Origin: Leptothermofonsia sichuanensis E412
Lineage (GTDB): Bacteria; Cyanobacteriota; Cyanobacteriia; Leptolyngbyales; Leptolyngbyaceae
Assembly: GCF_019891175.1 (NCBI RefSeq)
Contig: NZ_CP072600.1
Span: 4,650,001-4,714,000 of the forward strand
Reading direction: 5' to 3'
Length of the DNA stretch: 64,000 nt
Shown here piece by piece: positions 1 through 64,000 of the stretch (position 1 is the first letter of the stretch; each line of letters begins with the position of its first letter). The notes under the pieces were generated by a model that saw only the letters and a program-made list of their open reading frames with translations, had not been told where the DNA came from and made no database searches. Both the position numbers and the translations under genes were made by a program.

Positions 1-1110
1 CAGGAGGAGTCGGTCAAGCAGGCAGCAATCAACTCTATCATGCAGTATGGGACCTCCAATAGTTCCTGCTCGGTATTGAGTGGTCGGATTGATTTGCACC
101 GTCAGCTTGAGGATGAGATTTCAGCCTTTAAGCACCTGCCCCATACCCAACTCTTCATCAACGCCTGGATGGCAATGCAAGCACTGATGGATGCTTTCTG
201 TCACCTGGCAATCCCGGTACCGGGGTTTCAACACACCCGTGAGTCACTGATTTTGACGGATGTGCTGAACCACGGTTGTATTGTTTCAGCAGTAGCCAAT
301 GCGGGTACTCGCTCTGGAAAGCTATTTGGGCACAGCCCCCGGGTGCGGGTGCGGGCTTATCGCCACTGTGATCCAGAGGATCTTGCCCGTAAACTGCAAC
401 GCTATGCTCGCCCAGACGATCGGATTCTGGTTGTCTCCGATGCTGTCTTCTCAATGGATGGGGACATTGCCCCGCTGCCTGACATGATTGATGTGATGAG
501 CAAGTATGAAGGTAGCGTTTTGGTGATGGATGAGGCCCATGCCAGTGGTTCCATTGGGGCGACCGGGCGCGGTATTTATGAATATTTTGATCTGTTACCT
601 CAGCAGGCGATCGAGCGGGGAGTGATTCCGCTGATTATGACCACGTTCTCAAAGTTTGCGGCTTCAGCGGGAGCGGCCATTAGCACCCACGTAGCAGAAC
701 TAAAACCCCTGCTGAATGTTTCGCCCACTTCAATCGGTACGATTTCTCTGGCTCCTCCGCTGACAGCGGCAGCCCTGGAAAGTATTCGTCTGGTACGCCG
801 GTTTCCGGAGCGCGTCAAGCGATTGCAGGACAATACCCGCTATCTGCGATCGCGGCTGGCTGCCCACGATTTTCTGGCGATTGGGGAAACCAATGTGGTT
901 CCAGTGATTCTCCCACCAGAGCTTAACCCCAAACTCTATGCCAGAGAGCTTTTAGATTACGGCATTTGGGTCTCCCCCATCTGGTTCATCGCCAAACCCC
1001 GCATTCGGATCACGGTCAATGCTCTCCACACCAGAGAGGAAATTGATCGATTAGTTTCGGCGATGGTCAAAGCACGAGATCTGGCTTACAAACCAACCAT
1101 CAGCGCCTGA
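1..1110 (+). CDS. Alpha-oxoamine synthase family PLP enzyme (AONS/KBL-like), 5' partial
   Basis: The reading frame is open from base 1, so the true start lies upstream of the window. The product resembles 8-amino-7-oxononanoate synthase / 2-amino-3-ketobutyrate CoA ligase, fold-type I PLP enzymes that condense an amino acid with an acyl-CoA or acyl-ACP. Visible family marks are the DEAHASG motif (about codon 177), whose Asp contacts the PLP ring nitrogen, and TTFSKFAAS (about codon 217), whose Lys should form the PLP aldimine. The early YGTSNSSCSVLSG stretch matches the family's N-terminal region. The C-terminus is complete, with the usual RITVNALHTREEID ending. Which acyl donor and amino acid are used cannot be read from sequence: biotin synthesis, threonine breakdown and a lipid/polyketide role are all possible. 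Confidence 0.8.
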   Translation, partial: QEESVKQAAINSIMQYGTSNSSCSVLSGRIDLHRQLEDEISAFKHLPHTQLFINAWMAMQALMDAFCHLAIPVPGFQHTRESLILTDVLNHGCIVSAVANAGTRSGKLFGHSPRVRVRAYRHCDPEDLARKLQRYARPDDRILVVSDAVFSMDGDIAPLPDMIDVMSKYEGSVLVMDEAHASGSIGATGRGIYEYFDLLPQQAIERGVIPLIMTTFSKFAASAGAAISTHVAELKPLLNVSPTSIGTISLAPPLTAAALESIRLVRRFPERVKRLQDNTRYLRSRLAAHDFLAIGETNVVPVILPPELNPKLYARELLDYGIWVSPIWFIAKPRIRITVNALHTREEIDRLVSAMVKARDLAYKPTISA

Positions 1111-1650
1111 GGAATGGCAACAGCTTCTGAGACAATGGCTGTCAATCCTGCTTTGCTTAACCCGCTTTAATCATGCTCGGAATGTGATAAGTGCTGAGAA
1201 CACTTTGTTTTCAGGCCAGAGCATGGGATTAGCGCCATTTACATAGTGCCATTTCATAGTGCCTTTACACGCATTGCCAGGCACACGCTAAAGCCCGGTG
1301 GGCATACCAGAAAGGCGATGCCAGAGAGGAGGCTCCAGCTTCTACCTGCCGATCGCTCTGGCTATCTGTCACTGGCCCAGGGACTCTGGAAGCTGGAACT
1401 TCTACACCGTTACCAGGCTCCAGCCTGGTAACGAGGTTATGAACGAGGTTATGAACGAGGTTATGAGTACACGCTAGTTGCCTACAGGCTAGTGGTCTGT
1501 CAAGAATTATTTTGTGGGCTGAAAACCGCAAAATAATAACTCCTTCTCCATCCCAGACTCACAAGTACAAAGTTGACAGTTTACTGGAAGCCTGGAACAG
1601 GTGTTGGTTAGAATTCTTTCCAGCAACCGTGACAGAAGAGGTTAAAGGGC
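1111..1650. other. Gene-poor gap with a short tandem repeat and an IS630-like end
   Basis: No convincing gene is seen in these 540 bases. Two things stand out: three perfect 12-bp repeats (listed separately) and the motif TAGTGGTCTGTCAA at 1490-1503, which resembles the terminal repeat of the IS630 element near 60.7 kb. Short reading frames here show no recognisable domain. Confidence 0.5.
1431..1466. repeat. Three tandem copies of a 12-bp unit
   Basis: The unit ACGAGGTTATGA occurs three times in a row without mismatch. It lies in the gap after the oxoamine synthase gene. The unit length is a multiple of three, but no supported gene crosses it. Confidence 0.9.
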
Positions 1651-2049
1651 GTGGTCAACTTGTTTCAGCGCTGCGGATCAGGAAACCGCGGACCAGGAAG
1701 GCAATCCCTGATTTTGATAGCAGTATTTTTTGGGGGGGGATTACCTGTGGTGTCATGGACCAGCCTTACGACGGCACAGACTGGTCGTGAAACCCCAGTT
1801 CCTCCTGCACCGCAGCCGAATCAATTGATTCCAGACAATCCATGGACGCCCAATCAGTTGCAGCGGGCAATGGTCACCGGTACAGATATGCCAATCGTTG
1901 AACCCCTGCCATTCTGGTCGTTGAAGCCCCTTCCAGAACCTGCAAGCCCTGTCCCATCAGGAGATGGAACAGGCTCTATGCCCGATTCACAACCTGATGC
2001 CCAGACAACGCCCAATCCTGACCTGGAGCATCAGAAGTTCACAGATTAG
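1651..2049 (+). CDS. Small proline-rich exported protein, hypothetical
   Basis: This is a 132-residue product with a GTG start preceded by an AGAGG-like ribosome site about 10 bases upstream. An Arg-containing N-terminus is followed by a hydrophobic stretch (about residues 20-35) and an AQT/G boundary that could be a signal-peptidase site near residue 43. The mature part is rich in Pro, Gln and Asp, with low complexity and no recognised domain. A run of six T and eight G bases inside the signal-peptide coding region (about 1726-1739) is prone to slippage or sequencing error. The gene could therefore be phase-variable or have a misplaced frame. Function is unknown. It converges with the response regulator on the other strand. 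Confidence 0.4.
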   Translation: MVNLFQRCGSGNRGPGRQSLILIAVFFGGGLPVVSWTSLTTAQTGRETPVPPAPQPNQLIPDNPWTPNQLQRAMVTGTDMPIVEPLPFWSLKPLPEPASPVPSGDGTGSMPDSQPDAQTTPNPDLEHQKFTD

Positions 2050-2065
2050 GTGATTCTGGCTGAAC

Positions 2066-2440
2066 TCATTCCCATCCGAGGGCTTCCCGGATCTGTTCCG
2101 CCAATTTGAGTGGACGAAAGGGTTTGGCGAAAACTGCCACAATCCCAGGATCCTCGAAAGGATTTTGGTCAGGCTGCTGGACCTTGGCGGTGACCAGAAT
2201 CACAGGGATAGACCGGGTCTGAGGATTTGCCTTCAGCCGTTGAAGCGTGGCTCGTCCATCCATTTCGGGCATCATCAAGTCCAGCAAAATGGCATCTGGC
2301 TGGTAAGTTGCTGCCAGATTTAATCCTTCCTGCCCAGAACTGGCTGTGAGCACCGTCCACCCAGCCCCCATTTCTAACCCAAGTTTGGCGATCGCCCGCA
2401 CGTCTTCTTCATCATCCACAATTAAAATATGTTTGCTCAT
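2066..2440 (-). CDS. Single-domain response regulator (CheY-like)
   Basis: This is a 124-residue stand-alone receiver domain. The acidic pocket is at Asp9/Asp10 (IVDDEED), the phospho-acceptor Asp is in LLDLMMPEMDG (about residue 55), the switch Thr is in ILVTAK, and the conserved Lys is in FAKPFRP (about residue 109). There is no output domain, so it must act by protein contact with a partner, as CheY or PatA/PilG-type regulators do. No histidine kinase lies beside it. It is divergent from chlD, with about 185 bases between them that could hold both promoters. Confidence 0.9.
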   Translation of the reverse strand: MSKHILIVDDEEDVRAIAKLGLEMGAGWTVLTASSGQEGLNLAATYQPDAILLDLMMPEMDGRATLQRLKANPQTRSIPVILVTAKVQQPDQNPFEDPGIVAVFAKPFRPLKLAEQIREALGWE

Positions 2441-2625
2441 GTCTCTATTGATACCGCTCGGACTTCAGAGGCGACCATAGCACCTGATCGGGAAGAACCA
2501 GGGAAGAAATCACATTTTTTGATCGCTTGAGATGGGTCACCCGTCGGGATGCTCTGCTCGCCCATCATACGATCGCAGTCCCCACCCTGCTATCCTGAAA
2601 TTTGAAGCTAATTTAGACCCGGTTC

Positions 2626-4719
2626 ATGCCAGCACTGAGTACCCCCGCCACACCCTTCGCCTTTCCTCTGACCGCCGTTGTAGGCCACGAGGCCATTAAG
2701 CTAGCGCTGCTGCTGGCCGCGATCGATCCGGGACTGGGGGGAGTGGTGATTGCCGGACGGCGCGGTACGGCCAAGTCGGTGATGGCACGGGCTTTACATG
2801 CGCTGTTGCCGCCGATTGAGATTGTCAAAGGCTCTCTCAATTGTGATCCCCAAACGCCTGAAGAGTGGGACGATGAAACCCTGGAAAGGTTCGGGGCAAA
2901 GAATGGCCAGCAATTAACAGAAGTTCCTACGGAAATCATCCCGGCTCCCTTTGTCCAGATTCCCCTGGGTGTGACGGAGGATCGGTTGCTGGGTTCTGTA
3001 GACGTGAGCCAGTCGATCAAACAAGGGGAAACAGTGTTTCAACCGGGATTGCTGGCAGAGGCTCACCGGGGAGTGTTGTATGTGGATGAAATTAACCTGC
3101 TGGACGACCAGATTGCTAACCTGTTGCTGACCGTTTTAACGGATGGGCGTAATCAGATTGAGCGGGAGGGCATCAGTTTTCAGCACCCCTGTAAGCCTCT
3201 GCTGCTGGCAACCTACAATCCAGAAGAAGGGGACCTGCGAAATCATTTGCTGGATCGAATTGCGATCGCCCTTTCTGCCGATGAGGTGTTAGGAATTGGC
3301 GATCGCGTCCAGGCTGTTGAGCAGGCCACCCGCTACTCTAATCAGCCCAGGGAATTTCTCAGCCAGTACAGCGAAGAACTGGACGCCCTCAAGACTCAGA
3401 TCATCCTGGCACGGGAATGGTTGAAGGATGTCCAGATCAAGCCAGAGCAAATCGAGTATCTCGTGACTGAAGCTATTCGCGGGAACGTCCAGGGGCACCG
3501 GGCAGAATTGTTTGCCATTCGGGTTGCCAGAGCCCATGCTGCCCTGGAAGGGCGGACAGAAGTCACGGCGGACGATCTCCGCCGCGCCGTCGAACTGGTG
3601 ATAATTCCCCGCGCCATCATCAACCCGCCCCCTCCAGAACTGGAGCAACCACCGCCACCGCCACCGCCACCGCCGGATCAGACCGAAGATGCGGAACAGG
3701 AGCAGGATGAAAAGGAAGAAAACGAAGATCAGGAAGACCAGCAACAGGAACCACCCAGCATTCCCGAAGAGTTTGTCTTTGATGCAGAGGGGGTGATCCT
3801 GGATCCAGAGGTGCTCTATTTTGCTCAGATGGCAACCCGTCAGGGCAAATCCGGGAGCCGCACCCTGATCTTTTCTGAGGATCGAGGGCGTTACATTAAA
3901 CCCATGTTGCCCAAAGGGAAAGTCCGCCGCATAGCTGTGGATGCCACTCTGCGAGCGGCTGCCCCTTACCAGAAAGCCCGCAGGCAAAGAGCGATTGCCT
4001 CTCCGACATCCGATCTTCGACATCCGGTACCCGGTACTCCCTCCCCTCCCCTTCCCCGTAAGCGGGTCTTCGTTGAAGAGGGGGATATTCGCACCAAACG
4101 TTTAGCCCGCAAAGCCGGAGCACTTGTTGTCTTTGTGGTGGATGCCTCTGGCTCAATGGCATTGAACCGGATGCAGTCAGCAAAAGGGGCAGTGCTGCGA
4201 CTGCTGACTGAGGCATACCAGAACCGGGACCAGGTTTCCCTGATTCCGTTCCGGGGAGAGCAGGCGGAAGTCCTGTTGCCACCCACCCGTTCGATTGAAG
4301 CGGCTAAACGCCGGTTGGATCGGCTTCCCTGCGGCGGCGGTTCTCCCCTGGCCCACGGGTTAACCCAGGCAGTGCGGGTTGGGATGAATGCCAGACAGTC
4401 TGGGGATATTGGCCAGGTGGTGATTGTGGCTATTACAGATGGGCGCGGCAATATTCCCCTGGCACGATCGCTGGGAGAACCCATCCCAGAAGGCGAAAAG
4501 CCCGATATCAAGGCTGAACTGCTGGAAATTGCCGCCAAAATCCGTGCTCTCAACATCCAATTGCTCGTCATTGACACTGAAAACAAGTTCATCTCCACAG
4601 GTTTTGCCAAGGAACTGGCACAGAAAGCAGGCGGCAAATACTACCACTTACCCAAGGCAACCGACCAGGCGATCGCTGGACTGGCCCAGAACGCGATCGC
4701 CGACATGAAATCCCGCTAA
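2626..4719 (+). CDS. chlD: Magnesium chelatase subunit D
   Basis: ChlD works with ChlI and ChlH to insert Mg2+ into protoporphyrin IX, the first committed step to chlorophyll. The 697-residue product has an N-terminal AAA+ module with a Walker-A-like GRRGTAKS (residues 45-52) and VDEINLLDD (about 152). A poly-Pro linker and a very acidic stretch (about residues 335-380) follow, then a C-terminal von Willebrand A domain with the MIDAS motif DASGSM (about 506). This domain order is diagnostic for ChlD/BchD. Just before the VWA domain lies a Pro/Ser/Thr-rich segment, coded by about 3991-4056, that looks like an inserted repeat that kept the frame. The N-terminal PALSTP start is a plain ATG without a strong Shine-Dalgarno. 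Confidence 0.95.
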
Positions 4720-4734
4720 GGATCGAGGATGTAA

Positions 4735-4860
4735 ACCCTGTAAAACTCACCACAAAGGCACAAAGGACACAAAGCAAGCTTCTTGGTACTCTTTGTGTCT
4801 TTATGGTTCTAGTTTAGGACGATATCTTAATTAATTCACATTCCCAAGAAATGAGGATTT
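4735..4860. repeat. Interspersed CACAAAGG-type intergenic repeat, copy A
   Basis: This intergenic stretch contains ACCACAAAGGCACAAAGGAC and, further on, a TAGGACGATATC...CACATTCC portion. The reverse complement of both parts recurs in the same order in the gap before the pyruvate-kinase-like gene (20741-20945), including an exact match of about 30 bases. A shorter relative lies near 22675-22705. Confidence 0.7.
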
Positions 4861-4984
4861 TATACCCTGAAACTTCAGCACAAAGACCCATTGGTGCAGC
4901 CTGTTCAGAGGTTACAGAGCACAAAGAAATTGCTCTGTTTGATATTACCCATCCAGGGACTCCGCACCCGCCGCCCACCCCGGT

Positions 4985-5441
4985 TCAACCCATGGGTATA
5001 ATCATCGTTGTTTTGACATCCTTATGCCCCAACAGTTCCTGCCCGGTGCGGATGTCATAACCATTTTGTAACAGGTGCGTCGCAAAACTATGTCGGAAAG
5101 TCGCACACAATAATTTGACGATGAGCAAAATCTAGATCTTTAACGCGCAAGTTCAAGCTTTCCTGTAGCCGCAGTCCACTACCATAGAGAACCTGGACGA
5201 CCAGTTTAGGCATACCACTCATCTGAGCAAAAATCGCAAACACTTCCTCGCGTGACAGAACAGTTGGGACATAGCGCGTAGTTCTCGCCCGGAGTGCATT
5301 GGGATCCCAATCGGTATCTAACGGATAAACGTCCCGGTACAAAAAGATCAAAGCACTAAACGCTTGATTCTGGGTTGAAGCCGCCACCCCTTTATCGACA
5401 GCAAGATGTGTCAGAAATACTTCAACGGCCTCGCGTCCTAG
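4985..5441 (-). pseudogene. Integron-type tyrosine integrase, decayed (intI-like)
   Basis: Read on the minus strand, the frame from 5441 gives GREAVEVFLTHLAV, then VAASTQNQAFSALIFLYRDV, YVPTVLSREEVFAI and [19 protein letters not shown]. These closely follow the IntI consensus and include the first catalytic Arg (GLR). After RQIIV the middle of the catalytic domain is missing and the frame changes. The tail resumes as [18 protein letters not shown] and [12 protein letters not shown], but the catalytic Tyr position reads IIP instead of IYT, followed by TGA at 4985-4987. The 5' end is cut exactly by the left terminus of an IS1380 element. The gene is therefore dead by 5' truncation, internal deletion, frameshift and loss of the nucleophile. 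No attI site was identified. Confidence 0.85.
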
Positions 5442-5613
5442 CCTGCATTATTCATGAGGGATGCCAGAGGGCAGGTAAACGAGTCCAGATGCACCAAAAG
5501 TTGGTCAAACCTGGAATAAGCAGCAGAGAAAGTGAAGAAAGAGGGACTGCCAAGGGCTAAAATAGCCGGAAATACTGGACAGGAGACACACTACTCCTAC
5601 GACAAGACGAAAA

Positions 5614-6963
5614 TTAGCCCAAGAGCAGTCCTTTGGATGACACTAATTGTTGGGTAATCTGACGCAGTTCTTGAGCAAACGGACAATAAGCGGCTAACTC
5701 CACCAGCACTCGTCGTGCAGAGACTCTCACCCTGGCAGCCCCCTTAATCAGCATCGCTTGCAGACGCGGGACTTGAGCAGTGGCAAACTGAGTGCCCTGG
5801 GCGGCCTGCCGAATGGCCAGTAGCAGAATGTAAGCGGCTTGAGAGAGGAGTAAGCGGAACTAGTTGGCGATGAAATTGTGACAACTGAGGTGGTCTACTT
5901 GGATGCCCAGTTTAAGTTCCTTAATGGGATGCTCACTGTCGGCTCCTTGCTGGACATAGAACGAGTCATAGAGAGCCTGTGGGGGCAACTCCAGATTGGT
6001 GAGGACACAGCGGGGATTCGCCCCTTGGGGCAACCATTCGGCTTTCATCACCAGGCGACGAGGGGAGTCCCAAGGGGATGCAGCATAGTAGACATCGTCG
6101 AACAGGCGTGCTTTTTGCCCCGTTTGAACAGACTGCAAACGGGCTTGTTCTAACAAAGGTGCAATCTTGCGCTCAGTCACCGCATTACGAGCAAAGCCAA
6201 TAGCGTAACCCACCTCAGAGCGTTCACACACTTGCAAGATTTCAGGCAACGCAAAGCCTGCATCGGCTCGCAGAACCAATCGAACCCCTGGAAATGCTCG
6301 TTTCAAGCGCCAGAACAACCACCGTAAACTGCCAGCGACCCCTTTGCCGGGATGACTATTGCCAGCCCGCAATTGCAGCACTAACGGGTAGCCACTCTTG
6401 GCTTCATTGATCAGGACCGGGAAGTGCATGTGCTGCCCATAGTAGCCGTGAAAACAACTCAACTGCTGGTGTCCATGGGTGGGGGCATCCCACCCATCTA
6501 TGTCCAGCACGATCTCCTCCGCTGCTTGCCGATATTGAGCGATAAAGCCATCAATCAGGCGACTACGTATCCTTGAAACCTCCTGCTTACCGACATCGTT
6601 TTCCAGGCCCGTCATTGTCGGTTGACTGGCTAAATGCTCTGCATCTGGCAGCGGCAATCGCTCACAGACCAGTTTGTAAATGGGGTCATGCCGCAGGTGG
6701 TTGCTATCGTTGGCATCTTCGTAGCCCCCCACGATTTGATAGACCCGCTGGCTGACCAACTGATGCAAGCTGTGGGTGACTCGATTCAGGTCACGCCACT
6801 TCTCGATGCACTCGGCAATGCCCTGACACACTTGCTACTGTTGTTCGGCTTGTCGAGCTAACAAAATTCCCGCATCCGAACTCAATTCTAGATCTGAGAA
6901 GCGAACCACCAGAGACCGATGGGGATAAAAATCGTAGGGGAGGTCTAAATCACACACTGTCAT
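5614..6963 (-). pseudogene. IS1380-family transposase with two in-frame TAG codons
   Basis: The frame runs from ATG at 6963 (MTVCDLDLPYDFYPH) to TAA at 5614-5616, about 449 codons, the usual size for this family. The open middle part carries IVLDIDGWDAPTHGHQQ and the RLVLRADAGFALPEI stretch, with Asp residues expected for a DDE active site. The conserved end LSCHNFIAN is followed by TAG and then by FRLLLSQAAY in the same frame. TAG codons lie at 6835-6837 (after AEQQ) and 5860-5862 (after HNFIAN), where family members usually have Gln. Both fit single C-to-T changes of CAG. The transposase is almost certainly inactive. Confidence 0.8.
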
Positions 6964-6992
6964 GGCAGAATGAAGAGGCAAAAAATTCTACA

Positions 6993-7027
6993 GAGCTTGA
7001 TTGTATTGGGTTTCAAGCTCTTTTTTT
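6993..7027 (+). terminator. Terminator-like hairpin inside the IS1380 end
   Basis: GAGCTTGA (6993-7000) pairs perfectly with TCAAGCTC (7013-7020) around a 12-base loop and is followed by seven T residues (7021-7027). It has the form of an intrinsic terminator for plus-strand transcription. It lies upstream of the transposase, which is on the minus strand, so it does not end that gene. Confidence 0.6.
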
Positions 7028-7082
7028 CATCTTTCTTTCGCTCCTTCGTGAACAATTCAGGTTAAGCCAAACACTATCGTTC

Positions 7083-7115
7083 AGATCTCCAACTTCTTCG
7101 AGAAGTTGGAGATCT
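7083..7115. repeat. Long perfect stem-loop (AGATCTCCAACTTC family), copy 1
   Basis: AGATCTCCAACTTC (7083-7096) pairs over 14 bases with GAAGTTGGAGATCT (7102-7115) around a 5-base TTCGA loop. It lies between the IS1380 end and the 3' end of the SNF2 helicase gene. It may stabilise or end that minus-strand transcript, but no T run follows. A related hairpin follows pnp. Confidence 0.75.
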
Positions 7116-7149
7116 CTCACCCCTTAGATTCGGTGAAAGACCACTAATC

Positions 7150-10100
7150 TTACTCCTCACCCAGGATGGCACTGCGATCCAGCAGTAGCAGGTTGCGTAA
7201 ATTATCGGTATCCAGTTCGGTGAGCCAGCTTTCACCGGCACCAATGACATTCTCGGCAAGGGCTTTTTTGCTTTCAATCAGGTCGTGGATTTTCTCCTCT
7301 AACGTGCCGTTGCAGACAAATTTGTGTACCTGCACATTACGAGTTTGTCCAATCCGAAAGACCCGGTCAGTCGCCTGATTTTCAACTGCCGGGTTCCACC
7401 AGCGATCGAAGTGAAAGACGTGATTCGCACGGGTCAGATTCAAGCCTACTCCCCCTGCCTTGAGAGACAGGATGAAGAGGCGGGGTCCCTGGGGGTCATG
7501 CTGGAAGCGATCAACCATTTCTTCCCGTTGTTTCCTGGGAGTGCTGCCATAAAGAAACAGAACTTCCTGTGCCATCTGGCGTTCCAGGTGTGCTTTCAGG
7601 AGCTTGCCCCACTCAGCAAACTGGGTGAAAATGAGGGCGCGATCGCCCTCCAGAACCACTTCTTCCAGCATCTCCTGTAACCGCTGCAATTTTCCAGAAC
7701 GGCTTTGAAAGGCTGAGGGTTGAAGGTCAAGCCCTGAATCATCCTTCCCTCCCTTTATTGTTAATGCTTCAGCCGTTCCCCCCTCCTTCGCCTTTTCCTC
7801 ATCTTTCAAGAAAAGTGCGGGATGGTTGCAGATCTGCTTTAGCTTGACCAGTAATGCCAGGATGATGCCTTTGCGCTGGATGCCTTCGGCGGCTTCAATT
7901 TGTTCCAGCGATGTTTCAACGACGTTCTGATACAGGGCTGCCTGTTCAGAGGTCAATCCACAGAAAACGGCCATTTCCTGCTTTTCTGGGAGATCCTGGA
8001 TAATGTCACGATCCGTTTTGAGGCGACGCAGGATGAAGGGCTGAACCAGCGATCTCAATGTTTTCAAGGAATCGGTATCACCATACCGCTCGATCGGGGT
8101 AGCAAATCGGCGCTGGAAGAAGTTTTTCGGTCCCAAATACCCTGGATTGAGGAAATCCATAATTGCCCAGAGTTCCGACAGCCGATTTTCAACAGGTGTA
8201 CCCGTGAGGGCAATCCGAAACTGAGCGTTCAGTTGCCGGACTGCCTGGGATTGTTTCGCTTCTGAGTTCTTAATATTCTGGGCTTCATCCAGCACCACAC
8301 CCTGCCAGGCAATGGTTTGTAAATCCTGCAAATCTCGATGGATCAGGGCATAGCTGGTAATTACCAGATCCTTACCCTGGACTGCCTTTGTCAGGGATTT
8401 GCCCCTGGCTCGATTGTCCCCATGATGCTGTAAAACCTTCAGACTGGGACCAAATTTTTTCACTTCGCGCTCCCAATTACCCAGAACAGAAGTCGGGCAA
8501 ACCAGCAATGTGGGAGCTTTCAGGGCATCCTGTTGCTTCAGGTGGAGCAGAAATGCAATCAGTTGGATGGTTTTCCCCAGACCCATATCATCTGCAAGGC
8601 AGGCCCCCAGGCCCCATTGTTCCAGGAACGCCAGCCAGCCTACCCCGCGTGACTGGTAAGGGCGTAGCTCTCCCCGGAAAGTTTCTGGGGTTGGAATTGG
8701 CTCCAGAGTTCGTTTGCCACTGATGGTATTGATCAAATCCTGGAGGGCGCCTGAGGCTTCAAAGCTAATGACAGGAAGCTTTTCAATCATCTGGGTATCG
8801 CCCGTGCTGATCCGCAGCGCATCTTCCAGCGAGAGGGCAGTCTGGTCTTTGCGACTGGCGAAGAATGCCTGAGCAGCCCGAATATCCTGGGGACGCAGTT
8901 CAACCCATTCCCCGTTGATTTCGACTAGGGGCATGTTGAGGGCAACCAGGCGATCGAAGTCTTCTTTCGACAGGGTTTGTCCGCCGATAGATAGTTCCCA
9001 GCGGAAGTTGAGCAGACTTTGCAAACCCAGGCGATCGCCCTGCTTCGCTTTCCCTGTTTGTGCCTGAATTCTCAGTCCCAGACGGTTTGCCCAGCCACCC
9101 TGGTTTGCCAGACTGGGGGGCATCACCACACCCAAACCGCTGTCCTGCAAACGCCATGCCACCGAGCGGAGAAAGTCGTAAGCCTGAAGCGGCTCCAGGG
9201 AACAGAACTGGGGGCGGGCTTCCTGGAGGCTCGGCTCGATCAGGGGATAAAGGCGGGAAGCCAACCCCAATCCCATCAGGAAGGTTTCCTGGGGATGGGC
9301 GATCGCCCGCCCCCGATAGACCAGACGTTCGACTGGATTGTTCCAGATGGTGGAGGCACTGACCAGAAACTCCGGGTCATCAACTGCCTGTAGAAAATAT
9401 TCCAACCTCCAGGTGGTTTGTCCTGGTTGAGGGGGGTGCAGATAGAGGCAGGTACGGAACAGACTTTGTCTAAAACCATGCTGCTGTAAAGGTGCCGTCC
9501 AATTTTTGAGCGCAGTTTGCAGCGATACCAGACGATCTGCCTCCAGCACAGGCGACCCTCCCAATGCCTGCAACCAGTCCCGCACTGGGGCATCGATTAT
9601 GGAAGCCTTAGCAGAACCAGCAGAGGCTTTACCAGAACCCCGTGCCGCTTTTTCAAAGTTTTGTAAAGGATGACTCTTGACGATTTCCCGCACCTGAGCA
9701 TCCAGAATTTGACTAAGAAAGTTCTGAAGAAGCACAGGCGGATCTACAGGTAGGTCGATCAGCAACCCATGGCAGGCATTGGCAGGAGGACGATCAACTT
9801 TTTCAGGATCCGGTGCCTGATGTCGCATTCCCTGGTTGTAGAACCGACAGGCTGCCGGCATTTGTTCCAGAAACCGATTCAGCCGGGACTGGTCAATGCC
9901 ACTGTCCAGTAACGGTTGCCAGCAGGCCAGAAACCTGGGAGCAGCATTTGGAGATGTTCCCTGATCTAAAGACTCCAATCCAGGAAGGAACTTGGAGCGT
10001 GCCAGCAAATCCAGACTCCAGCGAGCAATGTGGGACCAGTAGCGCAAATCCCCTGCCAGAAAGGAATCACTGTCGGTGATTCCTCCGAGGGGCAGGGAAT

Positions 10101-10740
10101 TTAACAACGAGAAGGCTGCCATTGGATCCAGACAGATCCCCTCAACTGACCAGGGATAGAGAAAGCCTGAGGTATCTGTGGGTGCGGCTGAGTGCTGAGG
10201 AATGATTACGGTTGAGCTGGAGATTTCTGGCTGTTCATCGATCTGTCCATCGATCGGGCAGGACGGAATGGCGAGGATCTGGACACACCACTGCGGACAG
10301 TTCAATGGCTGACCAGCACCAGCCGCAGGAATGGCATCTGTTCCTGCAGAAGTTACCCGGCGCGATCGCTTCCCCGATTTTCCAGCAGGTGCCAGCGACG
10401 CTTCCAGCAGTGCCGCTGGAAGTTGCAACTGACCAGAATTGTGCAGCGATCGCAAAAAACTGAGCAATTCAGGGACTGTCAGTGCAAACGGGTGCGGTAA
10501 GATGACTCCTGGTTCAAGGGGCGCAAGACCTTCCCCGCCATCGCGCTGGATCATCTCTGGCGTAATTCTGCGCCACGTTTCTCCCCAAATAAATAGACAG
10601 CCTGAAGACAGCCCAGAGGACCTATCTGCGGCCAATTCCCCATTGCCTTCATCTACTGTCTGCGCTTTTCCATCGCTGCCGCCAGAATGAGCCTGCTTCT
10701 GTGGGGGATGGAGCAACCAGCTTCCGTGTAGTATTGCCAT
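7150..10740 (-). CDS. SNF2-family DEAD/DEAH-box helicase
   Basis: This is a 1196-residue SWI2/SNF2 ATPase of the large bacterial type. The N-terminal ~600 residues are the variable SNF2-associated region. The helicase core then shows Walker A in ADDMGLGKT (about residue 715), the DEAQ box (VVLDEAQNIKN, about 817), LTGTPVENRLSELW, and motif VI in QATDRVFRIGQ (about 1127). Such proteins translocate on duplex DNA and remodel DNA-protein or RNA polymerase complexes. The biological role in cyanobacteria is not settled. A hydrophilic, family-atypical stretch near residues 980-1010 (coded near 7705-7805) looks like a variable loop between conserved blocks. The start MAILHGSWLLHP matches the usual beginning of cyanobacterial homologues. 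It stands alone in transcription. Confidence 0.9.
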   Translation of the reverse strand: MAILHGSWLLHPPQKQAHSGGSDGKAQTVDEGNGELAADRSSGLSSGCLFIWGETWRRITPEMIQRDGGEGLAPLEPGVILPHPFALTVPELLSFLRSLHNSGQLQLPAALLEASLAPAGKSGKRSRRVTSAGTDAIPAAGAGQPLNCPQWCVQILAIPSCPIDGQIDEQPEISSSTVIIPQHSAAPTDTSGFLYPWSVEGICLDPMAAFSLLNSLPLGGITDSDSFLAGDLRYWSHIARWSLDLLARSKFLPGLESLDQGTSPNAAPRFLACWQPLLDSGIDQSRLNRFLEQMPAACRFYNQGMRHQAPDPEKVDRPPANACHGLLIDLPVDPPVLLQNFLSQILDAQVREIVKSHPLQNFEKAARGSGKASAGSAKASIIDAPVRDWLQALGGSPVLEADRLVSLQTALKNWTAPLQQHGFRQSLFRTCLYLHPPQPGQTTWRLEYFLQAVDDPEFLVSASTIWNNPVERLVYRGRAIAHPQETFLMGLGLASRLYPLIEPSLQEARPQFCSLEPLQAYDFLRSVAWRLQDSGLGVVMPPSLANQGGWANRLGLRIQAQTGKAKQGDRLGLQSLLNFRWELSIGGQTLSKEDFDRLVALNMPLVEINGEWVELRPQDIRAAQAFFASRKDQTALSLEDALRISTGDTQMIEKLPVISFEASGALQDLINTISGKRTLEPIPTPETFRGELRPYQSRGVGWLAFLEQWGLGACLADDMGLGKTIQLIAFLLHLKQQDALKAPTLLVCPTSVLGNWEREVKKFGPSLKVLQHHGDNRARGKSLTKAVQGKDLVITSYALIHRDLQDLQTIAWQGVVLDEAQNIKNSEAKQSQAVRQLNAQFRIALTGTPVENRLSELWAIMDFLNPGYLGPKNFFQRRFATPIERYGDTDSLKTLRSLVQPFILRRLKTDRDIIQDLPEKQEMAVFCGLTSEQAALYQNVVETSLEQIEAAEGIQRKGIILALLVKLKQICNHPALFLKDEEKAKEGGTAEALTIKGGKDDSGLDLQPSAFQSRSGKLQRLQEMLEEVVLEGDRALIFTQFAEWGKLLKAHLERQMAQEVLFLYGSTPRKQREEMVDRFQHDPQGPRLFILSLKAGGVGLNLTRANHVFHFDRWWNPAVENQATDRVFRIGQTRNVQVHKFVCNGTLEEKIHDLIESKKALAENVIGAGESWLTELDTDNLRNLLLLDRSAILGEE

Positions 10741-11233
10741 CTGGATTACGGTTTCTCAAATTGCGCTGCAAAGCAAACAGTAAAACTCAGGAGATTACTC
10801 TCTGAAAGGACTTGAATTTCCCAGAGGAAGTAAAAATTTTGGGGTGTGGACTGAATGCCATAAAAACACAGCCCAAGATTTCTTTTCTCAGGCTCTAGCA
10901 GCAACGAAAGTGGTAACTGCGCTGGCAATGCCATTGTACAACTTTCAACGTTGGGTGGGGGAGTGGCACTCAGAAAACCAACGCCAACATTCTTAAGAAA
11001 AAAAGAACATTAGAGATGCAAAAACAGGTGAGGATTGGCTCTGCAATTTATGGTTTGATCTGCCCCTTTAAATAGCGGCTGAGTTAGCGGCTGAATGCCT
11101 GATTTTGCTGACGGTTAATCCCCTCTCCAGATCATCTTTCTGGGATTAGAGGGATTAAAAAGCCGTATCGGTTTATCAATGTTAGGATTGCGACAGAAAC
11201 AAAAAAGAGAGACAGAAGAGGATAGCAGATTAC
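10741..11233. other. Divergent intergenic region between SNF2 helicase and pnp
   Basis: These 493 bases separate two divergent genes and should hold both promoters and the pnp leader. An AGCGGCTGA pair occurs as a direct repeat near 11075-11095. A purine-rich AGAGAGACAGAAGAGG tract lies before the pnp start. No RNA gene or reading frame of interest was recognised. Confidence 0.5.
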
Positions 11234-13384
11234 ATGGAAGAGTTCGAGAAGTCGATATCCTTCGATGGAAGGGATATTCGGCTGAAAGTTGGTTTGCTTG
11301 CCCCACAGGCGGGTGGCGCAGTTTTGATCGAGTCAGAAGAAACGGCTGTTCTGGTAGCTGCCACCCGCGCCCCAGGTAGAGAAGGGGTTGATTTTTTGCC
11401 GTTGCTGGTGGACTACGAAGAGCGTATGTATGCGGCAGGGCGGATTCCAGGGGGGTTTTTGCGGCGGGAAGGTCGCCCTCCAGAAAAAGCGACCCTGACC
11501 AGCCGTTTGATTGATCGCCCGTTGCGTCCCCTATTCCCCAGTTGGTTACGAGACGATATCCAGGTTGTGGCAACAACATTGTCAATGGATGAGCGTGTGC
11601 CTCCGGATGTGCTGGCAGTCACTGGAGCATCCATCGCAATTCTGTTGGCGAAGATTCCCTTCAATGGACCCATGGCAGCCGTGCGGGTGGGTCTGGTTGG
11701 AGATGACTTCATCATTAACCCAACCTATAAGGAGATTGAGGAAGGCGACCTGGATCTGGTAGTGGCAGGTTCCCCCGAAGGCATCATTATGGTGGAAGCG
11801 GGTGCGAACCAACTACCTGAGCAGGACATGATTGAGGCGATCGATTTTGGCTATGAAGCCGTGCGCGATTTAATCCAGGCTCAGCGGGATTTGCTGCAAG
11901 AACTGGGTATTGAAATGGTCAAGGAAGACCCGCCAGTTGTAGATATGACGCTGGAAGATTTCATTCGGGAGCGGGCACAGGAGCCGGTGAAGGAAATTTT
12001 GGGCCGGTTTGAGCCGGACAAGAAAGTGCGTGATACCGCTCTGGATGAAGTGAAGGAGGCGATCGCTGCCGCCATTGCCGAGCTTCCTGACGAAGACCCG
12101 GTGAAAGTGGCTGCCACCAGCAACGAGAAAGCTCTGGATAACGTCTTTAAGGATGTGACTAAGAAGCTGATGCGTCGCCAGGTGGTTGAGGACGGGGTGC
12201 GCGTCGATGGCCGAAAATTAGATGAAGTGCGTCCCATATCCTGCCGGGTAGGGATATTGCCGCGCAGAGTACATGGCAGTGGTTTATTCAACCGGGGACA
12301 GACTCAGGTGATGTCAGTCGTAACACTGGGTACCCCTGGAGAAGCCCAGGAACTGGACGACCTGCACCCGGATGAAGAAAAGCGCTATCTGCATCACTAC
12401 AACATGCCGCCCTATTCCGTTGGGGAAACAAAACCCATGCGATCCCCTGGTCGCCGCGAAATTGGTCACGGTGCGCTGGCAGAGCGGGCACTTGTTCCCG
12501 TCCTGCCCCGGAAAGAGGACTTTCCCTATGTCATCCGGGTGGTTTCTGAAGTCCTGTCATCCAACGGTTCGACCTCAATGGGTTCGGTATCCGGGTCTAC
12601 CCTGGCATTGATGGATGCTGGTGTCCCTATCACTAAGCCAGTCAGTGGTGCCGCCATGGGGTTGATTAAAGAAGGGGATGAAATCCGTATCCTGACTGAT
12701 ATTCAGGGGATTGAAGACTTTCTGGGCGATATGGACTTCAAAGTGGCGGGAACAGACACTGGCATCACAGCCCTCCAGCTTGATATGAAGATCAATGGGC
12801 TGCCGATGGATGTGATTGCCCAGGCAATTAACCAGGCAAAACCTGCCCGCCTGCACATTCTTTCCAAAATGTTGGAGGCAATTAACAAGCCCCGCTCAGA
12901 GATGTCGCCCTATGCCCCAAGGCTATTAACCATCAAGATTGATCCGGAATTGATTGGGATGATTATTGGTCCCGGAGGCAAGACAATCAAGGGCATCACC
13001 GAGGAGACCGGTGCCAAGATCGACATTGAAGACGATGGCACCGTTACCATTTCCTCCATTGATGGCGAGAGTGCCAGGCGTGCCCGCTCCATCATTCAAG
13101 GAATGACCCGGAAGCTCAATGCAGGGGATGTTTACACCGGGAAGGTGACTCGCATCATTCCGATCGGGGCTTTTGTGGAGTTTCTTCCAGGGAAAGAAGG
13201 GATGATCCATATCTCCCAACTGGCTGACTATCGGGTGGGCAAAGTTGAGGATGAGGTCACCGTTGGCGATGAGGTGATTGTCAAAGTCCGCGAAATCGAC
13301 AGTCGGGGTAGGATTAACCTGACTCGTCTGGGCATTCACCCCGACGAAGCGGCAGCGGCTCGCGAGGCGGCGGCAGTTGAATAG
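11234..13384 (+). CDS. pnp: Polyribonucleotide nucleotidyltransferase (PNPase)
   Basis: PNPase degrades RNA phosphorolytically from the 3' end. In cyanobacteria it also adds heteropolymeric tails. The 716-residue length and domain order are standard: first RNase PH domain (residues ~10-145, with [21 protein letters not shown]), an alpha-helical linker, second RNase PH domain (about 320-520, with [15 protein letters not shown] and the acidic [13 protein letters not shown] catalytic region), a KH domain with the GPGG loop (about 577) and a C-terminal S1 domain (about 628-700). A GAAGAGG-like Shine-Dalgarno lies upstream. No rpsO precedes it, unlike in enterobacteria. A strong stem-loop lies just after the stop. 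Confidence 0.97.
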
Positions 13385-13390
13385 GTTGGG

Positions 13391-13426
13391 TTCAGATCTC
13401 CAGCTTCCTGGAGTTGGAGATCTGAA
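13391..13426. repeat. Stem-loop of the AGATCTCCA family after pnp, copy 2
   Basis: TTCAGATCTCCA (13391-13402) pairs over 12 bases with TGGAGATCTGAA (13415-13426). It starts six bases after the pnp stop and shares the AGATCTCCA/TGGAGATCT arms with the hairpin at 7083-7115. It may protect or end the pnp mRNA, although no U run follows. Confidence 0.7.
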
Positions 13427-13492
13427 CAGGAAATCCCGAAATCGTTCTATGATAGAGATGTTAAAAAATGTAAACATCTCACAGGCAAAAAG

Positions 13493-15106
13493 GTGACTGG
13501 AAATCGGGCGTCCTCACGGGTTGTGGTGATAGGAGCCGGAATCGGTGGCTTAACGGCGGCTGCCTTGCTGGCCCATCGGGGCTACCCGGTGCTGGTCCTG
13601 GATCAGGCAATCATCCCTGGTGGTTGTGCGTCTACGTTCAAGCGCCAGGGTTTTACCTTTGATGTAGGAGCCACGCAAGTTGCAGGACTGGAACCGGGTG
13701 GCATTCATCATCGCATCTTTTCAGAATTAGAAATTGACCTGCCAGCGGCAACTCCCTGTGACCCCGCCTGTGCCGTCTATTTGCCGGGCGAAACAGAACC
13801 AATCAACGTCTGGCGTGATCCCCAGAGGTGGCAGGTGGAGCGTCAGCAACAGTTTCCAGGCAGTGAGCCGTTCTGGAAGTTGTTGTCGGATCTATTTCAC
13901 GCCAGTTGGGCCTTTCAGTCCCGTGATCCGGTCTTACCTCCCCGCAACCTGTGGGATCTGTGGCAACTCACTCAGGCAGTCCGACCGGATACGCTGATGA
14001 CTCTCCCCCACACTTTTTCAACCGTGGGGGATGCCCTGCGGGGTTATCGTCTGACCAATGACCGGCGACTGAAAACATTTCTGGACATGCAGCTAAAGCT
14101 GTATTCCCAGGTAGATGCGGAGGAGACTGCCTTACTTTATGCCGCCACTGCGTTAAACGTTGCCCAGGAACCCCAGGGGCTTTCCCATCTCCACGGGAGT
14201 ATGCAGGCGTTAAGCGATCGCCTGGTAGCCTCTCTGAAACGGGATGGTGGGCAATTGTTGATGCGCCACAGGGTTGAACATATTCATACTGAAACTGGAA
14301 AAGCAGTCAGCATCAGGATTCGGAATCAAAGAACGGGGGAAACCTGGGTCGAGCCTGCCGACCACGTCATTGCCAATGTAACTGTGCAAAACCTGGTGCA
14401 ACTTCTGGGTGATCAGACTCCTGAGGGCTATCGGCATCGGGTCGAAAAACTGCCGCCTGCTGCGGGTGCTTTTGTTGTGTATCTGGGAGTAGACCAGCGC
14501 GCCCTACCGGCTAACTGTCCGCCCCATCTTCAGTTTCTTTATGATTATGACGGTCCCATTGGTGAGAACAACTCTCTGTTTGTTTCCGTCAGCCAGCCCG
14601 GTGACGGACGTGCGCCAGTGGGAAACGCTACCATAATTGCCTCATCATTTACAGACGTTGCCATGTGGTGGAGGGATCAGGACGGAGAAGAGGGTATGGG
14701 GTACGAGGTACCGGGTGCAGAGGTACGAGCGGATAAATCTGTCAGGGGTGCCCGATACCCGATAGCCAGTCCCCAATACCCGGCACCCACCACGTATTCT
14801 GCGCTCAAACAGCACTATACTGACGAAGCGATCGCCCGGCTCAGCCAGTTCTTCAACCTGAACCCAGAAACCCTTCTGCATGTTGAAGCGGCAACACCGC
14901 GAACATTTGCGCGGTTTACAGGGCGCGATCGGGGAATAGTCGGTGGTATTGGTCAGCGGATTCCTACGTTTGGTCCCTTCGGCTTTGCCAACCGCACGCC
15001 TGTGCAAAATCTCTGGTTGGTTGGTGACTCGACTCACCCAGGTGAAGGGACTGCGGGTGTTAGCTACTCGGCATTAACGGTGGCCAGGCAAATTGAGGCA
15101 GGCTGA
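13493..15106 (+). CDS. crtD: Carotenoid C-3',4' desaturase (CrtD-type)
   Basis: The protein belongs to the FAD-dependent phytoene desaturase/isomerase family. The N-terminal dinucleotide-binding motif is GAGIGGLTAA (about residues 13-22), followed by IPGGCASTFKRQGFTFDVGATQ. The C-terminal FAD-contact block is LWLVGDSTHPGEGTAGV. The segment from GFTFDVGATQVAGLEPGG through CAVYLPGETEPINVWRD fits the cyanobacterial CrtD group, which introduces the 3',4' double bond of myxol glycosides. The related isomerase CrtH is the main alternative. GTG is the likely start. Coded by about 14681-14791 is a ~37-residue segment of repeat-like composition that interrupts a conserved stretch (after MWWRDQD, before YSALKQHYT). 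It is in frame and lacks stops. Confidence 0.8.
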   Translation: MTGNRASSRVVVIGAGIGGLTAAALLAHRGYPVLVLDQAIIPGGCASTFKRQGFTFDVGATQVAGLEPGGIHHRIFSELEIDLPAATPCDPACAVYLPGETEPINVWRDPQRWQVERQQQFPGSEPFWKLLSDLFHASWAFQSRDPVLPPRNLWDLWQLTQAVRPDTLMTLPHTFSTVGDALRGYRLTNDRRLKTFLDMQLKLYSQVDAEETALLYAATALNVAQEPQGLSHLHGSMQALSDRLVASLKRDGGQLLMRHRVEHIHTETGKAVSIRIRNQRTGETWVEPADHVIANVTVQNLVQLLGDQTPEGYRHRVEKLPPAAGAFVVYLGVDQRALPANCPPHLQFLYDYDGPIGENNSLFVSVSQPGDGRAPVGNATIIASSFTDVAMWWRDQDGEEGMGYEVPGAEVRADKSVRGARYPIASPQYPAPTTYSALKQHYTDEAIARLSQFFNLNPETLLHVEAATPRTFARFTGRDRGIVGGIGQRIPTFGPFGFANRTPVQNLWLVGDSTHPGEGTAGVSYSALTVARQIEAG

Positions 15107-15146
15107 AACGGCTCCTGTTGTTGAGAATCAGTGATCAAAACCAGCG

Positions 15147-16232
15147 ATGTCGAAAAAGATGCCTGAACGTCCTTATACAGTGATGCTGATTGTACCAACT
15201 GGGATTGGGGCAGCCATTGGGGGGTATGCCGGAGATGCTTTGCCCGTAGCACGGGCGATCGCCCGGGTTGCCGATATCCTGATTACTCACCCTAATGTGC
15301 TGAATGGAGCACAACTATACTGGAATTTGCCCAATGCTCTCTATGTTGAGGGGTATGGGCTGGATCAGTTTGCGGCGGGTACCTGGGGGTTGCGCCCAGT
15401 CCATCAAAATCGGATCGGACTGGTACTGGATCAGGGAATTGAGCCGGAGTTGAGACTGCGCCAGCTTCAGGCCGCTGATGCAGCCAGGGCTACCCTGGGG
15501 TTAATGCTGACGGAACACATCGTCACAGATGCTCCCCTGGAAGTCAGCCTGCAAAGGGCGACATCCGGGGCTACCTGGGGGACAATCCAGAATCCCGATA
15601 GCCTGCTGCGAGCCGCTGCGGCCTTAATTCAGAAAGGGGGAGCAGAGGCGATCGCAGTGGTTGCCAGATTCCCTGATGACCCAGGCAGTGAAGCACTCCA
15701 GAACTACCGCTGTGGTCAGGGGGTTGACCCACTTGCAGGCGCAGAAGCCGTGATCAGTCACCTGGTGGTGCGGCAGTTTCAAATCCCCTGTGCCCATGCG
15801 CCTGCCCTGTTATCACTCCCGCTCGAACCCAATCTTGCTCCTCGCTCAGCCGCTGAGGAATTGGGTTATACCTTTCTGCCCTGCGTGCTGGTGGGATTGA
15901 GTCGTGCACCACGGTTTGTCCTGCGATCGCAGTCAAAATTCTTCCCCCAGATAGGGGATATCTGGACAGATCAGGTTGATGCTGTAGTGGTGCCAGCGAC
16001 AGCCTGTGGTGGTAGCGCCATCTTGAGTCTGAGTCAGACCCATACTCGTATCATCGCCGTGAATGAAAATACTACAGTCATGCAGGTGCCTCCTGAAAGG
16101 TTGAATATCCCTGCGATTCGGGTCAATTCTTACCTGGAAGCCCTGGGACTCCTGGTCGCTGATCGAGCTGGCATCAGTCCAGAGGCACTCAAACCAGCCC
16201 TGACCTCCTTACAAAATCGTGGCCTGAAATAG
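15147..16232 (+). CDS. DUF3326 domain-containing protein
   Basis: This 361-residue protein is of a type well conserved in cyanobacteria and plants and known only as DUF3326. It begins with a conserved VPTGIGAAIGGYAGDALP block and a THPNVLNGAQLYW block. Later come GGAEAIAVVARFPDD and the VVVPATACGGSAILSL block. The glycine-rich motifs suggest a nucleotide- or sugar-binding fold, but no reaction is established. It lies 40 bases after crtD on the same strand and may be cotranscribed with it. That adjacency is the only hint to a role. Confidence 0.8.
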   Translation: MSKKMPERPYTVMLIVPTGIGAAIGGYAGDALPVARAIARVADILITHPNVLNGAQLYWNLPNALYVEGYGLDQFAAGTWGLRPVHQNRIGLVLDQGIEPELRLRQLQAADAARATLGLMLTEHIVTDAPLEVSLQRATSGATWGTIQNPDSLLRAAAALIQKGGAEAIAVVARFPDDPGSEALQNYRCGQGVDPLAGAEAVISHLVVRQFQIPCAHAPALLSLPLEPNLAPRSAAEELGYTFLPCVLVGLSRAPRFVLRSQSKFFPQIGDIWTDQVDAVVVPATACGGSAILSLSQTHTRIIAVNENTTVMQVPPERLNIPAIRVNSYLEALGLLVADRAGISPEALKPALTSLQNRGLK

Positions 16233-16390
16233 GGCTGGAAAATGAAAAGTTCTGGTGTTTTCGGGTGTATCTCTTCTTTCCCAGGCTTTATCGCTGAAGA
16301 GAATCCCCCCCGCCTGAGTGGTCTAGAAGCCTGGTAGGATTGAGGAACTCTTAAGTTTAGTGTAGACCTTACCCTTCGCTGAAATTTTTC

Positions 16391-16981
16391 GTGGCAGAAC
16401 AGTTTCCTGAAAACCCTGAATTTGAACCCCTGAGTCGCACCCAGGTCTTAATTGCGATGGGAGTGACTGCAATTGTATTGTTGCTAATTGCCAGACTGTG
16501 GATGCAGCTTGGTTCAGTTCCGCTGTTATCTTTCCAATGGTCAGCACAGGCACTATGGCTAGGGCTGGGGCTGGGACTTGGGATCACAGCGGCCAGTTCC
16601 CTCGTATATTACACCTGGTCTGCCTACCGCCAGAGTGCAGATTACTATCTGGAACTGGTGCTGAAACCGCTGGTATGGCCTGACCTGATCTGGTTGGGGT
16701 TATTACCCGGTCTGAGTGAGGAATTGCTCTTTCGTGGGGTAATGTTACCTGCGTTTGGACTTAATATCGAAGGGGTGCTTCTGTCCAGTTTGTGTTTTGG
16801 AGTATTGCATTTAAGTAGCCTGAAGCAGTGGCCCTATGTGGTCTGGGCAACGGTCATTGGGCTTGCCCTGGGAGCCAGTGCAATTGAAACGGGCAACCTC
16901 CTGGTACCCATCGTGGCCCACATTTCGACGAATTGGATTTCAAGTAGCCTGTGGAAGTGGGGAGAGAAGAGCCGCGGATAA
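16391..16981 (+). CDS. CPBP-family intramembrane glutamic endopeptidase
   Basis: This 196-residue membrane protein has a GTG start. Hydrophobic segments lie at about residues 20-40 and 50-75, with further helices after residue 95. The family motif EELLFRG (EExxxR, about residue 113) and the later H residues in GVLHLSS and VAHISTNW form the catalytic set of CPBP (CAAX protease/bacteriocin-processing) enzymes, related to Rce1. In cyanobacteria substrates are largely unknown. The gene stands alone, and its 3' end faces the large lipoprotein gene. The protein is short for the family, but all core motifs are present. Confidence 0.85.
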   Translation: MAEQFPENPEFEPLSRTQVLIAMGVTAIVLLLIARLWMQLGSVPLLSFQWSAQALWLGLGLGLGITAASSLVYYTWSAYRQSADYYLELVLKPLVWPDLIWLGLLPGLSEELLFRGVMLPAFGLNIEGVLLSSLCFGVLHLSSLKQWPYVVWATVIGLALGASAIETGNLLVPIVAHISTNWISSSLWKWGEKSRG

Positions 16982-17043
16982 ATCTGGGCTTAACCATTGG
17001 GCTTAACCCTGGGGAGACCACCCTGGGGAAGCCATCCTTGCTG

Positions 17044-19803
17044 CTATTCCTCAATCAAATAATAAAAACAGTCTGATCGCAATTCAAATTTTGCTGCATT
17101 GCCCGCAGTCGCAACTGGATATCCATTCGGATCAAGCGCTTTCACTTTTAGCTTCTGGGCATCCCTGCGCTGAAGGGATACCTGCCCAGAGAGGTTTCGC
17201 ACAATGATGGGTGGGCTGCCCACGCTTTCAATGGTCTTCTGGGAGGAGCCGATCGTTTGCCAACCAAAATTTTGTTCCTCAGACATGACCTGGAGCAACA
17301 TCTGGCGAGACCGGGCGATCGGCTGGTCGTCCAGGGCAACCAGCAGAAATGTTCCATAATCCAGATCGGAACTGAGGCTGACATTATCCAGTTGCAGGTT
17401 ACCCGCTCGGCTCAAAAAACCTGTTGCGCCCTGAGCCTGGGGTGCATTGACCGTAACCAGCCCCCGATTGTAATCCCAAACCAGTTGCCCGGTAGAGCTG
17501 CGAATGGTTTTTGCCTTGCGATCAATCAAACTGGAAAGCTCAACCTGCCTGGATGTGGGATTGTCCCGGGTAAAGCGGAGATTAACCTTACCCACCAGAA
17601 ATGCCAGAGGGTCGATGCTACTGGCCCGATCGCCCTGCAAGACCTGTCCCGCTGGCACATCCCTGACCCGAAACTCATCCAGATTTTGGGGGGCGATGAC
17701 GGGCGCACCCCGCAGAGCATAGAGGTCATCCAACTTGAGGGAAACATCCACCACATCTGTTCCAGGTTGCAGCAGCCCTTTGCGATAGATCAGGGCAGTT
17801 GCCGGAAATTGCCCTAGGGTGACTGGAGAGGCGATCGCAAATTTGCCCAGGGAGGTTGCCCAGGAATAGCCAGTGACGAAATAAAAGAACCCATCGGACC
17901 CTTGCAGAGAACCGTAGGCAGAGGCTAGCAGGGGAAAATCTGCCCGAAAGCGGTTGGGCATCGTCCAGTTCACTTCCGTAATCAGGGAAGGCTTGCCATT
18001 GTAGCGGGTGTCCATAATGGGCAGGTTAAAATCCGGTTCCTGTTCCCCTTCCCTGGGAATGAACAACAGGGCAGACCGATCCTGATAGGTGTCGCCTTTA
18101 CTGAGGGCATAGGAGGCGCGATCGCCCTTGTGAAAAGAGCCAAAGTAACCATGCCGATCCATGACCTCTGCCACGGTGTTGCTGTACTTATCCAGGGGAC
18201 CCAGGAGACGGGGATCGGCGGTATTCCAGTTGGAGGCGTAGATCAGTCCCCGGTACTGTAAGTCCTGCTTCAGCATTCGAATTGCTGCCTGGAAAAACTG
18301 CTTCTGGTGTTCGGTGAGAAAAGTTGCCGTGTCCTGGGCACGCCGGGAGTCAGGGTTGGTAAACACCTGATAGAGCGGCAAAAAACCTACCCGTCCCGCC
18401 TGGGGGTGATCGCCCTGCTCTGGCTTGAGTCGATCACCACCCACCGACGTTGCCCAATTTGCCAGTGCCCGTTCCGGCGAACCATACTTAGCGGTTAACC
18501 AGTGACCAAACTGGCGTTCCAGAATTTCCATCTGGGGAGCGGGAATCGTTTTGTAAGGGTCAAAGGTCCAGAACAGGTAGGAGTCTTCATTCACCAGTTC
18601 GACAATCGCCACTGCCGGATCGGCTGCCAGGGTGCTGCCCGTGTAGGGGTTTACCGGGGTGAACAGCGATCGCCACCAGTTATCGTAAATTTTCTGAAAA
18701 TCCCGGTTAAAGAACAGCAGGGAAAAGGGATGCTGATCCTGGTATCCGGCAAACCCACTGGTTTCATCCAGCTTGAGCCAGAGGGGAAAGTAGATCGACA
18801 GGCAGGTATAAATCCCCTCCTGTTTCATGGCCGCAATGAACGCAAACAACCGATCCAGATCCGCCGGGTCAATCTTGCGAAAGTCCGTTGACCAGATTTC
18901 CCCATGCAATCGCACCATATTCACGCCCCGCTTTGCCAGGAAACGCGCCATGTATTGCATCAGAGAGCGATCCATCTGGATACTCTCCATGTAGGTATTG
19001 ACCGCCCAGAACCGGACAGGTTGCCCATCCTGTTCATGGACAAAATCCTCTCCCTTAACCAGAATCCGTCCCTTTTCCCCAGCAAAAGATTCGTTCAGCG
19101 ATCGCAGGTCCAGCCCCCCACCTGTAAACCGATCCACCTCCGGATCAAAGACAAACCAGTCGGTCAGGTTTTTGGCGGCATAGCGCTGATCCGGTTTTAA
19201 CCTGCCACGGGGTTGAAACAGGGACCGGGTCAGCACAAAACAGTCAAACGCGGCGGGTCCCCTGTTGCGGGTCATTTCAATCCGCAGCCGATGGCTTCCT
19301 CCCGCCAACTCCACCTGACCCAGACTGACCCAGTTCGCGCCCACAAACTGCCGCAGGGCAACCTCATCCATCAGGTAGGGCTTGCTGCCCACTTCCCGCC
19401 AGGGCTGGTCATCCCAGCGCCAGCGAAACGGTCCATGCTGCCAGAATTTGCGGCTGTAGAAAAAGTAGGAACCCGATTCGGGAACTGTTACGCTGTACTC
19501 CAGAAACAGAGGTTCCTGATAGTCCCCATCCACCCCAATCCACGTTCCTCCGGACAGAACGGCTGCTTCGGTTTCATTGGCAGGGGCAAAGGGATTGCGA
19601 TCGACCGGAGGGAAATTTGTCTTGGCTGGAGTTTCCGCTTCCCACCAGATAAATGGCTCCCTTAGCTTCACCTGCCGGGAAACCAGCGTTGCCCCTGCCG
19701 TATCCGGTGCTTCCCTGACATCCGCAACCAGGGTAGCCCGGTCAGACTGACAGGCAATCAGGCAAGCCAGGGTCAGGAGCAGGGTAGCGATAAAACGAGG
19801 CAT
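17044..19803 (-). CDS. Large lipoprotein with a clan GH-A-like glycoside hydrolase fold
   Basis: This is a 919-residue product with a lipoprotein signal (MPRFIATLLLTLACLIAC, lipobox Cys at 18), so it is probably anchored in a membrane facing the periplasm or outside. Residues ~50-200 look like a carbohydrate-binding beta domain. A TIM-barrel region follows, with NMVRLHGEIW, an Asn-Glu pair in VELVNEDSYLFW (about 404) and a second Glu in LITEVNW (about 608). Those two Glu residues fit the proton donor and nucleophile of clan GH-A enzymes (cellulase/beta-galactosidase-like). The C-terminal ~200 residues are beta-rich. The substrate is not deducible. A role in remodelling the cell's own exopolysaccharide is possible. 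Confidence 0.7.
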   Translation of the reverse strand: MPRFIATLLLTLACLIACQSDRATLVADVREAPDTAGATLVSRQVKLREPFIWWEAETPAKTNFPPVDRNPFAPANETEAAVLSGGTWIGVDGDYQEPLFLEYSVTVPESGSYFFYSRKFWQHGPFRWRWDDQPWREVGSKPYLMDEVALRQFVGANWVSLGQVELAGGSHRLRIEMTRNRGPAAFDCFVLTRSLFQPRGRLKPDQRYAAKNLTDWFVFDPEVDRFTGGGLDLRSLNESFAGEKGRILVKGEDFVHEQDGQPVRFWAVNTYMESIQMDRSLMQYMARFLAKRGVNMVRLHGEIWSTDFRKIDPADLDRLFAFIAAMKQEGIYTCLSIYFPLWLKLDETSGFAGYQDQHPFSLLFFNRDFQKIYDNWWRSLFTPVNPYTGSTLAADPAVAIVELVNEDSYLFWTFDPYKTIPAPQMEILERQFGHWLTAKYGSPERALANWATSVGGDRLKPEQGDHPQAGRVGFLPLYQVFTNPDSRRAQDTATFLTEHQKQFFQAAIRMLKQDLQYRGLIYASNWNTADPRLLGPLDKYSNTVAEVMDRHGYFGSFHKGDRASYALSKGDTYQDRSALLFIPREGEQEPDFNLPIMDTRYNGKPSLITEVNWTMPNRFRADFPLLASAYGSLQGSDGFFYFVTGYSWATSLGKFAIASPVTLGQFPATALIYRKGLLQPGTDVVDVSLKLDDLYALRGAPVIAPQNLDEFRVRDVPAGQVLQGDRASSIDPLAFLVGKVNLRFTRDNPTSRQVELSSLIDRKAKTIRSSTGQLVWDYNRGLVTVNAPQAQGATGFLSRAGNLQLDNVSLSSDLDYGTFLLVALDDQPIARSRQMLLQVMSEEQNFGWQTIGSSQKTIESVGSPPIIVRNLSGQVSLQRRDAQKLKVKALDPNGYPVATAGNAAKFELRSDCFYYLIEE

Positions 19804-20038
19804 GGCAGGAGCGGGGTACGGGGTAGCGGGTCAGTTGAACCACCTCGCCATGCTGACTATAACCTCTTATCATCGTGGGACTATAGTTTTAAAGCAGACC
19901 CCGGTCCTCAGATCCTTAAGATCCTTTCTCAGCGAAATCACTTAAATTAAGTTAGGTTGCGGAATGGGTTGTGATTGCTATGTAGTCATTCCCAGCAAAG
20001 CAAGTTCATTTTCAATTAGTGCATGCAGGAGTCCGGTG

Positions 20039-20716
20039 ATGGAGAAGAAAGCAATGTGTTCCGGTAATCTGGGAAATTCTGAGACGGATATGGAGCGTGA
20101 TCTGTGGAGTGCCCTTCTCCGAGCCGATGGCGTCAGGTGTTCCTGGAAGGGGACTGAGCCGCTGACGGAAGACCTGTTTTCTGTAGAAGAGAATCCTGAC
20201 TTGAAAACGCCCTATCCCTGGAACCCCGCTGATCCGGAAGCTGAATCTTTCTTCACCGACCTGGAACAGGGCTTTTCCCTTAATGACTGGCAGGCAGACG
20301 AGGTTTCAGCCCGTGCCAGCGCTTTTTTTGCCCGCATTGATCAACTCTGGTCTGCCGCCAGCCTGCAAGAGTCTCTGGTGGAACGATTTGCAACTCGAAT
20401 TCCCCAGGAATTGCTGGGGGCGATCGCCACTCAGGCACAACAAGTATTAACAGCTTCTCACTCCTTAGCAGACCAGTTGGTTCAATGTGTGCAAAACGTT
20501 CTGCCTAATCTGGCAGAAGAAGATTTGTATGTACTGGCCCGTCCCCTCGCCTATGCCATGCGGAATGGTGAATCTCATCGTGCGGTTGATTCTACGCTGG
20601 AAAAGATTCGTACCGTTGCCTGGGAAGAACTATCAGAAGTTGAACAGGCCCGTCTCAGCCTGGCAGTTGCCCGCTGTGCCTTGCTTGAAATAGAGTCACA
20701 AGAGCACAAAGAATAG
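20039..20716 (+). CDS. Conserved hypothetical protein
   Basis: The product is 225 residues if started at the ATG at 20039, which has CAGGAG seven bases upstream. The frame stays open further upstream to 19964, but that part has no good ribosome site. It is an acidic, helical, soluble protein with two parts: a Trp/Pro-containing N-terminal segment (WSALLRADG, YPWNPADPEAESF) and a helical C-terminal part from about residue 70. Motifs such as PWNPADPEAESFFTDLE look like those of cyanobacteria-specific families, but no named domain was recognised. No membrane segments or signal peptide are seen. Function is unknown. Confidence 0.65.
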   Translation: MEKKAMCSGNLGNSETDMERDLWSALLRADGVRCSWKGTEPLTEDLFSVEENPDLKTPYPWNPADPEAESFFTDLEQGFSLNDWQADEVSARASAFFARIDQLWSAASLQESLVERFATRIPQELLGAIATQAQQVLTASHSLADQLVQCVQNVLPNLAEEDLYVLARPLAYAMRNGESHRAVDSTLEKIRTVAWEELSEVEQARLSLAVARCALLEIESQEHKE

Positions 20717-20740
20717 GGCATCTACCTGAGGCTGACAAAT

Positions 20741-20945
20741 CCCTGAGGAATGTGAATGGATTAAGAGTATCGTCCTGACAATATCGTCCTGGAACAGAAG
20801 CACCACCAGGACACCAGGAGCCTGCTTTATGGGGATTGCTGATTCTGGGTATGAATTAAGGCCTGTATGAATTGAAGACTTTCAATCCATATTGCTTTCA
20901 GCAACACTTGCTTTGTGTCCTTTGTGCCTTTGTGGTAAGGTTCAC
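20741..20945. repeat. Interspersed CACAAAGG-type intergenic repeat, copy B (inverted)
   Basis: The block contains GGAATGTGAATGGATTAAGAG, a TATCGTCC motif and CTTTGTGTCCTTTGTGCC. Read on the opposite strand it matches the gap after chlD (4735-4860) in both parts and in the same order. It fills the space between the hypothetical gene and the convergent pyruvate-kinase-like gene. Confidence 0.65.
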
Positions 20946-20966
20946 AGGTCATGGCATCCTCGCCCC

Positions 20967-22502
20967 CTAAGCCCAGGAGCGGAGGGCACGGAGTTGGGGT
21001 GTTTTCTTCAACTGGTGTGCCTGCATTCGAGTTAAGACATCATCCAGAATGGTGACCGCTTCGGCAATAAACGGACCCTTGTTAAGCATGACACACTCTG
21101 CCCGCTCTGCCATTGCCGCATCCGTCATTTCTGCCCGTGATGGAATTCCCTTCTTCACCAGCGTCTCCAGCACCTGAGTTGCCCAAATCACGGGAACATG
21201 AGCCGCCTCGCAGAGCCAGAGGATTTCTTCCTGGATTTCAGCCAATCGTTGATAACCGATCTCGATCGCCAGATCCCCTCTGGCAATCATCACTCCGAAG
21301 GGTTGCTGACCTGCCGCCTGGACAATTAATTCAGGTAAATGACTGACCGCCTGGGGCGTTTCAATTTTGGCAATGATGGCAATCTCACGGGGTTGTGGCA
21401 TCCGCCTGGACAATTCTTGCTGCAATTGCTTAATATCAGCCGCCGATTGGACAAAGGAATAGCCCACAATATCCGCGTGAGCAGCCACAAAATCTAGATC
21501 TTGCTGGTCTTTTTCTGTGAGCGGGTTGAGTTGCAGATCTGTATCGGGGAAGTTTAGCCCTTTGTCGGGTAAAAGCTTGCTGCCCTTAAGACTCGCATGG
21601 GTAATGCGGAGGAAAACCCCCTCATCGGTCAGAGATTCCACACGCGCCCCAATGTGACCGTCATCGATCCAGACGGTAGCACCCACCTGCAACTGATCCA
21701 GCACTTCGGGCAGTGTGCAGTTTGCCTGGAAACAGGTGGCACCTGTTGTACCGGGCAGGTCACGGGTTAAGAGCAGGCGTTCGCCACGAAAGATGCGCTG
21801 TTGCTGATTTGGCGCGATCGCCATACCAATCCGGGGCTTTGGTCCTGCCAGATCCATAAGCACTTTGCAGGGATGCCCTGTTTCTGTTTCTGCCAGCCGC
21901 ACGTGGCTAATCATGGCCTCCCACAACCTGGGATTGTCGTGAGCACAGTTAATTCGGACACAATTGGTGCCTCTCTGTAACAAATCCCGGACAAATTCGT
22001 AATGGCTGGATGCCTCTGTTGGCAACGTGACCATGATTCTGACCCGGCGATGGGTCAGGGTCTGACCAAATACAGCTTCTGTATGCTGTTGAAGCAGGCG
22101 ATCGCCTTCCAGAAAAGTTTGAATCGAAGGCCGGTTTGGTAAAGCCTTGGGTTCTACCTGGGAGATTGCCCCCAGCGTTGCAATTACCGCATCTAAATTT
22201 GGCATCACCCGCCCCTCCAGACGCCCCAGGGAAGATAAGCCCCAGGGCACAAGGGCTGCTTGCAGCGGACGCAGATCGTATCGTCGTAAAGCCATGTAAT
22301 GGGCAAGATTGAGGCCACTGCTAAGGAAGGCCTGTCGATGGATGTGCGATCGCCATTGGTTAAAAATGTCCTCCCCTTCCTGAACAACTCTCTCACGTAG
22401 TTGTAGCAGTACCTCCAGTAACGTTTGGGGATCGGACAGGTCTGAAGTGGAGTAATCAAACGTATCGGTGGCTGAATTATTTTCAAGGGTAGGGATCATC
22501 AT
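20967..22502 (-). CDS. Pyruvate-kinase-like protein with N-terminal extension and no C-terminal domain
   Basis: The 511-residue product has an unusual N-terminal ~150 residues (helical, no named domain) and then a pyruvate kinase barrel starting at VRIMVTLPTEAS. Barrel motifs are recognisable but altered: RINCAHDNP replaces the usual RxNFSHG, and DLAGPKPRIG replaces DTKGPEIR. IIAKIETPQAV and MIARGDLAIEIG, with the catalytic Lys, Glu and Asp, are kept, as is VIWATQVLETLVKKGIPSRAE. The allosteric C-terminal domain of normal pyruvate kinases is missing: the protein ends soon after ILDDVLTRM. It may be an active but unregulated enzyme, or one that acts on another phospho-enol substrate. A separate standard pyruvate kinase would be expected elsewhere in the genome. 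Confidence 0.8.
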   Translation of the reverse strand: MMIPTLENNSATDTFDYSTSDLSDPQTLLEVLLQLRERVVQEGEDIFNQWRSHIHRQAFLSSGLNLAHYMALRRYDLRPLQAALVPWGLSSLGRLEGRVMPNLDAVIATLGAISQVEPKALPNRPSIQTFLEGDRLLQQHTEAVFGQTLTHRRVRIMVTLPTEASSHYEFVRDLLQRGTNCVRINCAHDNPRLWEAMISHVRLAETETGHPCKVLMDLAGPKPRIGMAIAPNQQQRIFRGERLLLTRDLPGTTGATCFQANCTLPEVLDQLQVGATVWIDDGHIGARVESLTDEGVFLRITHASLKGSKLLPDKGLNFPDTDLQLNPLTEKDQQDLDFVAAHADIVGYSFVQSAADIKQLQQELSRRMPQPREIAIIAKIETPQAVSHLPELIVQAAGQQPFGVMIARGDLAIEIGYQRLAEIQEEILWLCEAAHVPVIWATQVLETLVKKGIPSRAEMTDAAMAERAECVMLNKGPFIAEAVTILDDVLTRMQAHQLKKTPQLRALRSWA

Positions 22503-22674
22503 AAAATACCCTCTGGTAGTTCATCGGTCAGTCAATGAAAGGGCTTGCTGAGTTCACGGTGAATTAGAGCGTTGTATATCCTGACGCATCTACCTTCCCT
22601 TTTAGAGAAAAGATTTGAGGATCCTGTGAGGTTCTGTGAACCAGTTGCTATATAGCCCTTTTCAAGAGTGTGAG

Positions 22675-22705
22675 GTACAGTGGGTCCTCTGTGTCTCTGT
22701 GGTAA
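22675..22705. repeat. Short relative of the CACAAAGG-type repeat
   Basis: CCTCTGTGTCTCTGTGGTAA resembles the TTTGTGCCTTTGTGGTAA part of the repeat near 20.9 kb. It lies in the 222-base gap between the pyruvate-kinase-like and Rad50-like genes. Confidence 0.4.
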
Positions 22706-22724
22706 AACCCTCAGTTTTTCAGTT

Positions 22725-25490
22725 TCAGGCTTCTGTTTCACGCTCGACCAGAATAATATTTTCAGTGACTTTTTCAAACGTATCGTCATGGCTGATGACA
22801 AAGAGCTGGCGGAAGGTTTTGATGTTGGCGATCGCGTCTGCTAAACTCTCCCGTCGGGGTCTGTCCATATTGGTCGTCGGTTCGTCAAAGAAGGCCACAT
22901 CAATATCTGCCAGCACCTTTAGTAAAGCAAGCCTCACCGCCAGAGCTGCACACATCTGCTCACCCCCGGATAGATTAATGAACCGGCGAGAATGGGCACC
23001 CTCCTGGACAATAATTTCATAGTCTCGTGTCCAATCCAGACTGACATTTGGACGGTTCAGCAATTCCCGAAATATGCGATCAGCTTCCCTGGAAATACTC
23101 TGCACATAACGTTCAGTAATGCGGGGTCCAGCCTCTTTGTATGCCTTGCGAGCAAACTTGATAAATTTCTCAACTTTGCGTTTCTGCTCCAGTTCTGTTT
23201 GAGCCTGAATGCGTTTTTCCTGAACCGCTTGCAGTCGCGCTAATTGCTGGTCAAGTTCTGATTGATATTTCTGCATGTCCGGCAGGCGGGCACTGAGGGC
23301 AATTTGCCGGGTAGTTGCCTGCTGGTAAGCAGCCTGGACAGACTGGAAATGAGCCTGGTCGAAAGATTGGACAAGGCGATCGCGTTCCTGACTGACCTGT
23401 GCTTTTTCCTGTTCCAGAGTTTGCAATTGGGCAGTCCCCTCCTCAATCTGCTGCTGCCGATCTCTGTATGTATTTGCCAGTTCCCGGTATGCCAGGTATT
23501 CCTGATAGGCTTGCCGGTGCTGCTCTTTGATGGATTGCTGGGTCTGCATGGCGCTGGTTAGATCTGGGAATTGAGCGAGTTGCTGATCAATGCCCACTAC
23601 GTTCTCCTGAATCTCCACCATTGCCCGTTGCATTTTTTCAGCCTGCTTCTGCAATGCTGGTTGCTGCTGAAGTTTCTGGTCGAGCAAACGGATCTGACCA
23701 CGCGGATCATTGAGTTCCTGCAAGTTCTTTTCGAGCTGTGCCTGCTGGTTTTTTAGCGAGGGTTCAGCCGCCAACTGAGCTTGCAGTTCAGCCAGGCTGG
23801 CTTGCAGGTCTGCGATCTCAGTCCCTAACTCCTGGTGTCGTTGCAGGAGATTTGCCAGCGTGGAAAACTCTGTTTGTTGCTGGCGAGCCGTTTGCAGGTT
23901 TTGTTGAGTCGCCTCAAGCTGTTTCTCCAGCTTTTCGCTCGAGGTTTGCTCTGCCAGGTCATTCAGAATTTCGTGCAGGGCAGCCGTGAATTCCTGTTGC
24001 CAGTCTGTGCCGTTTTGTAATGCCTGGATGGCCAGATCCAGGGGGGCTGTCCACAGAGGAACCGTTTTCTGAAGCTGGCGCAGGGTGTTTTCTGCCTGCT
24101 GTGCCTGGGTCAGATAGCGATCGCCTCGCTCCTTTGCCTGCTCCAGGATCTGCCGTAAATCCGTTTCAAACTGGGTTGCTGCCTCAATCCGACTCAGTTG
24201 TTGTTGCAGGCGTTGCTGCTGCTGTTCCAGAACTGGAATTTGCTGCACAGTAGATTCCAGGGCACGAATGCGAATTATCTCCCTGTCCAGTTGGGCATAG
24301 CGTTTCTGCCGTTCTGCCTGTTGCTTTTCCTGGGTCTTAATCGCCTGTTGCCAGTTCACACACTGGTGAAGTTGCTGACTGATCGCCTGCTGGGCCTGCT
24401 CCAGCGCTATCTGTTGCTGCACCTGGGGTTGCAGGTCTGCAATTGTTTTTGCAGCCGCTGCCAGTTCATCTAACTGGCGAGTCAGGGTGGCCAGTTGGGA
24501 CTGGCGATCGCCCAACTGTTTTTCATACTGGCGCTTCTGCTTCTGCAATTGTTGTTCCACCTGCCACTGCTGCTGGAGTTGCTGAAACGCCTCCTCAGCC
24601 TGCAAAAATGCCTGGTATGCCTCCCGCTGGCTGGTGCAGATCGCCACGGCCTGTTCTGCCTGTTGCAGATCTGCTCGTAACCGGGTCATGGTTTCAAGCT
24701 GCCCTTGAATTCGTGCTTGCAACCGCTCCAACTGAGACTCGTATTGCTGGATCTGGGTCGCCTGAGCAGTCAGTTGGGTTTGCTCAGTTTGCAGTTGGGT
24801 CAGGGTTGCCTGGAGCTGCTGCAATTCCCGCTCTGTTTGCTCGATTTCCTGCTGCTGCTGCCGCCGTTTTTGTAGCAAAGGTTCCAGCTCTTGCAGAGCC
24901 TCATCGTATCCGGCAATATCCCGTTCCAGCGCTTCCACCTGGCTTCTGGCATACTTTTCCAGGTCACCCATCTTTTTCCAGGTTTGCTGATACTCCTCGA
25001 CCTTTAGAATTTTGTCAAAGATGGGCTTGCGATTCTCTTTGGTAAGCAAAAAATCGGCAGTAAAGGTCCCCTGAGGAACACCAATGGTACTGGCAAACAA
25101 CTTACCCAGGTCAGTGCCCGGTGCCACCCCCAACTGTTGCCGCAACCAGGGCAGGACCTCTTCCCGAATGCGGGAATAGGACAGCCGTTCATTGAGCTGG
25201 GGATCATAGAGGGTATAGCCCTTAGTCGTACAGCGCTGGATCTCGTAGGTGCGCCCATCCCGTGAGGAAATAAATGCAATAGAAACCTGGGCACTGGACG
25301 CTCCATTACGAATCAGGTCTTCTTTGGTGTAATCTCCCGTGTAGTCAAACAGAACCCAGGCGATCGCCTCCAGAATGCTTGATTTGCCCGCCCCATTTTC
25401 GCCAAAGATGGCATTGATGCCTGGTTGGAAGGTGAAGTGGCGATCGCTATGGCGTTTGAAGTTTTTTAATGAAACCGAGAGAATTTCCAT
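22725..25490 (-). CDS. Rad50/SbcC-like SMC-type ATPase without zinc hook
   Basis: The 921-residue protein has the split ATPase layout of Rad50/SbcC. Walker A is near the N-terminus (GENGAGKSS, about residues 30-38), with NFKRH just before it. About 600 residues of Gln- and Glu-rich heptad coiled coil follow, then the signature LSGGEQMCAAL and Walker B FFDEPTTNMD near the C-terminus. SbcC works with the SbcD nuclease on hairpins and double-strand ends. No sbcD neighbour is present. The CxxC zinc hook normally found in the middle of the coil is absent. The only four Cys residues are scattered (IQRC, AIC, HQC, QMC). It could dimerise in another way. Confidence 0.85.
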   Translation of the reverse strand: MEILSVSLKNFKRHSDRHFTFQPGINAIFGENGAGKSSILEAIAWVLFDYTGDYTKEDLIRNGASSAQVSIAFISSRDGRTYEIQRCTTKGYTLYDPQLNERLSYSRIREEVLPWLRQQLGVAPGTDLGKLFASTIGVPQGTFTADFLLTKENRKPIFDKILKVEEYQQTWKKMGDLEKYARSQVEALERDIAGYDEALQELEPLLQKRRQQQQEIEQTERELQQLQATLTQLQTEQTQLTAQATQIQQYESQLERLQARIQGQLETMTRLRADLQQAEQAVAICTSQREAYQAFLQAEEAFQQLQQQWQVEQQLQKQKRQYEKQLGDRQSQLATLTRQLDELAAAAKTIADLQPQVQQQIALEQAQQAISQQLHQCVNWQQAIKTQEKQQAERQKRYAQLDREIIRIRALESTVQQIPVLEQQQQRLQQQLSRIEAATQFETDLRQILEQAKERGDRYLTQAQQAENTLRQLQKTVPLWTAPLDLAIQALQNGTDWQQEFTAALHEILNDLAEQTSSEKLEKQLEATQQNLQTARQQQTEFSTLANLLQRHQELGTEIADLQASLAELQAQLAAEPSLKNQQAQLEKNLQELNDPRGQIRLLDQKLQQQPALQKQAEKMQRAMVEIQENVVGIDQQLAQFPDLTSAMQTQQSIKEQHRQAYQEYLAYRELANTYRDRQQQIEEGTAQLQTLEQEKAQVSQERDRLVQSFDQAHFQSVQAAYQQATTRQIALSARLPDMQKYQSELDQQLARLQAVQEKRIQAQTELEQKRKVEKFIKFARKAYKEAGPRITERYVQSISREADRIFRELLNRPNVSLDWTRDYEIIVQEGAHSRRFINLSGGEQMCAALAVRLALLKVLADIDVAFFDEPTTNMDRPRRESLADAIANIKTFRQLFVISHDDTFEKVTENIILVERETEA

Positions 25491-25824
25491 GAGGGGGTGA
25501 GTTGAGATGGGAAGGGGAAGGAGGAGGGGAGAGATAGCAAAGAGGAAGGGGGGTGGTAATTGTGGGTTGCTCGTTGTGAGTTGTTCGTTGTGAGAAGAGA
25601 AGGATGAGGGTTGAGTTGTCAGAGGGTGGTAGGTGGCAGGTAGTTGACCACTGAAACATTTATACTAAGAAACATTTATACTAATCACTGAATTAAAAAA
25701 CCTTGAACCTGACGCTATTCTTCCCCCTCCCCCTCCCCTCATCCCTCAATTTTTCTTTCCTTCTTCCTTTCCTTGCTAAACTTTCAGGGAACTCTAGGAA
25801 AGTGCATTCTATACTTTCTGCTCT
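25491..25824. other. Divergent gap with purine/pyrimidine low-complexity tracts
   Basis: The gap between the divergent Rad50-like and recQ genes holds GGGAAGGGGAAGGAGGAGGG-type tracts near 25510-25550, an opposite-strand C-rich tract near 25720-25740, and a perfect 16-bp tandem repeat (listed separately). Promoters for both genes must lie here. No gene is seen. Confidence 0.5.
25653..25684. repeat. Two tandem copies of a 16-bp unit
   Basis: GAAACATTTATACTAA occurs twice head-to-tail without mismatch, about 140 bases before the recQ start. Each copy contains TATACTA, close to a -10 element. Duplication of a promoter element is possible. Confidence 0.8.
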
Positions 25825-28068
25825 ATGACTGCCAGCCTCTCTGTCCCAACTCAATTTGACTCCCTCGAACACGCGCTCAAGCACTACTTTGGTTACGATA
25901 GCTTCCGTCCGGGACAGCGTCAGATTGTTGAAGAGGCGTTGCAAAATCGGGATTTGCTGGTGGTCATGCCAACCGGAGGGGGAAAGTCTCTTTGTTTTCA
26001 GCTACCAGCACTGCTGAAACCAGGTCTGATGATTGTGGTGTCGCCGTTAATTGCGCTGATGCAGGATCAGGTGCAGTTGCTTCAGGACAATGGAATTCCA
26101 GCAACATTTCTGAACAGCAGCCTGGGTACCGCAGAGGTGCGGGAGCGATCGCAGGCGATTCTCCAGGGCAAGATCAAGCTGCTCTATGTCGCACCTGAAC
26201 GGTTATTGAGTGAAGAATTTTTGCTGGGATTTCTGCCTCAGTTATCTGAGCGGGTGGGAGTTTCGGCAATTGCGATCGATGAGGCGCACTGTGTTTCCGA
26301 ATGGGGCCATGATTTTCGCCCGGAGTATCGCCAGTTAAGCCAACTGCGCCACCACTGCCCCCCTGTTCCGATCATGGCACTCACTGCAACCGCCACTGAA
26401 CGGGTACGCCAAGATATCATCCAGCAATTGAACCTGCATGATCCGGGTATCCACCTTGCCAGTTTTAACCGCCCCAACCTGTATTACGAAGTGCGTCCCA
26501 AACGTAAAACCGCCTACGCCGAAATGGTGCAGCAGATTCGCCAGAGTAAGGGATCGGGCATTGTCTATTGCCTCAGCCGCAAGCGGGTGGATGAACTGAC
26601 TTACAAATTTCAACATGACAACATTTCAGCCCTGCCTTACCACGCTGGACTCAGCAACGAGGTGCGGAAACAAAACCAGGAACGCTTTATTCGGGATGAT
26701 GTGCAGGTCATGGTTGCCACCATCGCCTTTGGCATGGGCATCAACAAGCCGGATGTGCGGTTTGTGATTCACTATGATCTGCCGCGCAACATTGAAGGGT
26801 ATTACCAGGAGTCGGGTAGAGCCGGGAGGGATGGGGAACCTGCCCACTGTACGCTCTACTTTGGGGTGGGCGACATCAAAACCGTGGAGTTCCTGATCAG
26901 TCAGAAGGTGGATCCGGTGACCAATGAGCCGCTGGAAGATGAGCAGCGGATCGCCACTCAGCAATTGCGGCGGGTTGTGAACTATGCGGAGGCCACCGAG
27001 TGTCGCCGCACGATTCAACTGGGCTATTTTGGCGAATCTTTCCCTGGTAACTGCGATCGCTGCGACAACTGCCGCTATCCCAAACCCGTTGAAGACTGGA
27101 CAATCGAAGCTCAAAAATTTCTCTCCTGTGTGGCCCGCTTTGCCCAGCGGGGACAGCATTTTGGCATCGCCCATACGATTGACGTACTGCGGGGGTCCAA
27201 AAACGAACGGGTGCTCAAGAACGGGCATGACAAGCTTTCTACCTATGGCATTGGCAAAGACCGGAGTGCGGAGGAGTGGCGGATGCTGGCGCGATCGCTG
27301 ATTCACCAGCGTTTGCTGGATGAAGCCACTGACGGTTACTCGGTACTGAAATTGAATGACCTGAGCTGGGAAGTTTTGAAGCAGCAGCGGCGGGTCGAGA
27401 TCGCCATCACCGCCACCAGTTCCGATACGGGAACTGCCGCTGCCAGCCAGGACACCGAAGAAGTCGAAGCCCTGTTTGAACGTCTGCAAGCATTGCGTAA
27501 ACGACTGGCAGATGAACAGTCTGTTCCACCTTATGTGGTGTTTGCCAATGCCAGCCTGCGGGAAATGGCCCGCCAGCGCCCCCAAAATCGTGCCCAGTTT
27601 GCTGAAATTACTGGTGTTGGCAGTCGCAAGTTAACCCAGTACGGTGATACATTCCTCACCGAAATCCGCGCTTTTTGCCAGGAGCACGGACTTTCTGCCT
27701 CTCCCCCCTCCCCCCTTCCTCCCCCCTCCCTACCTTCCCCCACCTCTCCTTCTTTCACCCAACTCCAGACCCTGGAACTCTTTCAACAGGGCATGAACCC
27801 GGCAGAAATTGCCGAGCAGCGCAACCTGCGAATTGGCACTGTCCTGAGTCACCTGGTCGAACTGGTGGAAATGGGATACGACATCAATCTGGAAGATCTG
27901 GTCGCCAGCGATCGCCGGGAGAAAATTGTGGCAGCGATTCAGGTTGTGGGAACCGCTTCCCGCCGCACTATTTACGATTACCTGGAAGCCCGCTATGGTT
28001 ATGATGAAATTCATCTGGTACTGGCATGGTGGAAGCAGCAGATGAAGCGCCAGGGAGCAGCCATCTGA
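25825..28068 (+). CDS. recQ: ATP-dependent DNA helicase RecQ
   Basis: RecQ unwinds DNA 3'-5' in recombination and fork repair. In the 747-residue product, Walker A is MPTGGGKSLC (about residue 50), the DEAH box is AIDEAHCVSEWGHDFRPEY, and motif VI lies in YYQESGRAGRDG. The RQC zinc site has Cys in ATECRR, GNCDRCDNC. An HRDC domain (about residues 550-620) follows, and the C-terminal part resembles the HTH_40 module (LFQQGMNPAEIAEQRNLRIG). Between HRDC and that module is a Ser/Pro-only linker, coded by about 27696-27765, made of CTCCCCCC-type repeats that keep the frame. The start ATG follows a T/C-rich stretch. Confidence 0.95.
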   Translation: MTASLSVPTQFDSLEHALKHYFGYDSFRPGQRQIVEEALQNRDLLVVMPTGGGKSLCFQLPALLKPGLMIVVSPLIALMQDQVQLLQDNGIPATFLNSSLGTAEVRERSQAILQGKIKLLYVAPERLLSEEFLLGFLPQLSERVGVSAIAIDEAHCVSEWGHDFRPEYRQLSQLRHHCPPVPIMALTATATERVRQDIIQQLNLHDPGIHLASFNRPNLYYEVRPKRKTAYAEMVQQIRQSKGSGIVYCLSRKRVDELTYKFQHDNISALPYHAGLSNEVRKQNQERFIRDDVQVMVATIAFGMGINKPDVRFVIHYDLPRNIEGYYQESGRAGRDGEPAHCTLYFGVGDIKTVEFLISQKVDPVTNEPLEDEQRIATQQLRRVVNYAEATECRRTIQLGYFGESFPGNCDRCDNCRYPKPVEDWTIEAQKFLSCVARFAQRGQHFGIAHTIDVLRGSKNERVLKNGHDKLSTYGIGKDRSAEEWRMLARSLIHQRLLDEATDGYSVLKLNDLSWEVLKQQRRVEIAITATSSDTGTAAASQDTEEVEALFERLQALRKRLADEQSVPPYVVFANASLREMARQRPQNRAQFAEITGVGSRKLTQYGDTFLTEIRAFCQEHGLSASPPSPLPPPSLPSPTSPSFTQLQTLELFQQGMNPAEIAEQRNLRIGTVLSHLVELVEMGYDINLEDLVASDRREKIVAAIQVVGTASRRTIYDYLEARYGYDEIHLVLAWWKQQMKRQGAAI

Positions 28069-28109
28069 ACTGGAATACGATCGCATCCTTCCTTTAGTGG
28101 TTCAATCCA

Positions 28110-29465
28110 ATGAATCAGCGCTGGATATTAGCCGGTTTCGTGGTTGCTGGAGTTAGCCTTGGGTTAAGTTTTGCAGTTTGGCGTGACTGGAACCGGAGCC
28201 TGACCAGTAGCCTGATCTCACTCACGGCTCTGGGTTCTGGGGTGGCAATCACCCGGTTCTCTTCAAACCGCTGGCAGAAACTCGACGGTCCGCGATCGCG
28301 CAATGCCTACCGACAGCCTTCCAGCCTGAGTCCCATCAATATCCCGCAGCCATTCCTCACTCCGTCAGAAGAGGATGCCAATGCCGCCATTGCTATTTTC
28401 TGGGACTATGAAAACGTCAAGATCTCTGCCCAGGGCTTAAATGCGCCCCTGGCAGAAACCCTGATGGACTACGCTCGTTCCCTGGGGCATCCCTGTCGCA
28501 AAACGGTCTATGCCAACTGGCGCCGGGAAAGTGATGTGGTTGTGAAGGCGCTCTATAGCCTCGGCTTTGAGCCAATTCATGTTTCAATGGGCAAGCCCAA
28601 TAGTGTAGATATCAAACTGACAGTTGACTGTTTGAATGCGGCTTACCGGCACCCCTATATTCAAAAATTCATTGTCGTTACCGCCGATAAAGATTTCATT
28701 CCACTGGTCCATGCCCTCAAAGCGATGGAAAAACAGGTGATCATTATTGGTCGAACAGATGTTGTCAGCGAACAGTTAATGCTGAGTGCCGATGATTTTG
28801 TCTCGCTGGAACAGCTATCGAAGGATGTCAGCAATCGTATCGGAATCAAAATAGAGGGCAGCCCCCCCTCCCCGATCAGCTATCAGGATGCGATCGACTG
28901 CCTGATGGAGGCAATCAGCGAAGCCCGCGACCAGGGAAAAAGTACGCGCTTTCCCATCCTTGATCGACTCATGCGGGCCAGTTTGCAATACCGATACCAG
29001 GGAGTGGCCTCTATCCGCAAACCGGATGGCTCAACCTTTGCCAGTTTTAGCAAGTTTGTGGCAGCGGCTGAAAAAGACGGCAAGGTGCAGATACAGACGG
29101 TAGAGGGGTTTAAGGAAGTGTTCCTGATTGAGGAAGATCCACTGGCAGAGTCAGATTTCAGCCCCCGCCTGGTGCGTCAAATGGCACGGAACCACTGGGA
29201 AATTTTTATCCATCAGGTGAAGAGGGCATTTCAAGAAGGGGACCCCAATCATTACCTGTATGGACGGTTCTCTATTCTGTTTAAGTATGTCAGGGAAGCC
29301 AAGAAAAGTGGGATGTTACCTCTCAGCAATCAGTCGTTGCAGACGGCCTTAAACCAACTGGTAGAAGTGGGAGTCCTGATCGAGCAGGCAGATGGCAGTT
29401 TCCGACTGATTGAAAACTTAGAGGAACGAAGGGACGATTTTCTGGATCGGTTGAGCCAGCCCTAG
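28110..29465 (+). CDS. NYN-domain (LabA/DUF88-like) protein with LOTUS-like domain
   Basis: In this 451-residue protein, residues 1-45 contain two hydrophobic stretches that could anchor it in the membrane. A PIN-like NYN nuclease domain follows (about 85-235), with acidic positions in FWDYENVKI, NSVDIKLTVD and VTADKDFIPL, arranged as in metal-dependent RNases. After SPISYQDAIDCLMEAI comes a winged-helix OST-HTH/LOTUS-like region (about 255-345). A second helical segment ends the protein. The NYN-LOTUS combination suggests RNA binding and cleavage. A link to the clock protein LabA is by family only. It starts 41 bases after recQ and may share its transcript. Confidence 0.85.
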   Translation: MNQRWILAGFVVAGVSLGLSFAVWRDWNRSLTSSLISLTALGSGVAITRFSSNRWQKLDGPRSRNAYRQPSSLSPINIPQPFLTPSEEDANAAIAIFWDYENVKISAQGLNAPLAETLMDYARSLGHPCRKTVYANWRRESDVVVKALYSLGFEPIHVSMGKPNSVDIKLTVDCLNAAYRHPYIQKFIVVTADKDFIPLVHALKAMEKQVIIIGRTDVVSEQLMLSADDFVSLEQLSKDVSNRIGIKIEGSPPSPISYQDAIDCLMEAISEARDQGKSTRFPILDRLMRASLQYRYQGVASIRKPDGSTFASFSKFVAAAEKDGKVQIQTVEGFKEVFLIEEDPLAESDFSPRLVRQMARNHWEIFIHQVKRAFQEGDPNHYLYGRFSILFKYVREAKKSGMLPLSNQSLQTALNQLVEVGVLIEQADGSFRLIENLEERRDDFLDRLSQP

Positions 29466-29476
29466 TGGTCTGTCAA
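29463..29476. repeat. IS630-end-like motif between two genes
   Basis: TAGTGGTCTGTCAA overlaps the TAG stop of the NYN gene and ends just before the ATG of the dehydratase gene. The same 14-mer occurs at 1490-1503. It differs by one base from TAGTAGTCTGTCAA, the left end of the IS630 element at 60661. No matching inverted partner was found nearby. Confidence 0.5.
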
Positions 29477-29478
29477 CT

Positions 29479-30540
29479 ATGAAAGATGGGTTTGAACCTG
29501 CCCCTGATGGGGCTGAAGTCTCAGAAGCAACCGATGTTACCTATTCAGACATTGAAGCTGCCGCTCAACGGTTGCATGAACAGGCCCATCGAACTCCGGT
29601 CATGACTTCCACAACAGTCAACCAGATCACAGGCAGCCAGGTATTTTTCAAGTGTGAGAATTTTCAGCGCACCGGGTCTTTTAAGTTCCGGGGAGCATAC
29701 AATGCCCTGGCGCAACTGTGCGCAGACCAGCGACAACGGGGGGTACTGGCCTATTCATCGGGGAACCACGCCCAGGCGATCGCCCTGGCTGGTCAGTTAC
29801 TGCATATTCCGACTGCAATCGTGATGCCAGAGGATGCTCCAGCGGTTAAACTGGCAGCAACTCGCGGCTACGGGGCAGAGGTCATTCTCTACAATCGCCA
29901 ACTTCAGAGTCGAGAGGTATTGGGACAGACCCTGGCTCAAGAACGCGGGCTGACGCTGATTCCACCCTACGATCATCCCCAGGTCATTGCAGGGCAGGGA
30001 ACGGTTGCCCAAGAGCTAATTGCAGAAGTGGGAGAACTGGATCTGCTACTGGTTTGCTGTGGTGGGGGTGGGTTGCTCTCTGGTTGTGCCATTTCAGCCA
30101 GGACGCTTGCTCCAGCCTGTCAGGTGATTGGGGTAGAACCTAAACGGGCAGACGATGCCACGCGATCATTTCACAGCCGCAGCCTGCAAACGGTTCATAA
30201 CCCAGACACAATTGCTGACGGGGCACGCACTCCCGCTCTGGGTAAGTATACCTTCCCCCTGGTGCTTGAGTATGTCAACGATATGGTCACTGTGTCTGAA
30301 ATAGCTATTCTGCGCACCATGTTTTTTCTATGGGAACGCCTGAAGATTGTGGTTGAACCTACCGGAGCACTGGCAGCGGCAGCTTTGCTGGAAGGCGTCA
30401 TCTCTGCACCCCATGCCCGCATTGGTGTTGTTATCAGCGGCGGCAATGTGGATCTGAAACAGGCAGGCAAGTTATTTGCCAGAGTCAATAAACCCTCTAA
30501 ACCCAAACCACCGATGCCCTGGGCCAGGGAACTCAGCTAA
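29479..30540 (+). CDS. Threonine/serine dehydratase (PLP, fold-type II)
   Basis: This is a 353-residue catalytic-domain-only enzyme that deaminates threonine to 2-oxobutyrate or serine to pyruvate. The PLP Lys is in SFKFRGAYNAL (about residue 74). SSGNHAQAIALA is the Asn/His loop, and the glycine-rich phosphate cradle is CCGGGGLLSGCA (about 195). There is no ACT regulatory domain, so it is the short, isoleucine-insensitive type also seen in serine racemase and catabolic dehydratases. The ATG lies 13 bases after the stop of the NYN gene and inside an IS630-end-like sequence. The N-terminal ~20 residues look extra compared with the family, and the exact start is uncertain. Confidence 0.88.
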   Translation: MKDGFEPAPDGAEVSEATDVTYSDIEAAAQRLHEQAHRTPVMTSTTVNQITGSQVFFKCENFQRTGSFKFRGAYNALAQLCADQRQRGVLAYSSGNHAQAIALAGQLLHIPTAIVMPEDAPAVKLAATRGYGAEVILYNRQLQSREVLGQTLAQERGLTLIPPYDHPQVIAGQGTVAQELIAEVGELDLLLVCCGGGGLLSGCAISARTLAPACQVIGVEPKRADDATRSFHSRSLQTVHNPDTIADGARTPALGKYTFPLVLEYVNDMVTVSEIAILRTMFFLWERLKIVVEPTGALAAAALLEGVISAPHARIGVVISGGNVDLKQAGKLFARVNKPSKPKPPMPWARELS

Positions 30541-30682
30541 GGCACAGGGGAAAATGTCTGAAACCTCAAATACCTTAAATTCCAGCGTAGGATAGGCAAA
30601 GCAATGGGTGCCCATTTGTCCTGATGTGGATAGGGACCGCTATAAATTCCTGGTTGGATTCTTTGTCATGGGAGGGTGAAGT

Positions 30683-31519
30683 TTGAAAGAAAGGTTGCGA
30701 TCGCACCTGACCCAGATTGTCCGGGAACGAGATCCCTACCTGGCAACGGAAGGACATTTCTATGTGCAGGAGTATATCCGGCAGCAGTTCGAGCAATGGG
30801 GAATCGTTGAAACCCACCAGTTCGTGGTCCGAACCCGCACCCATACCAATCTGATCTTGAACCTGCCTGCCCAGCCGGGACGAGGGCAGCAACCTCCGAT
30901 TCTCATCGGTGCTCACTATGATGCGGTACCGGGAACGCCAGGGGCAGATGACAATGCCAGTGGTGTAGCCGCACTGCTGGAACTGGCGCGATCGCTGGCG
31001 ACCCAACCGGCACGCTACCCGGTGCGCCTGCTTGCCTTTGATCTGGAAGAATATGGCCTGTCGGGTAGTACTGCTTATGCGGAAGGGCTATGGCAGGACA
31101 ACCAACCTATCCGCCTCATGCTTTCCCTGGAAATGCTGGGCTATTGCACCCATGAACCCCACTCCCAAAACTATCCACCCGGACTCCAATACTTCTATCC
31201 GAATCAGGGCAACTTCATTGGACTGATCGGCAATTTAGGCACCATTCCTGATTTGATTCGCCTTTGCCGTGGAATGGATCGGGCAGGGGTACGCAGCCGC
31301 TGGCTACCCGCCGGAAAGCGCGGCATGATGATCCCGGCCACCCGTTTAAGTGACCATGCCCCGTTCTGGGATCGGGGCTACCGGGCAATTATGGTAACTG
31401 ACACTGCTTTTATGCGGAACCCCCATTACCATAAACCGAGCGATCGCCTGGAAACCCTCGACCTCGATTTCCTCACCCGCATCTGCCAGGGACTCATACA
31501 CGGCATTTGCCAGCTATAG
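30683..31519 (+). CDS. M28-family zinc peptidase
   Basis: The 278-residue product starts at TTG, supported by GGAGGG seven bases upstream. It has the di-zinc aminopeptidase set: GAHYDAVPGTPGADDNASG (first His and the bridging Asp), FDLEEYGLSGS (catalytic Glu and ligand Glu), a later Asp region near SDHAPFWDRG and a His in NPHYHKPSD. These are the M28 (aminopeptidase Y / glutaminyl cyclase-like) hallmarks. No signal peptide is seen, so a cytoplasmic peptidase is most likely. Neighbours give no further clue. Confidence 0.88.
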   Translation: MKERLRSHLTQIVRERDPYLATEGHFYVQEYIRQQFEQWGIVETHQFVVRTRTHTNLILNLPAQPGRGQQPPILIGAHYDAVPGTPGADDNASGVAALLELARSLATQPARYPVRLLAFDLEEYGLSGSTAYAEGLWQDNQPIRLMLSLEMLGYCTHEPHSQNYPPGLQYFYPNQGNFIGLIGNLGTIPDLIRLCRGMDRAGVRSRWLPAGKRGMMIPATRLSDHAPFWDRGYRAIMVTDTAFMRNPHYHKPSDRLETLDLDFLTRICQGLIHGICQL

Positions 31520-31547
31520 CATGGGCACAGGGGACAGGGAACAGAAG

Positions 31548-32282
31548 CTATCCCCCAATCCCTTCCCCGGCTGCCTGATCCAGTAACCACCAGAGTTCTC
31601 CCTGGGGCTGAATCAGACGAGCGGGATAGGTAGTTGCATCTGCATCGGCGGCAAAGATCTCACCCAGGGCATGACGTTTGCCTGCCCCTGCCACCATAAA
31701 AACCACTGTGTTGGCATGGTTAATCAAGGGGGCGGTAAAGGTGAGGCGGGGTTGACCGTCCTTGTTGCCCACCGTCACCAGGCGATCGCGTACCTGTAAT
31801 GCCTCTGTATGAGGAAAGAGGGATGCCGTATGCCCATCATCTCCGATTCCCAGCAGAATGATATCGAAGGTGGGAAACTCACCGGGCTGTACCTGGAAGA
31901 ACTCTTCCAGTTCAGCTTCATGCTGGCTGGCGGCGATCGCCGGGTCGGCTTCGTCTGTAGACATGGGATGAATATTGGCTGTCGGGATTGGCACCTGATC
32001 CAACCAGGCCCGCCGGGCCATGCCCTGATTGCTATCGGGATGGTCGGGTGGAACGTAACGCTCATCTCCCCAAAAGACATGAATACCCCGCCAGGGAAGA
32101 TCCTGGACTGCCAGCTTTTCATACAGAGGTTTGGGGGTACTGCCACCCGCCAGGGCAATGGTGCATTGCCCCCGTTCGGCGATCGCCTGCCGAATCTTGT
32201 CCAGCACCACATCCAGCGCCCTTTGAACCAGCGCTGCCTGATCTGGCAACACCTCAACCAATTTATTCATCGTCTCAGCCAT
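31548..32282 (-). CDS. pgl: 6-phosphogluconolactonase
   Basis: Pgl hydrolyses 6-phosphogluconolactone in the oxidative pentose phosphate pathway, the main route of sugar breakdown in cyanobacteria at night. Family motifs are present: ALAGGSTPKPLYEKL near the N-terminus, VFWGDERYVPPDHPDSNQGMA, and ILLGIGDDGHTASLFPHTE in the middle. Length (about 244 residues) is normal. Start choices are a GTG at 32288, ATG at 32282 and ATG at 32270 (MNKLVEVLPD, which matches the usual family start). The last residues GEGIGG run into a low-complexity intergenic repeat. Confidence 0.93.
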   Translation of the reverse strand: MAETMNKLVEVLPDQAALVQRALDVVLDKIRQAIAERGQCTIALAGGSTPKPLYEKLAVQDLPWRGIHVFWGDERYVPPDHPDSNQGMARRAWLDQVPIPTANIHPMSTDEADPAIAASQHEAELEEFFQVQPGEFPTFDIILLGIGDDGHTASLFPHTEALQVRDRLVTVGNKDGQPRLTFTAPLINHANTVVFMVAGAGKRHALGEIFAADADATTYPARLIQPQGELWWLLDQAAGEGIGG

Positions 32283-32391
32283 CTCCACGCTGTCCCATCA
32301 ATTTTGAGTGTGGGAGAGATTCAAACCAGTACTACTATAGGTGGTTGGCAGCGTAATTCCAGTTAACTTCACACCCAAATCAAGGAAAGCA

Positions 32392-33150
32392 ATGAAATCG
32401 CCCACTCTTACGCCCCTGACCTCCTTTATCCTAAAGCTAGTCGGAATCGTCCTGATCCTGTCTTATCTGATCGATCTGGTGCTTTATTTGACAGCCGCCA
32501 ATTTCCAGAACAACCAGTGGACGATGACATTTACCACCCAGTTAGTTGACCGGGGGTTCATTCCTCTGGCTGGTTTAGCGTTGTTATTTGCGGGTTTTTG
32601 GGTTGAAGCCACCACTGAATCCGCTAAAAACCGTTCCCAGGGACTGAAACTGGCTGCCCTCTGGCTTGCCAGCGTTTTTGGGTTGATGTTTCTCCTGTTT
32701 GTGCCGCTGAATGTGAACGCTACCCGTCTGGCGGCTGAAGAACAGGTGGCTAAAATTGGGCAGCAAGCCACCGATGCTGAAAGCCAGCTTAGCGCTCAGG
32801 TGCAGCAATTCAGGGCACAGATCGACCCTCAACTGGCAATGCTTGACCAGGCAATTCAAACCGGGCAACTCCAGGGAGATCAACTGGCACAGGCAAAGCA
32901 ACAGCAAGCAGAACTGCAAAAGCTGAAATCTGACCCGAAAGCCCTGGATGCCAGAATTGCCCCTGAACGAAATAAGAAACTCAAAGAAATTCAGGAGCAG
33001 AAGAAGCAGTTAGAAGAACAGACCTACCGGGGGGCACTGCAAACGGGTTTGCGGGTTGGACTGATCAGTTTGCTGCTGGCAATCGTCTATGCTCTGATTG
33101 GCTGGACTGGCCTGCGTCAAATGTTTTACCAGGCGAACCATGAGCACTGA
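32392..33150 (+). CDS. HpsJ-family membrane protein
   Basis: The start at ATG 32392 gives 252 residues and has AAGGA ten bases upstream. An in-frame upstream start would add 17 unlikely residues. Three hydrophobic segments (about residues 12-30, 52-70, 85-105) are followed by a long Gln/Ala-rich coiled coil (about 115-215) and a final membrane helix (about 222-245). This layout and the TSFILKLVGIVLILSYLID beginning match HpsJ-type proteins, named from hormogonium polysaccharide genes of filamentous cyanobacteria. A role in slime secretion or motility is inferred from family only. Confidence 0.75.
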   Translation: MKSPTLTPLTSFILKLVGIVLILSYLIDLVLYLTAANFQNNQWTMTFTTQLVDRGFIPLAGLALLFAGFWVEATTESAKNRSQGLKLAALWLASVFGLMFLLFVPLNVNATRLAAEEQVAKIGQQATDAESQLSAQVQQFRAQIDPQLAMLDQAIQTGQLQGDQLAQAKQQQAELQKLKSDPKALDARIAPERNKKLKEIQEQKKQLEEQTYRGALQTGLRVGLISLLLAIVYALIGWTGLRQMFYQANHEH

Positions 33151-33547
33151 TTCACCGATTCACCAATGCCGCCATGTGAATTGGGGAGTCAATCAAAATT
33201 TCTTGTCAATTGTGATACCGATCACCTTAGGATATTGGGATAAACGAAATGATCCCCGTGATTGTTTTGCCTGGAATATCCTTCCATTTCCCTAGATCTC
33301 GTCTTTCACGTTGAATGTAGTCCAATCAACCAGAAAGCAAGTCGGTTCAGTGGATCAATGTTTAAGATATAAAGGCGAGAGATCAGAAAGCAATCCACAG
33401 TTCTGAAACAAACCTTTACATTTTTATGACAAGTTTTAATAATAAAAGTGAAAAGGCCGTTAGTAACCAGATTTTGTAATTCGATTTTGTCATTAGTTTC
33501 TCAAGCAGACATTTCTGCGGACAGATGTTGAGGAGAATGGGTTAATT
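33151..33547. other. AT-rich gap before the DUF502-nusB-ftsY run
   Basis: These 397 bases contain AT-rich stretches (for example near 33420-33480) that probably hold the promoter of the following genes. No reading frame with recognisable content, RNA gene or repeat was found. Confidence 0.45.
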
Positions 33548-34270
33548 GTGCTCCAACGCTTTAAGCAAGACCTCAAAAATGACTTGATTGCAGGGTTGCT
33601 TGTGATTATTCCACTGGCAACAACAATCTGGCTGACGTATACAGTTTCGACCTGGGTAATCAATTTCCTGACCCGCATCCCCAAGCAGTTGAATCCACTT
33701 GACAATCTGCATCCGGTTCTGTTGAACCTGCTCAACCTCCTGATAGGGCTTGCCGTTCCGCTGTCTTTGATTCTCTTGATCGGCTTGATGGCAAGGAACT
33801 TTGTTGGGCGCTGGTTGCTTGACTTTGGAGAGCGTCTCTTACAGGCTATTCCTCTGGCTGGCTCTGTTTACAAGACTCTCAAGCAACTGCTGGAAACTCT
33901 GTTAAGAGATTCCAGTAACCGCTTTCGCCGGGTTGTGCTGGTAGAGTATCCCCGCAATGGTGTATGGTCCCTTGGTTTTGTCACAGGTGTCGTGAGTGGC
34001 GAATTTCAAGCTCATTTTCCAGGGCAAATGTTAGGGGTGTTTATCCCGACCACACCCAACCCTACAACGGGCTGGTATGCGGTGGTCCCAGAAGAAGCCG
34101 TGATTAATCTCTCAATGTCGATTGAAGATGCCTTCAAGGTAATCATTTCTGGTGGGATTGTCAGCCCTGAAGTTCCATCTCCGGCTTCTCTGCCGGTTTT
34201 GGATAAGCATCCTCTCAGTCCTTTTCTGGAGAAGAGTCGCACTGCGATCGCCCTCGAAGAGGATGTTTAA
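33548..34270 (+). CDS. DUF502 membrane protein
   Basis: This 240-residue protein starts at GTG. It has two transmembrane segments (about residues 13-35 and 60-85), a short loop with GSVYKTLKQLLETLL, and a soluble C-terminal part with VVLVEYPRNGVWSLGFVTG and the conserved VFIPTTPNPTTGWY block. This is the DUF502 pattern, found across bacteria and in plant COV (continuous vascular ring) proteins. No biochemical function is established. It precedes nusB by 31 bases and may be cotranscribed with nusB and ftsY. Confidence 0.88.
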   Translation: MLQRFKQDLKNDLIAGLLVIIPLATTIWLTYTVSTWVINFLTRIPKQLNPLDNLHPVLLNLLNLLIGLAVPLSLILLIGLMARNFVGRWLLDFGERLLQAIPLAGSVYKTLKQLLETLLRDSSNRFRRVVLVEYPRNGVWSLGFVTGVVSGEFQAHFPGQMLGVFIPTTPNPTTGWYAVVPEEAVINLSMSIEDAFKVIISGGIVSPEVPSPASLPVLDKHPLSPFLEKSRTAIALEEDV

Positions 34271-34301
34271 TTTTGTGATGGTTCCTTCTCCTTAAATTTC
34301 T

Positions 34302-34934
34302 ATGCAGGCCCGTCGAATCGCTCGTGAACTGGCACTCCTCAGTATTAGCCAAATGCCTGCCAATCAGGAGCGCCTCGAAGCTCAGGACTTGCAGAGCGTA
34401 CTGATTGCTGCTGTGCGCACCCTGACGACTGAAGCACAGGATGCCTTAGAAACGGCATCCGCCGAATTGCAACAGAGCAATGCCCGTCTGTTGAGCAGCG
34501 AAACTCGTGCCACGGATGTGCAGAGTGCAAGGGCAATGGTGACTGAGGCAATCGAACTGACCCAGACCGCCATCAATCGCCTGGGGCTGGCAATGGAGGT
34601 GCCAGAATTCATTCAACTCACCAACCAGAAAGAGGTGCGATCATACACCCTGGAAATTATCCGCACCTTAAAAACTAACCGGGGAAAAATAGATCAAATT
34701 TTATCGCGGGCATTAGTGGACTGGCAGCTTTCTCGGCTTGCCTGGATTGATCGGGATATTCTGCGGATCGCCGTCACAGAAATTCTGTTTTTGGGAGTCC
34801 CTGATCGCGTTGCCATCAATGAAGCTGTCGAACTGGCGAAACGATACAGTGGTGAGGATGGGCACCGCTTTATCAATGGCGTCATGAGACGGGTGGCAGA
34901 ACAAATTAAGGCAGAATTGCCGTCAAGTAGTTAA
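34302..34934 (+). CDS. nusB: Transcription antitermination factor NusB
   Basis: NusB binds boxA RNA with NusE (S10) to protect rRNA transcripts from termination. The start [15 protein letters not shown] and the C-terminal region [43 protein letters not shown] carry the family signatures. At 210 residues it is longer than enterobacterial NusB because of a helical insertion (about residues 35-90), which is usual in cyanobacteria. It sits between DUF502 and ftsY, all on one strand, so a common transcript is likely. Confidence 0.93.
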
Positions 34935-35022
34935 GCGACTGTTTAGACATGATTCTGTACAGTTAAAATTCTTTACAGTTAAAGAAGGGAAGTTTCCCTG
35001 GCAGCACGTTGGGGTAAGGGCT

Positions 35023-36855
35023 ATGGCGTTTGATTGGTTTCGACGGCGATTTAATCAGCAGGATGAGGAGGTTCCGGCAGCGGAGCCTGCGGAGGCTAAA
35101 GCTGAACAGGTTGAATCTGAGCAGTCGGAGCCAGAACCCCAGGAAGGGGCTGCCCCTACCGGAGTTTCTGAAGATTACCTGAGCTGGGCAAAGGCGGCTT
35201 ACCAGAACATCCAAAAGCGGCAACAGGCTGAAGCGGCAACCCCGGCGATCGCCCCCTCAGAGACACCGGCGATCGCGGCTGAAATCCCTGTGACTGAACC
35301 GAAACCAGCGATCGCTGAACCGGAAATAGTTGTCCCTGAACCTGTAGACCAGTCCGCTGTCATTGAAGCTGAGCAGCCCTCCCAGGCGACCATTCCCCCT
35401 CCGATTGAACCGGTCACCGGGCAGGTGGAAGAACCTGCCCCTACCGAACTGCCGACTGGACTGGAGGAACCCCCGCCAGAAATCTCAGGGACAGCCCAGG
35501 ACACTTCAGGGAACCTGGTTTCTTCAGAGGAGCTACCGTATCCTGAGGTTGAGACGCCCTCTTCTGAAATCCTGGAGTCAGCAGCAGAATCAGCACCGGA
35601 AGCTGAAATCCCTTCACCAGAACCAGCGCTTTCTGTGCCAGAAGCCCTTGCCGAAACCATTCCCCCACCCGTCGAACCTCCAGCCGAACCGGCTACTCCC
35701 CTGCCTTTCTGGGCAGAATCAGAAGCCGAACGGCAGGCGCGACTAGAGCGGTTGAAGGAGACGGCCATTGTTGAACCCGAACCTGAAACCGTCTCTTCAG
35801 CCGTTGTTGAGGTTCCTGTAGAATCGCCAGCTGAACCGCCAGAAGACCTGATCCTGGATGAGGGCTTTCTCTGGTCAGCAGAGGTGCTGGCAGCCCAGGG
35901 CAGACGACCCGACCAGGTTTCTCTGGAAGAGATTACCTGGCTCAAGCGCCTGCGCCAGGGGTTGGACAAAACCCGTAGGGGGCTGGTCAACCAGCTGCGG
36001 GCGATCGTGGGTCAGGGACCCCTGAATCAGGATGCGGTGTCAGAAATTGAAGCCGCACTCCTGCAAGCAGATGTTGGAGTAGCCGCTACAGATGCCATCA
36101 TCGAAGCCTTGCAGCAAAAACTCCGGGATGAAGTGCTTCCCCCCGATGCCGCCCTCTCTTACCTGAAGCAAATTCTGCGGGATATGCTGGATGCCCCCCT
36201 GAACGAGGCCAACTACTTTTTTGCTCCGCAAAAGGACATTTTGAATATCTGGCTGATTACAGGCGTCAATGGTGCCGGAAAAACTACCACCATTGGTAAA
36301 CTGGCCCACATTGCTCAGAAGTCAGGCTACAAGTGTTTAATTGCGGCGGCGGACACCTTCCGGGCAGCGGCAGTCGAACAGGTCAAAGTTTGGGGAGGAC
36401 GCAGCGGTGTTGAGGTGATTGCCAATCCTGGGCAGAATACTGATCCGGCGGCAGTCGTGTTTGATGCGATCGCGGCTGCCCAGGCGAGGGGAACCGAGCT
36501 ACTTCTGGTGGATACGGCTGGACGGCTACAGAATAAAAAGAACTTAATGGACGAACTCAGTAAAATTCGACGGATTATCGATAAGAAGGCAGATAAGGCT
36601 GTCGTTGAGTCCCTCCTGGTACTGGATGCAACCCTGGGTCAAAATGGTTTGCGGCAGGCAGAGGTATTTTCTGAGGTTGCCCAACTCAGCGGGGTTGTGC
36701 TGACTAAGCTGGATGGTACGGCGAAAGGAGGGATTGCCCTTGCTGTCGTTCAACAATTGGGGATTCCCATCCGCTTCATTGGCGCGGGGGAAGGGATTGA
36801 AGACCTGCGACCTTTCTCCAGCTACGAATTTATTGAAGCCTTATTGAGTGGCTAA
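35023..36855 (+). CDS. ftsY: Signal recognition particle receptor FtsY
   Basis: FtsY is the membrane-associated GTPase that receives SRP-ribosome complexes. The C-terminal NG domain (about residues 300-610) has the G1 motif VNGAGKTTTIGKLA (about 415), DTFRAAAVEQ, DTAGR, and TKLDGTAKGG. The first ~290 residues are a very acidic, Pro/Glu-rich A region, typical in kind but long even for cyanobacteria. It is likely disordered and used for membrane and translocon contacts. Several HIP1 octamers lie in this repetitive part. The N-terminal MAFDWFRRRF is an amphipathic membrane-binding start. Confidence 0.95.
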   Translation: MAFDWFRRRFNQQDEEVPAAEPAEAKAEQVESEQSEPEPQEGAAPTGVSEDYLSWAKAAYQNIQKRQQAEAATPAIAPSETPAIAAEIPVTEPKPAIAEPEIVVPEPVDQSAVIEAEQPSQATIPPPIEPVTGQVEEPAPTELPTGLEEPPPEISGTAQDTSGNLVSSEELPYPEVETPSSEILESAAESAPEAEIPSPEPALSVPEALAETIPPPVEPPAEPATPLPFWAESEAERQARLERLKETAIVEPEPETVSSAVVEVPVESPAEPPEDLILDEGFLWSAEVLAAQGRRPDQVSLEEITWLKRLRQGLDKTRRGLVNQLRAIVGQGPLNQDAVSEIEAALLQADVGVAATDAIIEALQQKLRDEVLPPDAALSYLKQILRDMLDAPLNEANYFFAPQKDILNIWLITGVNGAGKTTTIGKLAHIAQKSGYKCLIAAADTFRAAAVEQVKVWGGRSGVEVIANPGQNTDPAAVVFDAIAAAQARGTELLLVDTAGRLQNKKNLMDELSKIRRIIDKKADKAVVESLLVLDATLGQNGLRQAEVFSEVAQLSGVVLTKLDGTAKGGIALAVVQQLGIPIRFIGAGEGIEDLRPFSSYEFIEALLSG

Positions 36856-37080
36856 AATACTCAACTCCAAGTTTTGGGAAAATCTGCAATCTCCGTGAAA
36901 AACCTGATTTCTCTCTGAAGGTGATTGCTCATACTGGACATAACAAGCTCTTAGAGTCGTCCCCCGGGTTAGTAGCTTTGTCTGATAGACGACCGAGGCT
37001 GCGACAGACAGAGCAAGCAAATTTATGGCAATTGCGCATCATCAGGTTCTTCTACAACCTTCTACTGTGAGATCTGTCCA

Positions 37081-38100
37081 GTGAACCGCCTCGATTCAGA
37101 CCGTCCCAAAGTCCTTGTTGTCGATGATCATCCCGCTAGCCGCATGACGGCAGTTGCGCTGCTGTCCGTTGAAGGGTATGACGTTTTAGAAGCAGAGAGT
37201 GGACCAGATGCTCTGGAATCTGTTCTTTCCGGCAATCCTGACCTGATTTTGCTGGATGTGATGATGCCCGGAATGGATGGGTTTGAGGTTTGTCGCTGGC
37301 TCAAACAGGATGAGCAAACCCGGTTAACCCCGGTTGTATTTGTAACTGCCCTGGACGATCGCCGCGCCCGCTTAAAGGGCATCGAGGCAGGGGGAGATGA
37401 CTTTCTGACCAAGCCGTTTGATCAGCTTGAACTGTCTGCACGGGTCAAGTCCCTGATTCGCCAAAAACGGTTGAATGAAGACCTGGACCATGCAGAACAG
37501 GTACTTTTTTCAATCGCCCGCACCGTTGAAAGCCGTGACCCGAATACGGGCGATCACTGTGAGCGCCTGGTAAAGCTAGGTAAGGCATTTGGTGAATTCT
37601 TAGGACTATCTCGTACCGAAATTCGCGATTTAATGTGGGGTGGTTATCTGCATGACATTGGCAAAGTTGGCATTCCAGATGCCATTCTGCTGAAGCCAGG
37701 CAAGTTCACTCCCGAAGAATGGAAGATCATGCAGCAACATGTTCTGATCGGTGAGAAAATTTGCCAGCCATTGCGGACCATGCGTGGGGTAATTCCAATT
37801 ATTCGCTGCCATCATGAGCGATGGGATGGAACAGGCTATCCCGACGGGTTAGCAGGGGATCAAATTCCTTTTCTGGCACAAGTGTTCCAGGTTATTGATA
37901 TCTATGATGCACTCACCAGTGAGCGCCCCTACAAGAAGGCATTTACCCCTGAAGAAGCCCTGACCATTTTGGAAGAAGAAACGGCTAAAGGGTGGCGCAA
38001 TCCAGATCTGGTCCAGAAGTTTAAAGAGTTCATTCAAATCAGTGAAATGAGATGCTCTGAACTTCCAAGGGATGTGGAGAAGCTGCCTCAGGCGGTTTAG
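37081..38100 (+). CDS. Response regulator with HD-GYP phosphodiesterase domain
   Basis: The 339-residue product starts at GTG. The receiver domain (residues ~9-125) has VVDDHPAS, the phospho-acceptor Asp in LILLDVMMPGMDG (about 60) and TKPFDQ. The HD-GYP domain follows, with HDIGKVGIPDAILLKPGKFT (about 197) and the eponymous loop HHERWDGTGYPDGLAGDQIP (about 247). RpfG-type proteins of this kind hydrolyse cyclic di-GMP when the metal ligands are intact, as they appear to be here. The partner kinase is not next to it. Its stop is followed at once by a 16-mer identical to an IS1380 terminus. Confidence 0.92.
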   Translation: MNRLDSDRPKVLVVDDHPASRMTAVALLSVEGYDVLEAESGPDALESVLSGNPDLILLDVMMPGMDGFEVCRWLKQDEQTRLTPVVFVTALDDRRARLKGIEAGGDDFLTKPFDQLELSARVKSLIRQKRLNEDLDHAEQVLFSIARTVESRDPNTGDHCERLVKLGKAFGEFLGLSRTEIRDLMWGGYLHDIGKVGIPDAILLKPGKFTPEEWKIMQQHVLIGEKICQPLRTMRGVIPIIRCHHERWDGTGYPDGLAGDQIPFLAQVFQVIDIYDALTSERPYKKAFTPEEALTILEEETAKGWRNPDLVQKFKEFIQISEMRCSELPRDVEKLPQAV

Positions 38101-38116
38101 CCTGCATTATTCATGA
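38101..38116. repeat. Solo IS1380-type terminal sequence
   Basis: CCTGCATTATTCATGA is identical to the left end of the IS1380 element at 5442-5457, and the preceding TAG is shared too. TTATTCATGACAA recurs 14 bases later. No transposase or second terminus follows within the gap, which holds no gene. Confidence 0.45.
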
Positions 38117-38393
38117 CAATTTATTCATGACAACTTCAGAAAATCTCTGGAAGGCTTGCTGAGAAACTTATCTGGCAATTTGCCTGAAAACAGTCTGTTT
38201 TTTGAGGTATTTCTATCATCAAGGCTTCAGCGGTTGGTGAATGATCCAGGCTAGGTGAAGGACAGGGTATTGGTATCCTGACTCGAATCTCCTGGACTTG
38301 AAGAATTTATAGCTATAGCCATGCAGGTCAGGCCAAGTTAGCGATCGCAAACCCGTGTCATGCTGTCCTTTTGACCCTGGACCCTGCTATAGC

Positions 38394-39416
38394 TTAAAAT
38401 TTTTCCAACACGCCGGGCGATCGCAGATCTTGCAGGCGCTGACTACCTGTGCAGAACATGGCTGTGACCAACTCTGCCAGTAACACTTCGACCAGTTCAT
38501 GCAGTGCCGCTTCTGATTCATTGGCAGCTTGCAGAAAAGGGAGTGCCATCCCTGCCAGGTCTGCTCCCAGGGCGATCGCTTTGGCGACATCCAGTCCATT
38601 CCGCACCCCCCCGGATGCAATCAGGGGAACTGAAGGAGCAGTAGCCCGAATGGCTGTAATACAATCCGCAGTTGGGATTCCCCAGTCGGCAAAGGTTTGC
38701 CCCAACCGTCGCTGGCGGCTATCCTTTGCCCGTTCCCCTTCTACCTTTGCCCAGGACGTGCCCCCCGCCCCAGCAACATCAATTGCCGCAACACCAGCCG
38801 CAATTAATTTGTCTGCCATTGCGCCTGAAATGCCATTGCCCACTTCTTTGACAATCACAGGTACGGGGAGCTGTTCGCAGATAACCCCAATCCGATCCAG
38901 CAATCCCCGGAAGTTGGTATCGCCTTTTGCCTGAACGCACTCCTGCAATGGGTTCAGGTGCAGAATCAAGGCATCAGCTTCCAGCAGATCAATGACTTTC
39001 AGGCACTCATCCAGACCATAGCGGTAGTTCAATTGCACCGCTCCCAGGTTGGCAAACAGAGGAATCGTGGGAGCCAGCGATCGCACTGCAAACGTTGCGG
39101 CCACATCGGGGTTCTCCACAGCCACGCGCTGAGAGCCTACTCCCATCGCCAACTGGTAGTGCTGGGCGATCGCGGCCAGACGGCTGTTAATTGTCTTCGC
39201 CAGATCCGTTCCTCCTGTCATAGAGGAAATTAGAATGGGGGCGCTTAAGGGTTTACCCAGAAATAGAGTACTCAAATCGATGTCACAGCGATCAAGCTCT
39301 GGCAGGCAGCAATGAGTGAATCGATAACGCTCAAAGCCACTGCTGGTCTGGCGAAACTGTACGTCTTCATCCAGACAGATCCGTAAATGTTCTGCTTTTC
39401 GGCTCTGGGTTTCCAT
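38394..39416 (-). CDS. fni: Type 2 isopentenyl-diphosphate delta-isomerase
   Basis: This FMN- and NADPH-dependent enzyme interconverts IPP and DMAPP and serves carotenoid, chlorophyll-tail and quinone synthesis. In the 340-residue product, [16 protein letters not shown] at the N-terminus, [28 protein letters not shown], the [17 protein letters not shown] stretch, and the flavin-phosphate loops [11 protein letters not shown] and [11 protein letters not shown] are all family marks. Cyanobacteria normally use this type rather than the type 1 isomerase. The gene is separated from pyrR by repeat-like sequence. Confidence 0.93.
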
Positions 39417-39420
39417 AACG

Positions 39421-39547
39421 TGGAGTGAAGGGTATGGGTAGGGGGATGGGAGAAAAGTTGAATGTTGAGAATCAAGGGCATGGGGGACAGGGAACAGGGA
39501 ACAGTCCTATAGCAGACTCCCACTTCCGAACTTTCAACGTTCAACCT
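39421..39547. other. Low-complexity G-rich intergenic repeat
   Basis: The stretch holds GGGTAGGGGGATGGG and GGGGACAGGGAACAGGGAAC, the latter also found near 31525-31550 after the M28 gene. Such tracts separate several genes here and recur inside a few of them. Confidence 0.45.
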
Positions 39548-40096
39548 TCACCTCCTGTCCTGTGCCCGCAGCAGTTCCACACCGTCGCGTCCGTCAACGT
39601 CCTGGAGATAGACTTTGACCTGCTCTTCCTGGGCAGTGGGAAGTTGCTTGCCAGTAAAATCTGGGTGGATGGGAAGTTCACGATGACCGCGATCGACCAG
39701 CACCACCAGACGAATTGTCTCCGGTCTGCCATAGTCATTGACTGCGTTCAGGGCTGCCCGAATGGTCCGTCCCTTGAAAATGACATCATCGACCAGTACT
39801 ACTGTTTTACCAGACAGGTCGAATGGAATATTCGTTTTCGCGGGCGTCCGTAACCCGATCTTGTCCAGATCATCTCGATAAAATGTAATATCTAAGGACC
39901 CAACAGGCACCTCAACCTGCTCCAGGGCTTCAATTTGTTTTGCCAACAGAGATGCCAGACTGACACCACGGGTATAAATCCCTATCAGAACGAGTCTGGA
40001 AAGATCCCCTCCCCGCTCTACGACCTGGGAAGCAAGCCGTGTCACGGTTCGACGCAACTCTTCTGCCGAAAGAATTTCAACAATTTCTGTGGACAT
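39548..40096 (-). CDS. pyrR: Bifunctional pyr regulator / uracil phosphoribosyltransferase PyrR
   Basis: The 182-residue product contains the PRPP-binding loop [21 protein letters not shown] (about residues 95-115) and the family regions [14 protein letters not shown] and DITFYRDDL. PyrR binds UMP and, in many bacteria, the pyr mRNA leader to cause attenuation. It also has weak UPRTase activity. No pyr operon is next to it, so RNA targets cannot be judged here. The last six residues (RAQDRR) appear to be coded by the adjacent intergenic repeat, a sign that the repeat overran the original stop. Confidence 0.9.
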
Positions 40097-40195
40097 GGCT
40101 GAAGCGGTGAGAATTGAGAATTAAGCTCTTTAACGTTGTAACCCATAACCTGTTGAATTTCTGACGCTTCTATTCTCTATCTCCTTTTCTCTCGC

Positions 40196-41749
40196 CTATT
40201 CTCCATCCCGCTGCACACCCTTCATGATACGAGACAGTTCACTCTTCTCATCCACCGAAATTCGGGTTGGAGAACCACTGATAATTCGCTCAAAGTTGCT
40301 GAAGGAGTCCTTGATTTCAGGACCATGTTCTGTAATGTTGTACTCACGGATACCCTTATCGTGCCAGGAGCCGCGCATTTTGAAAACGTTGATGGCGCGG
40401 GACATTTCACCCCGAATTTCCACGTATTGCAGCATCAAGATCGTGTCTGTAATTGTGGAGATATGGGAATCGGTAATGGAGTGTGATCCCATAAATTGAT
40501 CTGTGGTGTTGGTAAAAAAGCCAGTAATCTCTTCCTGTTTGGCAAAGCCCGTTACCCCAATGACAAACTGCCGGAAAGCATTGTTACTGACCCCCCGTGC
40601 CAGGGCTGAAAGGGAATCGATCGCGATGCGGGAAGGTTGAAAATCGGCAATCTCTTGCTTGATGATTTGCAAATGATCTTCTAAACCGGAAGATTCCGGG
40701 TAGGCGCAGAGAATTTTGAGCAATCCCTTTTGCTCCAAATCTTCAAAATCAATCCCCCAGGAATAGGCATTACGAGACAGTTGGGCGCGCGACTCTTCAT
40801 AGGCAAACAGCATCGCCCGTTCGCCTCGCGTGCAGGCATCCTGCAAAAACTTGCTGACCAGCAGTGTTTTGCCTGTACCCGTTGCCCCCGTTGCCAGAAT
40901 GATCGAGTCCTTGAAAAACCCGCCTCCACACATATTGTCCAGGGTTTTGACCCCGGAAGAAACGCGGACATTGGAGGATCGCTGAGTCAATCGCATGGCT
41001 CCTAAAGGGAAGATATTAATGCCCTGATTCGTGATGGTGAAGGGATACTCCCCTTTCATATGGGTAGTTCCGCGCAACTTCAGAATTTCAATGGTGCGGC
41101 GGCGACGTTCTCCTTCCAAAACATTGCGAATAATCGCCACATTGTCAGACACAAACTCTTCCACCCCAAACCGGGCAACGGGTCCATACTCATCCACCCG
41201 CTCTGTGGTCATGATGGTAGTTGCTCCCACCTGCTTTAAGCGAGCGACCAGACGAAAAATTTCTCGCCGGACAACCGATACCGCATCATATTGTTGAAAG
41301 ACAGCGGTGACTGAATCAATGGAAACCCGTTTGGCTTTGTATTTGCGGATGGCGTACTGGATACGCTCAATCAAAGCCGATAGATCAAAGCTCCCAGCAA
41401 TTTCCTGCCCTTCTGGGTCAGGAGAGGCATCTAGAATGAATAGCTTGCCTTCGTTGACAAACTTTTGTAAGTCCCAACCAAAACTAAAGGCGTTTTTAAT
41501 GATATCAGTAGGAGATTCTTCAAAGGTAACAAAAATTCCAGGTTCATCAAAATGAATAATTCCGTTGTAAAGAAATTGAACAGCCAGCAGGGTTTTACCG
41601 GTACCGGATGTACCACTCACCAGAGTGGTGCGCCCTACGGGTAATCCTCCGTGGCTGATATCATCAAACCCTTCAATCAGGGTACGGATTTTTCGAACGC
41701 CGACTGTATTAGACTCGTTTTCCTGGGTTGTTTGATTTAACTGAGTCAT
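40196..41749 (-). CDS. kaiC: Circadian clock ATPase/kinase KaiC
   Basis: KaiC is the core of the cyanobacterial oscillator, with autokinase, autophosphatase and slow ATPase activity. The 517-residue product has two RecA-like halves. CI carries Walker A GTSGTGKT (about residue 50) and the catalytic Glu pair in VTFEESP. CII carries GATGTGKT (about 290). The phospho-site neighbourhood SHISTITDTI (about 427-436) keeps the adjacent Ser and Thr. The C-terminal tail NFERIISGSPTRISVDEKSELSRI is the KaiA-binding segment. It is the last gene of the kaiABC cluster, 177 bases after kaiB, so a separate kaiC or kaiBC promoter is possible. Confidence 0.98.
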   Translation of the reverse strand: MTQLNQTTQENESNTVGVRKIRTLIEGFDDISHGGLPVGRTTLVSGTSGTGKTLLAVQFLYNGIIHFDEPGIFVTFEESPTDIIKNAFSFGWDLQKFVNEGKLFILDASPDPEGQEIAGSFDLSALIERIQYAIRKYKAKRVSIDSVTAVFQQYDAVSVVRREIFRLVARLKQVGATTIMTTERVDEYGPVARFGVEEFVSDNVAIIRNVLEGERRRRTIEILKLRGTTHMKGEYPFTITNQGINIFPLGAMRLTQRSSNVRVSSGVKTLDNMCGGGFFKDSIILATGATGTGKTLLVSKFLQDACTRGERAMLFAYEESRAQLSRNAYSWGIDFEDLEQKGLLKILCAYPESSGLEDHLQIIKQEIADFQPSRIAIDSLSALARGVSNNAFRQFVIGVTGFAKQEEITGFFTNTTDQFMGSHSITDSHISTITDTILMLQYVEIRGEMSRAINVFKMRGSWHDKGIREYNITEHGPEIKDSFSNFERIISGSPTRISVDEKSELSRIMKGVQRDGE

Positions 41750-41926
41750 AGTATGTGTGTGATTTGTCTGATTTGAAAGAGCCTAAATATAGAAAGTCTA
41801 TTTCGCTACATCTAGCACAAAAGCTGACCCTTGACTCAATTCATTTTCCCACCAGGGTTCTGCCTGAGGGGGTGAAATATTCTACACGTTTAATTTAACT
41901 TTGGGATGCTAACCTCGACAGGTGAC

Positions 41927-42247
41927 CTACTCTTCGAGTTCAAACCCATCATCCCGAAGTTCTTCGTAAAGTAAATCTAAGCCAATCAACACTTTTTCTC
42001 GGTTAGAAAGATCGCCAATAATTTTTCGGACCGGAGGAGGCAAAATCTTTGCCAGGGTAGGCGTTGCCAGGATTTTGTCTTCTTCAGCCAGTTGAGGGTT
42101 CTTGAGCACATCAATCACTTTGAGAGCATAAACTCCCTGAAAATCCTCTTCCAAAATGTCGTTGAGGGTCTTCAGTGCCCGGACGGAATTGGGGGTGTTT
42201 CCCGCAACGTAAAGTTTGAGGACGTAGGTTTTCTTTACAGGACTCAT
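41927..42247 (-). CDS. kaiB: Circadian clock protein KaiB
   Basis: Start ATG at 42247 gives the standard ~106-residue KaiB. The frame is open further upstream, but those residues are not family-like. The sequence [20 protein letters not shown] and the [20 protein letters not shown] stretch, then [21 protein letters not shown], are KaiB hallmarks. KaiB changes from a tetrameric ground state to a thioredoxin-like fold and then binds the KaiC CI ring and sequesters KaiA. The acidic C-terminal tail (DDGFELEE) is normal. It lies 67 bases after kaiA, consistent with cotranscription. Confidence 0.97.
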
Positions 42248-42314
42248 AGATAGATTATGTAGAAGGTACGCAATAGGCGGCAAGAGGGAGGGATGATCCA
42301 CCGGATTCCCCAAT

Positions 42315-43211
42315 TTAAGACTCTCTCGGAATGGATCGTCGATACATCTCACATAAATGAGCAATGGTGTCAATCAGGGTGAGGCGATAATCCAGCAAAA
42401 TTTCCTCACTACGCCCTTCCAATTTCAATTGTTTAGAAAATTCATCCATAAGCTCCATGTGGATTTCTACGACCTGTGCCACGGGAATATCGACAAAAAA
42501 GACCGTGTTGACGAAGTCGTCAATGCGTTGATTGAGGGAATCATCATTCGCAAAATAACGCAGAACAATATCACGATACTCAAGCTTTAGCTGGTCTAGA
42601 AGTTCCTGTTTTTCATTGGGAGACAGGTGTCGGAAAAAATTTTGGGGATTCCGTTTGTAGTACACACCCAGATACCCTAATCGCTCTTTCAATTTCTCAG
42701 TTAATCGTTGCTGTTGCGATCTGAGGAAATGTTGTGTAACCAGGCTGGTTGCCTGATCAGGTGCAGAGTCAGACTTTCTGAGCTTGCAAGAACGAGAAAG
42801 CTGAATAAATTGTGCGATCGCCCGGTCTATATAGCCACCCAGTTGGTCAACCTGAGACCGGGTCAGACAAATTTCGGCAGTGTGGTAGAAAAAATAGACT
42901 TCTCCTTCAGTAAAACTCGATGAAGATTTTATGGGATCCGGCGGGTGGTCAGCACTGATGATGATTGCGGGCAGCAGAATTGCCTGACCATGCAGCCAGT
43001 TGGCCAACAAGGACAGGTCTGAATCAGCCTCCAGGATCAGACAGTCGAGCCGCTGTTTGTCTTGATCGATGAGGGCAAAAAACTCCTCGGTGGATCCAGG
43101 CTGGATGACTGTGTAGTAATCATCACTCAAACGCTCCATCACCGCCTGTTTCAGCGGCTCTGTCTTGAGGAAGAGTCCTATCAGTAAGTGGGCAGACAAT
43201 TGGGCAGACAA
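42315..43211 (-). CDS. kaiA: Circadian clock protein KaiA (full length)
   Basis: KaiA stimulates KaiC autophosphorylation by binding its C-terminal tail. The 298-residue product has both parts: an N-terminal pseudo-receiver domain (about 1-135, with poorly kept phosphorylation residues) and the C-terminal four-helix KaiA domain (about 180-290) with [20 protein letters not shown] and [25 protein letters not shown]. It is thus the long form, unlike the short KaiA of some Nostoc species. It opens the kaiA-kaiB-kaiC cluster and is divergent from the hybrid kinase gene. Confidence 0.96.
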
Positions 43212-43561
43212 TGGATTAATCGAGGAACTAAGGGTAGGAGGAGCTAAAGTGGAGGACAGAACGTGTTTACATCTCTGTAAAAAGTCTGTAAAAACGTTTA
43301 AACTTTTCTTAATACTTCAACACTTAATTAATTATAATTACAAACCGCTCGCTCTCTACCTGTGCACGCTTTAGATAAAGCGATAATTGAGCTACAACAG
43401 TGGTTGCAGGCTTTGAATTCCTGTCCATTTTCTTTGTATCCGTGTTTGCCCCCTTCCCGTTGTCCTCAACCTCTGGTCAGGGGCTTCTGTTCCAAGTTCT
43501 GCCCTGGTGACCTTGCCAAAGGCCCTTTGTAGAGTCTGCTCTGTGCCGTGTCCCTCCAGGC
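43212..43561. other. kaiA / hybrid kinase divergent promoter region
   Basis: These 350 bases must hold the kai promoter on one strand and the kinase promoter on the other. The part next to kaiA is AT-rich (about 43290-43345, including TTAATTAATTATAATTAC). A GTG-started 56-codon plus-strand frame at 43362-43532 has five Cys residues but no clear ribosome site, so it is not called as a gene. Confidence 0.5.
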
Positions 43562-46500
43562 ATGTTTTCCATGCTTTTACCCCATGTCTATCTGCGAGAA
43601 TTTATTCAGCCAGTTCCTACCTGCCTCGAAACTGCGGATTTGAGGACTGTGTTTGAGGCGTTCGGTTGGAATGACAGACAATCTCCGATCAAAGATCTCC
43701 TGCCGGACCGTCTGGTTTTAGTCGATGGACAGGGGTGCCCCACAGGGTTGGTGCGGCTCTCTCGATTGTTACCCCATCTATTGCGAAGAGGGCTGGTTGA
43801 GCAACAGCCTTCACTGAAGCAGGCTGGAAAGTCAGCGAACTTAACCGACCCTGCTCAACGAATTGAACCTTCGCTGGTTGAGCCAGTCAGAATCTGGGCA
43901 GGTGAACTAACAATTGAACAGTTTTTACTTGACTGCAATGCCCAGGTTCAGGCGGATGGTGTGATCATTGGCGATCGCGGAGAATACCTGGGAATACTTG
44001 ATCCCGCCCATTTGCTCCGGTTTTTGGCGATCCATTTAGCCAGACAATCGGCAATCCAGAAGGATGGCAGGAGTCAAGAGATTAGTGAACCTGCCATCCC
44101 TGAAGTGTCCACCCATGAGGCATCCCCCCGTGAATCGGATGCAACCAGACATCAGAAAACGTTGAGCTATCAGCAACGGCTGACAACCCGGCTGGCACAG
44201 CAGCTTCTGGCACAAAAGGAAGAGCTGACACAACAGGTTAAGTCCCAACAGGAGACGATTCACCAGCTTATGGAGCAGGCGGGCAAACATCAGACGGTGG
44301 GGTTATCGCTGATGCAGTCTCAGTTGCCCCAGACAGCTTTTCTGTCTTCTCCAGCGGGGGATCCGCTACCCCCACTGCTGCAATTGTTAGAGCAGTTGCC
44401 CTTACCGCTGATGCTCCAGGCTGGAGATGGGCAGGTGCTGGCACAAAATTCTGTCTGGCAACGGCAGGTAGAAGACTGGTTAGACTCCGACCGGATCCGC
44501 CAGGAAATGGTCAATCTGTTAGACGCACCCACCGATGCATCTACACAACCGGCAGACCTTTTAGCTAAAGGGGGTGAGTCCGGGTTGACTGCAAGCTGGT
44601 GTCATCTTGGCTCCAAACCAGGCACCTGTATTTGCTCCTGCCCACTGAAAAATGGTCAGGAACAGGTGTTTCAATTTGTCAAAATTCCAGTGGGGAGTCT
44701 GGCATCTCCTTCGAAGAGTGGGGCGATCGCAACCCTGCCAGCCCCTCATCCTGCGCCCCACACTGTTGTTGAGGAGGCGGTTTTCGCCCAACCCCTGTGT
44801 CTGGCATCCCCCACTCCAGCCATGCCACAGGCTCCGGTTGCGCCGGCAGGACTGGTTAATCCAATTTACTCCAGCCGGTCAGAGCCTGAACCAGGCCAGC
44901 CAGCCAGTCCGCCCGGCTCGAACACCCTATGGCTCGTACTGGCACAGGACATTACAGAGCAACAGCAATTGGCCAGGGAATTGACGGCTAAAAACGTAGA
45001 TCTGATTCACCTGAACCGGTTGAAAGACGAGTTTCTGGCATGTATCAGCCATGAACTGCGCACTCCCCTGACTGCCGTTTTAGGTTTATCCAGTCTGCTG
45101 AAAGACCAGACTCTGGGCGAAATGAATCAGCGTCAGGTGCACTATGCCCAACTCATTTATCAGAGCGGTCGGCACCTGATGGCAGTCGTGAATGACATTC
45201 TGGATTTAACTCGGATGGAAACCGGGCAGTTTGACCTGGTTTCAGAACCCGTTGATATTAGAAGCGTTTGCAGTCGGGCATTTGAGCAGGCACAGCAGTT
45301 GCGGTTATTAGATGAGAAACAGAGCCTGGACGAGAACAACCCGTTGCCAGCCTTTTCGTTAGAAGTAGAATCTGGGCTGGAGACGATCGTGGCTGATGGA
45401 CAACGCCTGCGCCAGATGTTATTCCATCTCCTGAGCAATGCTCTCAAATTCACAGAACCCGACAAGCAAATTGGGCTGAGAGTGAACCGCTGGGGCGGCT
45501 GGATTGCCTTCACCGTCTGGGATGAGGGGATTGGGATTCCAGCGGAGAAGCAACATCTGGTTTTCCAGAAATTTCAACAGCTAGAAAATCCCCTGACCCG
45601 TCGCTTTGAGGGCACTGGCCTGGGTTTAGTCCTGACTCAACGACTGGCGCGTTTGCATGGGGGGGATGTCAGCTTTCTTTCAAAGGAAGGGCAGGGGAGC
45701 CAGTTTACCATATTGCTGCCGCCCAGTCCGCCAGGGAAGTCAGCGATCGCGGTTAGCCGGGATGAACTGGATCCGGCACAGAATATCTATCCTGGTGGTC
45801 GAGTTGAGTTGAATGCCCCCCGCCCCCCGGCAGTGCCCTGGCATTCAGTCCATCAGGCCCCTATCCATCTCAATTCTCTACAGGATAAATTACGTCAACG
45901 CCTGGTATTGATTGTGGAAGCGGCTCCTCCGTTCATTGAAACGCTGACTGAACAACTGATAGGGCTGGGCTATCGGGTGGTGATTGCCCGGTCAGGAACG
46001 GAAGCCTTAGAAAAGGCTCGTCGTCTGCAACCCTGCACGATTTTCTTGAACCCGATTCTGCCGCTACTGTCTGGATGGGATGTGCTAACTCTGTTAAAGT
46101 CCAGCCCTGAAACCCGCCAAATTCCAGTCGTGATGATGGCGACCAAAGTGGATGAAACCCATACTCACCAGAATCGTGCGGATGGCTGGCTCAGTTTGCC
46201 GGTTCAGGTAAAAGCCCTGCGTCAAACCTTAGGGCAACTGAGGGCTGAACCAGAGGATTCTGTCTCTCCCAATCGTTCATCTAACCGGTTGACCATTCTT
46301 CGCCTCAGTCCCGGTGTCTGGAGCAATCATCAACGGGCGATCGCCACGGCTGACCTGACCCACCTTTTTCATTCCCATCACTACCACATCCTGGAAGCCG
46401 ATGATCTGGAGCAGGCAGAACTCCTGGCGCGCGTCTGGAAGCCAAACATTGTTTTGCTGGATGGCACCCCCATCGATGCTACCCTTTACTTCCAGCAGTT

Positions 46501-47158
46501 TAGCCAGCAGACCTTTCTGTCATCATTGCCGCTGGTTACCCTGAATCAGGAAACAACCCAGGCAGCCAACCAGATGCCGGGGTTGCTGGTATTTCCCTGT
46601 CTGGCGGCATTGGTCCCATCCCCTGCAACCCGGAACGAAATAGAAACTTCTGCCCTGCTCCAGGTGATTCAGATTGCAGCTGGTTATGCCTGGCGACCTT
46701 CTATTCTGGCACTGAACCTGGCAACGCTCCCAGCTACGCCTGAAGATGCCCTCCCCATGGCACCTGATCAAACACTGGGGAAGGGGCTGAAAGAAGGAGA
46801 ATGGCTACAGGCATTAACCCAGTATCTGCAAACCGCTGGTTTGCGGGGACTGACTGGCCGCTGCTGGCAGGAAGTTTTGCAGCAGGTGAAGTCTCAAAGC
46901 ATTGACCTGCTGTTAATTTGCTGGACAGAAGTAGAGCCTCAAGCCAGGACGCTGGAAATGCTCTCTGCCCTCCGCCAATTAGGGGAAAAGCCCCCCATTT
47001 TGGTGTTGGATCACCGCGATCGCGAAGCTGGTAATCTTCAATCTCCAGTCGTGACGACTCTACCCATCATCCTGCAACAACTGGCAACCCAAATCCTGCC
47101 CCCTTCCCTGCCGATGGAATCCCTTCTGAAGGAGATTTATAAAGTTTTGAGGGGATGA
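43562..47158 (+). CDS. Hybrid sensor histidine kinase with CBS-like N-terminus and degenerate receivers
   Basis: In this 1198-residue protein, residues ~15-180 look like a CBS-domain pair (DLLPDRLVLVDGQGCPTGLV and VIIGDRGEYLGILDPAHLL). A coiled coil (~195-245) and a PAS-like stretch interrupted by a Pro/Ala-rich linker (~380-460) follow. The kinase core has the H-box SHELRTPLTAVLG (about 496), N-box LLSNALKFTE, DEGIGIP and GTGLGLVL. Then come two receiver-like domains. In the first, the phospho-Asp position reads IFLNPILPLLSG (Asn, about 826) and the acidic pocket is VEAAPP. The second keeps LLDGTPID but lacks other residues. It is divergent from kaiA. A clock link is suggested by position only. 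Confidence 0.85.
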   Translation: MFSMLLPHVYLREFIQPVPTCLETADLRTVFEAFGWNDRQSPIKDLLPDRLVLVDGQGCPTGLVRLSRLLPHLLRRGLVEQQPSLKQAGKSANLTDPAQRIEPSLVEPVRIWAGELTIEQFLLDCNAQVQADGVIIGDRGEYLGILDPAHLLRFLAIHLARQSAIQKDGRSQEISEPAIPEVSTHEASPRESDATRHQKTLSYQQRLTTRLAQQLLAQKEELTQQVKSQQETIHQLMEQAGKHQTVGLSLMQSQLPQTAFLSSPAGDPLPPLLQLLEQLPLPLMLQAGDGQVLAQNSVWQRQVEDWLDSDRIRQEMVNLLDAPTDASTQPADLLAKGGESGLTASWCHLGSKPGTCICSCPLKNGQEQVFQFVKIPVGSLASPSKSGAIATLPAPHPAPHTVVEEAVFAQPLCLASPTPAMPQAPVAPAGLVNPIYSSRSEPEPGQPASPPGSNTLWLVLAQDITEQQQLARELTAKNVDLIHLNRLKDEFLACISHELRTPLTAVLGLSSLLKDQTLGEMNQRQVHYAQLIYQSGRHLMAVVNDILDLTRMETGQFDLVSEPVDIRSVCSRAFEQAQQLRLLDEKQSLDENNPLPAFSLEVESGLETIVADGQRLRQMLFHLLSNALKFTEPDKQIGLRVNRWGGWIAFTVWDEGIGIPAEKQHLVFQKFQQLENPLTRRFEGTGLGLVLTQRLARLHGGDVSFLSKEGQGSQFTILLPPSPPGKSAIAVSRDELDPAQNIYPGGRVELNAPRPPAVPWHSVHQAPIHLNSLQDKLRQRLVLIVEAAPPFIETLTEQLIGLGYRVVIARSGTEALEKARRLQPCTIFLNPILPLLSGWDVLTLLKSSPETRQIPVVMMATKVDETHTHQNRADGWLSLPVQVKALRQTLGQLRAEPEDSVSPNRSSNRLTILRLSPGVWSNHQRAIATADLTHLFHSHHYHILEADDLEQAELLARVWKPNIVLLDGTPIDATLYFQQFSQQTFLSSLPLVTLNQETTQAANQMPGLLVFPCLAALVPSPATRNEIETSALLQVIQIAAGYAWRPSILALNLATLPATPEDALPMAPDQTLGKGLKEGEWLQALTQYLQTAGLRGLTGRCWQEVLQQVKSQSIDLLLICWTEVEPQARTLEMLSALRQLGEKPPILVLDHRDREAGNLQSPVVTTLPIILQQLATQILPPSLPMESLLKEIYKVLRG

Positions 47159-47212
47159 GGAGAAATTGGGGATGGGGTGTCAGGGCGATCGCCCCTGGTG
47201 TAGATACTGAGA

Positions 47213-48523
47213 GTGAGTAAAATCGCCAACCATACCATTTTGGATTTGCGATTTCAGGTTGTAGAAGTCTCACAACGCTATATTCGTGTAATGGATATTC
47301 TGAAGTCTGCCTCACCTGAAACTTCTGGCTTTTATCCCGTTCGGCTGAATCCCTTGTTGCTCTGGTTTACTCAGACAATTGCAATTCCCGGATCTCGATG
47401 GCGATACTGGCTTGATCTACAGATTGATTCGGACGATTTAAGGCGTTTACAAGATCTGAAAGGCAAGCGGCGATTACTTTTGCCGAACCACCCCACCTTT
47501 CAAGACCCCATTGTGGTTTTCCTGTTGTCAGCCAGGTTACATCAAACTTTCTACTATCTGGCAGCCTATGAGTCATTTAAGGGGCTTCTGGGATGGTTTT
47601 TGCAGCGGGTCGGTGCCTACTCCATCCGGCGGGGGATAGCCGATCGCCCCAGTATCGCCTACACGTTAGAGTTACTGGCACAACCGGACTGTTGTCTGGT
47701 CATCTTTCCAGAGGGGGGGTGCTCCTTTCAAAATGACACGGTGATGCCCTTTCGCTCTGGTGGAGTGCAAATGGCATTTCAGGCCCTGAGTCGATTTGCC
47801 AGACGGGGTGAGGCACTACCCGATTTTTATGTGGTGCCCATCAGCATCAAGTATCGCTACACCCAGGATATGACTTCGACAATCCAGACCAGTCTGAGTC
47901 AGTTAGAAGCCCAGTTACACCTGCCGGGAACTGGAGGTCCTTATGAGCGGTTACGGGCGATCGCAAAACAGGTGTTAGTTAACCTGGAACAGGAATATGG
48001 GTTCCAGACTTCTCAAATTGAACACCAGTCCTGGAATGACCGGATTATTGCCCTCAAAAGCCATGTTTTGCAGGAATGTCAACAACGTTTATCGATGCAG
48101 GCTTCACCAGGAGAACCTATTCGAGAACAGGTTTATCGTATTCAGTATGCTCTTCAAACCAGAGAAGAATTGTTGGAGGAGAGGACTGACCAGGAAGCCC
48201 AGGAAAGCATGTGGACCCTGGAAGCTGTGCAAAAGGCAATGTTTCGGTTACTCAATTTTGATGCCATTAATGACGGTTACATCGCAGAAAATCCAACTCA
48301 GGAGCGATTTTTAGACACGCTGATTCGCCTGGAGCGAGAAGTCTTTAACATCGATCAACCATCCCCAAAAGGGCATCGTCAAGCCAGGGTAAAGATTGGC
48401 AATCCGATTAATCTTAAAGATTTTTTTGAAGACTATCAGCAAAACCGTAGCCTTACGATTAATCAACTGGTGGTAACAATTCAGCAGACGGTTCAAAACA
48501 ATTTAGATCAATTGAGTAATTGA
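47213..48523 (+). CDS. PlsC-type 1-acyl-glycerol-3-phosphate acyltransferase family protein
   Basis: The 436-residue product (GTG start, with an alternative ATG at 47291) carries the acyltransferase motifs LLPNHPTFQDP (HX4D, about residue 95) and VIFPEGGCSF (FPEG, about 164). These are the catalytic and glycerol-phosphate binding blocks of lysophosphatidate acyltransferases. It is longer than bacterial PlsC (about 240): the C-terminal ~200 residues form an extra helical part found in some cyanobacterial homologues. It has no clear transmembrane helix beyond a weak N-terminal hydrophobic stretch. Lipid or lipopolysaccharide-type acylation is inferred. It begins 54 bases after the hybrid kinase and may follow it in one transcript. 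Confidence 0.85.
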   Translation: MSKIANHTILDLRFQVVEVSQRYIRVMDILKSASPETSGFYPVRLNPLLLWFTQTIAIPGSRWRYWLDLQIDSDDLRRLQDLKGKRRLLLPNHPTFQDPIVVFLLSARLHQTFYYLAAYESFKGLLGWFLQRVGAYSIRRGIADRPSIAYTLELLAQPDCCLVIFPEGGCSFQNDTVMPFRSGGVQMAFQALSRFARRGEALPDFYVVPISIKYRYTQDMTSTIQTSLSQLEAQLHLPGTGGPYERLRAIAKQVLVNLEQEYGFQTSQIEHQSWNDRIIALKSHVLQECQQRLSMQASPGEPIREQVYRIQYALQTREELLEERTDQEAQESMWTLEAVQKAMFRLLNFDAINDGYIAENPTQERFLDTLIRLEREVFNIDQPSPKGHRQARVKIGNPINLKDFFEDYQQNRSLTINQLVVTIQQTVQNNLDQLSN

Positions 48524-48551
48524 TTGAGATGAGCCGCTAAAGATCATCAGT

Positions 48552-49458
48552 GGTGCGTCAGATTATTGTTGGAAAGGAGAGGATCTCCTGCCAACTCCAA
48601 CGATGGTCAGTCAATCCTGCTCGTTGTGCCGCTGTGGTCTTGTAGCGACTGTGCTGCCAGATCCCGTTGAAATAACTCACCACTAACCGTCGTCACTTTC
48701 GTCTGCTCCCAGACTTTGCCAAACTTGTTCTACTGACGATGCCACCGTCGTGTCTGCTGCCTGACAATTCCGTTGGTACGCTCTAACCATTGCCTCTGGT
48801 CTTTGCCGATGTCGTGTTCTATCTCAAGCGGAAGCACCCGCTCATATCCGCCCCACTCATCACTATTCCACTGCTTGCAATTTGTCTGACCCTCGGTACT
48901 CACGATCAATGCCTCTAGCAGTTCATCGCAGTTCATCAGTGTGTTTCCCCACTCGTGCGGCCAGGATTAACCCACTCGAATCTGCTAAGCTCATGGCAAT
49001 CCAACCGTCTCCGACTTTGAGTTCTTCAGGCAACCATCGCTTCCTTTTTTTTTGCACGAATGACCACATCTCATCGCCGCTCACCTCTCCGGTTTCCACG
49101 CTTTCCACCTGGTCGTTGTGGACAAGCAAGGCTCTAGAACTCGATGCGCGATGATGCTGACCACAGGGTTGTATGCCAGTCCACTGATGCGACTGATGCC
49201 TCGTAAGCTGGTGCCTTCACTATGAGCCTGTAGCACTGGGTCCATTTGCTCTGGATGGGTGTGCCGATAGTATTAAAGGGTGTCAAAGCTTTCAGAGAAA
49301 GTTTGTTTGCAGTTGGGGCAGAAATAGCGTTGATGTCCATTGGGCATTTGCCGTGTTTGTGGGGCTTGGGGTGACCGCAGAGCCGACATTCCATTGCTTC
49401 AGTCCAGTTGTGAGGATTGCTCTACCTTACCAAACCCACATTATCTTGAGGCACTACC
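48552..49458. mobile_element. IS1-family element, decayed copy
   Basis: The left end GGTGCGTCAGATTATTGTTGG and the right end, read inward as GGTAGTGCCTCAAGATAATG, form imperfect inverted repeats that begin with GGT as IS1-family ends do. Between them the minus strand codes for IS1-type transposase pieces in several frames. The element separates the backbone from the small-gene block. Confidence 0.65.
48730..49394 (-). pseudogene. IS1-family transposase remnant
   Basis: The minus-strand start MECRLCGHPKPHKHGK is the zinc-finger beginning of an IS1 InsA protein. The frame then shifts: the neighbouring frame reads GHQRYFCPNCKQTFSESFDTL and then hits TAA. Further on, SGDEMWSFVQKKRKRW (around 49070) is the DDE start of InsB, and SDEWGGYERVLPLEIEHDIG with QWLERTNGIVRQQTRRW (48730-48880) is its catalytic end. 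At least two frameshifts and a nonsense codon make it non-functional. It is a different IS1 subtype from the intact one near 62.3 kb. Confidence 0.8.
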
Positions 49459-49526
49459 AGATGGAGTGTTTACACAAAAGTTCATCAAAACGATGAAATG
49501 TGACCTTGACAGATCAAAGTAGTACA

Positions 49527-49560
49527 TTTAACCTATTAGTTAATTAACTGCGCGGTTAAA
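49527..49560. promoter_or_regulatory. Long dyad operator for the ArsR-type regulator
   Basis: The sequence is an extended palindrome: TTTAACC (49527-49533), four bases, the perfect 12-mer AGTTAATTAACT (49538-49549), four bases, then GGTTAAA (49554-49560). It ends six bases before the GTG of the ArsR-family gene. Such dyads are bound by ArsR dimers, so autoregulation is likely. Confidence 0.7.
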
Positions 49561-49566
49561 TTTCAA

Positions 49567-49896
49567 GTGTCTACGGATTCCCTGAGTGTCACCCTTGCTG
49601 CCCTCGCTGACCCCACCCGTCGAGCAATTTTAGCGCAACTTGCTCAGGGAGAAGCGACCGTCACAGAACTCGCCGAACCCTTTGAGATGAGCCTACCTGC
49701 CATCTCCAAACATCTCAAAGTATTGGAACGTGCTCAACTGATTACCCGTAGCCGAGATGCCCAATGGCGACCCTGCCACCTCAATCCGGAACCGCTGAAG
49801 GATTTAGCAGACTGGCTGGAACGCTATCGCCAATTTTGGGAACACAGTTTCGATCGCCTGGATGAATATTTACAAGAATTACAGGCAACTGAATAA
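49567..49896 (+). CDS. ArsR-family winged-helix transcriptional regulator
   Basis: In this 109-residue repressor-type protein, ALADPTRRAILAQLAQGEATVTELAEPFEMSLPAISKHLKVLERAQLITRSRDAQWRPCHLNPEPL covers the whole winged helix, with the recognition helix in SLPAISKHLKVL. There are no Cys-containing metal sites (no ELCVCDL motif). It belongs instead to the SdpR/YczG-like branch that is usually paired with SRPBCC, DUF1428 or VOC genes, just as seen downstream. The GTG start directly follows a strong dyad operator. The C-terminal WLERYRQFWEHSFDRLDEYL helix is typical of this branch. Confidence 0.92.
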   Translation: MSTDSLSVTLAALADPTRRAILAQLAQGEATVTELAEPFEMSLPAISKHLKVLERAQLITRSRDAQWRPCHLNPEPLKDLADWLERYRQFWEHSFDRLDEYLQELQATE

Positions 49897-49972
49897 ACCT
49901 GGAATCGCAAAAATCATGTGATTCGTGAATTGCACAGACAAACATTGCAACCCTATTGCAAGGAGAAATCCC

Positions 49973-50338
49973 ATGCCTTACGTTGATGGTTTTGTTTTAG
50001 CGGTTCCTACAGCTAACAAAGAAGTTTACAAGCAATATGCAGAGGACGCAGCGATTATATTTAAGGAACACGGGGCACTCAAGGTGGTCGAATGTTGGGG
50101 TGATGACGTTCCTGAAGGTAAAGTTACATCATTTCCTTTAGCCGTTCAGCGTCAGGCAGACGAAACAGTTTGCTTTGCCTGGATTGTGTGGCCCTCACCC
50201 GAAGTCAGAGATGAGGGCATGAAGAAAGTCATGGCAGACCCACGCAGTATGCAGCCTGAAAAGAATCCGAATGCTGAAATGCCGTTCGATGGCAAGCGGA
50301 TGATCTATGGCGGCTTCGAGATGGTTGTTGATGTGTAG
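49973..50338 (+). CDS. DUF1428 domain protein
   Basis: The 121-residue product starts at ATG 49973, with AAGGAGA seven to eight bases upstream. The MPYVDGFVLAVPTANKEVYKQYA beginning and GALKVVECWGDDVPEGKVTSFPLAV, then RMIYGGFEMVVDV at the end, are the DUF1428 pattern, a small ferredoxin-like alpha/beta fold related to dimeric barrels. No function is proven. It commonly occurs beside ArsR and VOC genes, as here. It lies 76 bases after the regulator gene. Confidence 0.92.
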   Translation: MPYVDGFVLAVPTANKEVYKQYAEDAAIIFKEHGALKVVECWGDDVPEGKVTSFPLAVQRQADETVCFAWIVWPSPEVRDEGMKKVMADPRSMQPEKNPNAEMPFDGKRMIYGGFEMVVDV

Positions 50339-50385
50339 CTTTTGAAATCAGCGACTTAAAGATAGAGATTTAACCGGAGAATCCA

Positions 50386-50874
50386 ATGCTAACAACTCAA
50401 AAAATTGTCCCTTGTTTGTGGTTTAATGGCGACGCTGAAGAAGCAGCTAAATTCTATGTCTCGCTGCTGCCAGATTCGCGCATCGATCGTATTTTGAAGT
50501 CTCCTGCTGACACGCCGAGTGGACCCGCTGGCATGGTCTTGACGGTCGAATTCACTTTGGCTGGTATGCAATACGTGGGGCTAAACGGTGGCCCGCAGTT
50601 TCCGTTCACTGAGGCTGTGTCGTTTCAAATCCATTGTGATGACCAGCCTGAAGTCGATCGCCTGTGGGCTGCCCTTGCAGAGGGTGGATCAGAAGTCGCC
50701 TGCGGATGGGTCAAAGATCGGTGGGGACTTTCCTGGCAGATCGTTCCAACTCGGATGATCGAATTACTCAACGATCGCGACACGGAACGCGCACGACGAG
50801 CGCAGGAAGCAATGATGAAAATGGTAAAGATTGACATTGCCACAATTGAGCGTGCAGCAGACGGAATCAGTTAG
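50386..50874 (+). CDS. VOC-family protein (PhnB / 3-demethylubiquinone methyltransferase-like)
   Basis: The 162-residue product begins QKIVPCLWFNGDAEEAAKFYVSLLPDSRI, includes FTLAGMQYVGLNGGPQFPFTEAVSFQIHCDDQPEVDRLW, and has KDRWGLSWQIVP near the end. This is the PhnB-like branch of the vicinal-oxygen-chelate superfamily. The name 3-demethylubiquinone methyltransferase attached to such proteins is historical and not supported by any SAM site. The extra C-terminal helix (ARRAQEAMMKMVKID) is usual. It sits 47 bases after the DUF1428 gene on the same strand. Confidence 0.9.
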   Translation: MLTTQKIVPCLWFNGDAEEAAKFYVSLLPDSRIDRILKSPADTPSGPAGMVLTVEFTLAGMQYVGLNGGPQFPFTEAVSFQIHCDDQPEVDRLWAALAEGGSEVACGWVKDRWGLSWQIVPTRMIELLNDRDTERARRAQEAMMKMVKIDIATIERAADGIS

Positions 50875-50938
50875 CCATCAGAAACTGGAATGCGGGTAAC
50901 ACGCGATCGCCTGAATGACTATCTAAAAGGAATCAACA

Positions 50939-51553
50939 ATGGCTGAACTGACTTTAACAACGTTTTTGACCCTGGATGGAGTGATGCAGGCTGCCGGTGG
51001 CCCAAGTGAAGATACAACTGGCGACTTTCCTCACGGGGGTTGGTTGGTTCCCCATGCTGATGAGGAAATGGGAAAGACAATGGATGACATTTTCTCGAAA
51101 GCAGAAGCATTCCTACTGGGACGTACCACCTACGACATTTTCGCTGCTTACTGGCCCCGCATCACCGACACAGACGAACTCGTTGCCAACCAATTGAATT
51201 CATTACCAAAGTATGTCGCTTCGCGCACACGGACAACCTTTGATTGGTATGGCTCCTCACTCATTCAGGATGTTGTTGGGGAAGTCGGCGAACTGAAGCA
51301 ACGTTATTCAGGCGAAATTCAGGTTCACGGCAGTTGTGGACTTGCTCAGACACTGATTCAGCATGACCTGATTGACGAATATCGATTACTCATCTTTCCT
51401 GTAATACTTGGAACTGGCAAACGACTTTTCGGTTCTGGCACTGTTCCATCCATGCTGAAACTCGTCAGTTCCAGCAATACAAGCAAAGGCACTATTGTCA
51501 GTGTCTACCGTCGTGCAGGAAAACTTCAGACTGGTTCGTTCGCCCTTGATTGA
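50939..51553 (+). CDS. Dihydrofolate-reductase-like (RibD C-terminal) protein
   Basis: This 204-residue protein of the YwjB/YyaP type starts MAELTLTTFLTLDGVMQAAGGPSEDTTGDFPHGGW, continues with AEAFLLGRTTYDIFAAYWP, and carries the NADPH-site region VHGSCGLAQTLIQHDLIDEYRLLIFPVILGTGKRLF. The fold is that of DHFR/RibD reductases. The natural substrate is unknown. A RibD deaminase domain is absent, so it is not the riboflavin enzyme. AAGGA precedes the ATG at about 10 bases. It has the same orientation as its neighbours, with a 64-base gap that contains a HIP1 octamer. Confidence 0.9.
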   Translation: MAELTLTTFLTLDGVMQAAGGPSEDTTGDFPHGGWLVPHADEEMGKTMDDIFSKAEAFLLGRTTYDIFAAYWPRITDTDELVANQLNSLPKYVASRTRTTFDWYGSSLIQDVVGEVGELKQRYSGEIQVHGSCGLAQTLIQHDLIDEYRLLIFPVILGTGKRLFGSGTVPSMLKLVSSSNTSKGTIVSVYRRAGKLQTGSFALD

Positions 51554-51573
51554 CCTCAAGAAAAAGCTGTTAT

Positions 51574-51601
51574 CCATGACCTATCAAAGCCTGAAGGTCA
51601 T
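51574..51601. terminator. Inverted repeat between two small genes
   Basis: ATGACCT and AGGTCAT pair around a loop of about 12 bases (near 51576-51602) after the DHFR-like gene. It could end or punctuate the transcript. There is no T run, so this is weak. Confidence 0.3.
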
Positions 51602-51649
51602 GATTAAATTACTCACTGTTCAGACCAGAAATACACCATTGGAGAAACC

Positions 51650-52093
51650 ATGTCTAAGCAAATTTTTGTGAACCTACCTGTGAAAGACCTCAATCAATCT
51701 GTGGAGTTCTTTACGAAACTCGGATTTAGTTTCAACCCTCAGTTCACTGATGAAACAGCGACTTGTATGATTGTGAGTGAGAACATCTTTGTCATGCTAT
51801 TGACTCATGACAAATTCAAATCGTTTACACCCAACGCCATTTGCGACGCAACGAAAAGCACTGAAGTATTAGTGAGTTTGTCGAGTGAAAGTCGAACCGC
51901 TGTTGATGAGATGGTGAGCAACGCGATCGCGGCTGGCGGCAAAACCTACAACGAACCACAAGATCACGGGTTTATGTATGCGCATGGTTTTCAGGATTTA
52001 GATGGACACATTTGGGAAATCGTGTATATGGAACCCAGTGCCATCCAATCTGGCGAACCCCCAACAGAGCAATACGCGGACGCATCACACTGA
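51650..52093 (+). CDS. VOC-family glyoxalase/bleomycin-resistance-like protein
   Basis: The 147-residue product has the two beta-alpha-beta-beta-beta modules of a VOC protein: KQIFVNLPVKDLNQSVEFFTKLGFSF in the first, and AGGKTYNEPQDHGFMYAHGFQDLDGHIWEIVYM in the second. The last block is the usual metal-side motif with His and Glu. The substrate is unknown. Members of this branch are often annotated as lactoylglutathione lyases without evidence. The gene contains a HIP1 octamer (around 51926), so it has lived in cyanobacterial genomes for some time. It ends 11 bases before the SRPBCC gene, suggesting cotranscription. Confidence 0.9.
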   Translation: MSKQIFVNLPVKDLNQSVEFFTKLGFSFNPQFTDETATCMIVSENIFVMLLTHDKFKSFTPNAICDATKSTEVLVSLSSESRTAVDEMVSNAIAAGGKTYNEPQDHGFMYAHGFQDLDGHIWEIVYMEPSAIQSGEPPTEQYADASH

Positions 52094-52104
52094 GAGAGTT
52101 GAAC

Positions 52105-52569
52105 ATGAGCATGAATAATGTTACGACAATCCAGGATCGGCAACTTACGATCACTCGCCTGTTTGATGCGCCTCGAAGCCTGGTGTTCAAAGTTTGGACT
52201 CAACCCGAACACTTTTCTCGCTGGTTAGGCCCAAAGGACTTTACGACCATCGGCTGCCAGATGAATGTGCAGGTTGGCGGGATGTATCGAGCCTGTATTC
52301 GCTCCCCTGAAGGCACCGACTATTGGATGCAGGGCATCTATCGCGAAATCATTGAGCCAGAGCGCTTAGTGTTCACCTTTGCCTGGGAAGATGAGAACAG
52401 CCAGCCTAAACATGAAACGCTGGTGGCTGTAACGTTTGAGGAACAGGGCAACAAAACGTTGATGACGTTCCAGCAAGCCATCTTTGAATCGATTGAATCG
52501 CGGGATTCTCACAACACAGGTTGGTCAGAATGTTTCGATCGCCTTGCGACCTATTTAACAGCATTTTGA
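52105..52569 (+). CDS. SRPBCC (AHSA1-like) domain protein
   Basis: The start at ATG 52105 (MSMNNVTTIQDR) gives 154 residues. The frame is open upstream into the VOC gene, but that part is unrelated. The RLFDAPRSLVFKVWTQPEHFSRWLGP beginning, GGMYRACIRSPEGTDYWMQGIYREIIEPERLVFTFAW middle and GWSECFDRLATYL end are the AHSA1/START-like signature, a hydrophobic-ligand cavity fold. Genes of this type are classic partners of ArsR regulators like the one at 49567. The ligand is unknown. Confidence 0.92.
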   Translation: MSMNNVTTIQDRQLTITRLFDAPRSLVFKVWTQPEHFSRWLGPKDFTTIGCQMNVQVGGMYRACIRSPEGTDYWMQGIYREIIEPERLVFTFAWEDENSQPKHETLVAVTFEEQGNKTLMTFQQAIFESIESRDSHNTGWSECFDRLATYLTAF

Positions 52570-52723
52570 GGTAAGAGAAATGGAAATAGAGACCGAAAGT
52601 AGAACAGATACATACTGCTTCGTGATTACGATTTCAGCGATGTCATTATTACCGAAACCCAAAACGTAACGATTTGAAGCTTTTTCCAAAAAAACACTGT
52701 CATTGCAAAATTGAGAGGTTCAT

Positions 52724-53110
52724 GTGATGAAATCCAATCCCATTGTTTGGTGTGAAATTTATGTACAGGACATGGATCGGGCAAAGAATTTTTACGAGTC
52801 TGTGTTTCAGGTGAAGCTGGAGCAGCTCGAAAGTCCTGGAATGGATATGTGGGCATTTCCAATGGCGATGGATCAGGTGGGCGCTTCTGGGGCATTGGTC
52901 AAAATGGAAGGGGTCAAATCCGGCGGAAGCAGTACGATACCCTATTTCCACTGTGATGAGGTGGCTACAGAATTAGAGCGTGTCATGGCAGCGGGTGGAC
53001 ACATCCAACAGCCAAAAACGTCAATTGGTCAATATGGGTTCATGGCTTTGATTGTCGATACAGAAGGAAATATGATTGGCCTACACATGTCACCTAATGA
53101 GGTGAAGTGA
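52724..53110 (+). CDS. VOC-family protein
   Basis: The 128-residue product begins NPIVWCEIYVQDMDRAKNFYESVFQVKL and ends with AGGHIQQPKTSIGQYGFMALIVDTEGNMIGLHM, the paired VOC modules, including the conserved DTEGN turn and terminal His. It is of the YdcJ/glyoxalase-like type with unknown substrate. A GAGAGG ribosome site lies about 10 bases upstream of two consecutive ATG codons. The 154-base gap before it holds no recognisable element. Confidence 0.9.
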   Translation: MMKSNPIVWCEIYVQDMDRAKNFYESVFQVKLEQLESPGMDMWAFPMAMDQVGASGALVKMEGVKSGGSSTIPYFHCDEVATELERVMAAGGHIQQPKTSIGQYGFMALIVDTEGNMIGLHMSPNEVK

Positions 53111-53157
53111 GATTGATGCTTCGCAATTGGTATCTAACTCACCAAATTGCACTGACT

Positions 53158-53706
53158 ATGTATAAATTTGCTGCTGCTTCGGGGAATGAACTAATCGTGT
53201 TTGGCTCCGCTCGTCCTGGATATAGTAACTAGCAAGTCACTGAGTGGATTGAGTTTATGCAAAATCAGAACATCAAGCGGGTGCGCTGTTTGCTTTCTGA
53301 ATCTCAACTGTCTCGCTATGCCAATCTACTTGATACTTACCGACAGACCTTTGGAGTGGATCACGTATGCTGGACGCCAATCGAAGATTTCCACTTTGCC
53401 ACCCCCGAAGTTCTCATCCACCAAATTTTACCGTTCTTAGCCACTGCTAATCAGAAGAATGACAAGGTAGTGGTTCATTGTTCTGGCGGAATTGGGCGCA
53501 CGGGCCATGTTTTAGCAGCTTGGCTTGTGGCTGGACGAGGACTCTCTAACAAAGCCGCGATCGATGCTGTTAAACAAACTGGGAGAAATCCTTATGAAGC
53601 AGTTATCGCTGCCCCATTCAAAGGGCGCAATCCGTGGAAAGTTACTGCGGAACTCAACCTGCTACTCGATGAATCCAATCGATGGAGGGGCAATAAAAAT
53701 CTCTAG
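53158..53706 (+). pseudogene. Dual-specificity phosphatase-like protein with an early in-frame stop
   Basis: From ATG 53158 the frame reads MYKFAAASGNELIVFGSARPGYSN, then TAG (53230-53232), then QVTEWIEFMQNQNIKRVRCLL in the same frame. The catalytic P-loop VVHCSGGIGRTGHVLAAW (HCxxGxxRTG) and the preceding strand are intact downstream. The TAG sits where Gln is expected, so one C-to-T change explains it. A shorter protein from ATG 53257 (149 residues) would keep the P-loop but lose about 33 N-terminal residues, including the first strand. It may be inactive, or produced from the internal start. Confidence 0.75.
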
Positions 53707-53725
53707 CAAATTTGAAAGAGGCGAT

Positions 53726-54220
53726 ATGGCTGATGACTCAAAAATTGTGAATATGAATGATCTGGAATGGAACGACGCAACCTACTCTGAACACTACACA
53801 GGTTGGTCAAAACGATTGACTCCTTCAATGGATCGCAAGCAAGGACATATTGGTGTTGTCGTCGAACGGTTGAAGCCAAAATCACTTTCCTGTCCTTTTC
53901 ACTATCATGTCTATGAAGATGAGTTCTGCCTGATTCTAAACGGCAAGGCAATGCTGCGCTATGGCGATAAAACGATTGAAGTCAAAGAAGGCGATGCCAT
54001 TCCATTTCCACGGGGCGAACGAGTTGCCCATCAGTTTTACAACCATACTGAAGAGACCGTTGATATTTTGATGGTAGGTGAGAATTTGCCCTATGAGGTT
54101 TGCTACTACCCAGATTCAGACAAGTGGTTGTCTAGATCCATTAGTAAAGTTGGCAAATTTGAAGGCACTGATTATTGGGCAGACGAGCCTGTTCCACCGG
54201 TAATGAAATCCAGAGACTGA
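53726..54220 (+). CDS. Cupin-domain protein
   Basis: The start at ATG 53726 gives 164 residues and is preceded by GAAAGAGG. The frame is open further upstream, inside the phosphatase gene, but those residues are out-of-frame shadow. The single cupin has CPFHYHVYEDEFCLILNGKAMLRYGDKTIEVKEGDAIPFP (motif 1 with two His and a Glu) and a partial second motif with AHQFYNH. This is enough for a metal-binding double-stranded beta-helix, but the reaction is unknown. It lies 19 bases after the phosphatase frame. Confidence 0.88.
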   Translation: MADDSKIVNMNDLEWNDATYSEHYTGWSKRLTPSMDRKQGHIGVVVERLKPKSLSCPFHYHVYEDEFCLILNGKAMLRYGDKTIEVKEGDAIPFPRGERVAHQFYNHTEETVDILMVGENLPYEVCYYPDSDKWLSRSISKVGKFEGTDYWADEPVPPVMKSRD

Positions 54221-54260
54221 AGTTGTTGAGAGAAGTCAACATGATACCAGGAAAAACCTG

Positions 54261-54659
54261 ATGAAGAAAACTTACCAGGGCAGTTGTCATTGTGGTGCAG
54301 TTCGTTATCAAACTGATCTAGATTTAAACGAGGGTACTTTCAAATGCAATTGCTCAATCTGTACCAAGACGAGAACCTGGCTTGCTACTGTCAGCCCAGA
54401 TGCATTTCGACTGCTCACAAGTGAAGCTGAACTAACTGAATATCAATTCAACCAAAAGAGTATTCACCATTTGTTCTGCAAGCATTGTGGGGTGCGATCG
54501 TTTGGTTGGGGTGAAGATTCCGGCAACAAGTTTTACGCGATTCATGTCACCTGTTTGGATGATGTTGAAATGGATGAACTTGTTAATGCGCCAATCACGT
54601 ATGTCGATGGTCGTCACGATAACTGGCGATCGCCACCTACCGAAATTCGACACCTTTAA
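54261..54659 (+). CDS. GFA-family (glutathione-dependent formaldehyde-activating-like) protein
   Basis: The 132-residue zinc protein has all expected Cys: GSCHCGAVRY at the N-terminus, FKCNCSICTKT, and HHLFCKHCGVRSFG. The fold is that of Gfa/CENP-V. The formaldehyde-activating role was described for one Paracoccus member and should not be assumed. It is followed by an integron-core-like palindrome. Confidence 0.92.
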   Translation: MKKTYQGSCHCGAVRYQTDLDLNEGTFKCNCSICTKTRTWLATVSPDAFRLLTSEAELTEYQFNQKSIHHLFCKHCGVRSFGWGEDSGNKFYAIHVTCLDDVEMDELVNAPITYVDGRHDNWRSPPTEIRHL

Positions 54660-54679
54660 GTTGAGATAGAGATGATTCT

Positions 54680-54697
54680 GTCTAACAATTGTTAGGC
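54680..54697. other. attC-like paired core sites (GTCTAAC-AATT-GTTAGGC)
   Basis: GTCTAAC fits the inverse core consensus RYYYAAC, and GTTAGGC fits the core consensus GTTRRRY. They are four bases apart and include a perfect 14-bp palindrome, CTAACAATTGTTAG. In real attC sites these two motifs are separated by tens of bases, so this could be a collapsed attC or a chance palindrome. It lies exactly between two cassette-sized genes. Confidence 0.4.
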
Positions 54698-54750
54698 ATC
54701 ACACTACTATAGAACTTGCAGGTGAGCCTGTAATTACCTGGAGTTTTCCA

Positions 54751-55413
54751 ATGATTCCCATCATCACTGCTTTTGAACAGTCGCCCGATCGCGGTCAGGG
54801 GCTGGCGCGTGATATGCCCGTGCGCTGGGCGCTTGAAGAAGTGGGCCAACCTTATGAGGTTCGCCTTGTTTCTTTCAGTGCAATGAAGGAAAGTGCCCAT
54901 CGATCCCTTCAGCCTTTTGGACAGATTCCGACCTATGAAGAAGACGATCTCGTCTTGTTCGAGTCGGGTGCGATCGTATTTCATATCGCGGAGCGCCATG
55001 CGGGTCTGCTGCCGAACGATGCAAATGCTCGGGCACGCGCGATCGCATGGATGTTTGCCGCACTCTCCACGGTGGAGCCTGTGATCGTTCAACGCGAAGT
55101 CTCCCTGTATTTAGAACGCGACAAGACCTGGCACGAGGAACGCCTATCGATCGTCGAGGAGCGCATCCGCAGCAAACTGGACGACCTTTCCACCCGGCTC
55201 GGTGCTGGAGAGTGGCTCGATGGGGCGTTCAGTGCTGGCGATCTGCTGATGGTGCAGGTGCTACGCAGGCTAAGCGGATCATGCCTTCTGGACGACTATC
55301 CGAACCTCGTCGCTTATGTTACTCGCGGCGAAGCCCGACCGGCCTTTAAACGTGCTTTCGACGCTCAATTGGCAATTTTCGCTGGCAAGCTGCCCAGTCC
55401 CTATTCCAACTAG
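54751..55413 (+). CDS. Glutathione S-transferase family protein
   Basis: The 220-residue product has a thioredoxin-like N-terminal half (residues ~1-80, with VRWALEEVGQPYEVRLVSF, FGQIPTYEEDDLVLFESGAI and its cis-Pro and Glu-Ser glutathione site) and an all-helical C-terminal half containing GEWLDGAFSAGDLLMVQVLRRL. These are the standard GST features. The DNA is richer in G+C than that of the neighbouring genes (many CGC/GAC codons around 55010-55210), which suggests a different origin. The annotated start follows CTGGAG about 10 bases upstream. Confidence 0.93.
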   Translation: MIPIITAFEQSPDRGQGLARDMPVRWALEEVGQPYEVRLVSFSAMKESAHRSLQPFGQIPTYEEDDLVLFESGAIVFHIAERHAGLLPNDANARARAIAWMFAALSTVEPVIVQREVSLYLERDKTWHEERLSIVEERIRSKLDDLSTRLGAGEWLDGAFSAGDLLMVQVLRRLSGSCLLDDYPNLVAYVTRGEARPAFKRAFDAQLAIFAGKLPSPYSN

Positions 55414-55459
55414 ACCAATTGCATAATTGAATCCGTTCAACCTTAGTAATTAGGATTTG

Positions 55460-55975
55460 ATGAGTATGTATAACGGTAGCTACTACCAATTAATGGCTGA
55501 GTACAATTGTTGGATGAACCAGAGTCTGTATTCAGTTTGTTCAAAAATTCCTGACGAAAAACGTAAACAAGATCTTGGTGCCTTCTTTAAGTCTATTCAT
55601 GGAACATTGAATCACTTACTCTATGGCGACATGGCATGGATGGGACGTTTTACTAACAACCAATTCTCAGTCGCAGCGATCGGGCAGGAGCTATATGCAG
55701 ATTTTGAAGCGCTAAGAGTGGAGAGAGAGAAGATGGATCAGCAAATTTTAGAATGGTCTATGAAGCTTGATCCGGCGTGGCTCAGACAACCATTTGAGTA
55801 CACAAGTAACGCAGACGGTAAACGTCGCGTGCTACCTACCTGGATTTTGGTGACACATATGTTCAATCATCAAATTCATCATCGAGGACAGATCACAACA
55901 CTAATTAAACAACTTGGTTATGACCCAGGCGTTACGGATATTCCCTGGCTACCTGCTTTAAATGCAGTGGTCTAA
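55460..55975 (+). CDS. DinB-family protein
   Basis: The ATG start at 55460 gives 171 residues. Three His expected for the DinB metal site are visible: SIHGTLNHLLYGDMAW (first), and HMFNHQIHHRGQI (second and third). The four-helix bundle start YYQLMAEYNCWMN is normal for the family. DinB-like proteins include bacillithiol- and mycothiol-dependent enzymes, but most are of unknown substrate. It should not be confused with DNA polymerase IV, which shares the name. Confidence 0.92.
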   Translation: MSMYNGSYYQLMAEYNCWMNQSLYSVCSKIPDEKRKQDLGAFFKSIHGTLNHLLYGDMAWMGRFTNNQFSVAAIGQELYADFEALRVEREKMDQQILEWSMKLDPAWLRQPFEYTSNADGKRRVLPTWILVTHMFNHQIHHRGQITTLIKQLGYDPGVTDIPWLPALNAVV

Positions 55976-56134
55976 GAATTCCATTGCACACCGATCGCAT
56001 CAAGTTGGTTGGTGAAGTCAGAAAAGTTACTGGTGGCGGGCGAGCGGGAGCATTAGCGGTAGTTTCTATAGACTTTAACGGACTAAGGACAAGCAACTAA
56101 ATAGATATTACGGTAATTAGGAGACAAACTAATT

Positions 56135-56878
56135 ATGGAATTCAACCCAAACAACAATGTTGTTAAACTTTGTCTTCAAGGCATGAGCATGGAAGAAAAA
56201 GGCAACTCTGAAGAAGCCAGTAAACGATTTCTTCAAGCTTGGAACGAAGCGACATACGACTTTGAAAAATTTATTTCAGCTCATTATATTGCCCGACATC
56301 AAGAACATGTTTCCGATAAATTAAAATGGCTCGAAACGGCTTTGCAGTTTGCATTAAAAATAAATGACGACTCTGTTAAGAGTGCTTTGCCTGCTCTATA
56401 TTCAAACATTGCTCAATGCTATGAGGACTTAAGCGATCCCGACCAGGCAAAAAAGAATTATGAATTAGCAGCTACGTTTAAGGATAAACCTTCTGACACA
56501 GGTCCTTTTTATCATGGGACGAAAGCAGATTTGTCGGTTGGTGATTTGCTGACAGCAGGGGGCAGTTCTAATTACAAATCTGAACTCAAAATGAATCACA
56601 TTTATTTTACAGCTCTTGTGAATGGAGCGGGACTCGCTGCTGCATTAGCAAAAGGCGATGGACGTGAACGTGTTTATATCGTTGAGCCGACAGGGAGTTT
56701 TGAAAATGACCCGAATGTTACAGACAAAAAATTTCCGGGCAATCCGACACGCTCATATCGCTCCAAAATGCCATTAAAAATCGTTGGCGAAGTAACAGAT
56801 TGGGTGAGACAAACACCTGAGGAAGTTCAAACATGGCGTGAAAAACTGGCGAATAATAAGGGAGAAATTATTAATTAA
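56135..56878 (+). CDS. TPR-like / rifampin ADP-ribosyltransferase (Arr) fusion
   Basis: In this 247-residue protein, residues ~120-235 match Arr enzymes: GPFYHGTKADLSVGDLL, HIYFTALVNGAGLAAALA, VYIVEPTGSFENDPNVTDKKFPGNPTRSYRSKMPLKIVGEV. They keep the His-Tyr-Glu/Asp-type positions of the H-Y-D ADP-ribosyltransferase group. Arr transfers ADP-ribose from NAD to a rifampin hydroxyl. The N-terminal ~115 residues are helical and TPR-like (GMSMEEKGNSEEASKRFLQAW, ALPALYSNIAQCYEDLSDPDQAKKNYELA), a part that stand-alone Arr lacks. Whether it inactivates rifamycins or modifies a protein brought in by the TPR part is unknown. Codon use is AT-rich compared with the backbone. Confidence 0.88.
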   Translation: MEFNPNNNVVKLCLQGMSMEEKGNSEEASKRFLQAWNEATYDFEKFISAHYIARHQEHVSDKLKWLETALQFALKINDDSVKSALPALYSNIAQCYEDLSDPDQAKKNYELAATFKDKPSDTGPFYHGTKADLSVGDLLTAGGSSNYKSELKMNHIYFTALVNGAGLAAALAKGDGRERVYIVEPTGSFENDPNVTDKKFPGNPTRSYRSKMPLKIVGEVTDWVRQTPEEVQTWREKLANNKGEIIN

Positions 56879-56919
56879 TTTCTGAGGTGATAATACTCTG
56901 TCCAGCATTAATTCTCAAA

Positions 56920-57354
56920 ATGACTGAACATAGCGCATGGCGGATTTCATTGGCTCACAAAATCGCTCCTGCTTTTACTGCTAACCCCGCAGTCGAAGCA
57001 TGTTTTGTATTTGGCTCGGCAGCATTAGGGATTTCAGATCAGTATTCTGATCTTGAATTAGCCTTTGTCTGGTCACACCTGCCATCCGCCGAAGAACTGC
57101 AAGGCACAGCACAACGGGTTGGTGTAGAAGGTTGGGAAATTGAGCCGTATGGGGAAGCAAAGCAGAGATGGTTAGAGCAGTTTTACATGCACGGCATGAA
57201 AGTCGAAGCGGGTCATTGGACATGCGAGATGATAGACAACAGTGTGATTGATGTGGTTGAGCATTACGATGTGTCGCAATACGGGCTTGTGTTTGAGAAG
57301 CAAGCGATCGCATTTCATCTTCAACACGCAGTGGTTCTTTATGGAACAGTGTGA
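56920..57354 (+). CDS. Short nucleotidyltransferase-domain protein, probably truncated
   Basis: The start at ATG 56920 gives 144 residues. The pol-beta-type nucleotidyltransferase motif is FVFGSAALGISDQYSDLELAFVW (GS...D.D-like, about residues 28-50). Homologous proteins usually run to 250-300 residues, but this one ends after HAVVLYGTV with TGA, so the C-terminal half appears lost. It may still fold as a minimal NTase module. The stop overlaps the ATG of a 41-codon frame (57354-57479). It lies 41 bases after the Arr fusion. Confidence 0.65.
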   Translation: MTEHSAWRISLAHKIAPAFTANPAVEACFVFGSAALGISDQYSDLELAFVWSHLPSAEELQGTAQRVGVEGWEIEPYGEAKQRWLEQFYMHGMKVEAGHWTCEMIDNSVIDVVEHYDVSQYGLVFEKQAIAFHLQHAVVLYGTV

Positions 57355-57479
57355 TGGAATTGGAACACTCTATTGAGAAAGCAACAGGAATAGAATGTAT
57401 ACGATCGCTGGATGGACTCTGTATTGTTTGTGGAAGTGCCGCAACTATCATGATGATGGGCAGTGGCACCAGTTTATGA
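57354..57479 (+). CDS. Very small overlapping ORF, doubtful
   Basis: ATG at 57354 overlaps the TGA of the nucleotidyltransferase gene (TGATG), the arrangement used for translational coupling. The 41-residue product has CIVCGSAA and three Met in a row. No family was recognised. It may be the remains of the lost C-terminal part, or noise. Confidence 0.2.
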   Translation: MELEHSIEKATGIECIRSLDGLCIVCGSAATIMMMGSGTSL

Positions 57480-57507
57480 CCGTGGACTATCCCGGAGGTA
57501 AAAGCAG

Positions 57508-57903
57508 ATGCATCCTGAAATGGTTTCTCAAATCAACTCTACCTTTGTTGTACTTGCAGAGAATGGTGACGCGATTCCTGTTGCAGTGAGCGATCGCTTC
57601 TATGCAGATCTTGAACACCAGTTTGGTGACTTCAAAGGCAAGCGGCTGATATCACACTATACCTTCGAGCAGGACTGGAATAGCTGGGAAATGCACCCCA
57701 GCGGAGATGAGTTTGTTTGCCTTCTCTCTGGTCAGGTTGATTTCGTTTTGCAGCAAAATGGAATTGAAAGCTTGGTTTCTCTGAATACCCCAGGTGATTA
57801 CATATTAGTACCTCGCGGAATCTGGCATACTGCCAAAGTTCACTCATCCAGTTCCCTCTTATTCATTACGCCAGGTGAGAACACACAGCATCGATCTCTG
57901 TGA
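57508..57903 (+). CDS. Cupin-domain protein
   Basis: The 131-residue product shows a single cupin barrel: WEMHPSGDEFVCLLSGQVDFVLQQ (motif 1, His and Glu) and GDYILVPRGIWHTAKV (motif 2, Pro, Gly, His). GGAGG lies 10 bases before the ATG. It is unrelated in sequence to the cupin at 53726 beyond the motifs. It ends 10 bases from the convergent clpP gene. Substrate unknown. Confidence 0.9.
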   Translation: MHPEMVSQINSTFVVLAENGDAIPVAVSDRFYADLEHQFGDFKGKRLISHYTFEQDWNSWEMHPSGDEFVCLLSGQVDFVLQQNGIESLVSLNTPGDYILVPRGIWHTAKVHSSSSLLFITPGENTQHRSL

Positions 57904-57913
57904 AAAGCACAAT

Positions 57914-58525
57914 TTACTTCGCTGCCACCAGTTCAGCGGGCATCGGGCGCATCGGGCGCTCGATTACCTTGTCAATCAAGCCGTAGGCAACTGCCTCTTG
58001 AGCCGACATGTAAAAATCACGATCGGTATCTCGCTCAATCTGCTCCAGCGACTGTCCGGTATAGTCTGCCATCCGCTGATTGATCTGGTTTTTGAGATAG
58101 AGAATTTCCTTCGCTTGAATCTCGATATCGGCGGCTTGCCCCTGTGCACCTCCAGAAGGCTGGTGAATCATAATCCGCGAACTGGGTAAACTGCTGCGTT
58201 TGCCTTTCGCACCTGCCCCCAACAAAAACGTGCCCATACTCGCGGCAAAGCCATAGCAAATCGTGCAAACATCAGGGCGGATGTGGTTCATGGTGTCATA
58301 GATCCCCAGCCCATCGTTTACAGAACCACCCGGAGAATTGATGTAGAGGTAGATATCTTTGTCGGGGTCTTCGGCTTCGAGAAACAACAGTTGCGCCACG
58401 ATGCGGTTTGCCATTTCGGGCATCACGGGTTCTGCAAGAAAAATAATCCGCTCTCGCAGTAACCGAGAGTAAATGTCAAAGGCGCGATCGCCTCGACCCG
58501 ATTGTTCAATCACAGTCGGAATCAT
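57914..58525 (-). CDS. clpP: ATP-dependent Clp protease proteolytic subunit
   Basis: ClpP forms the tetradecameric serine-protease chamber fed by ClpC or ClpX. In the 203-residue product the catalytic triad is visible: Ser in [13 protein letters not shown] (about residue 95), His in [11 protein letters not shown] (about 120) and Asp in [16 protein letters not shown] (about 169). The start [23 protein letters not shown] is normal. No clpX or second clp gene is adjacent. An IS1 element begins 115 bases upstream of its start, so its promoter region has been shortened or replaced. Confidence 0.95.
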
Positions 58526-59013
58526 GATGGGAGTTCCTTGAATGGGTTGGATTAGTAACGTTGTTTAAGCTGCAATCGCAAGTTCGAGTTCCAGTAAGTA
58601 CTTGAGAGTAGACAAGCACATCGTTCCCCTGCGGCTGACAGGTCGTGTTCTAGACTTGTTGTTTTAGGTTAGATAGCAAAACCAAACTCATAACGGTTAA
58701 TAAATAGCCCAATCACAATGTCATGCATCAGAATGGACTTAGAAAAGCAAATAGTTTTGCGAGCTAATCGCTTCAAGCGCGTGCGTAAAGTCAAATGCTT
58801 ACGCTCAATCTTCTGCGTGTTCTGTTTGCCAACGGTATGAAGACTTGGGTCAAGCTGCCGCTCATAGGTTCCCCAACCATCTGTGTAAAACTGCATAATT
58901 CCAAACGGTTCTAATAACGCTTTGAGTTGGAGGAATGCTTCATCTTGATGCGTCGCCAACACATAAGCTAATATTTTTCCACTGTGATGGTCAATTGCAT
59001 GCCATAACCAACG

Positions 59014-60178
59014 CTCAGTACAGGACAAAACTTGTCAATTGAGGCACACAGAGGGTTGAAAACTTAGGCGGGAAGGGGTTTCCTAGGAATAACAACAAAC
59101 CAACGAAACCCCCATGCAACAGATTACCGAATTTCGCCAAGTTTTGCAGCCCCTCCTCGGTTGGCATGGTGCGCGGCTGGCATTTGTGGCTCAATTTCTG
59201 ATCGCCCTGCTACGAACCCGTACGGTGAATCTGAGCGAATTGGCTGCTAGCTTTTGTGGTTCCGCCCAAATTCCGTCGAACTACAAGCGTCTCCAGCGCT
59301 TCTTTAGCGACTTTGATCTCGATTATGCGGCGATTGCCCGTGCCGTGGTCTGCCTGATGGGGATCCCGCAGCCTTGGGTGCTCGCCATAGACCGCACCGA
59401 ATGGAGCTTTGGCGGTAGCGTTTTCAACATTCTCACCCTGGGCATTTGCCATCAGGGTATTTCCTTTCCGGTGGTGTTTCTGATGCTGGACAACCGCGGC
59501 AATTCCAACACCCAAGAGCGCATCGATTTGCTCAACGAATTCTTCACGATTTTTGGCGAGGATGTCCGCCTGCGGTGCCTGACGAGCGACCGCGAATTTG
59601 TTGGGCGGGAGTGGATTGGCTATTTGCTCGAAGATGAGCCAATCCCGTTTCGGGGGCGGATTCGCGAAACTGAAACGCTCAGTGATGGCAGCAAAGCCCT
59701 GAATGGCCGCGTCCTCTTTGCCGATCTCAAAGCGGGTGAAACCAAGATTTTACGCAAACGCCGTCAAGTGTGGGGACATTGGGTGTATGTCGTTGGTCTG
59801 CGGCTTGACACCCAGGAATTACTGATTTTGGTCACCAACCATTCACCCCATTCAGCCCTCAAAGATTACGCCCTGCGGTGGAATTTAGAAACCCTGTTCG
59901 GTGCGTTCAAAACTCGGGGCTTCTGCCTCGAAGCGACCCATTTTATTGATGACTACCGAGTCCGCAAGCTCTTTGCGCTCCTCACATTGGCGTTATGTTG
60001 GGTGATGCGAACGGGGGTGTGGCGGCAGGCGCACAAAACGATTCAACTCAAGTCCCATGGGCGCAAAGCCCAGAGTCTATTCCGATATGGCTTAGATTAC
60101 TTGCACAACCTACTCGTTAATCTTGACCATAAATTAGATGAGTTCTTGGACAATCTCAAACTTTTGTCCTGTACTTAG
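59014..60178. mobile_element. IS4-like insertion sequence inside IS1
   Basis: The 1165-bp element has terminal inverted repeats CTCAGTACAGGACAAAA (left) and CTAAGTACAGGACAAAA (right, read inward) and a perfect 9-bp target duplication. It carries one transposase gene whose TAG stop forms the last three bases of the element. It appears complete and possibly active. Confidence 0.92.
59114..60178 (+). CDS. IS4-family-like DDE transposase
   Basis: In this 354-residue transposase, the DDE residues are recognisable as Asp in PWVLAIDRTEWSFG (about 95), Asp in LRCLTSDREFVGREW (about 156), and Glu in LRWNLETLFGAFKTRGF (about 260), the last with the YREK-like spacing of IS4 proteins. There is no frameshift or internal stop. 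AACAAC-rich sequence precedes the ATG. The protein's last codon is followed by TAG inside the right inverted repeat. It reads in the opposite direction to the IS1 gene it interrupts. Confidence 0.9.
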   Translation: MQQITEFRQVLQPLLGWHGARLAFVAQFLIALLRTRTVNLSELAASFCGSAQIPSNYKRLQRFFSDFDLDYAAIARAVVCLMGIPQPWVLAIDRTEWSFGGSVFNILTLGICHQGISFPVVFLMLDNRGNSNTQERIDLLNEFFTIFGEDVRLRCLTSDREFVGREWIGYLLEDEPIPFRGRIRETETLSDGSKALNGRVLFADLKAGETKILRKRRQVWGHWVYVVGLRLDTQELLILVTNHSPHSALKDYALRWNLETLFGAFKTRGFCLEATHFIDDYRVRKLFALLTLALCWVMRTGVWRQAHKTIQLKSHGRKAQSLFRYGLDYLHNLLVNLDHKLDEFLDNLKLLSCT

Positions 60179-60306
60179 TAACCAACGTTGCTGGGCTTTA
60201 GACTGGACAAAACTCCACATTTCATCGGCTTCTGCCTCTGTATCTTCCCACTGGCAAAGCTTTACGATGCTTTGAGCGGGTTCCAACTCAGCCAGTTTGA
60301 GTTCAT

Positions 60307-60627
60307 TCACGGCTTTGAGTTGACGATCTTTTTTTTTAATTCCTCAATCACCGTCGTTGGACTAATGTGAAGGACACGGGCAGTGTCTCGAATCCCACTC
60401 CCATTCATTGCCATATCGCTGATTTGTTGCTTGACTTCAGGCAGATACCCTTGATAGGTGTATTGCAAAATAAAGGTGCGCCGATGGCATCCTGAGTTTT
60501 GACAAAAGTAGCGCTGTTTGCCGTCTGGTGTTGTGCCGTGTTTGATCACCTCAATCCCATCACACACAGGGCAGTGAATTGGTTCTAATACCATAACTTG
60601 AGTTCCCGCAACTACTGACTTCTCCAT
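60307..60627 (-). CDS. IS1 InsA-like protein, left copy
   Basis: The 106-residue product is identical to the one at 62277. It has the zinc-finger HCPVCDGIEVIKHGT and YFCQNSGCHRRTF, and the helix-turn-helix MNGSGIRDTARVLHISPTTV. In IS1 elements InsA binds the ends and represses, and the InsA-InsB frameshift product is the transposase. An A9 tract (read on this strand) lies near the end for -1 slippage into insB. Here insB is broken, so only InsA can be made. Confidence 0.88.
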   Translation of the reverse strand: MEKSVVAGTQVMVLEPIHCPVCDGIEVIKHGTTPDGKQRYFCQNSGCHRRTFILQYTYQGYLPEVKQQISDMAMNGSGIRDTARVLHISPTTVIEELKKKIVNSKP

Positions 60628-60731
60628 CTAACCAGTTCTTCGTAAGGAAAACAACAAACCTAGTAGTCTGTCAACTTTGTTTTGATGGATAGATTAGGGG
60701 AGAATGGAGAGGCAGATACCTCTTACCAACC

Positions 60732-61208
60732 ATGCCCCAAAAGAGATACATCGTAGCCCTTAGCTGTGAAGAGCGGGAGACTTTAGAAAGTCTGACAACA
60801 ACCGGAAAAACATCCGTTTATAAACTCAATCATGCTCGAATTTTGCTGAAAGCTGACATCAACCAGGAAGGCGGCGGTTGGCGGGATCAAGATATCAGTG
60901 ATGCACTCGATATTAGGGTATCTACGATTGAACGAGTCCGGCAACGCTTTGTTGCACAGAGTTTAGAGGCTGCCTTAGGGCGTCAAACTCCAAGTCGAAC
61001 CAAGCCCCGCTTACTCGATGGCGAACAAGAAGCGCATTTGATTGCGCTGGCGTGTGCCGAGACTCCTGAAGGACAAGGGAAATGGAGCGTTCGCCTGTTA
61101 GCAGACCAACTGGTTGAGTTGGGATATGTAGAGAGCATTTCGCATGAAACCGTGCGGCAAACGCTGAAAAAAACGAACTCAAACCCTGGTTGCAGGAATG
61201 CTGGGTAA
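60732..61208 (+). CDS. IS630 transposase, first frame (DNA-binding part)
   Basis: This 158-residue N-terminal part contains the paired helix-turn-helix region (GGGWRDQDISDALDIRVSTIERVRQRFV and EGQGKWSVRLLADQLVELGYVESISHETVRQTL). At 61167-61173 a run of seven A bases follows CTG. Staying in frame gives TNSNPGC and a stop. Slipping back one base gives NELKPWLQECWVIPP, the expected family sequence. A programmed -1 frameshift is therefore likely, as in many IS630 elements. Confidence 0.88.
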   Translation: MPQKRYIVALSCEERETLESLTTTGKTSVYKLNHARILLKADINQEGGGWRDQDISDALDIRVSTIERVRQRFVAQSLEAALGRQTPSRTKPRLLDGEQEAHLIALACAETPEGQGKWSVRLLADQLVELGYVESISHETVRQTLKKTNSNPGCRNAG

Positions 61209-61870
61209 TTCCGCCGAAGTCCAATGGCGAGTTTGTTTACTACATGGAAGATGTTTTGAGCGTTTATACACGCCCTTATGACCCGCGCTACCCGGTCGTT
61301 TGTTTCGATGAAACCAGCAAACAATTAGTCCTCGAAACGCAAGTTCCCCTCCCCCCCCAACCCGGTCAACCGAAGCGCTATGACTATGAATATGAACGCA
61401 ATGGGGTCTGTAATCTCTTCATGATTTCTGAACCCTTAGCTGGATGGCGGCATGTAGAAGTCACTGAACGGCGCACCAAACAAGACTATGCCAAACAAAT
61501 GAAATATCTGGTGGATGTGCGTTACCCCGATGCCGAATGGATTACCATCGTGCATGACCAACTCAATATTCATGACCCATCTGCCTTGTATGAGACGTTT
61601 GCACCTCAAGAAGCCAAGCGGATTCTAGACAAATTAGAGATTCATTACACACCAAAACATGGCAGTTGGCTTAACATGGCAGAAATTGAACTCAGTGTTT
61701 TAGCCCGTCAGTGCTTGGATCGTCGCATCCCAGATCAAGATACGTTGAAACGGGAAATTGCTGCTTGGGAAGAACGCAGAAATGATCAATCTCGCACCAT
61801 TGATTGGCAATTTACGACTGAAGATGCTCGCATCAAACTTAAGCGACTCTATCCCTCAATTCTTTCTTGA
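61172..61870 (+). CDS. IS630 transposase, second frame (DDE catalytic part)
   Basis: This is the frame entered after the A7 slip. Its DDE residues are Asp in YPVVCFDETSKQLV, Asp in WITIVHDQLNIHD and Glu in HGSWLNMAEIELSVL, which is the IS630 DDE(E) set with its typical final W-x-x-x-E spacing. On its own the frame has an ATG at 61190, but the conserved residues start before it. This supports fusion with the first frame rather than independent translation. No damage is seen. Confidence 0.88.
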   Translation, partial: NELKPWLQECWVIPPKSNGEFVYYMEDVLSVYTRPYDPRYPVVCFDETSKQLVLETQVPLPPQPGQPKRYDYEYERNGVCNLFMISEPLAGWRHVEVTERRTKQDYAKQMKYLVDVRYPDAEWITIVHDQLNIHDPSALYETFAPQEAKRILDKLEIHYTPKHGSWLNMAEIELSVLARQCLDRRIPDQDTLKREIAAWEERRNDQSRTIDWQFTTEDARIKLKRLYPSILS

Positions 61871-61918
61871 CAAGCTACTAGAACATTACCCTCGAACGAA
61901 ATCCCCAGGAGACCGACC

Positions 61919-62236
61919 ATGAGTAAACCGACCTTCCTCTATGTCACCTACATTGCCACCACGATTGAACAAATCTGGGATGCAATCACCAGTGACTCCT
62001 TCACTCAGCAATATTTGGGCGAGGAGCAACTTCAGTCGGATTGGCAAACGGGGTCGCCTATTGAGCAAGTCAACTCAGAGGGTGAATTAGAACCTAAAGG
62101 GGAAGTGTTGCGATCGCACCCCCCGTACGAACTTTGCTACACCTTCCAGTTTTTCGATCACACTCAGCCATCCTGTGTTCGCTTCTTGCTAGAACCGTCT
62201 GGAACTCAAGTCAAACTCACCGTCGTTCATGGGTAA
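61919..62236 (+). pseudogene. SRPBCC-domain protein, 3' end cut by IS1
   Basis: The product starts MSKPTFLYVTYIATTIEQIWDAITSDSFTQQYLG and runs to VKLTVVHG, the typical first ~105 residues of an AHSA1/SRPBCC protein, with GAGACC-type sequence upstream of the ATG. It then enters the IS1 terminus at 62232 and stops within it. The last helix of the fold is missing, so the protein is probably not functional. It is the only native gene between the two inverted IS1 copies. Confidence 0.85.
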
Positions 62237-62276
62237 TGTTCTAGGTTTGTTGTTTTCCTTACGAAGAACTGGTTAG

Positions 62277-62597
62277 ATGGAGAAGTCAGTAGTTGCGGGA
62301 ACTCAAGTTATGGTATTAGAACCAATTCACTGCCCTGTGTGTGATGGGATTGAGGTGATCAAACACGGCACAACACCAGACGGCAAACAGCGCTACTTTT
62401 GTCAAAACTCAGGATGCCATCGGCGCACCTTTATTTTGCAATACACCTATCAAGGGTATCTGCCTGAAGTCAAGCAACAAATCAGCGATATGGCAATGAA
62501 TGGGAGTGGGATTCGAGACACTGCCCGTGTCCTTCACATTAGTCCAACGACGGTGATTGAGGAATTAAAAAAAAAGATCGTCAACTCAAAGCCGTGA
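62277..62597 (+). CDS. IS1 InsA-like protein
   Basis: This 106-residue protein has a Cys4-type zinc finger (HCPVC, FCQNSGC) and an HTH (SGIRDTARVLHISPTTVIEEL). Nine A bases at 62567-62575 lie just before its stop, which overlaps the insB ATG as ATGA. Slipping by -1 on the A9 tract joins the frame to KDRQLKAVNELKLAELEPA, giving an InsA-InsB fusion. The product equals that of the left copy. Confidence 0.9.
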   Translation: MEKSVVAGTQVMVLEPIHCPVCDGIEVIKHGTTPDGKQRYFCQNSGCHRRTFILQYTYQGYLPEVKQQISDMAMNGSGIRDTARVLHISPTTVIEELKKKIVNSKP

Positions 62598-63061
62598 ATG
62601 AACTCAAACTGGCTGAGTTGGAACCCGCTCAAAGCATCGTAAAGCTTTGCCAGTGGGAAGATACAGAGGCAGAAGCCGATGAAATGTGGAGTTTTGTCCA
62701 GTCTAAAGCCCAGCAACGTTGGTTATGGCATGCAATTGACCATCACAGTGGAAAAATATTAGCTTATGTGTTGGCGACGCATCAAGATGAAGCATTCCTC
62801 CAACTCAAAGCGTTATTAGAACCGTTTGGAATTATGCAGTTTTACACAGATGGTTGGGGAACCTATGAGCGGCAGCTTGACCCAAGTCTTCATACCGTTG
62901 GCAAACAGAACACGCAGAAGATTGAGCGTAAGCATTTGACTTTACGCACGCGCTTGAAGCGATTAGCTCGCAAAACTATTTGCTTTTCTAAGTCCATTCT
63001 GATGCATGACATTGTGATTGGGCTATTTATTAACCGTTATGAGTTTGGTTTTGCTATCTAA
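62594..63061 (+). CDS. IS1 InsB-like transposase part
   Basis: In this 155-residue catalytic part, Asp is in EADEMWSFVQSK, Asp in MQFYTDGWGTYER, and Glu in IERKHLTLRTRLKRLARKT, followed by the His/Arg end region. This is the IS1 DDE pattern. Family members act as the InsA-InsB frameshift fusion. The in-frame continuation upstream of the ATG (DRQLKAV) supports that. Complete and probably active. Confidence 0.9.
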   Translation: MNELKLAELEPAQSIVKLCQWEDTEAEADEMWSFVQSKAQQRWLWHAIDHHSGKILAYVLATHQDEAFLQLKALLEPFGIMQFYTDGWGTYERQLDPSLHTVGKQNTQKIERKHLTLRTRLKRLARKTICFSKSILMHDIVIGLFINRYEFGFAI

Positions 63062-63089
63062 CCTAAAACAACAAGTCTAGAACACGACC

Positions 63090-63273
63090 GCAAGTCTCGC
63101 CACTGGCAACCGTTGCGGATTAGGTAAAAAATGGCATTACAGACTTCTCGCAGGTTCAGCGTTCGAGGTCGTCCACCGGGTTTAGCCGCAGGCAGATGGG
63201 GTGCCAGGAGTTTCCACTGGGCATTTGTGAGATCGCTACGGTAAGCTAGTCGTGTCATTTCTGGGGTCTTCAA
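63090..63273 (-). pseudogene. IS5-family transposase, N-terminal fragment
   Basis: The minus-strand product MKTPEMTRLAYRSDLTNAQWKLLAPHLP with GGRPRTLNLREVCNAIFYLIRNGCQWRDL is the typical first ~60 residues of an IS5 (IS427-like) transposase. It is cut at the end of the IS1 element at 63089. Catalytic residues are missing. The outer end of the old element probably lies near 63315. Confidence 0.85.
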
Positions 63274-63530
63274 TCGACCCCTTTACTTTATCGGCTACCT
63301 TTTCAAACAGGTTCTAAAGCATTCCTTAAAGCTCAATAAGAATTTGCTCAAAAGTACAGGAATTTGCAAGACGTTGGAGAAACTGTTTTCTATCATTAGT
63401 TTATATAAGATTTTTCTTTATAAAGTCAGTGTATCGAGCCGCGAAGCAAAGCAAAATGTTGAAACGGCTCAGCGCAATGCCCCCACCACAGTTTTTGCAC
63501 ACCCAGTTTTTGATGTTCAAATTGGAGGTC

Positions 63531-63683
63531 ATGATGAAGGTTCTCAACTTCAAGCATTCAATTCAGCTTGTTGTCCTGACGGCTCTCGTTACCCTGACAT
63601 TGCCAACTCTAGACGCCACAGCAGTTGCCAGTGGCGGATTCTGCCGAGGCACACAGCCGAGTACTCCGGTGTGCGATCAGTAA
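63531..63683 (+). CDS. Small exported peptide
   Basis: This 50-residue product has TTGGAGG as a good ribosome site just upstream of two ATG codons. A Lys-containing start and a hydrophobic segment (HSIQLVVLTALVTLTLPTL) are followed by an AVA-S-type cleavage point near residue 35. The mature part would be only ~15 residues with two Cys (GGFCRGTQPSTPVCDQ), which could form a disulfide loop. It resembles small secreted peptides but no family was recognised. The frame is open further upstream but lacks a ribosome site there. Confidence 0.5.
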   Translation: MMKVLNFKHSIQLVVLTALVTLTLPTLDATAVASGGFCRGTQPSTPVCDQ

Positions 63684-63698
63684 ACTCCCTGATTAGCC

Positions 63699-64000
63699 AT
63701 GAATATGAAAATTCGCCAAGAAGTTGCTTCTGATGTTGAAACCATTAGATTTTTAATATCAGAAGCATTCCTCAATGCGCCCATACTAGCCACACTGAGC
63801 ATGTAATTGTTGATGCGTTGCGGGATTCAGGAAACCTAACCATTTCTCTTGTTGCCGAAGTAAGTGGTCAAATTGTTGGACATGTAGCCATATCTCCGGT
63901 TTCCATTTCCGATGGCAGCCAAAATTGGTACGGTCTTGGCCCGATCGCTGTCATTCCTGAATATCAAGGCGGGGGCATTGGGTCGCAGCTTGTAGAACAG
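63699..64000 (+). pseudogene. GNAT-family N-acetyltransferase, frameshifted, 3' partial
   Basis: The ATG at 63699 begins MKIRQEVASDVETIRFLISEAFLNAP after two residues. Then one base appears to be missing in the C run near 63780, and the frame runs to TAA. In the shifted frame the protein continues HTSHTEHVIVDALRDSGNLTISLVAEVSG, QIVGHVAISPVSISDG and LGPIAVIPEYQGGGIGSQLVEQ, which includes the acetyl-CoA loop (Q-G-G-G-I-G). The window ends inside the gene. Either a true frameshift or a sequencing error in the C run is possible. Confidence 0.8.

Follow-up and report, generated by a model that had tools for sequence, protein, structure and literature searches.

A hybrid histidine kinase with pseudo-receiver domains encoded beside kaiA is a candidate component of the cyanobacterial clock

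Introduction

Most of what is established about the wiring of the cyanobacterial clock comes from S. elongatus. SasA is a histidine kinase linked to the clock. CikA, for which a GAF domain preceding the HisKA domain is taken as defining, has a pseudo-receiver that binds KaiB in the KaiB–KaiC complex, in competition with KaiA. The KaiB-binding surface of this pseudo-receiver is formed by α1-β2-α2, according to a review (PMC12632262). In the Caulobacter hybrid kinase ShkA, a pseudo-receiver restrains the HisKA core, as described in a review.

Here, we analyze a hybrid kinase encoded beside kaiA in a 64,000-nucleotide stretch of the genome of Leptothermofonsia sichuanensis E412 (the window). As judged from genomics, the kinase is a strong candidate for a part of the clock.

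Locus organization and relationship to described kinases

The open reading frame transcribed divergently from kaiA encodes a hybrid kinase, as the sequence-only reading had stated. The kinase is of the HisKA type, and kaiABC is located on the opposite strand (Table 1). Pfam recognizes the HisKA and ATPase domains and a single Response_reg domain, at residues 782–887. The same reading had set the kinase apart from both SasA and CikA, which agrees with the presence of separate candidates for each elsewhere in the same genome (L286 and L280, respectively). We label L286 and L298–L300 as CikA-type, and L280 as SasA, from their domain content, length, and position in the histidine kinase tree.

Table 1 Features of the kaiA-divergent kinase and the neighboring kai genes in the window
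Feature	Position	Strand	Details
kaiC	40196..41749	-	TIGR02655 above cut-off
kaiB	41927..42247	-	Start inferred at MSPVKK inside listed ORF 41927-42373; TIGR02654 above cut-off
kaiA	42315..43211	-	TTG start as listed; PF07688 E 5.5e-65, PF21714 E 1.6e-32
Intergenic region, divergent kaiA/kinase starts	43212..43561	.	350 nt
kaiA-divergent hybrid histidine kinase	43562..47158	+	ORF, 1198 aa, ATG; Pfam HisKA, HATPase_c, Response_reg; orthologues beside kaiA
CBS-pair (Bateman) fold, predicted	43562..44065	+	Residues 1-168; AF2 model pLDDT 83; Foldseek/VIA matches
Long helix, probably coiled coil	44141..44311	+	Residues 194-250; AF2 secondary structure; coiled coil inferred
PAS-like segment and low-complexity insert	44345..45001	+	Residues 262-480; named by eye; conserved block in orthologues
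HisKA (DHp)	45023..45226	+	Residues 488-555; PF00512 E 9.7e-17
Phospho-acceptor His497	45050-45052	+	Within HisKA (DHp)
HATPase_c	45395..45724	+	Residues 612-721; PF02518 E 4.5e-26; intact N, G1, G2 boxes
PsR1 (REC1)	45902..46246	+	Residues 781-895; PF00072; fold Z about 20 to receivers
Asn830 replacing phospho-Asp, PsR1	46049-46051	+	
PsR2 (REC2)	46292..46678	+	Residues 911-1039; Asp967 kept at 46460-46462
PsR3	46700..47152	+	Residues 1047-1197; no acceptor Asp; AF2 model

The window kinase resembles CikA in its cyanobacterial origin and in the HisKA–HATPase core followed by a receiver-like domain, and the CikA-type proteins L299 and L300 from S. elongatus-like genomes also lack the acceptor Asp, as judged by reading. 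However, the four CikA-type proteins constitute a separate, supported clade of the histidine kinase tree (SH-aLRT 99), and the window kinase differs from them by its predicted CBS-pair fold, its three pseudo-receivers, and the position of its gene next to kaiA. A Pfam search of the window kinase gave no GAF match at E ≤ 1. The CikA-type gene of the same genome (L286) is located elsewhere, and the receiver that it encodes has the Asp.

The window kinase is, like SasA, a histidine kinase, but lacks the N-terminal KaiB-like domain present in L280 (PF07689, E 2.3e-29); this distinction rests on domain content, because SasA is on a long branch of the tree. The hybrid kinase/receiver core can be aligned to HrmK (NF038297) over residues 460–888, although the score of the window kinase, 273 bits, is far below the cut-off (725 bits). 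A structure of ShkA (6qrj) is among the fold matches of PsR1, a likeness that concerns the shared domain types.

Domain structure of the kinase

The N-terminus of the kinase is predicted to form a tandem CBS fold, consistent with the earlier description of this region as CBS-like. The best Foldseek and VIA matches of the model (residues 1–163) are CBS-domain chains, as judged by their titles, with Z of about 10–12. Weak Pfam CBS matches were found in orthologues L089 (E 0.017) and L140 (E 0.013), and none in the window kinase. The A3 consensus shows no clear counterpart of the Asp that binds ribose in typical CBS motifs. The segment of residues 262–480 has no Pfam match and is presumably PAS-like.

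The window kinase has the hallmarks of a HisKA kinase, with the phospho-acceptor His497 and an ATPase domain containing the N, G1, and G2 boxes. The phospho-accepting His is invariant in the 91 non-redundant orthologues, 89 of which have Glu at position +1 and Thr, Ser, or Asn at position +4 from it. The checked ATP-site residues are altered in 15 of the 91 orthologues, with the His retained, and five proteins (L085, L090, L091, L093, and L228) have a HisKA domain and no HATPase_c match at E ≤ 0.1. The loss of the ATPase domain from some lineages that kept the His domain was unexpected, and because of it the function that is conserved may be something other than kinase activity. The phosphatase or docking activity of the DHp domain may be under the strongest selection. 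The part of the protein that decays varies, as three loci of one family (L238, L245, and L246 of f23) have a weak PsR2 and retain the ATPase domain. We considered whether PsR2 always accompanies the His domain; the pairing is not general, since in these three loci and in L255 the PsR2 match is weak or absent while the ATPase domain is kept.

The C-terminal part of the kinase is composed of three receiver-like domains, PsR1–PsR3. The position of the phospho-accepting Asp in PsR1 is occupied by Asn830 in the motif FLNPILP, as reported by the sequence-only reading, and the equivalent residue is Asn in 76 of 90 orthologues. The additional claim that PsR1 has no acidic pocket was slightly overstated, because Glu786 of the acidic pair is retained; the second acid is replaced by Ala787. 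Ala and Leu substitute for the Thr/Ser and Lys residues of PsR1, respectively. PsR2 lacks the acidic pair, and Phe replaces its Lys in the motif VFPCL. PsR3 is present in 61 of the 91 orthologues, 36 of which have Cys at the acceptor position. None of the 91 orthologues contains a complete REC1 or REC2, with Asp, acidic pair, Thr/Ser, and Lys. PsR2 and PsR3 of the window kinase have no Pfam match and are seen in the AlphaFold2 model (mean pLDDT 85) as strand-helix units that follow one another; their fold is deduced from the model topology, as the matches from searching the C-terminal model by fold concern PsR1. As modeled, the domains are pseudo-receivers, with a receiver fold and without the phosphotransfer residues.

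Conservation of the kinase beside kaiA

A divergently transcribed orthologue of the kinase is located beside kaiA in 86 of the 130 sampled kaiA loci, from 26 of 39 families, including a Nostocaceae-like family, relatives of Leptolyngbya, and Microcystis. The sequence-only reading, which staked itself on a conserved neighborhood or a contact with Kai proteins, is kept standing by the conservation of the pair. KaiB is encoded in 85 of the 86 paired loci. By contrast, none of the 86 fetched paired stretches yielded the acyltransferase gene that flanks the far side of the kinase in the window. The gap between kaiA and the kinase has a median length of 363 nt, and 80 of 85 loci have a gap of less than 700 nt. 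No conserved HLR1-like repeat was found in the intergenic regions, as period-10 and period-11 repeats occur in one of 80 loci each, against means of 0.3 and 0.1, respectively, in mononucleotide shuffles. Both the degenerate receiver motif and the divergent arrangement recur across dozens of genera, beyond what is expected by chance.

The kinase is not a neighbor of kaiA in 44 of the 130 loci. Genomes that we guess to be S. elongatus-like (f12) keep kaiA and apparently lack the kinase gene, and the sampled, presumably Cyanobiaceae-like, genomes (f2) are also without it; the labels Thermosynechococcus-like (g46) and Nostocaceae-like (f32) are likewise our guesses. Family f32 has an intact kinase even though the N-terminal pseudo-receiver is missing from its KaiA. 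Flanking reading frames inspected in 16 loci without the kinase looked like unrelated genes rather than remnants of it.

Counted by hand, a strong PsR2 match (E ≤ 1e-10) occurs in 221 of 343 kaiA-positive genomes versus 5 of 45 kaiA-negative ones, a co-occurrence that is phylogenetically confounded because 26 of the 45 belong to the single family f2. All five kaiA-negative genomes with a strong match are less than 90% complete. Genome G277 has kaiA, a close kaiC, and PsR2, and its congener G123 has none of the three. A single deletion could remove both neighbors, kaiA and the kinase, from G123.

Proposed role of the kinase

We propose, as an evenly balanced judgment, that the protein is a signaling histidine kinase of the clock locus that acts on a separate response regulator and uses its pseudo-receivers as gating or docking modules. 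The CBS-pair and PAS-like inputs would set the conformation of the HisKA dimer, and His497 would exchange phosphate with a separate response regulator, since the receivers of the kinase itself cannot accept phosphate. Our guess for this partner is RpaA or an RpaA/RpaB-type regulator. The tandem pseudo-receivers may serve both to gate the HisKA core and to dock a partner. The persistence of the divergent arrangement with kaiA would reflect common regulation as well as a common function, with the kinase acting on the input or the output side of the Kai oscillator. We infer the partner regulator, the gating, and the docking, while a clock role is suggested by the genomics. Searches of open-licence full texts, with partly guessed locus tags, brought up no recognized description of the gene as a clock component.

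The kinase could instead regulate the expression of kaiA or the kai operon locally, or be a metabolic stress kinase co-regulated through the common promoter region, and leave both the Kai oscillator and its output unaffected. We consider this possible, though clearly less probable than the signaling role. Adjacency is the sole conserved link to kaiA that we observed, and a CBS-pair fold points to sensing of a metabolite or nucleotide. The gene also occurs apart from kaiA, with the PsR2 and kaiA matches on separate contigs in five genomes (G002, G295, G305, G330, and G368), although these are draft assemblies. Nevertheless, conservation of the pair across 26 of the 39 families while the other flank was not kept, and absence of the kinase from the 36 near-complete genomes without kaiA, agree better with a link to the clock.

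The conserved activity may not need ATP. It is conceivable, if unlikely, that the HisKA dimer, controlled by the pseudo-receivers, acts by dephosphorylating a clock response regulator or a partner kinase or by accepting phosphate from it. The protein would then be a previously uncharacterized clock protein that could turn into a pseudokinase in certain lineages without its gene leaving the side of kaiA. The f23 pattern makes this reading slightly less probable.

It is quite doubtful that an ordinary hybrid kinase gene came to lie beside kaiA by accident early in cyanobacterial history and simply stayed there. The histidine kinase tree, which sets the neighbor kinases apart from 26 other hybrid kinases, is compatible with an old gene inherited in place, and apparently unrelated genes, such as those read as rplU, murD-like, or GMP-synthase-like, occupy the site in lineages without the kinase. 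However, the far-side gene of the window was not detected at any of the 86 loci while the kaiA side stayed, and lineage-specific domain loss with retention of the His domain suggests continuing selection.

If the proposed clock role is correct, the S. elongatus picture of SasA, CikA, and RpaA misses a component kept beside kaiA in 26 of 39 sampled families. The kinase is a concrete target for studying how filamentous and bloom-forming cyanobacteria read and set their clocks, and the drift of some members towards pseudokinases offers a natural experiment on histidine kinase function without ATP.

Pseudo-receivers and Kai proteins

The least probable alternative is a CikA-like kinase with pseudo-receivers that bind KaiB in the KaiB–KaiC complex and compete with KaiA: β2-α2, part of the CikA surface described in PMC12632262, is well conserved in PsR1 and PsR2 (mean information content 2.4–2.7), but it carries a general receiver motif, other elements are equally or more conserved, and the profiles do not stand out in their similarity to the CikA receiver. 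PsR1 matches the CikA receiver profile less well than ordinary receivers do, with hhalign values of 98.6 and 99.7, respectively, and a CikA profile of only four rows. PsR2 and PsR3 barely match this profile. At the sequence level, we saw no persuasive indication of binding between the pseudo-receivers and Kai proteins.

The N-terminal pseudo-receiver of KaiA, encoded by the adjacent gene, is also receiver-like and without the acceptor Asp. Its kinship with PsR3 was rejected as unproven (hhalign 80% versus 52% for ordinary receivers). PsR3 domains lead the weak non-KaiA matches of the KaiA N-terminal profile in a locus set rich in these kinases; the row for the window KaiA in the underlying alignment (A5) starts inside the domain. 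When 40 whole genomes were ranked, other frames came ahead of PsR3, which was matched once (G149, E 0.02). The outranking frames are mostly about 210–270 amino acids long and presumably encode response regulators.

Structure of the kinase encoded next to kaiA

The kinase gene starts 350 nt from kaiA and runs in the opposite direction; kaiB and kaiC are next after kaiA. The protein has Pfam matches to HisKA, HATPase_c, and one receiver; it is a hybrid kinase divergent from kaiA, as the sequence-only reading had it. Residues 1–163 are predicted to fold into a CBS pair (model pLDDT 83), and their top PDB matches are, judging by titles, CBS-domain chains with Z of about 10–12, in agreement with the CBS-like sensing proposed before. 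A long helix follows the CBS-pair fold. The first receiver-like domain, REC1 (PsR1), contains Asn830 at the phospho-Asp site, as previously noted, with Ala at the Thr/Ser site and Leu at the Lys site. The acidic pocket, described as absent, has lost its second acid and keeps Glu786 as the sole remaining one. Beyond REC1 there are two further receiver-like domains. The AlphaFold2 model of residues 770–1198, built with 54 sequences, contains three alternating strand-helix units in succession (mean pLDDT 85, pTM 0.61).

The region between kaiA and the kinase contains a pair of TTTACA motifs, which we take to be close to an HLR1-type (RpaB) site. The element is not conserved among the 80 intergenic regions tested.

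Positions of the kinase gene and of features observed alongside it
Feature	Sequence	Position	Strand	Remark
Hybrid kinase ORF	window	43562–47158	+	1198 aa
Two TTTACA motifs	window	within 43212–43561 (intergenic)	kaiA strand	11 bp apart
Receiver + HD-GYP type ORF	window	37081–38100		near kai locus; assigned by eye
Further KaiB-domain match	L226 (window genome)	G000:C1:1316433		beyond kaiB and SasA
Further KaiB-domain match	L227 (window genome)	273615		beyond kaiB and SasA
Kinase homologue adjoining kaiA	L082 (G007)	2995–5930		split among several frames; either a pseudogene or a sequencing error
Kinase beside kaiA	L115 (G030, small-genome genus)	4175–6304		short, fast-evolving version, retained
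kaiA match	G371:C3	13593–13949		internal stop codons
kaiA match	G252:C3	2240831–2241142		internal stop codons

Conservation of the kaiA-kinase pair

Matches to kaiA (PF07688) were found in 343 of 388 genomes, and in 57 of 58 in a second search. Loci were taken by the coordinates of PF07688 matches in class-mates, from among the matches listed, mostly one per genus and with about 7 kb upstream of kaiA where the contig allowed. Of the 132 gathered, window excluded, L080 and L278 were removed because the contig ended, leaving 130. A kinase was scored as present if a divergent ORF within 2 kb had a summed profile score of at least 190 and a HisKA/HATPase match; the broken kinase gene of L082 was included, and L143 is a biased entry because it was chosen via its kinase match.

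The divergent orthologue adjoins kaiA in 86 of the 130 loci and 26 of 39 families, so the pair, whose conservation had been put forward for checking, is conserved across genomes. The families (coded f) are f1 (18/19), f13 (10/13), f22 (2/2), f23 (7/9), f24 (12/12), f25 (2/2), f26 (3/9), f31 (3/6), the Nostocaceae-like f32 (11/11), f34 (2/3), and 16 with a single scored locus each (16/16). No kinase was found beside kaiA in f2 (0/4), f5 (0/3), f11 (0/2), f12 (0/2), f16 (0/2), f19 (0/3), f36 (0/4), f37 (0/2), f40 (0/2), or four more families with one scored locus each. The median kaiA-kinase gap is 363 nt, and it is below 700 nt in 80 of 85 loci. Among the 86 stretches with the kinase, kaiB is present in 85, and the acyltransferase encoded on the far side of the window kinase, our control for plain synteny, in none. 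On this genomic argument, the kinase is probably clock-linked.

Among organism-named loci (the best 80 of 507 by score, not a random sample), the divergent pair occurs in Phormidesmis priestleyi ULC007, Microcoleus vaginatus HSN003, Oscillatoria sp. PCC 10802, and Microcystis wesenbergii FACHB-1317 (L208, L192, L158, and L206); in Crocosphaera watsonii WH 8501 (L219) and Arthrospira sp. PCC 9108 (L218), the kinase does not adjoin kaiA. The kaiA of Nostoc sp. PCC 7120 is given as alr2884 in the relevant part of PMC8064755. Judged from the locus number alone, all2883 is the adjacent gene on the opposite strand, and it appears in the 'Kinases' column of an excerpted table of predicted CRP targets (PMC2633013). 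A gene of this kind is not mentioned in the term-matched parts of accounts of clock gene sets and of how kaiA evolved (PMC5520375, PMC8113500, PMC11372060).

Distribution of the kinase in whole genomes

At E≤1e-3, the profile of the second pseudo-receiver, PsR2 (A4), matches 271 of 388 genomes. At E≤1e-10 it matches 226, namely 221 of 343 kaiA-positive and 5 of 45 kaiA-negative genomes. Those five (G195, G261, G279, G294, G361) are 69–87% complete, so their kaiA may be merely unassembled; kaiA-negative genomes with completeness of 90% or more and contamination of 5% or less number 36, and none of them has PsR2 at this threshold. Since f2 accounts for 26 of the 45 kaiA-negative genomes, the absences there reflect one or few events; close KaiC is present in all 18 kaiA-negative f2 genomes tested. 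Genome G277 has kaiA, close KaiC, and PsR2, and its near-complete congener G123 (f34, genus g86) has no match to any of the three. Decay of kaiA is possible in members of f35 and f32, to which the matches with internal stops belong. PsR2 and kaiA matches are on separate contigs in G002, G295, G305, G330, and G368; therefore, the kinase gene can exist away from kaiA. Neither G011 nor G031, the f12 genomes that resemble S. elongatus, has a match in the PsR2 search. In G011 (L083) rplU, as read, adjoins kaiA, which agrees with the order rplU-kaiA-kaiB in the passage of PMC8113500 on this locus.

Relationship to SasA and CikA

The kinase is different from SasA and CikA, as had been suggested: the tree separates it from CikA, and domain content from SasA. 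The SasA candidate L280 and the CikA-type L286 are both encoded elsewhere in the window genome, separate from the window kinase. A rapid maximum-likelihood tree was built from 92 HK cores (56 neighbour kinases, orthologous to that of the window, and 36 other rows). In it, a branch with support 100 sets apart 26 other hybrid kinases, among them the CikA-type clade of L286, L298, L299, and L300 (SH-aLRT 99). The other side holds the neighbour kinases, seven of the 'other' rows, which duplicate neighbour kinases (L292, L296, L297, L303–L305, L316), and the long-branched L280, L301, and L315, which neighbour kinase L255 adjoins. Because many inner forks are weak, the distinction from SasA rests on domain content. 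The window genome has two more KaiB-domain matches, one of them weak and the other, within a 281-aa frame, above the cut-off.

According to the relevant part of a review, the CikA pseudo-receiver inhibits autophosphorylation and binds KaiB by its α1-β2-α2 surface (PMC12632262). We looked for sequence signs of Kai binding by the pseudo-receivers, and none stood out. In f32, KaiA is short (110–202 aa frames) and lacks the N-domain, and all three pseudo-receivers are present in the kinase at 11 of 11 loci; therefore, the kinase need not pair with the KaiA pseudo-receiver.

Loss of receiver chemistry and decay of the ATP site

The alignment comprised 107 distinct proteins, all divergently oriented, at least 550 aa long, and selected on their profile scores; of these, 91 were retained below 85% identity. 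The equivalent of His497, the phospho-acceptor of the HisKA (DHp) domain, is kept in all 91. The REC1 acceptor position is occupied by Asn in 76 of 90 orthologues, Ser in 4, Asp in 2 (L086, L100), and other residues in 8; in the 66 orthologues of at least 900 aa it is Asn in 63 and Ser in 3. The first position of the REC1 acidic pair is Glu or Asp in 83 of 90 and the second is acidic in none, and the Lys position never holds Lys (Leu in 75 of 91). REC2 has Asp at the acceptor in 64 of 89 and Glu in 13, with Phe or Tyr replacing Lys in 88 of 90. REC3, found in 61, has Cys at the acceptor in 36. None of the 91 orthologues has a complete REC1 or REC2; therefore, the His497 phosphate, if transferred at all, must go to a separate regulator. 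The chances are about even that the protein is a clock-locus kinase/phosphatase acting on such a regulator.

The seven checked kinase residues are all intact in 65 of the 66 orthologues of at least 900 aa. At least one is altered in 15 of 91, in some by a single change, and never the His. The shortened f13 proteins L085, L090, L091, L093, and L228 have HisKA and no Pfam match to HATPase_c at E≤0.1; L231 matches HATPase_c at no better than 0.044, and L115, L116, L089, and L140 match above the cut-off despite altered motifs. Domain decay was scored in bits against profiles from intact members. In L085, L090, L091, and L093 the ATPase part scores 24–46 (median 220) and PsR1 6–35 (178), whereas DHp (68–85 vs 144) and PsR2 (126–136 vs 159) are better retained. 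L248 and L252 also retain DHp, and their ATPase scores of 40 and 10 are low. The f23 proteins L238, L245, and L246 have the opposite pattern, a retained ATPase part (169–175) and weak PsR2 (42–51), and in L255 the ATPase score is partial (98), with CBS and PsR2 lost. The His box is the constant part in all 26 proteins scored by domain.

The phosphatase motif of HisKA proteins, Glu at His+1 and Thr/Ser/Asn at His+4, is retained by 89 of 91 orthologues. Because the ATP site decays while the His box and this motif stay, the sequences point to a DHp job that need not use ATP. Two points temper this: the altered ATPase domains might nevertheless bind ATP, and the fast-evolving kinase versions sit on long branches of the tree. 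We regard it as unlikely that the conserved activity is ATP-independent.
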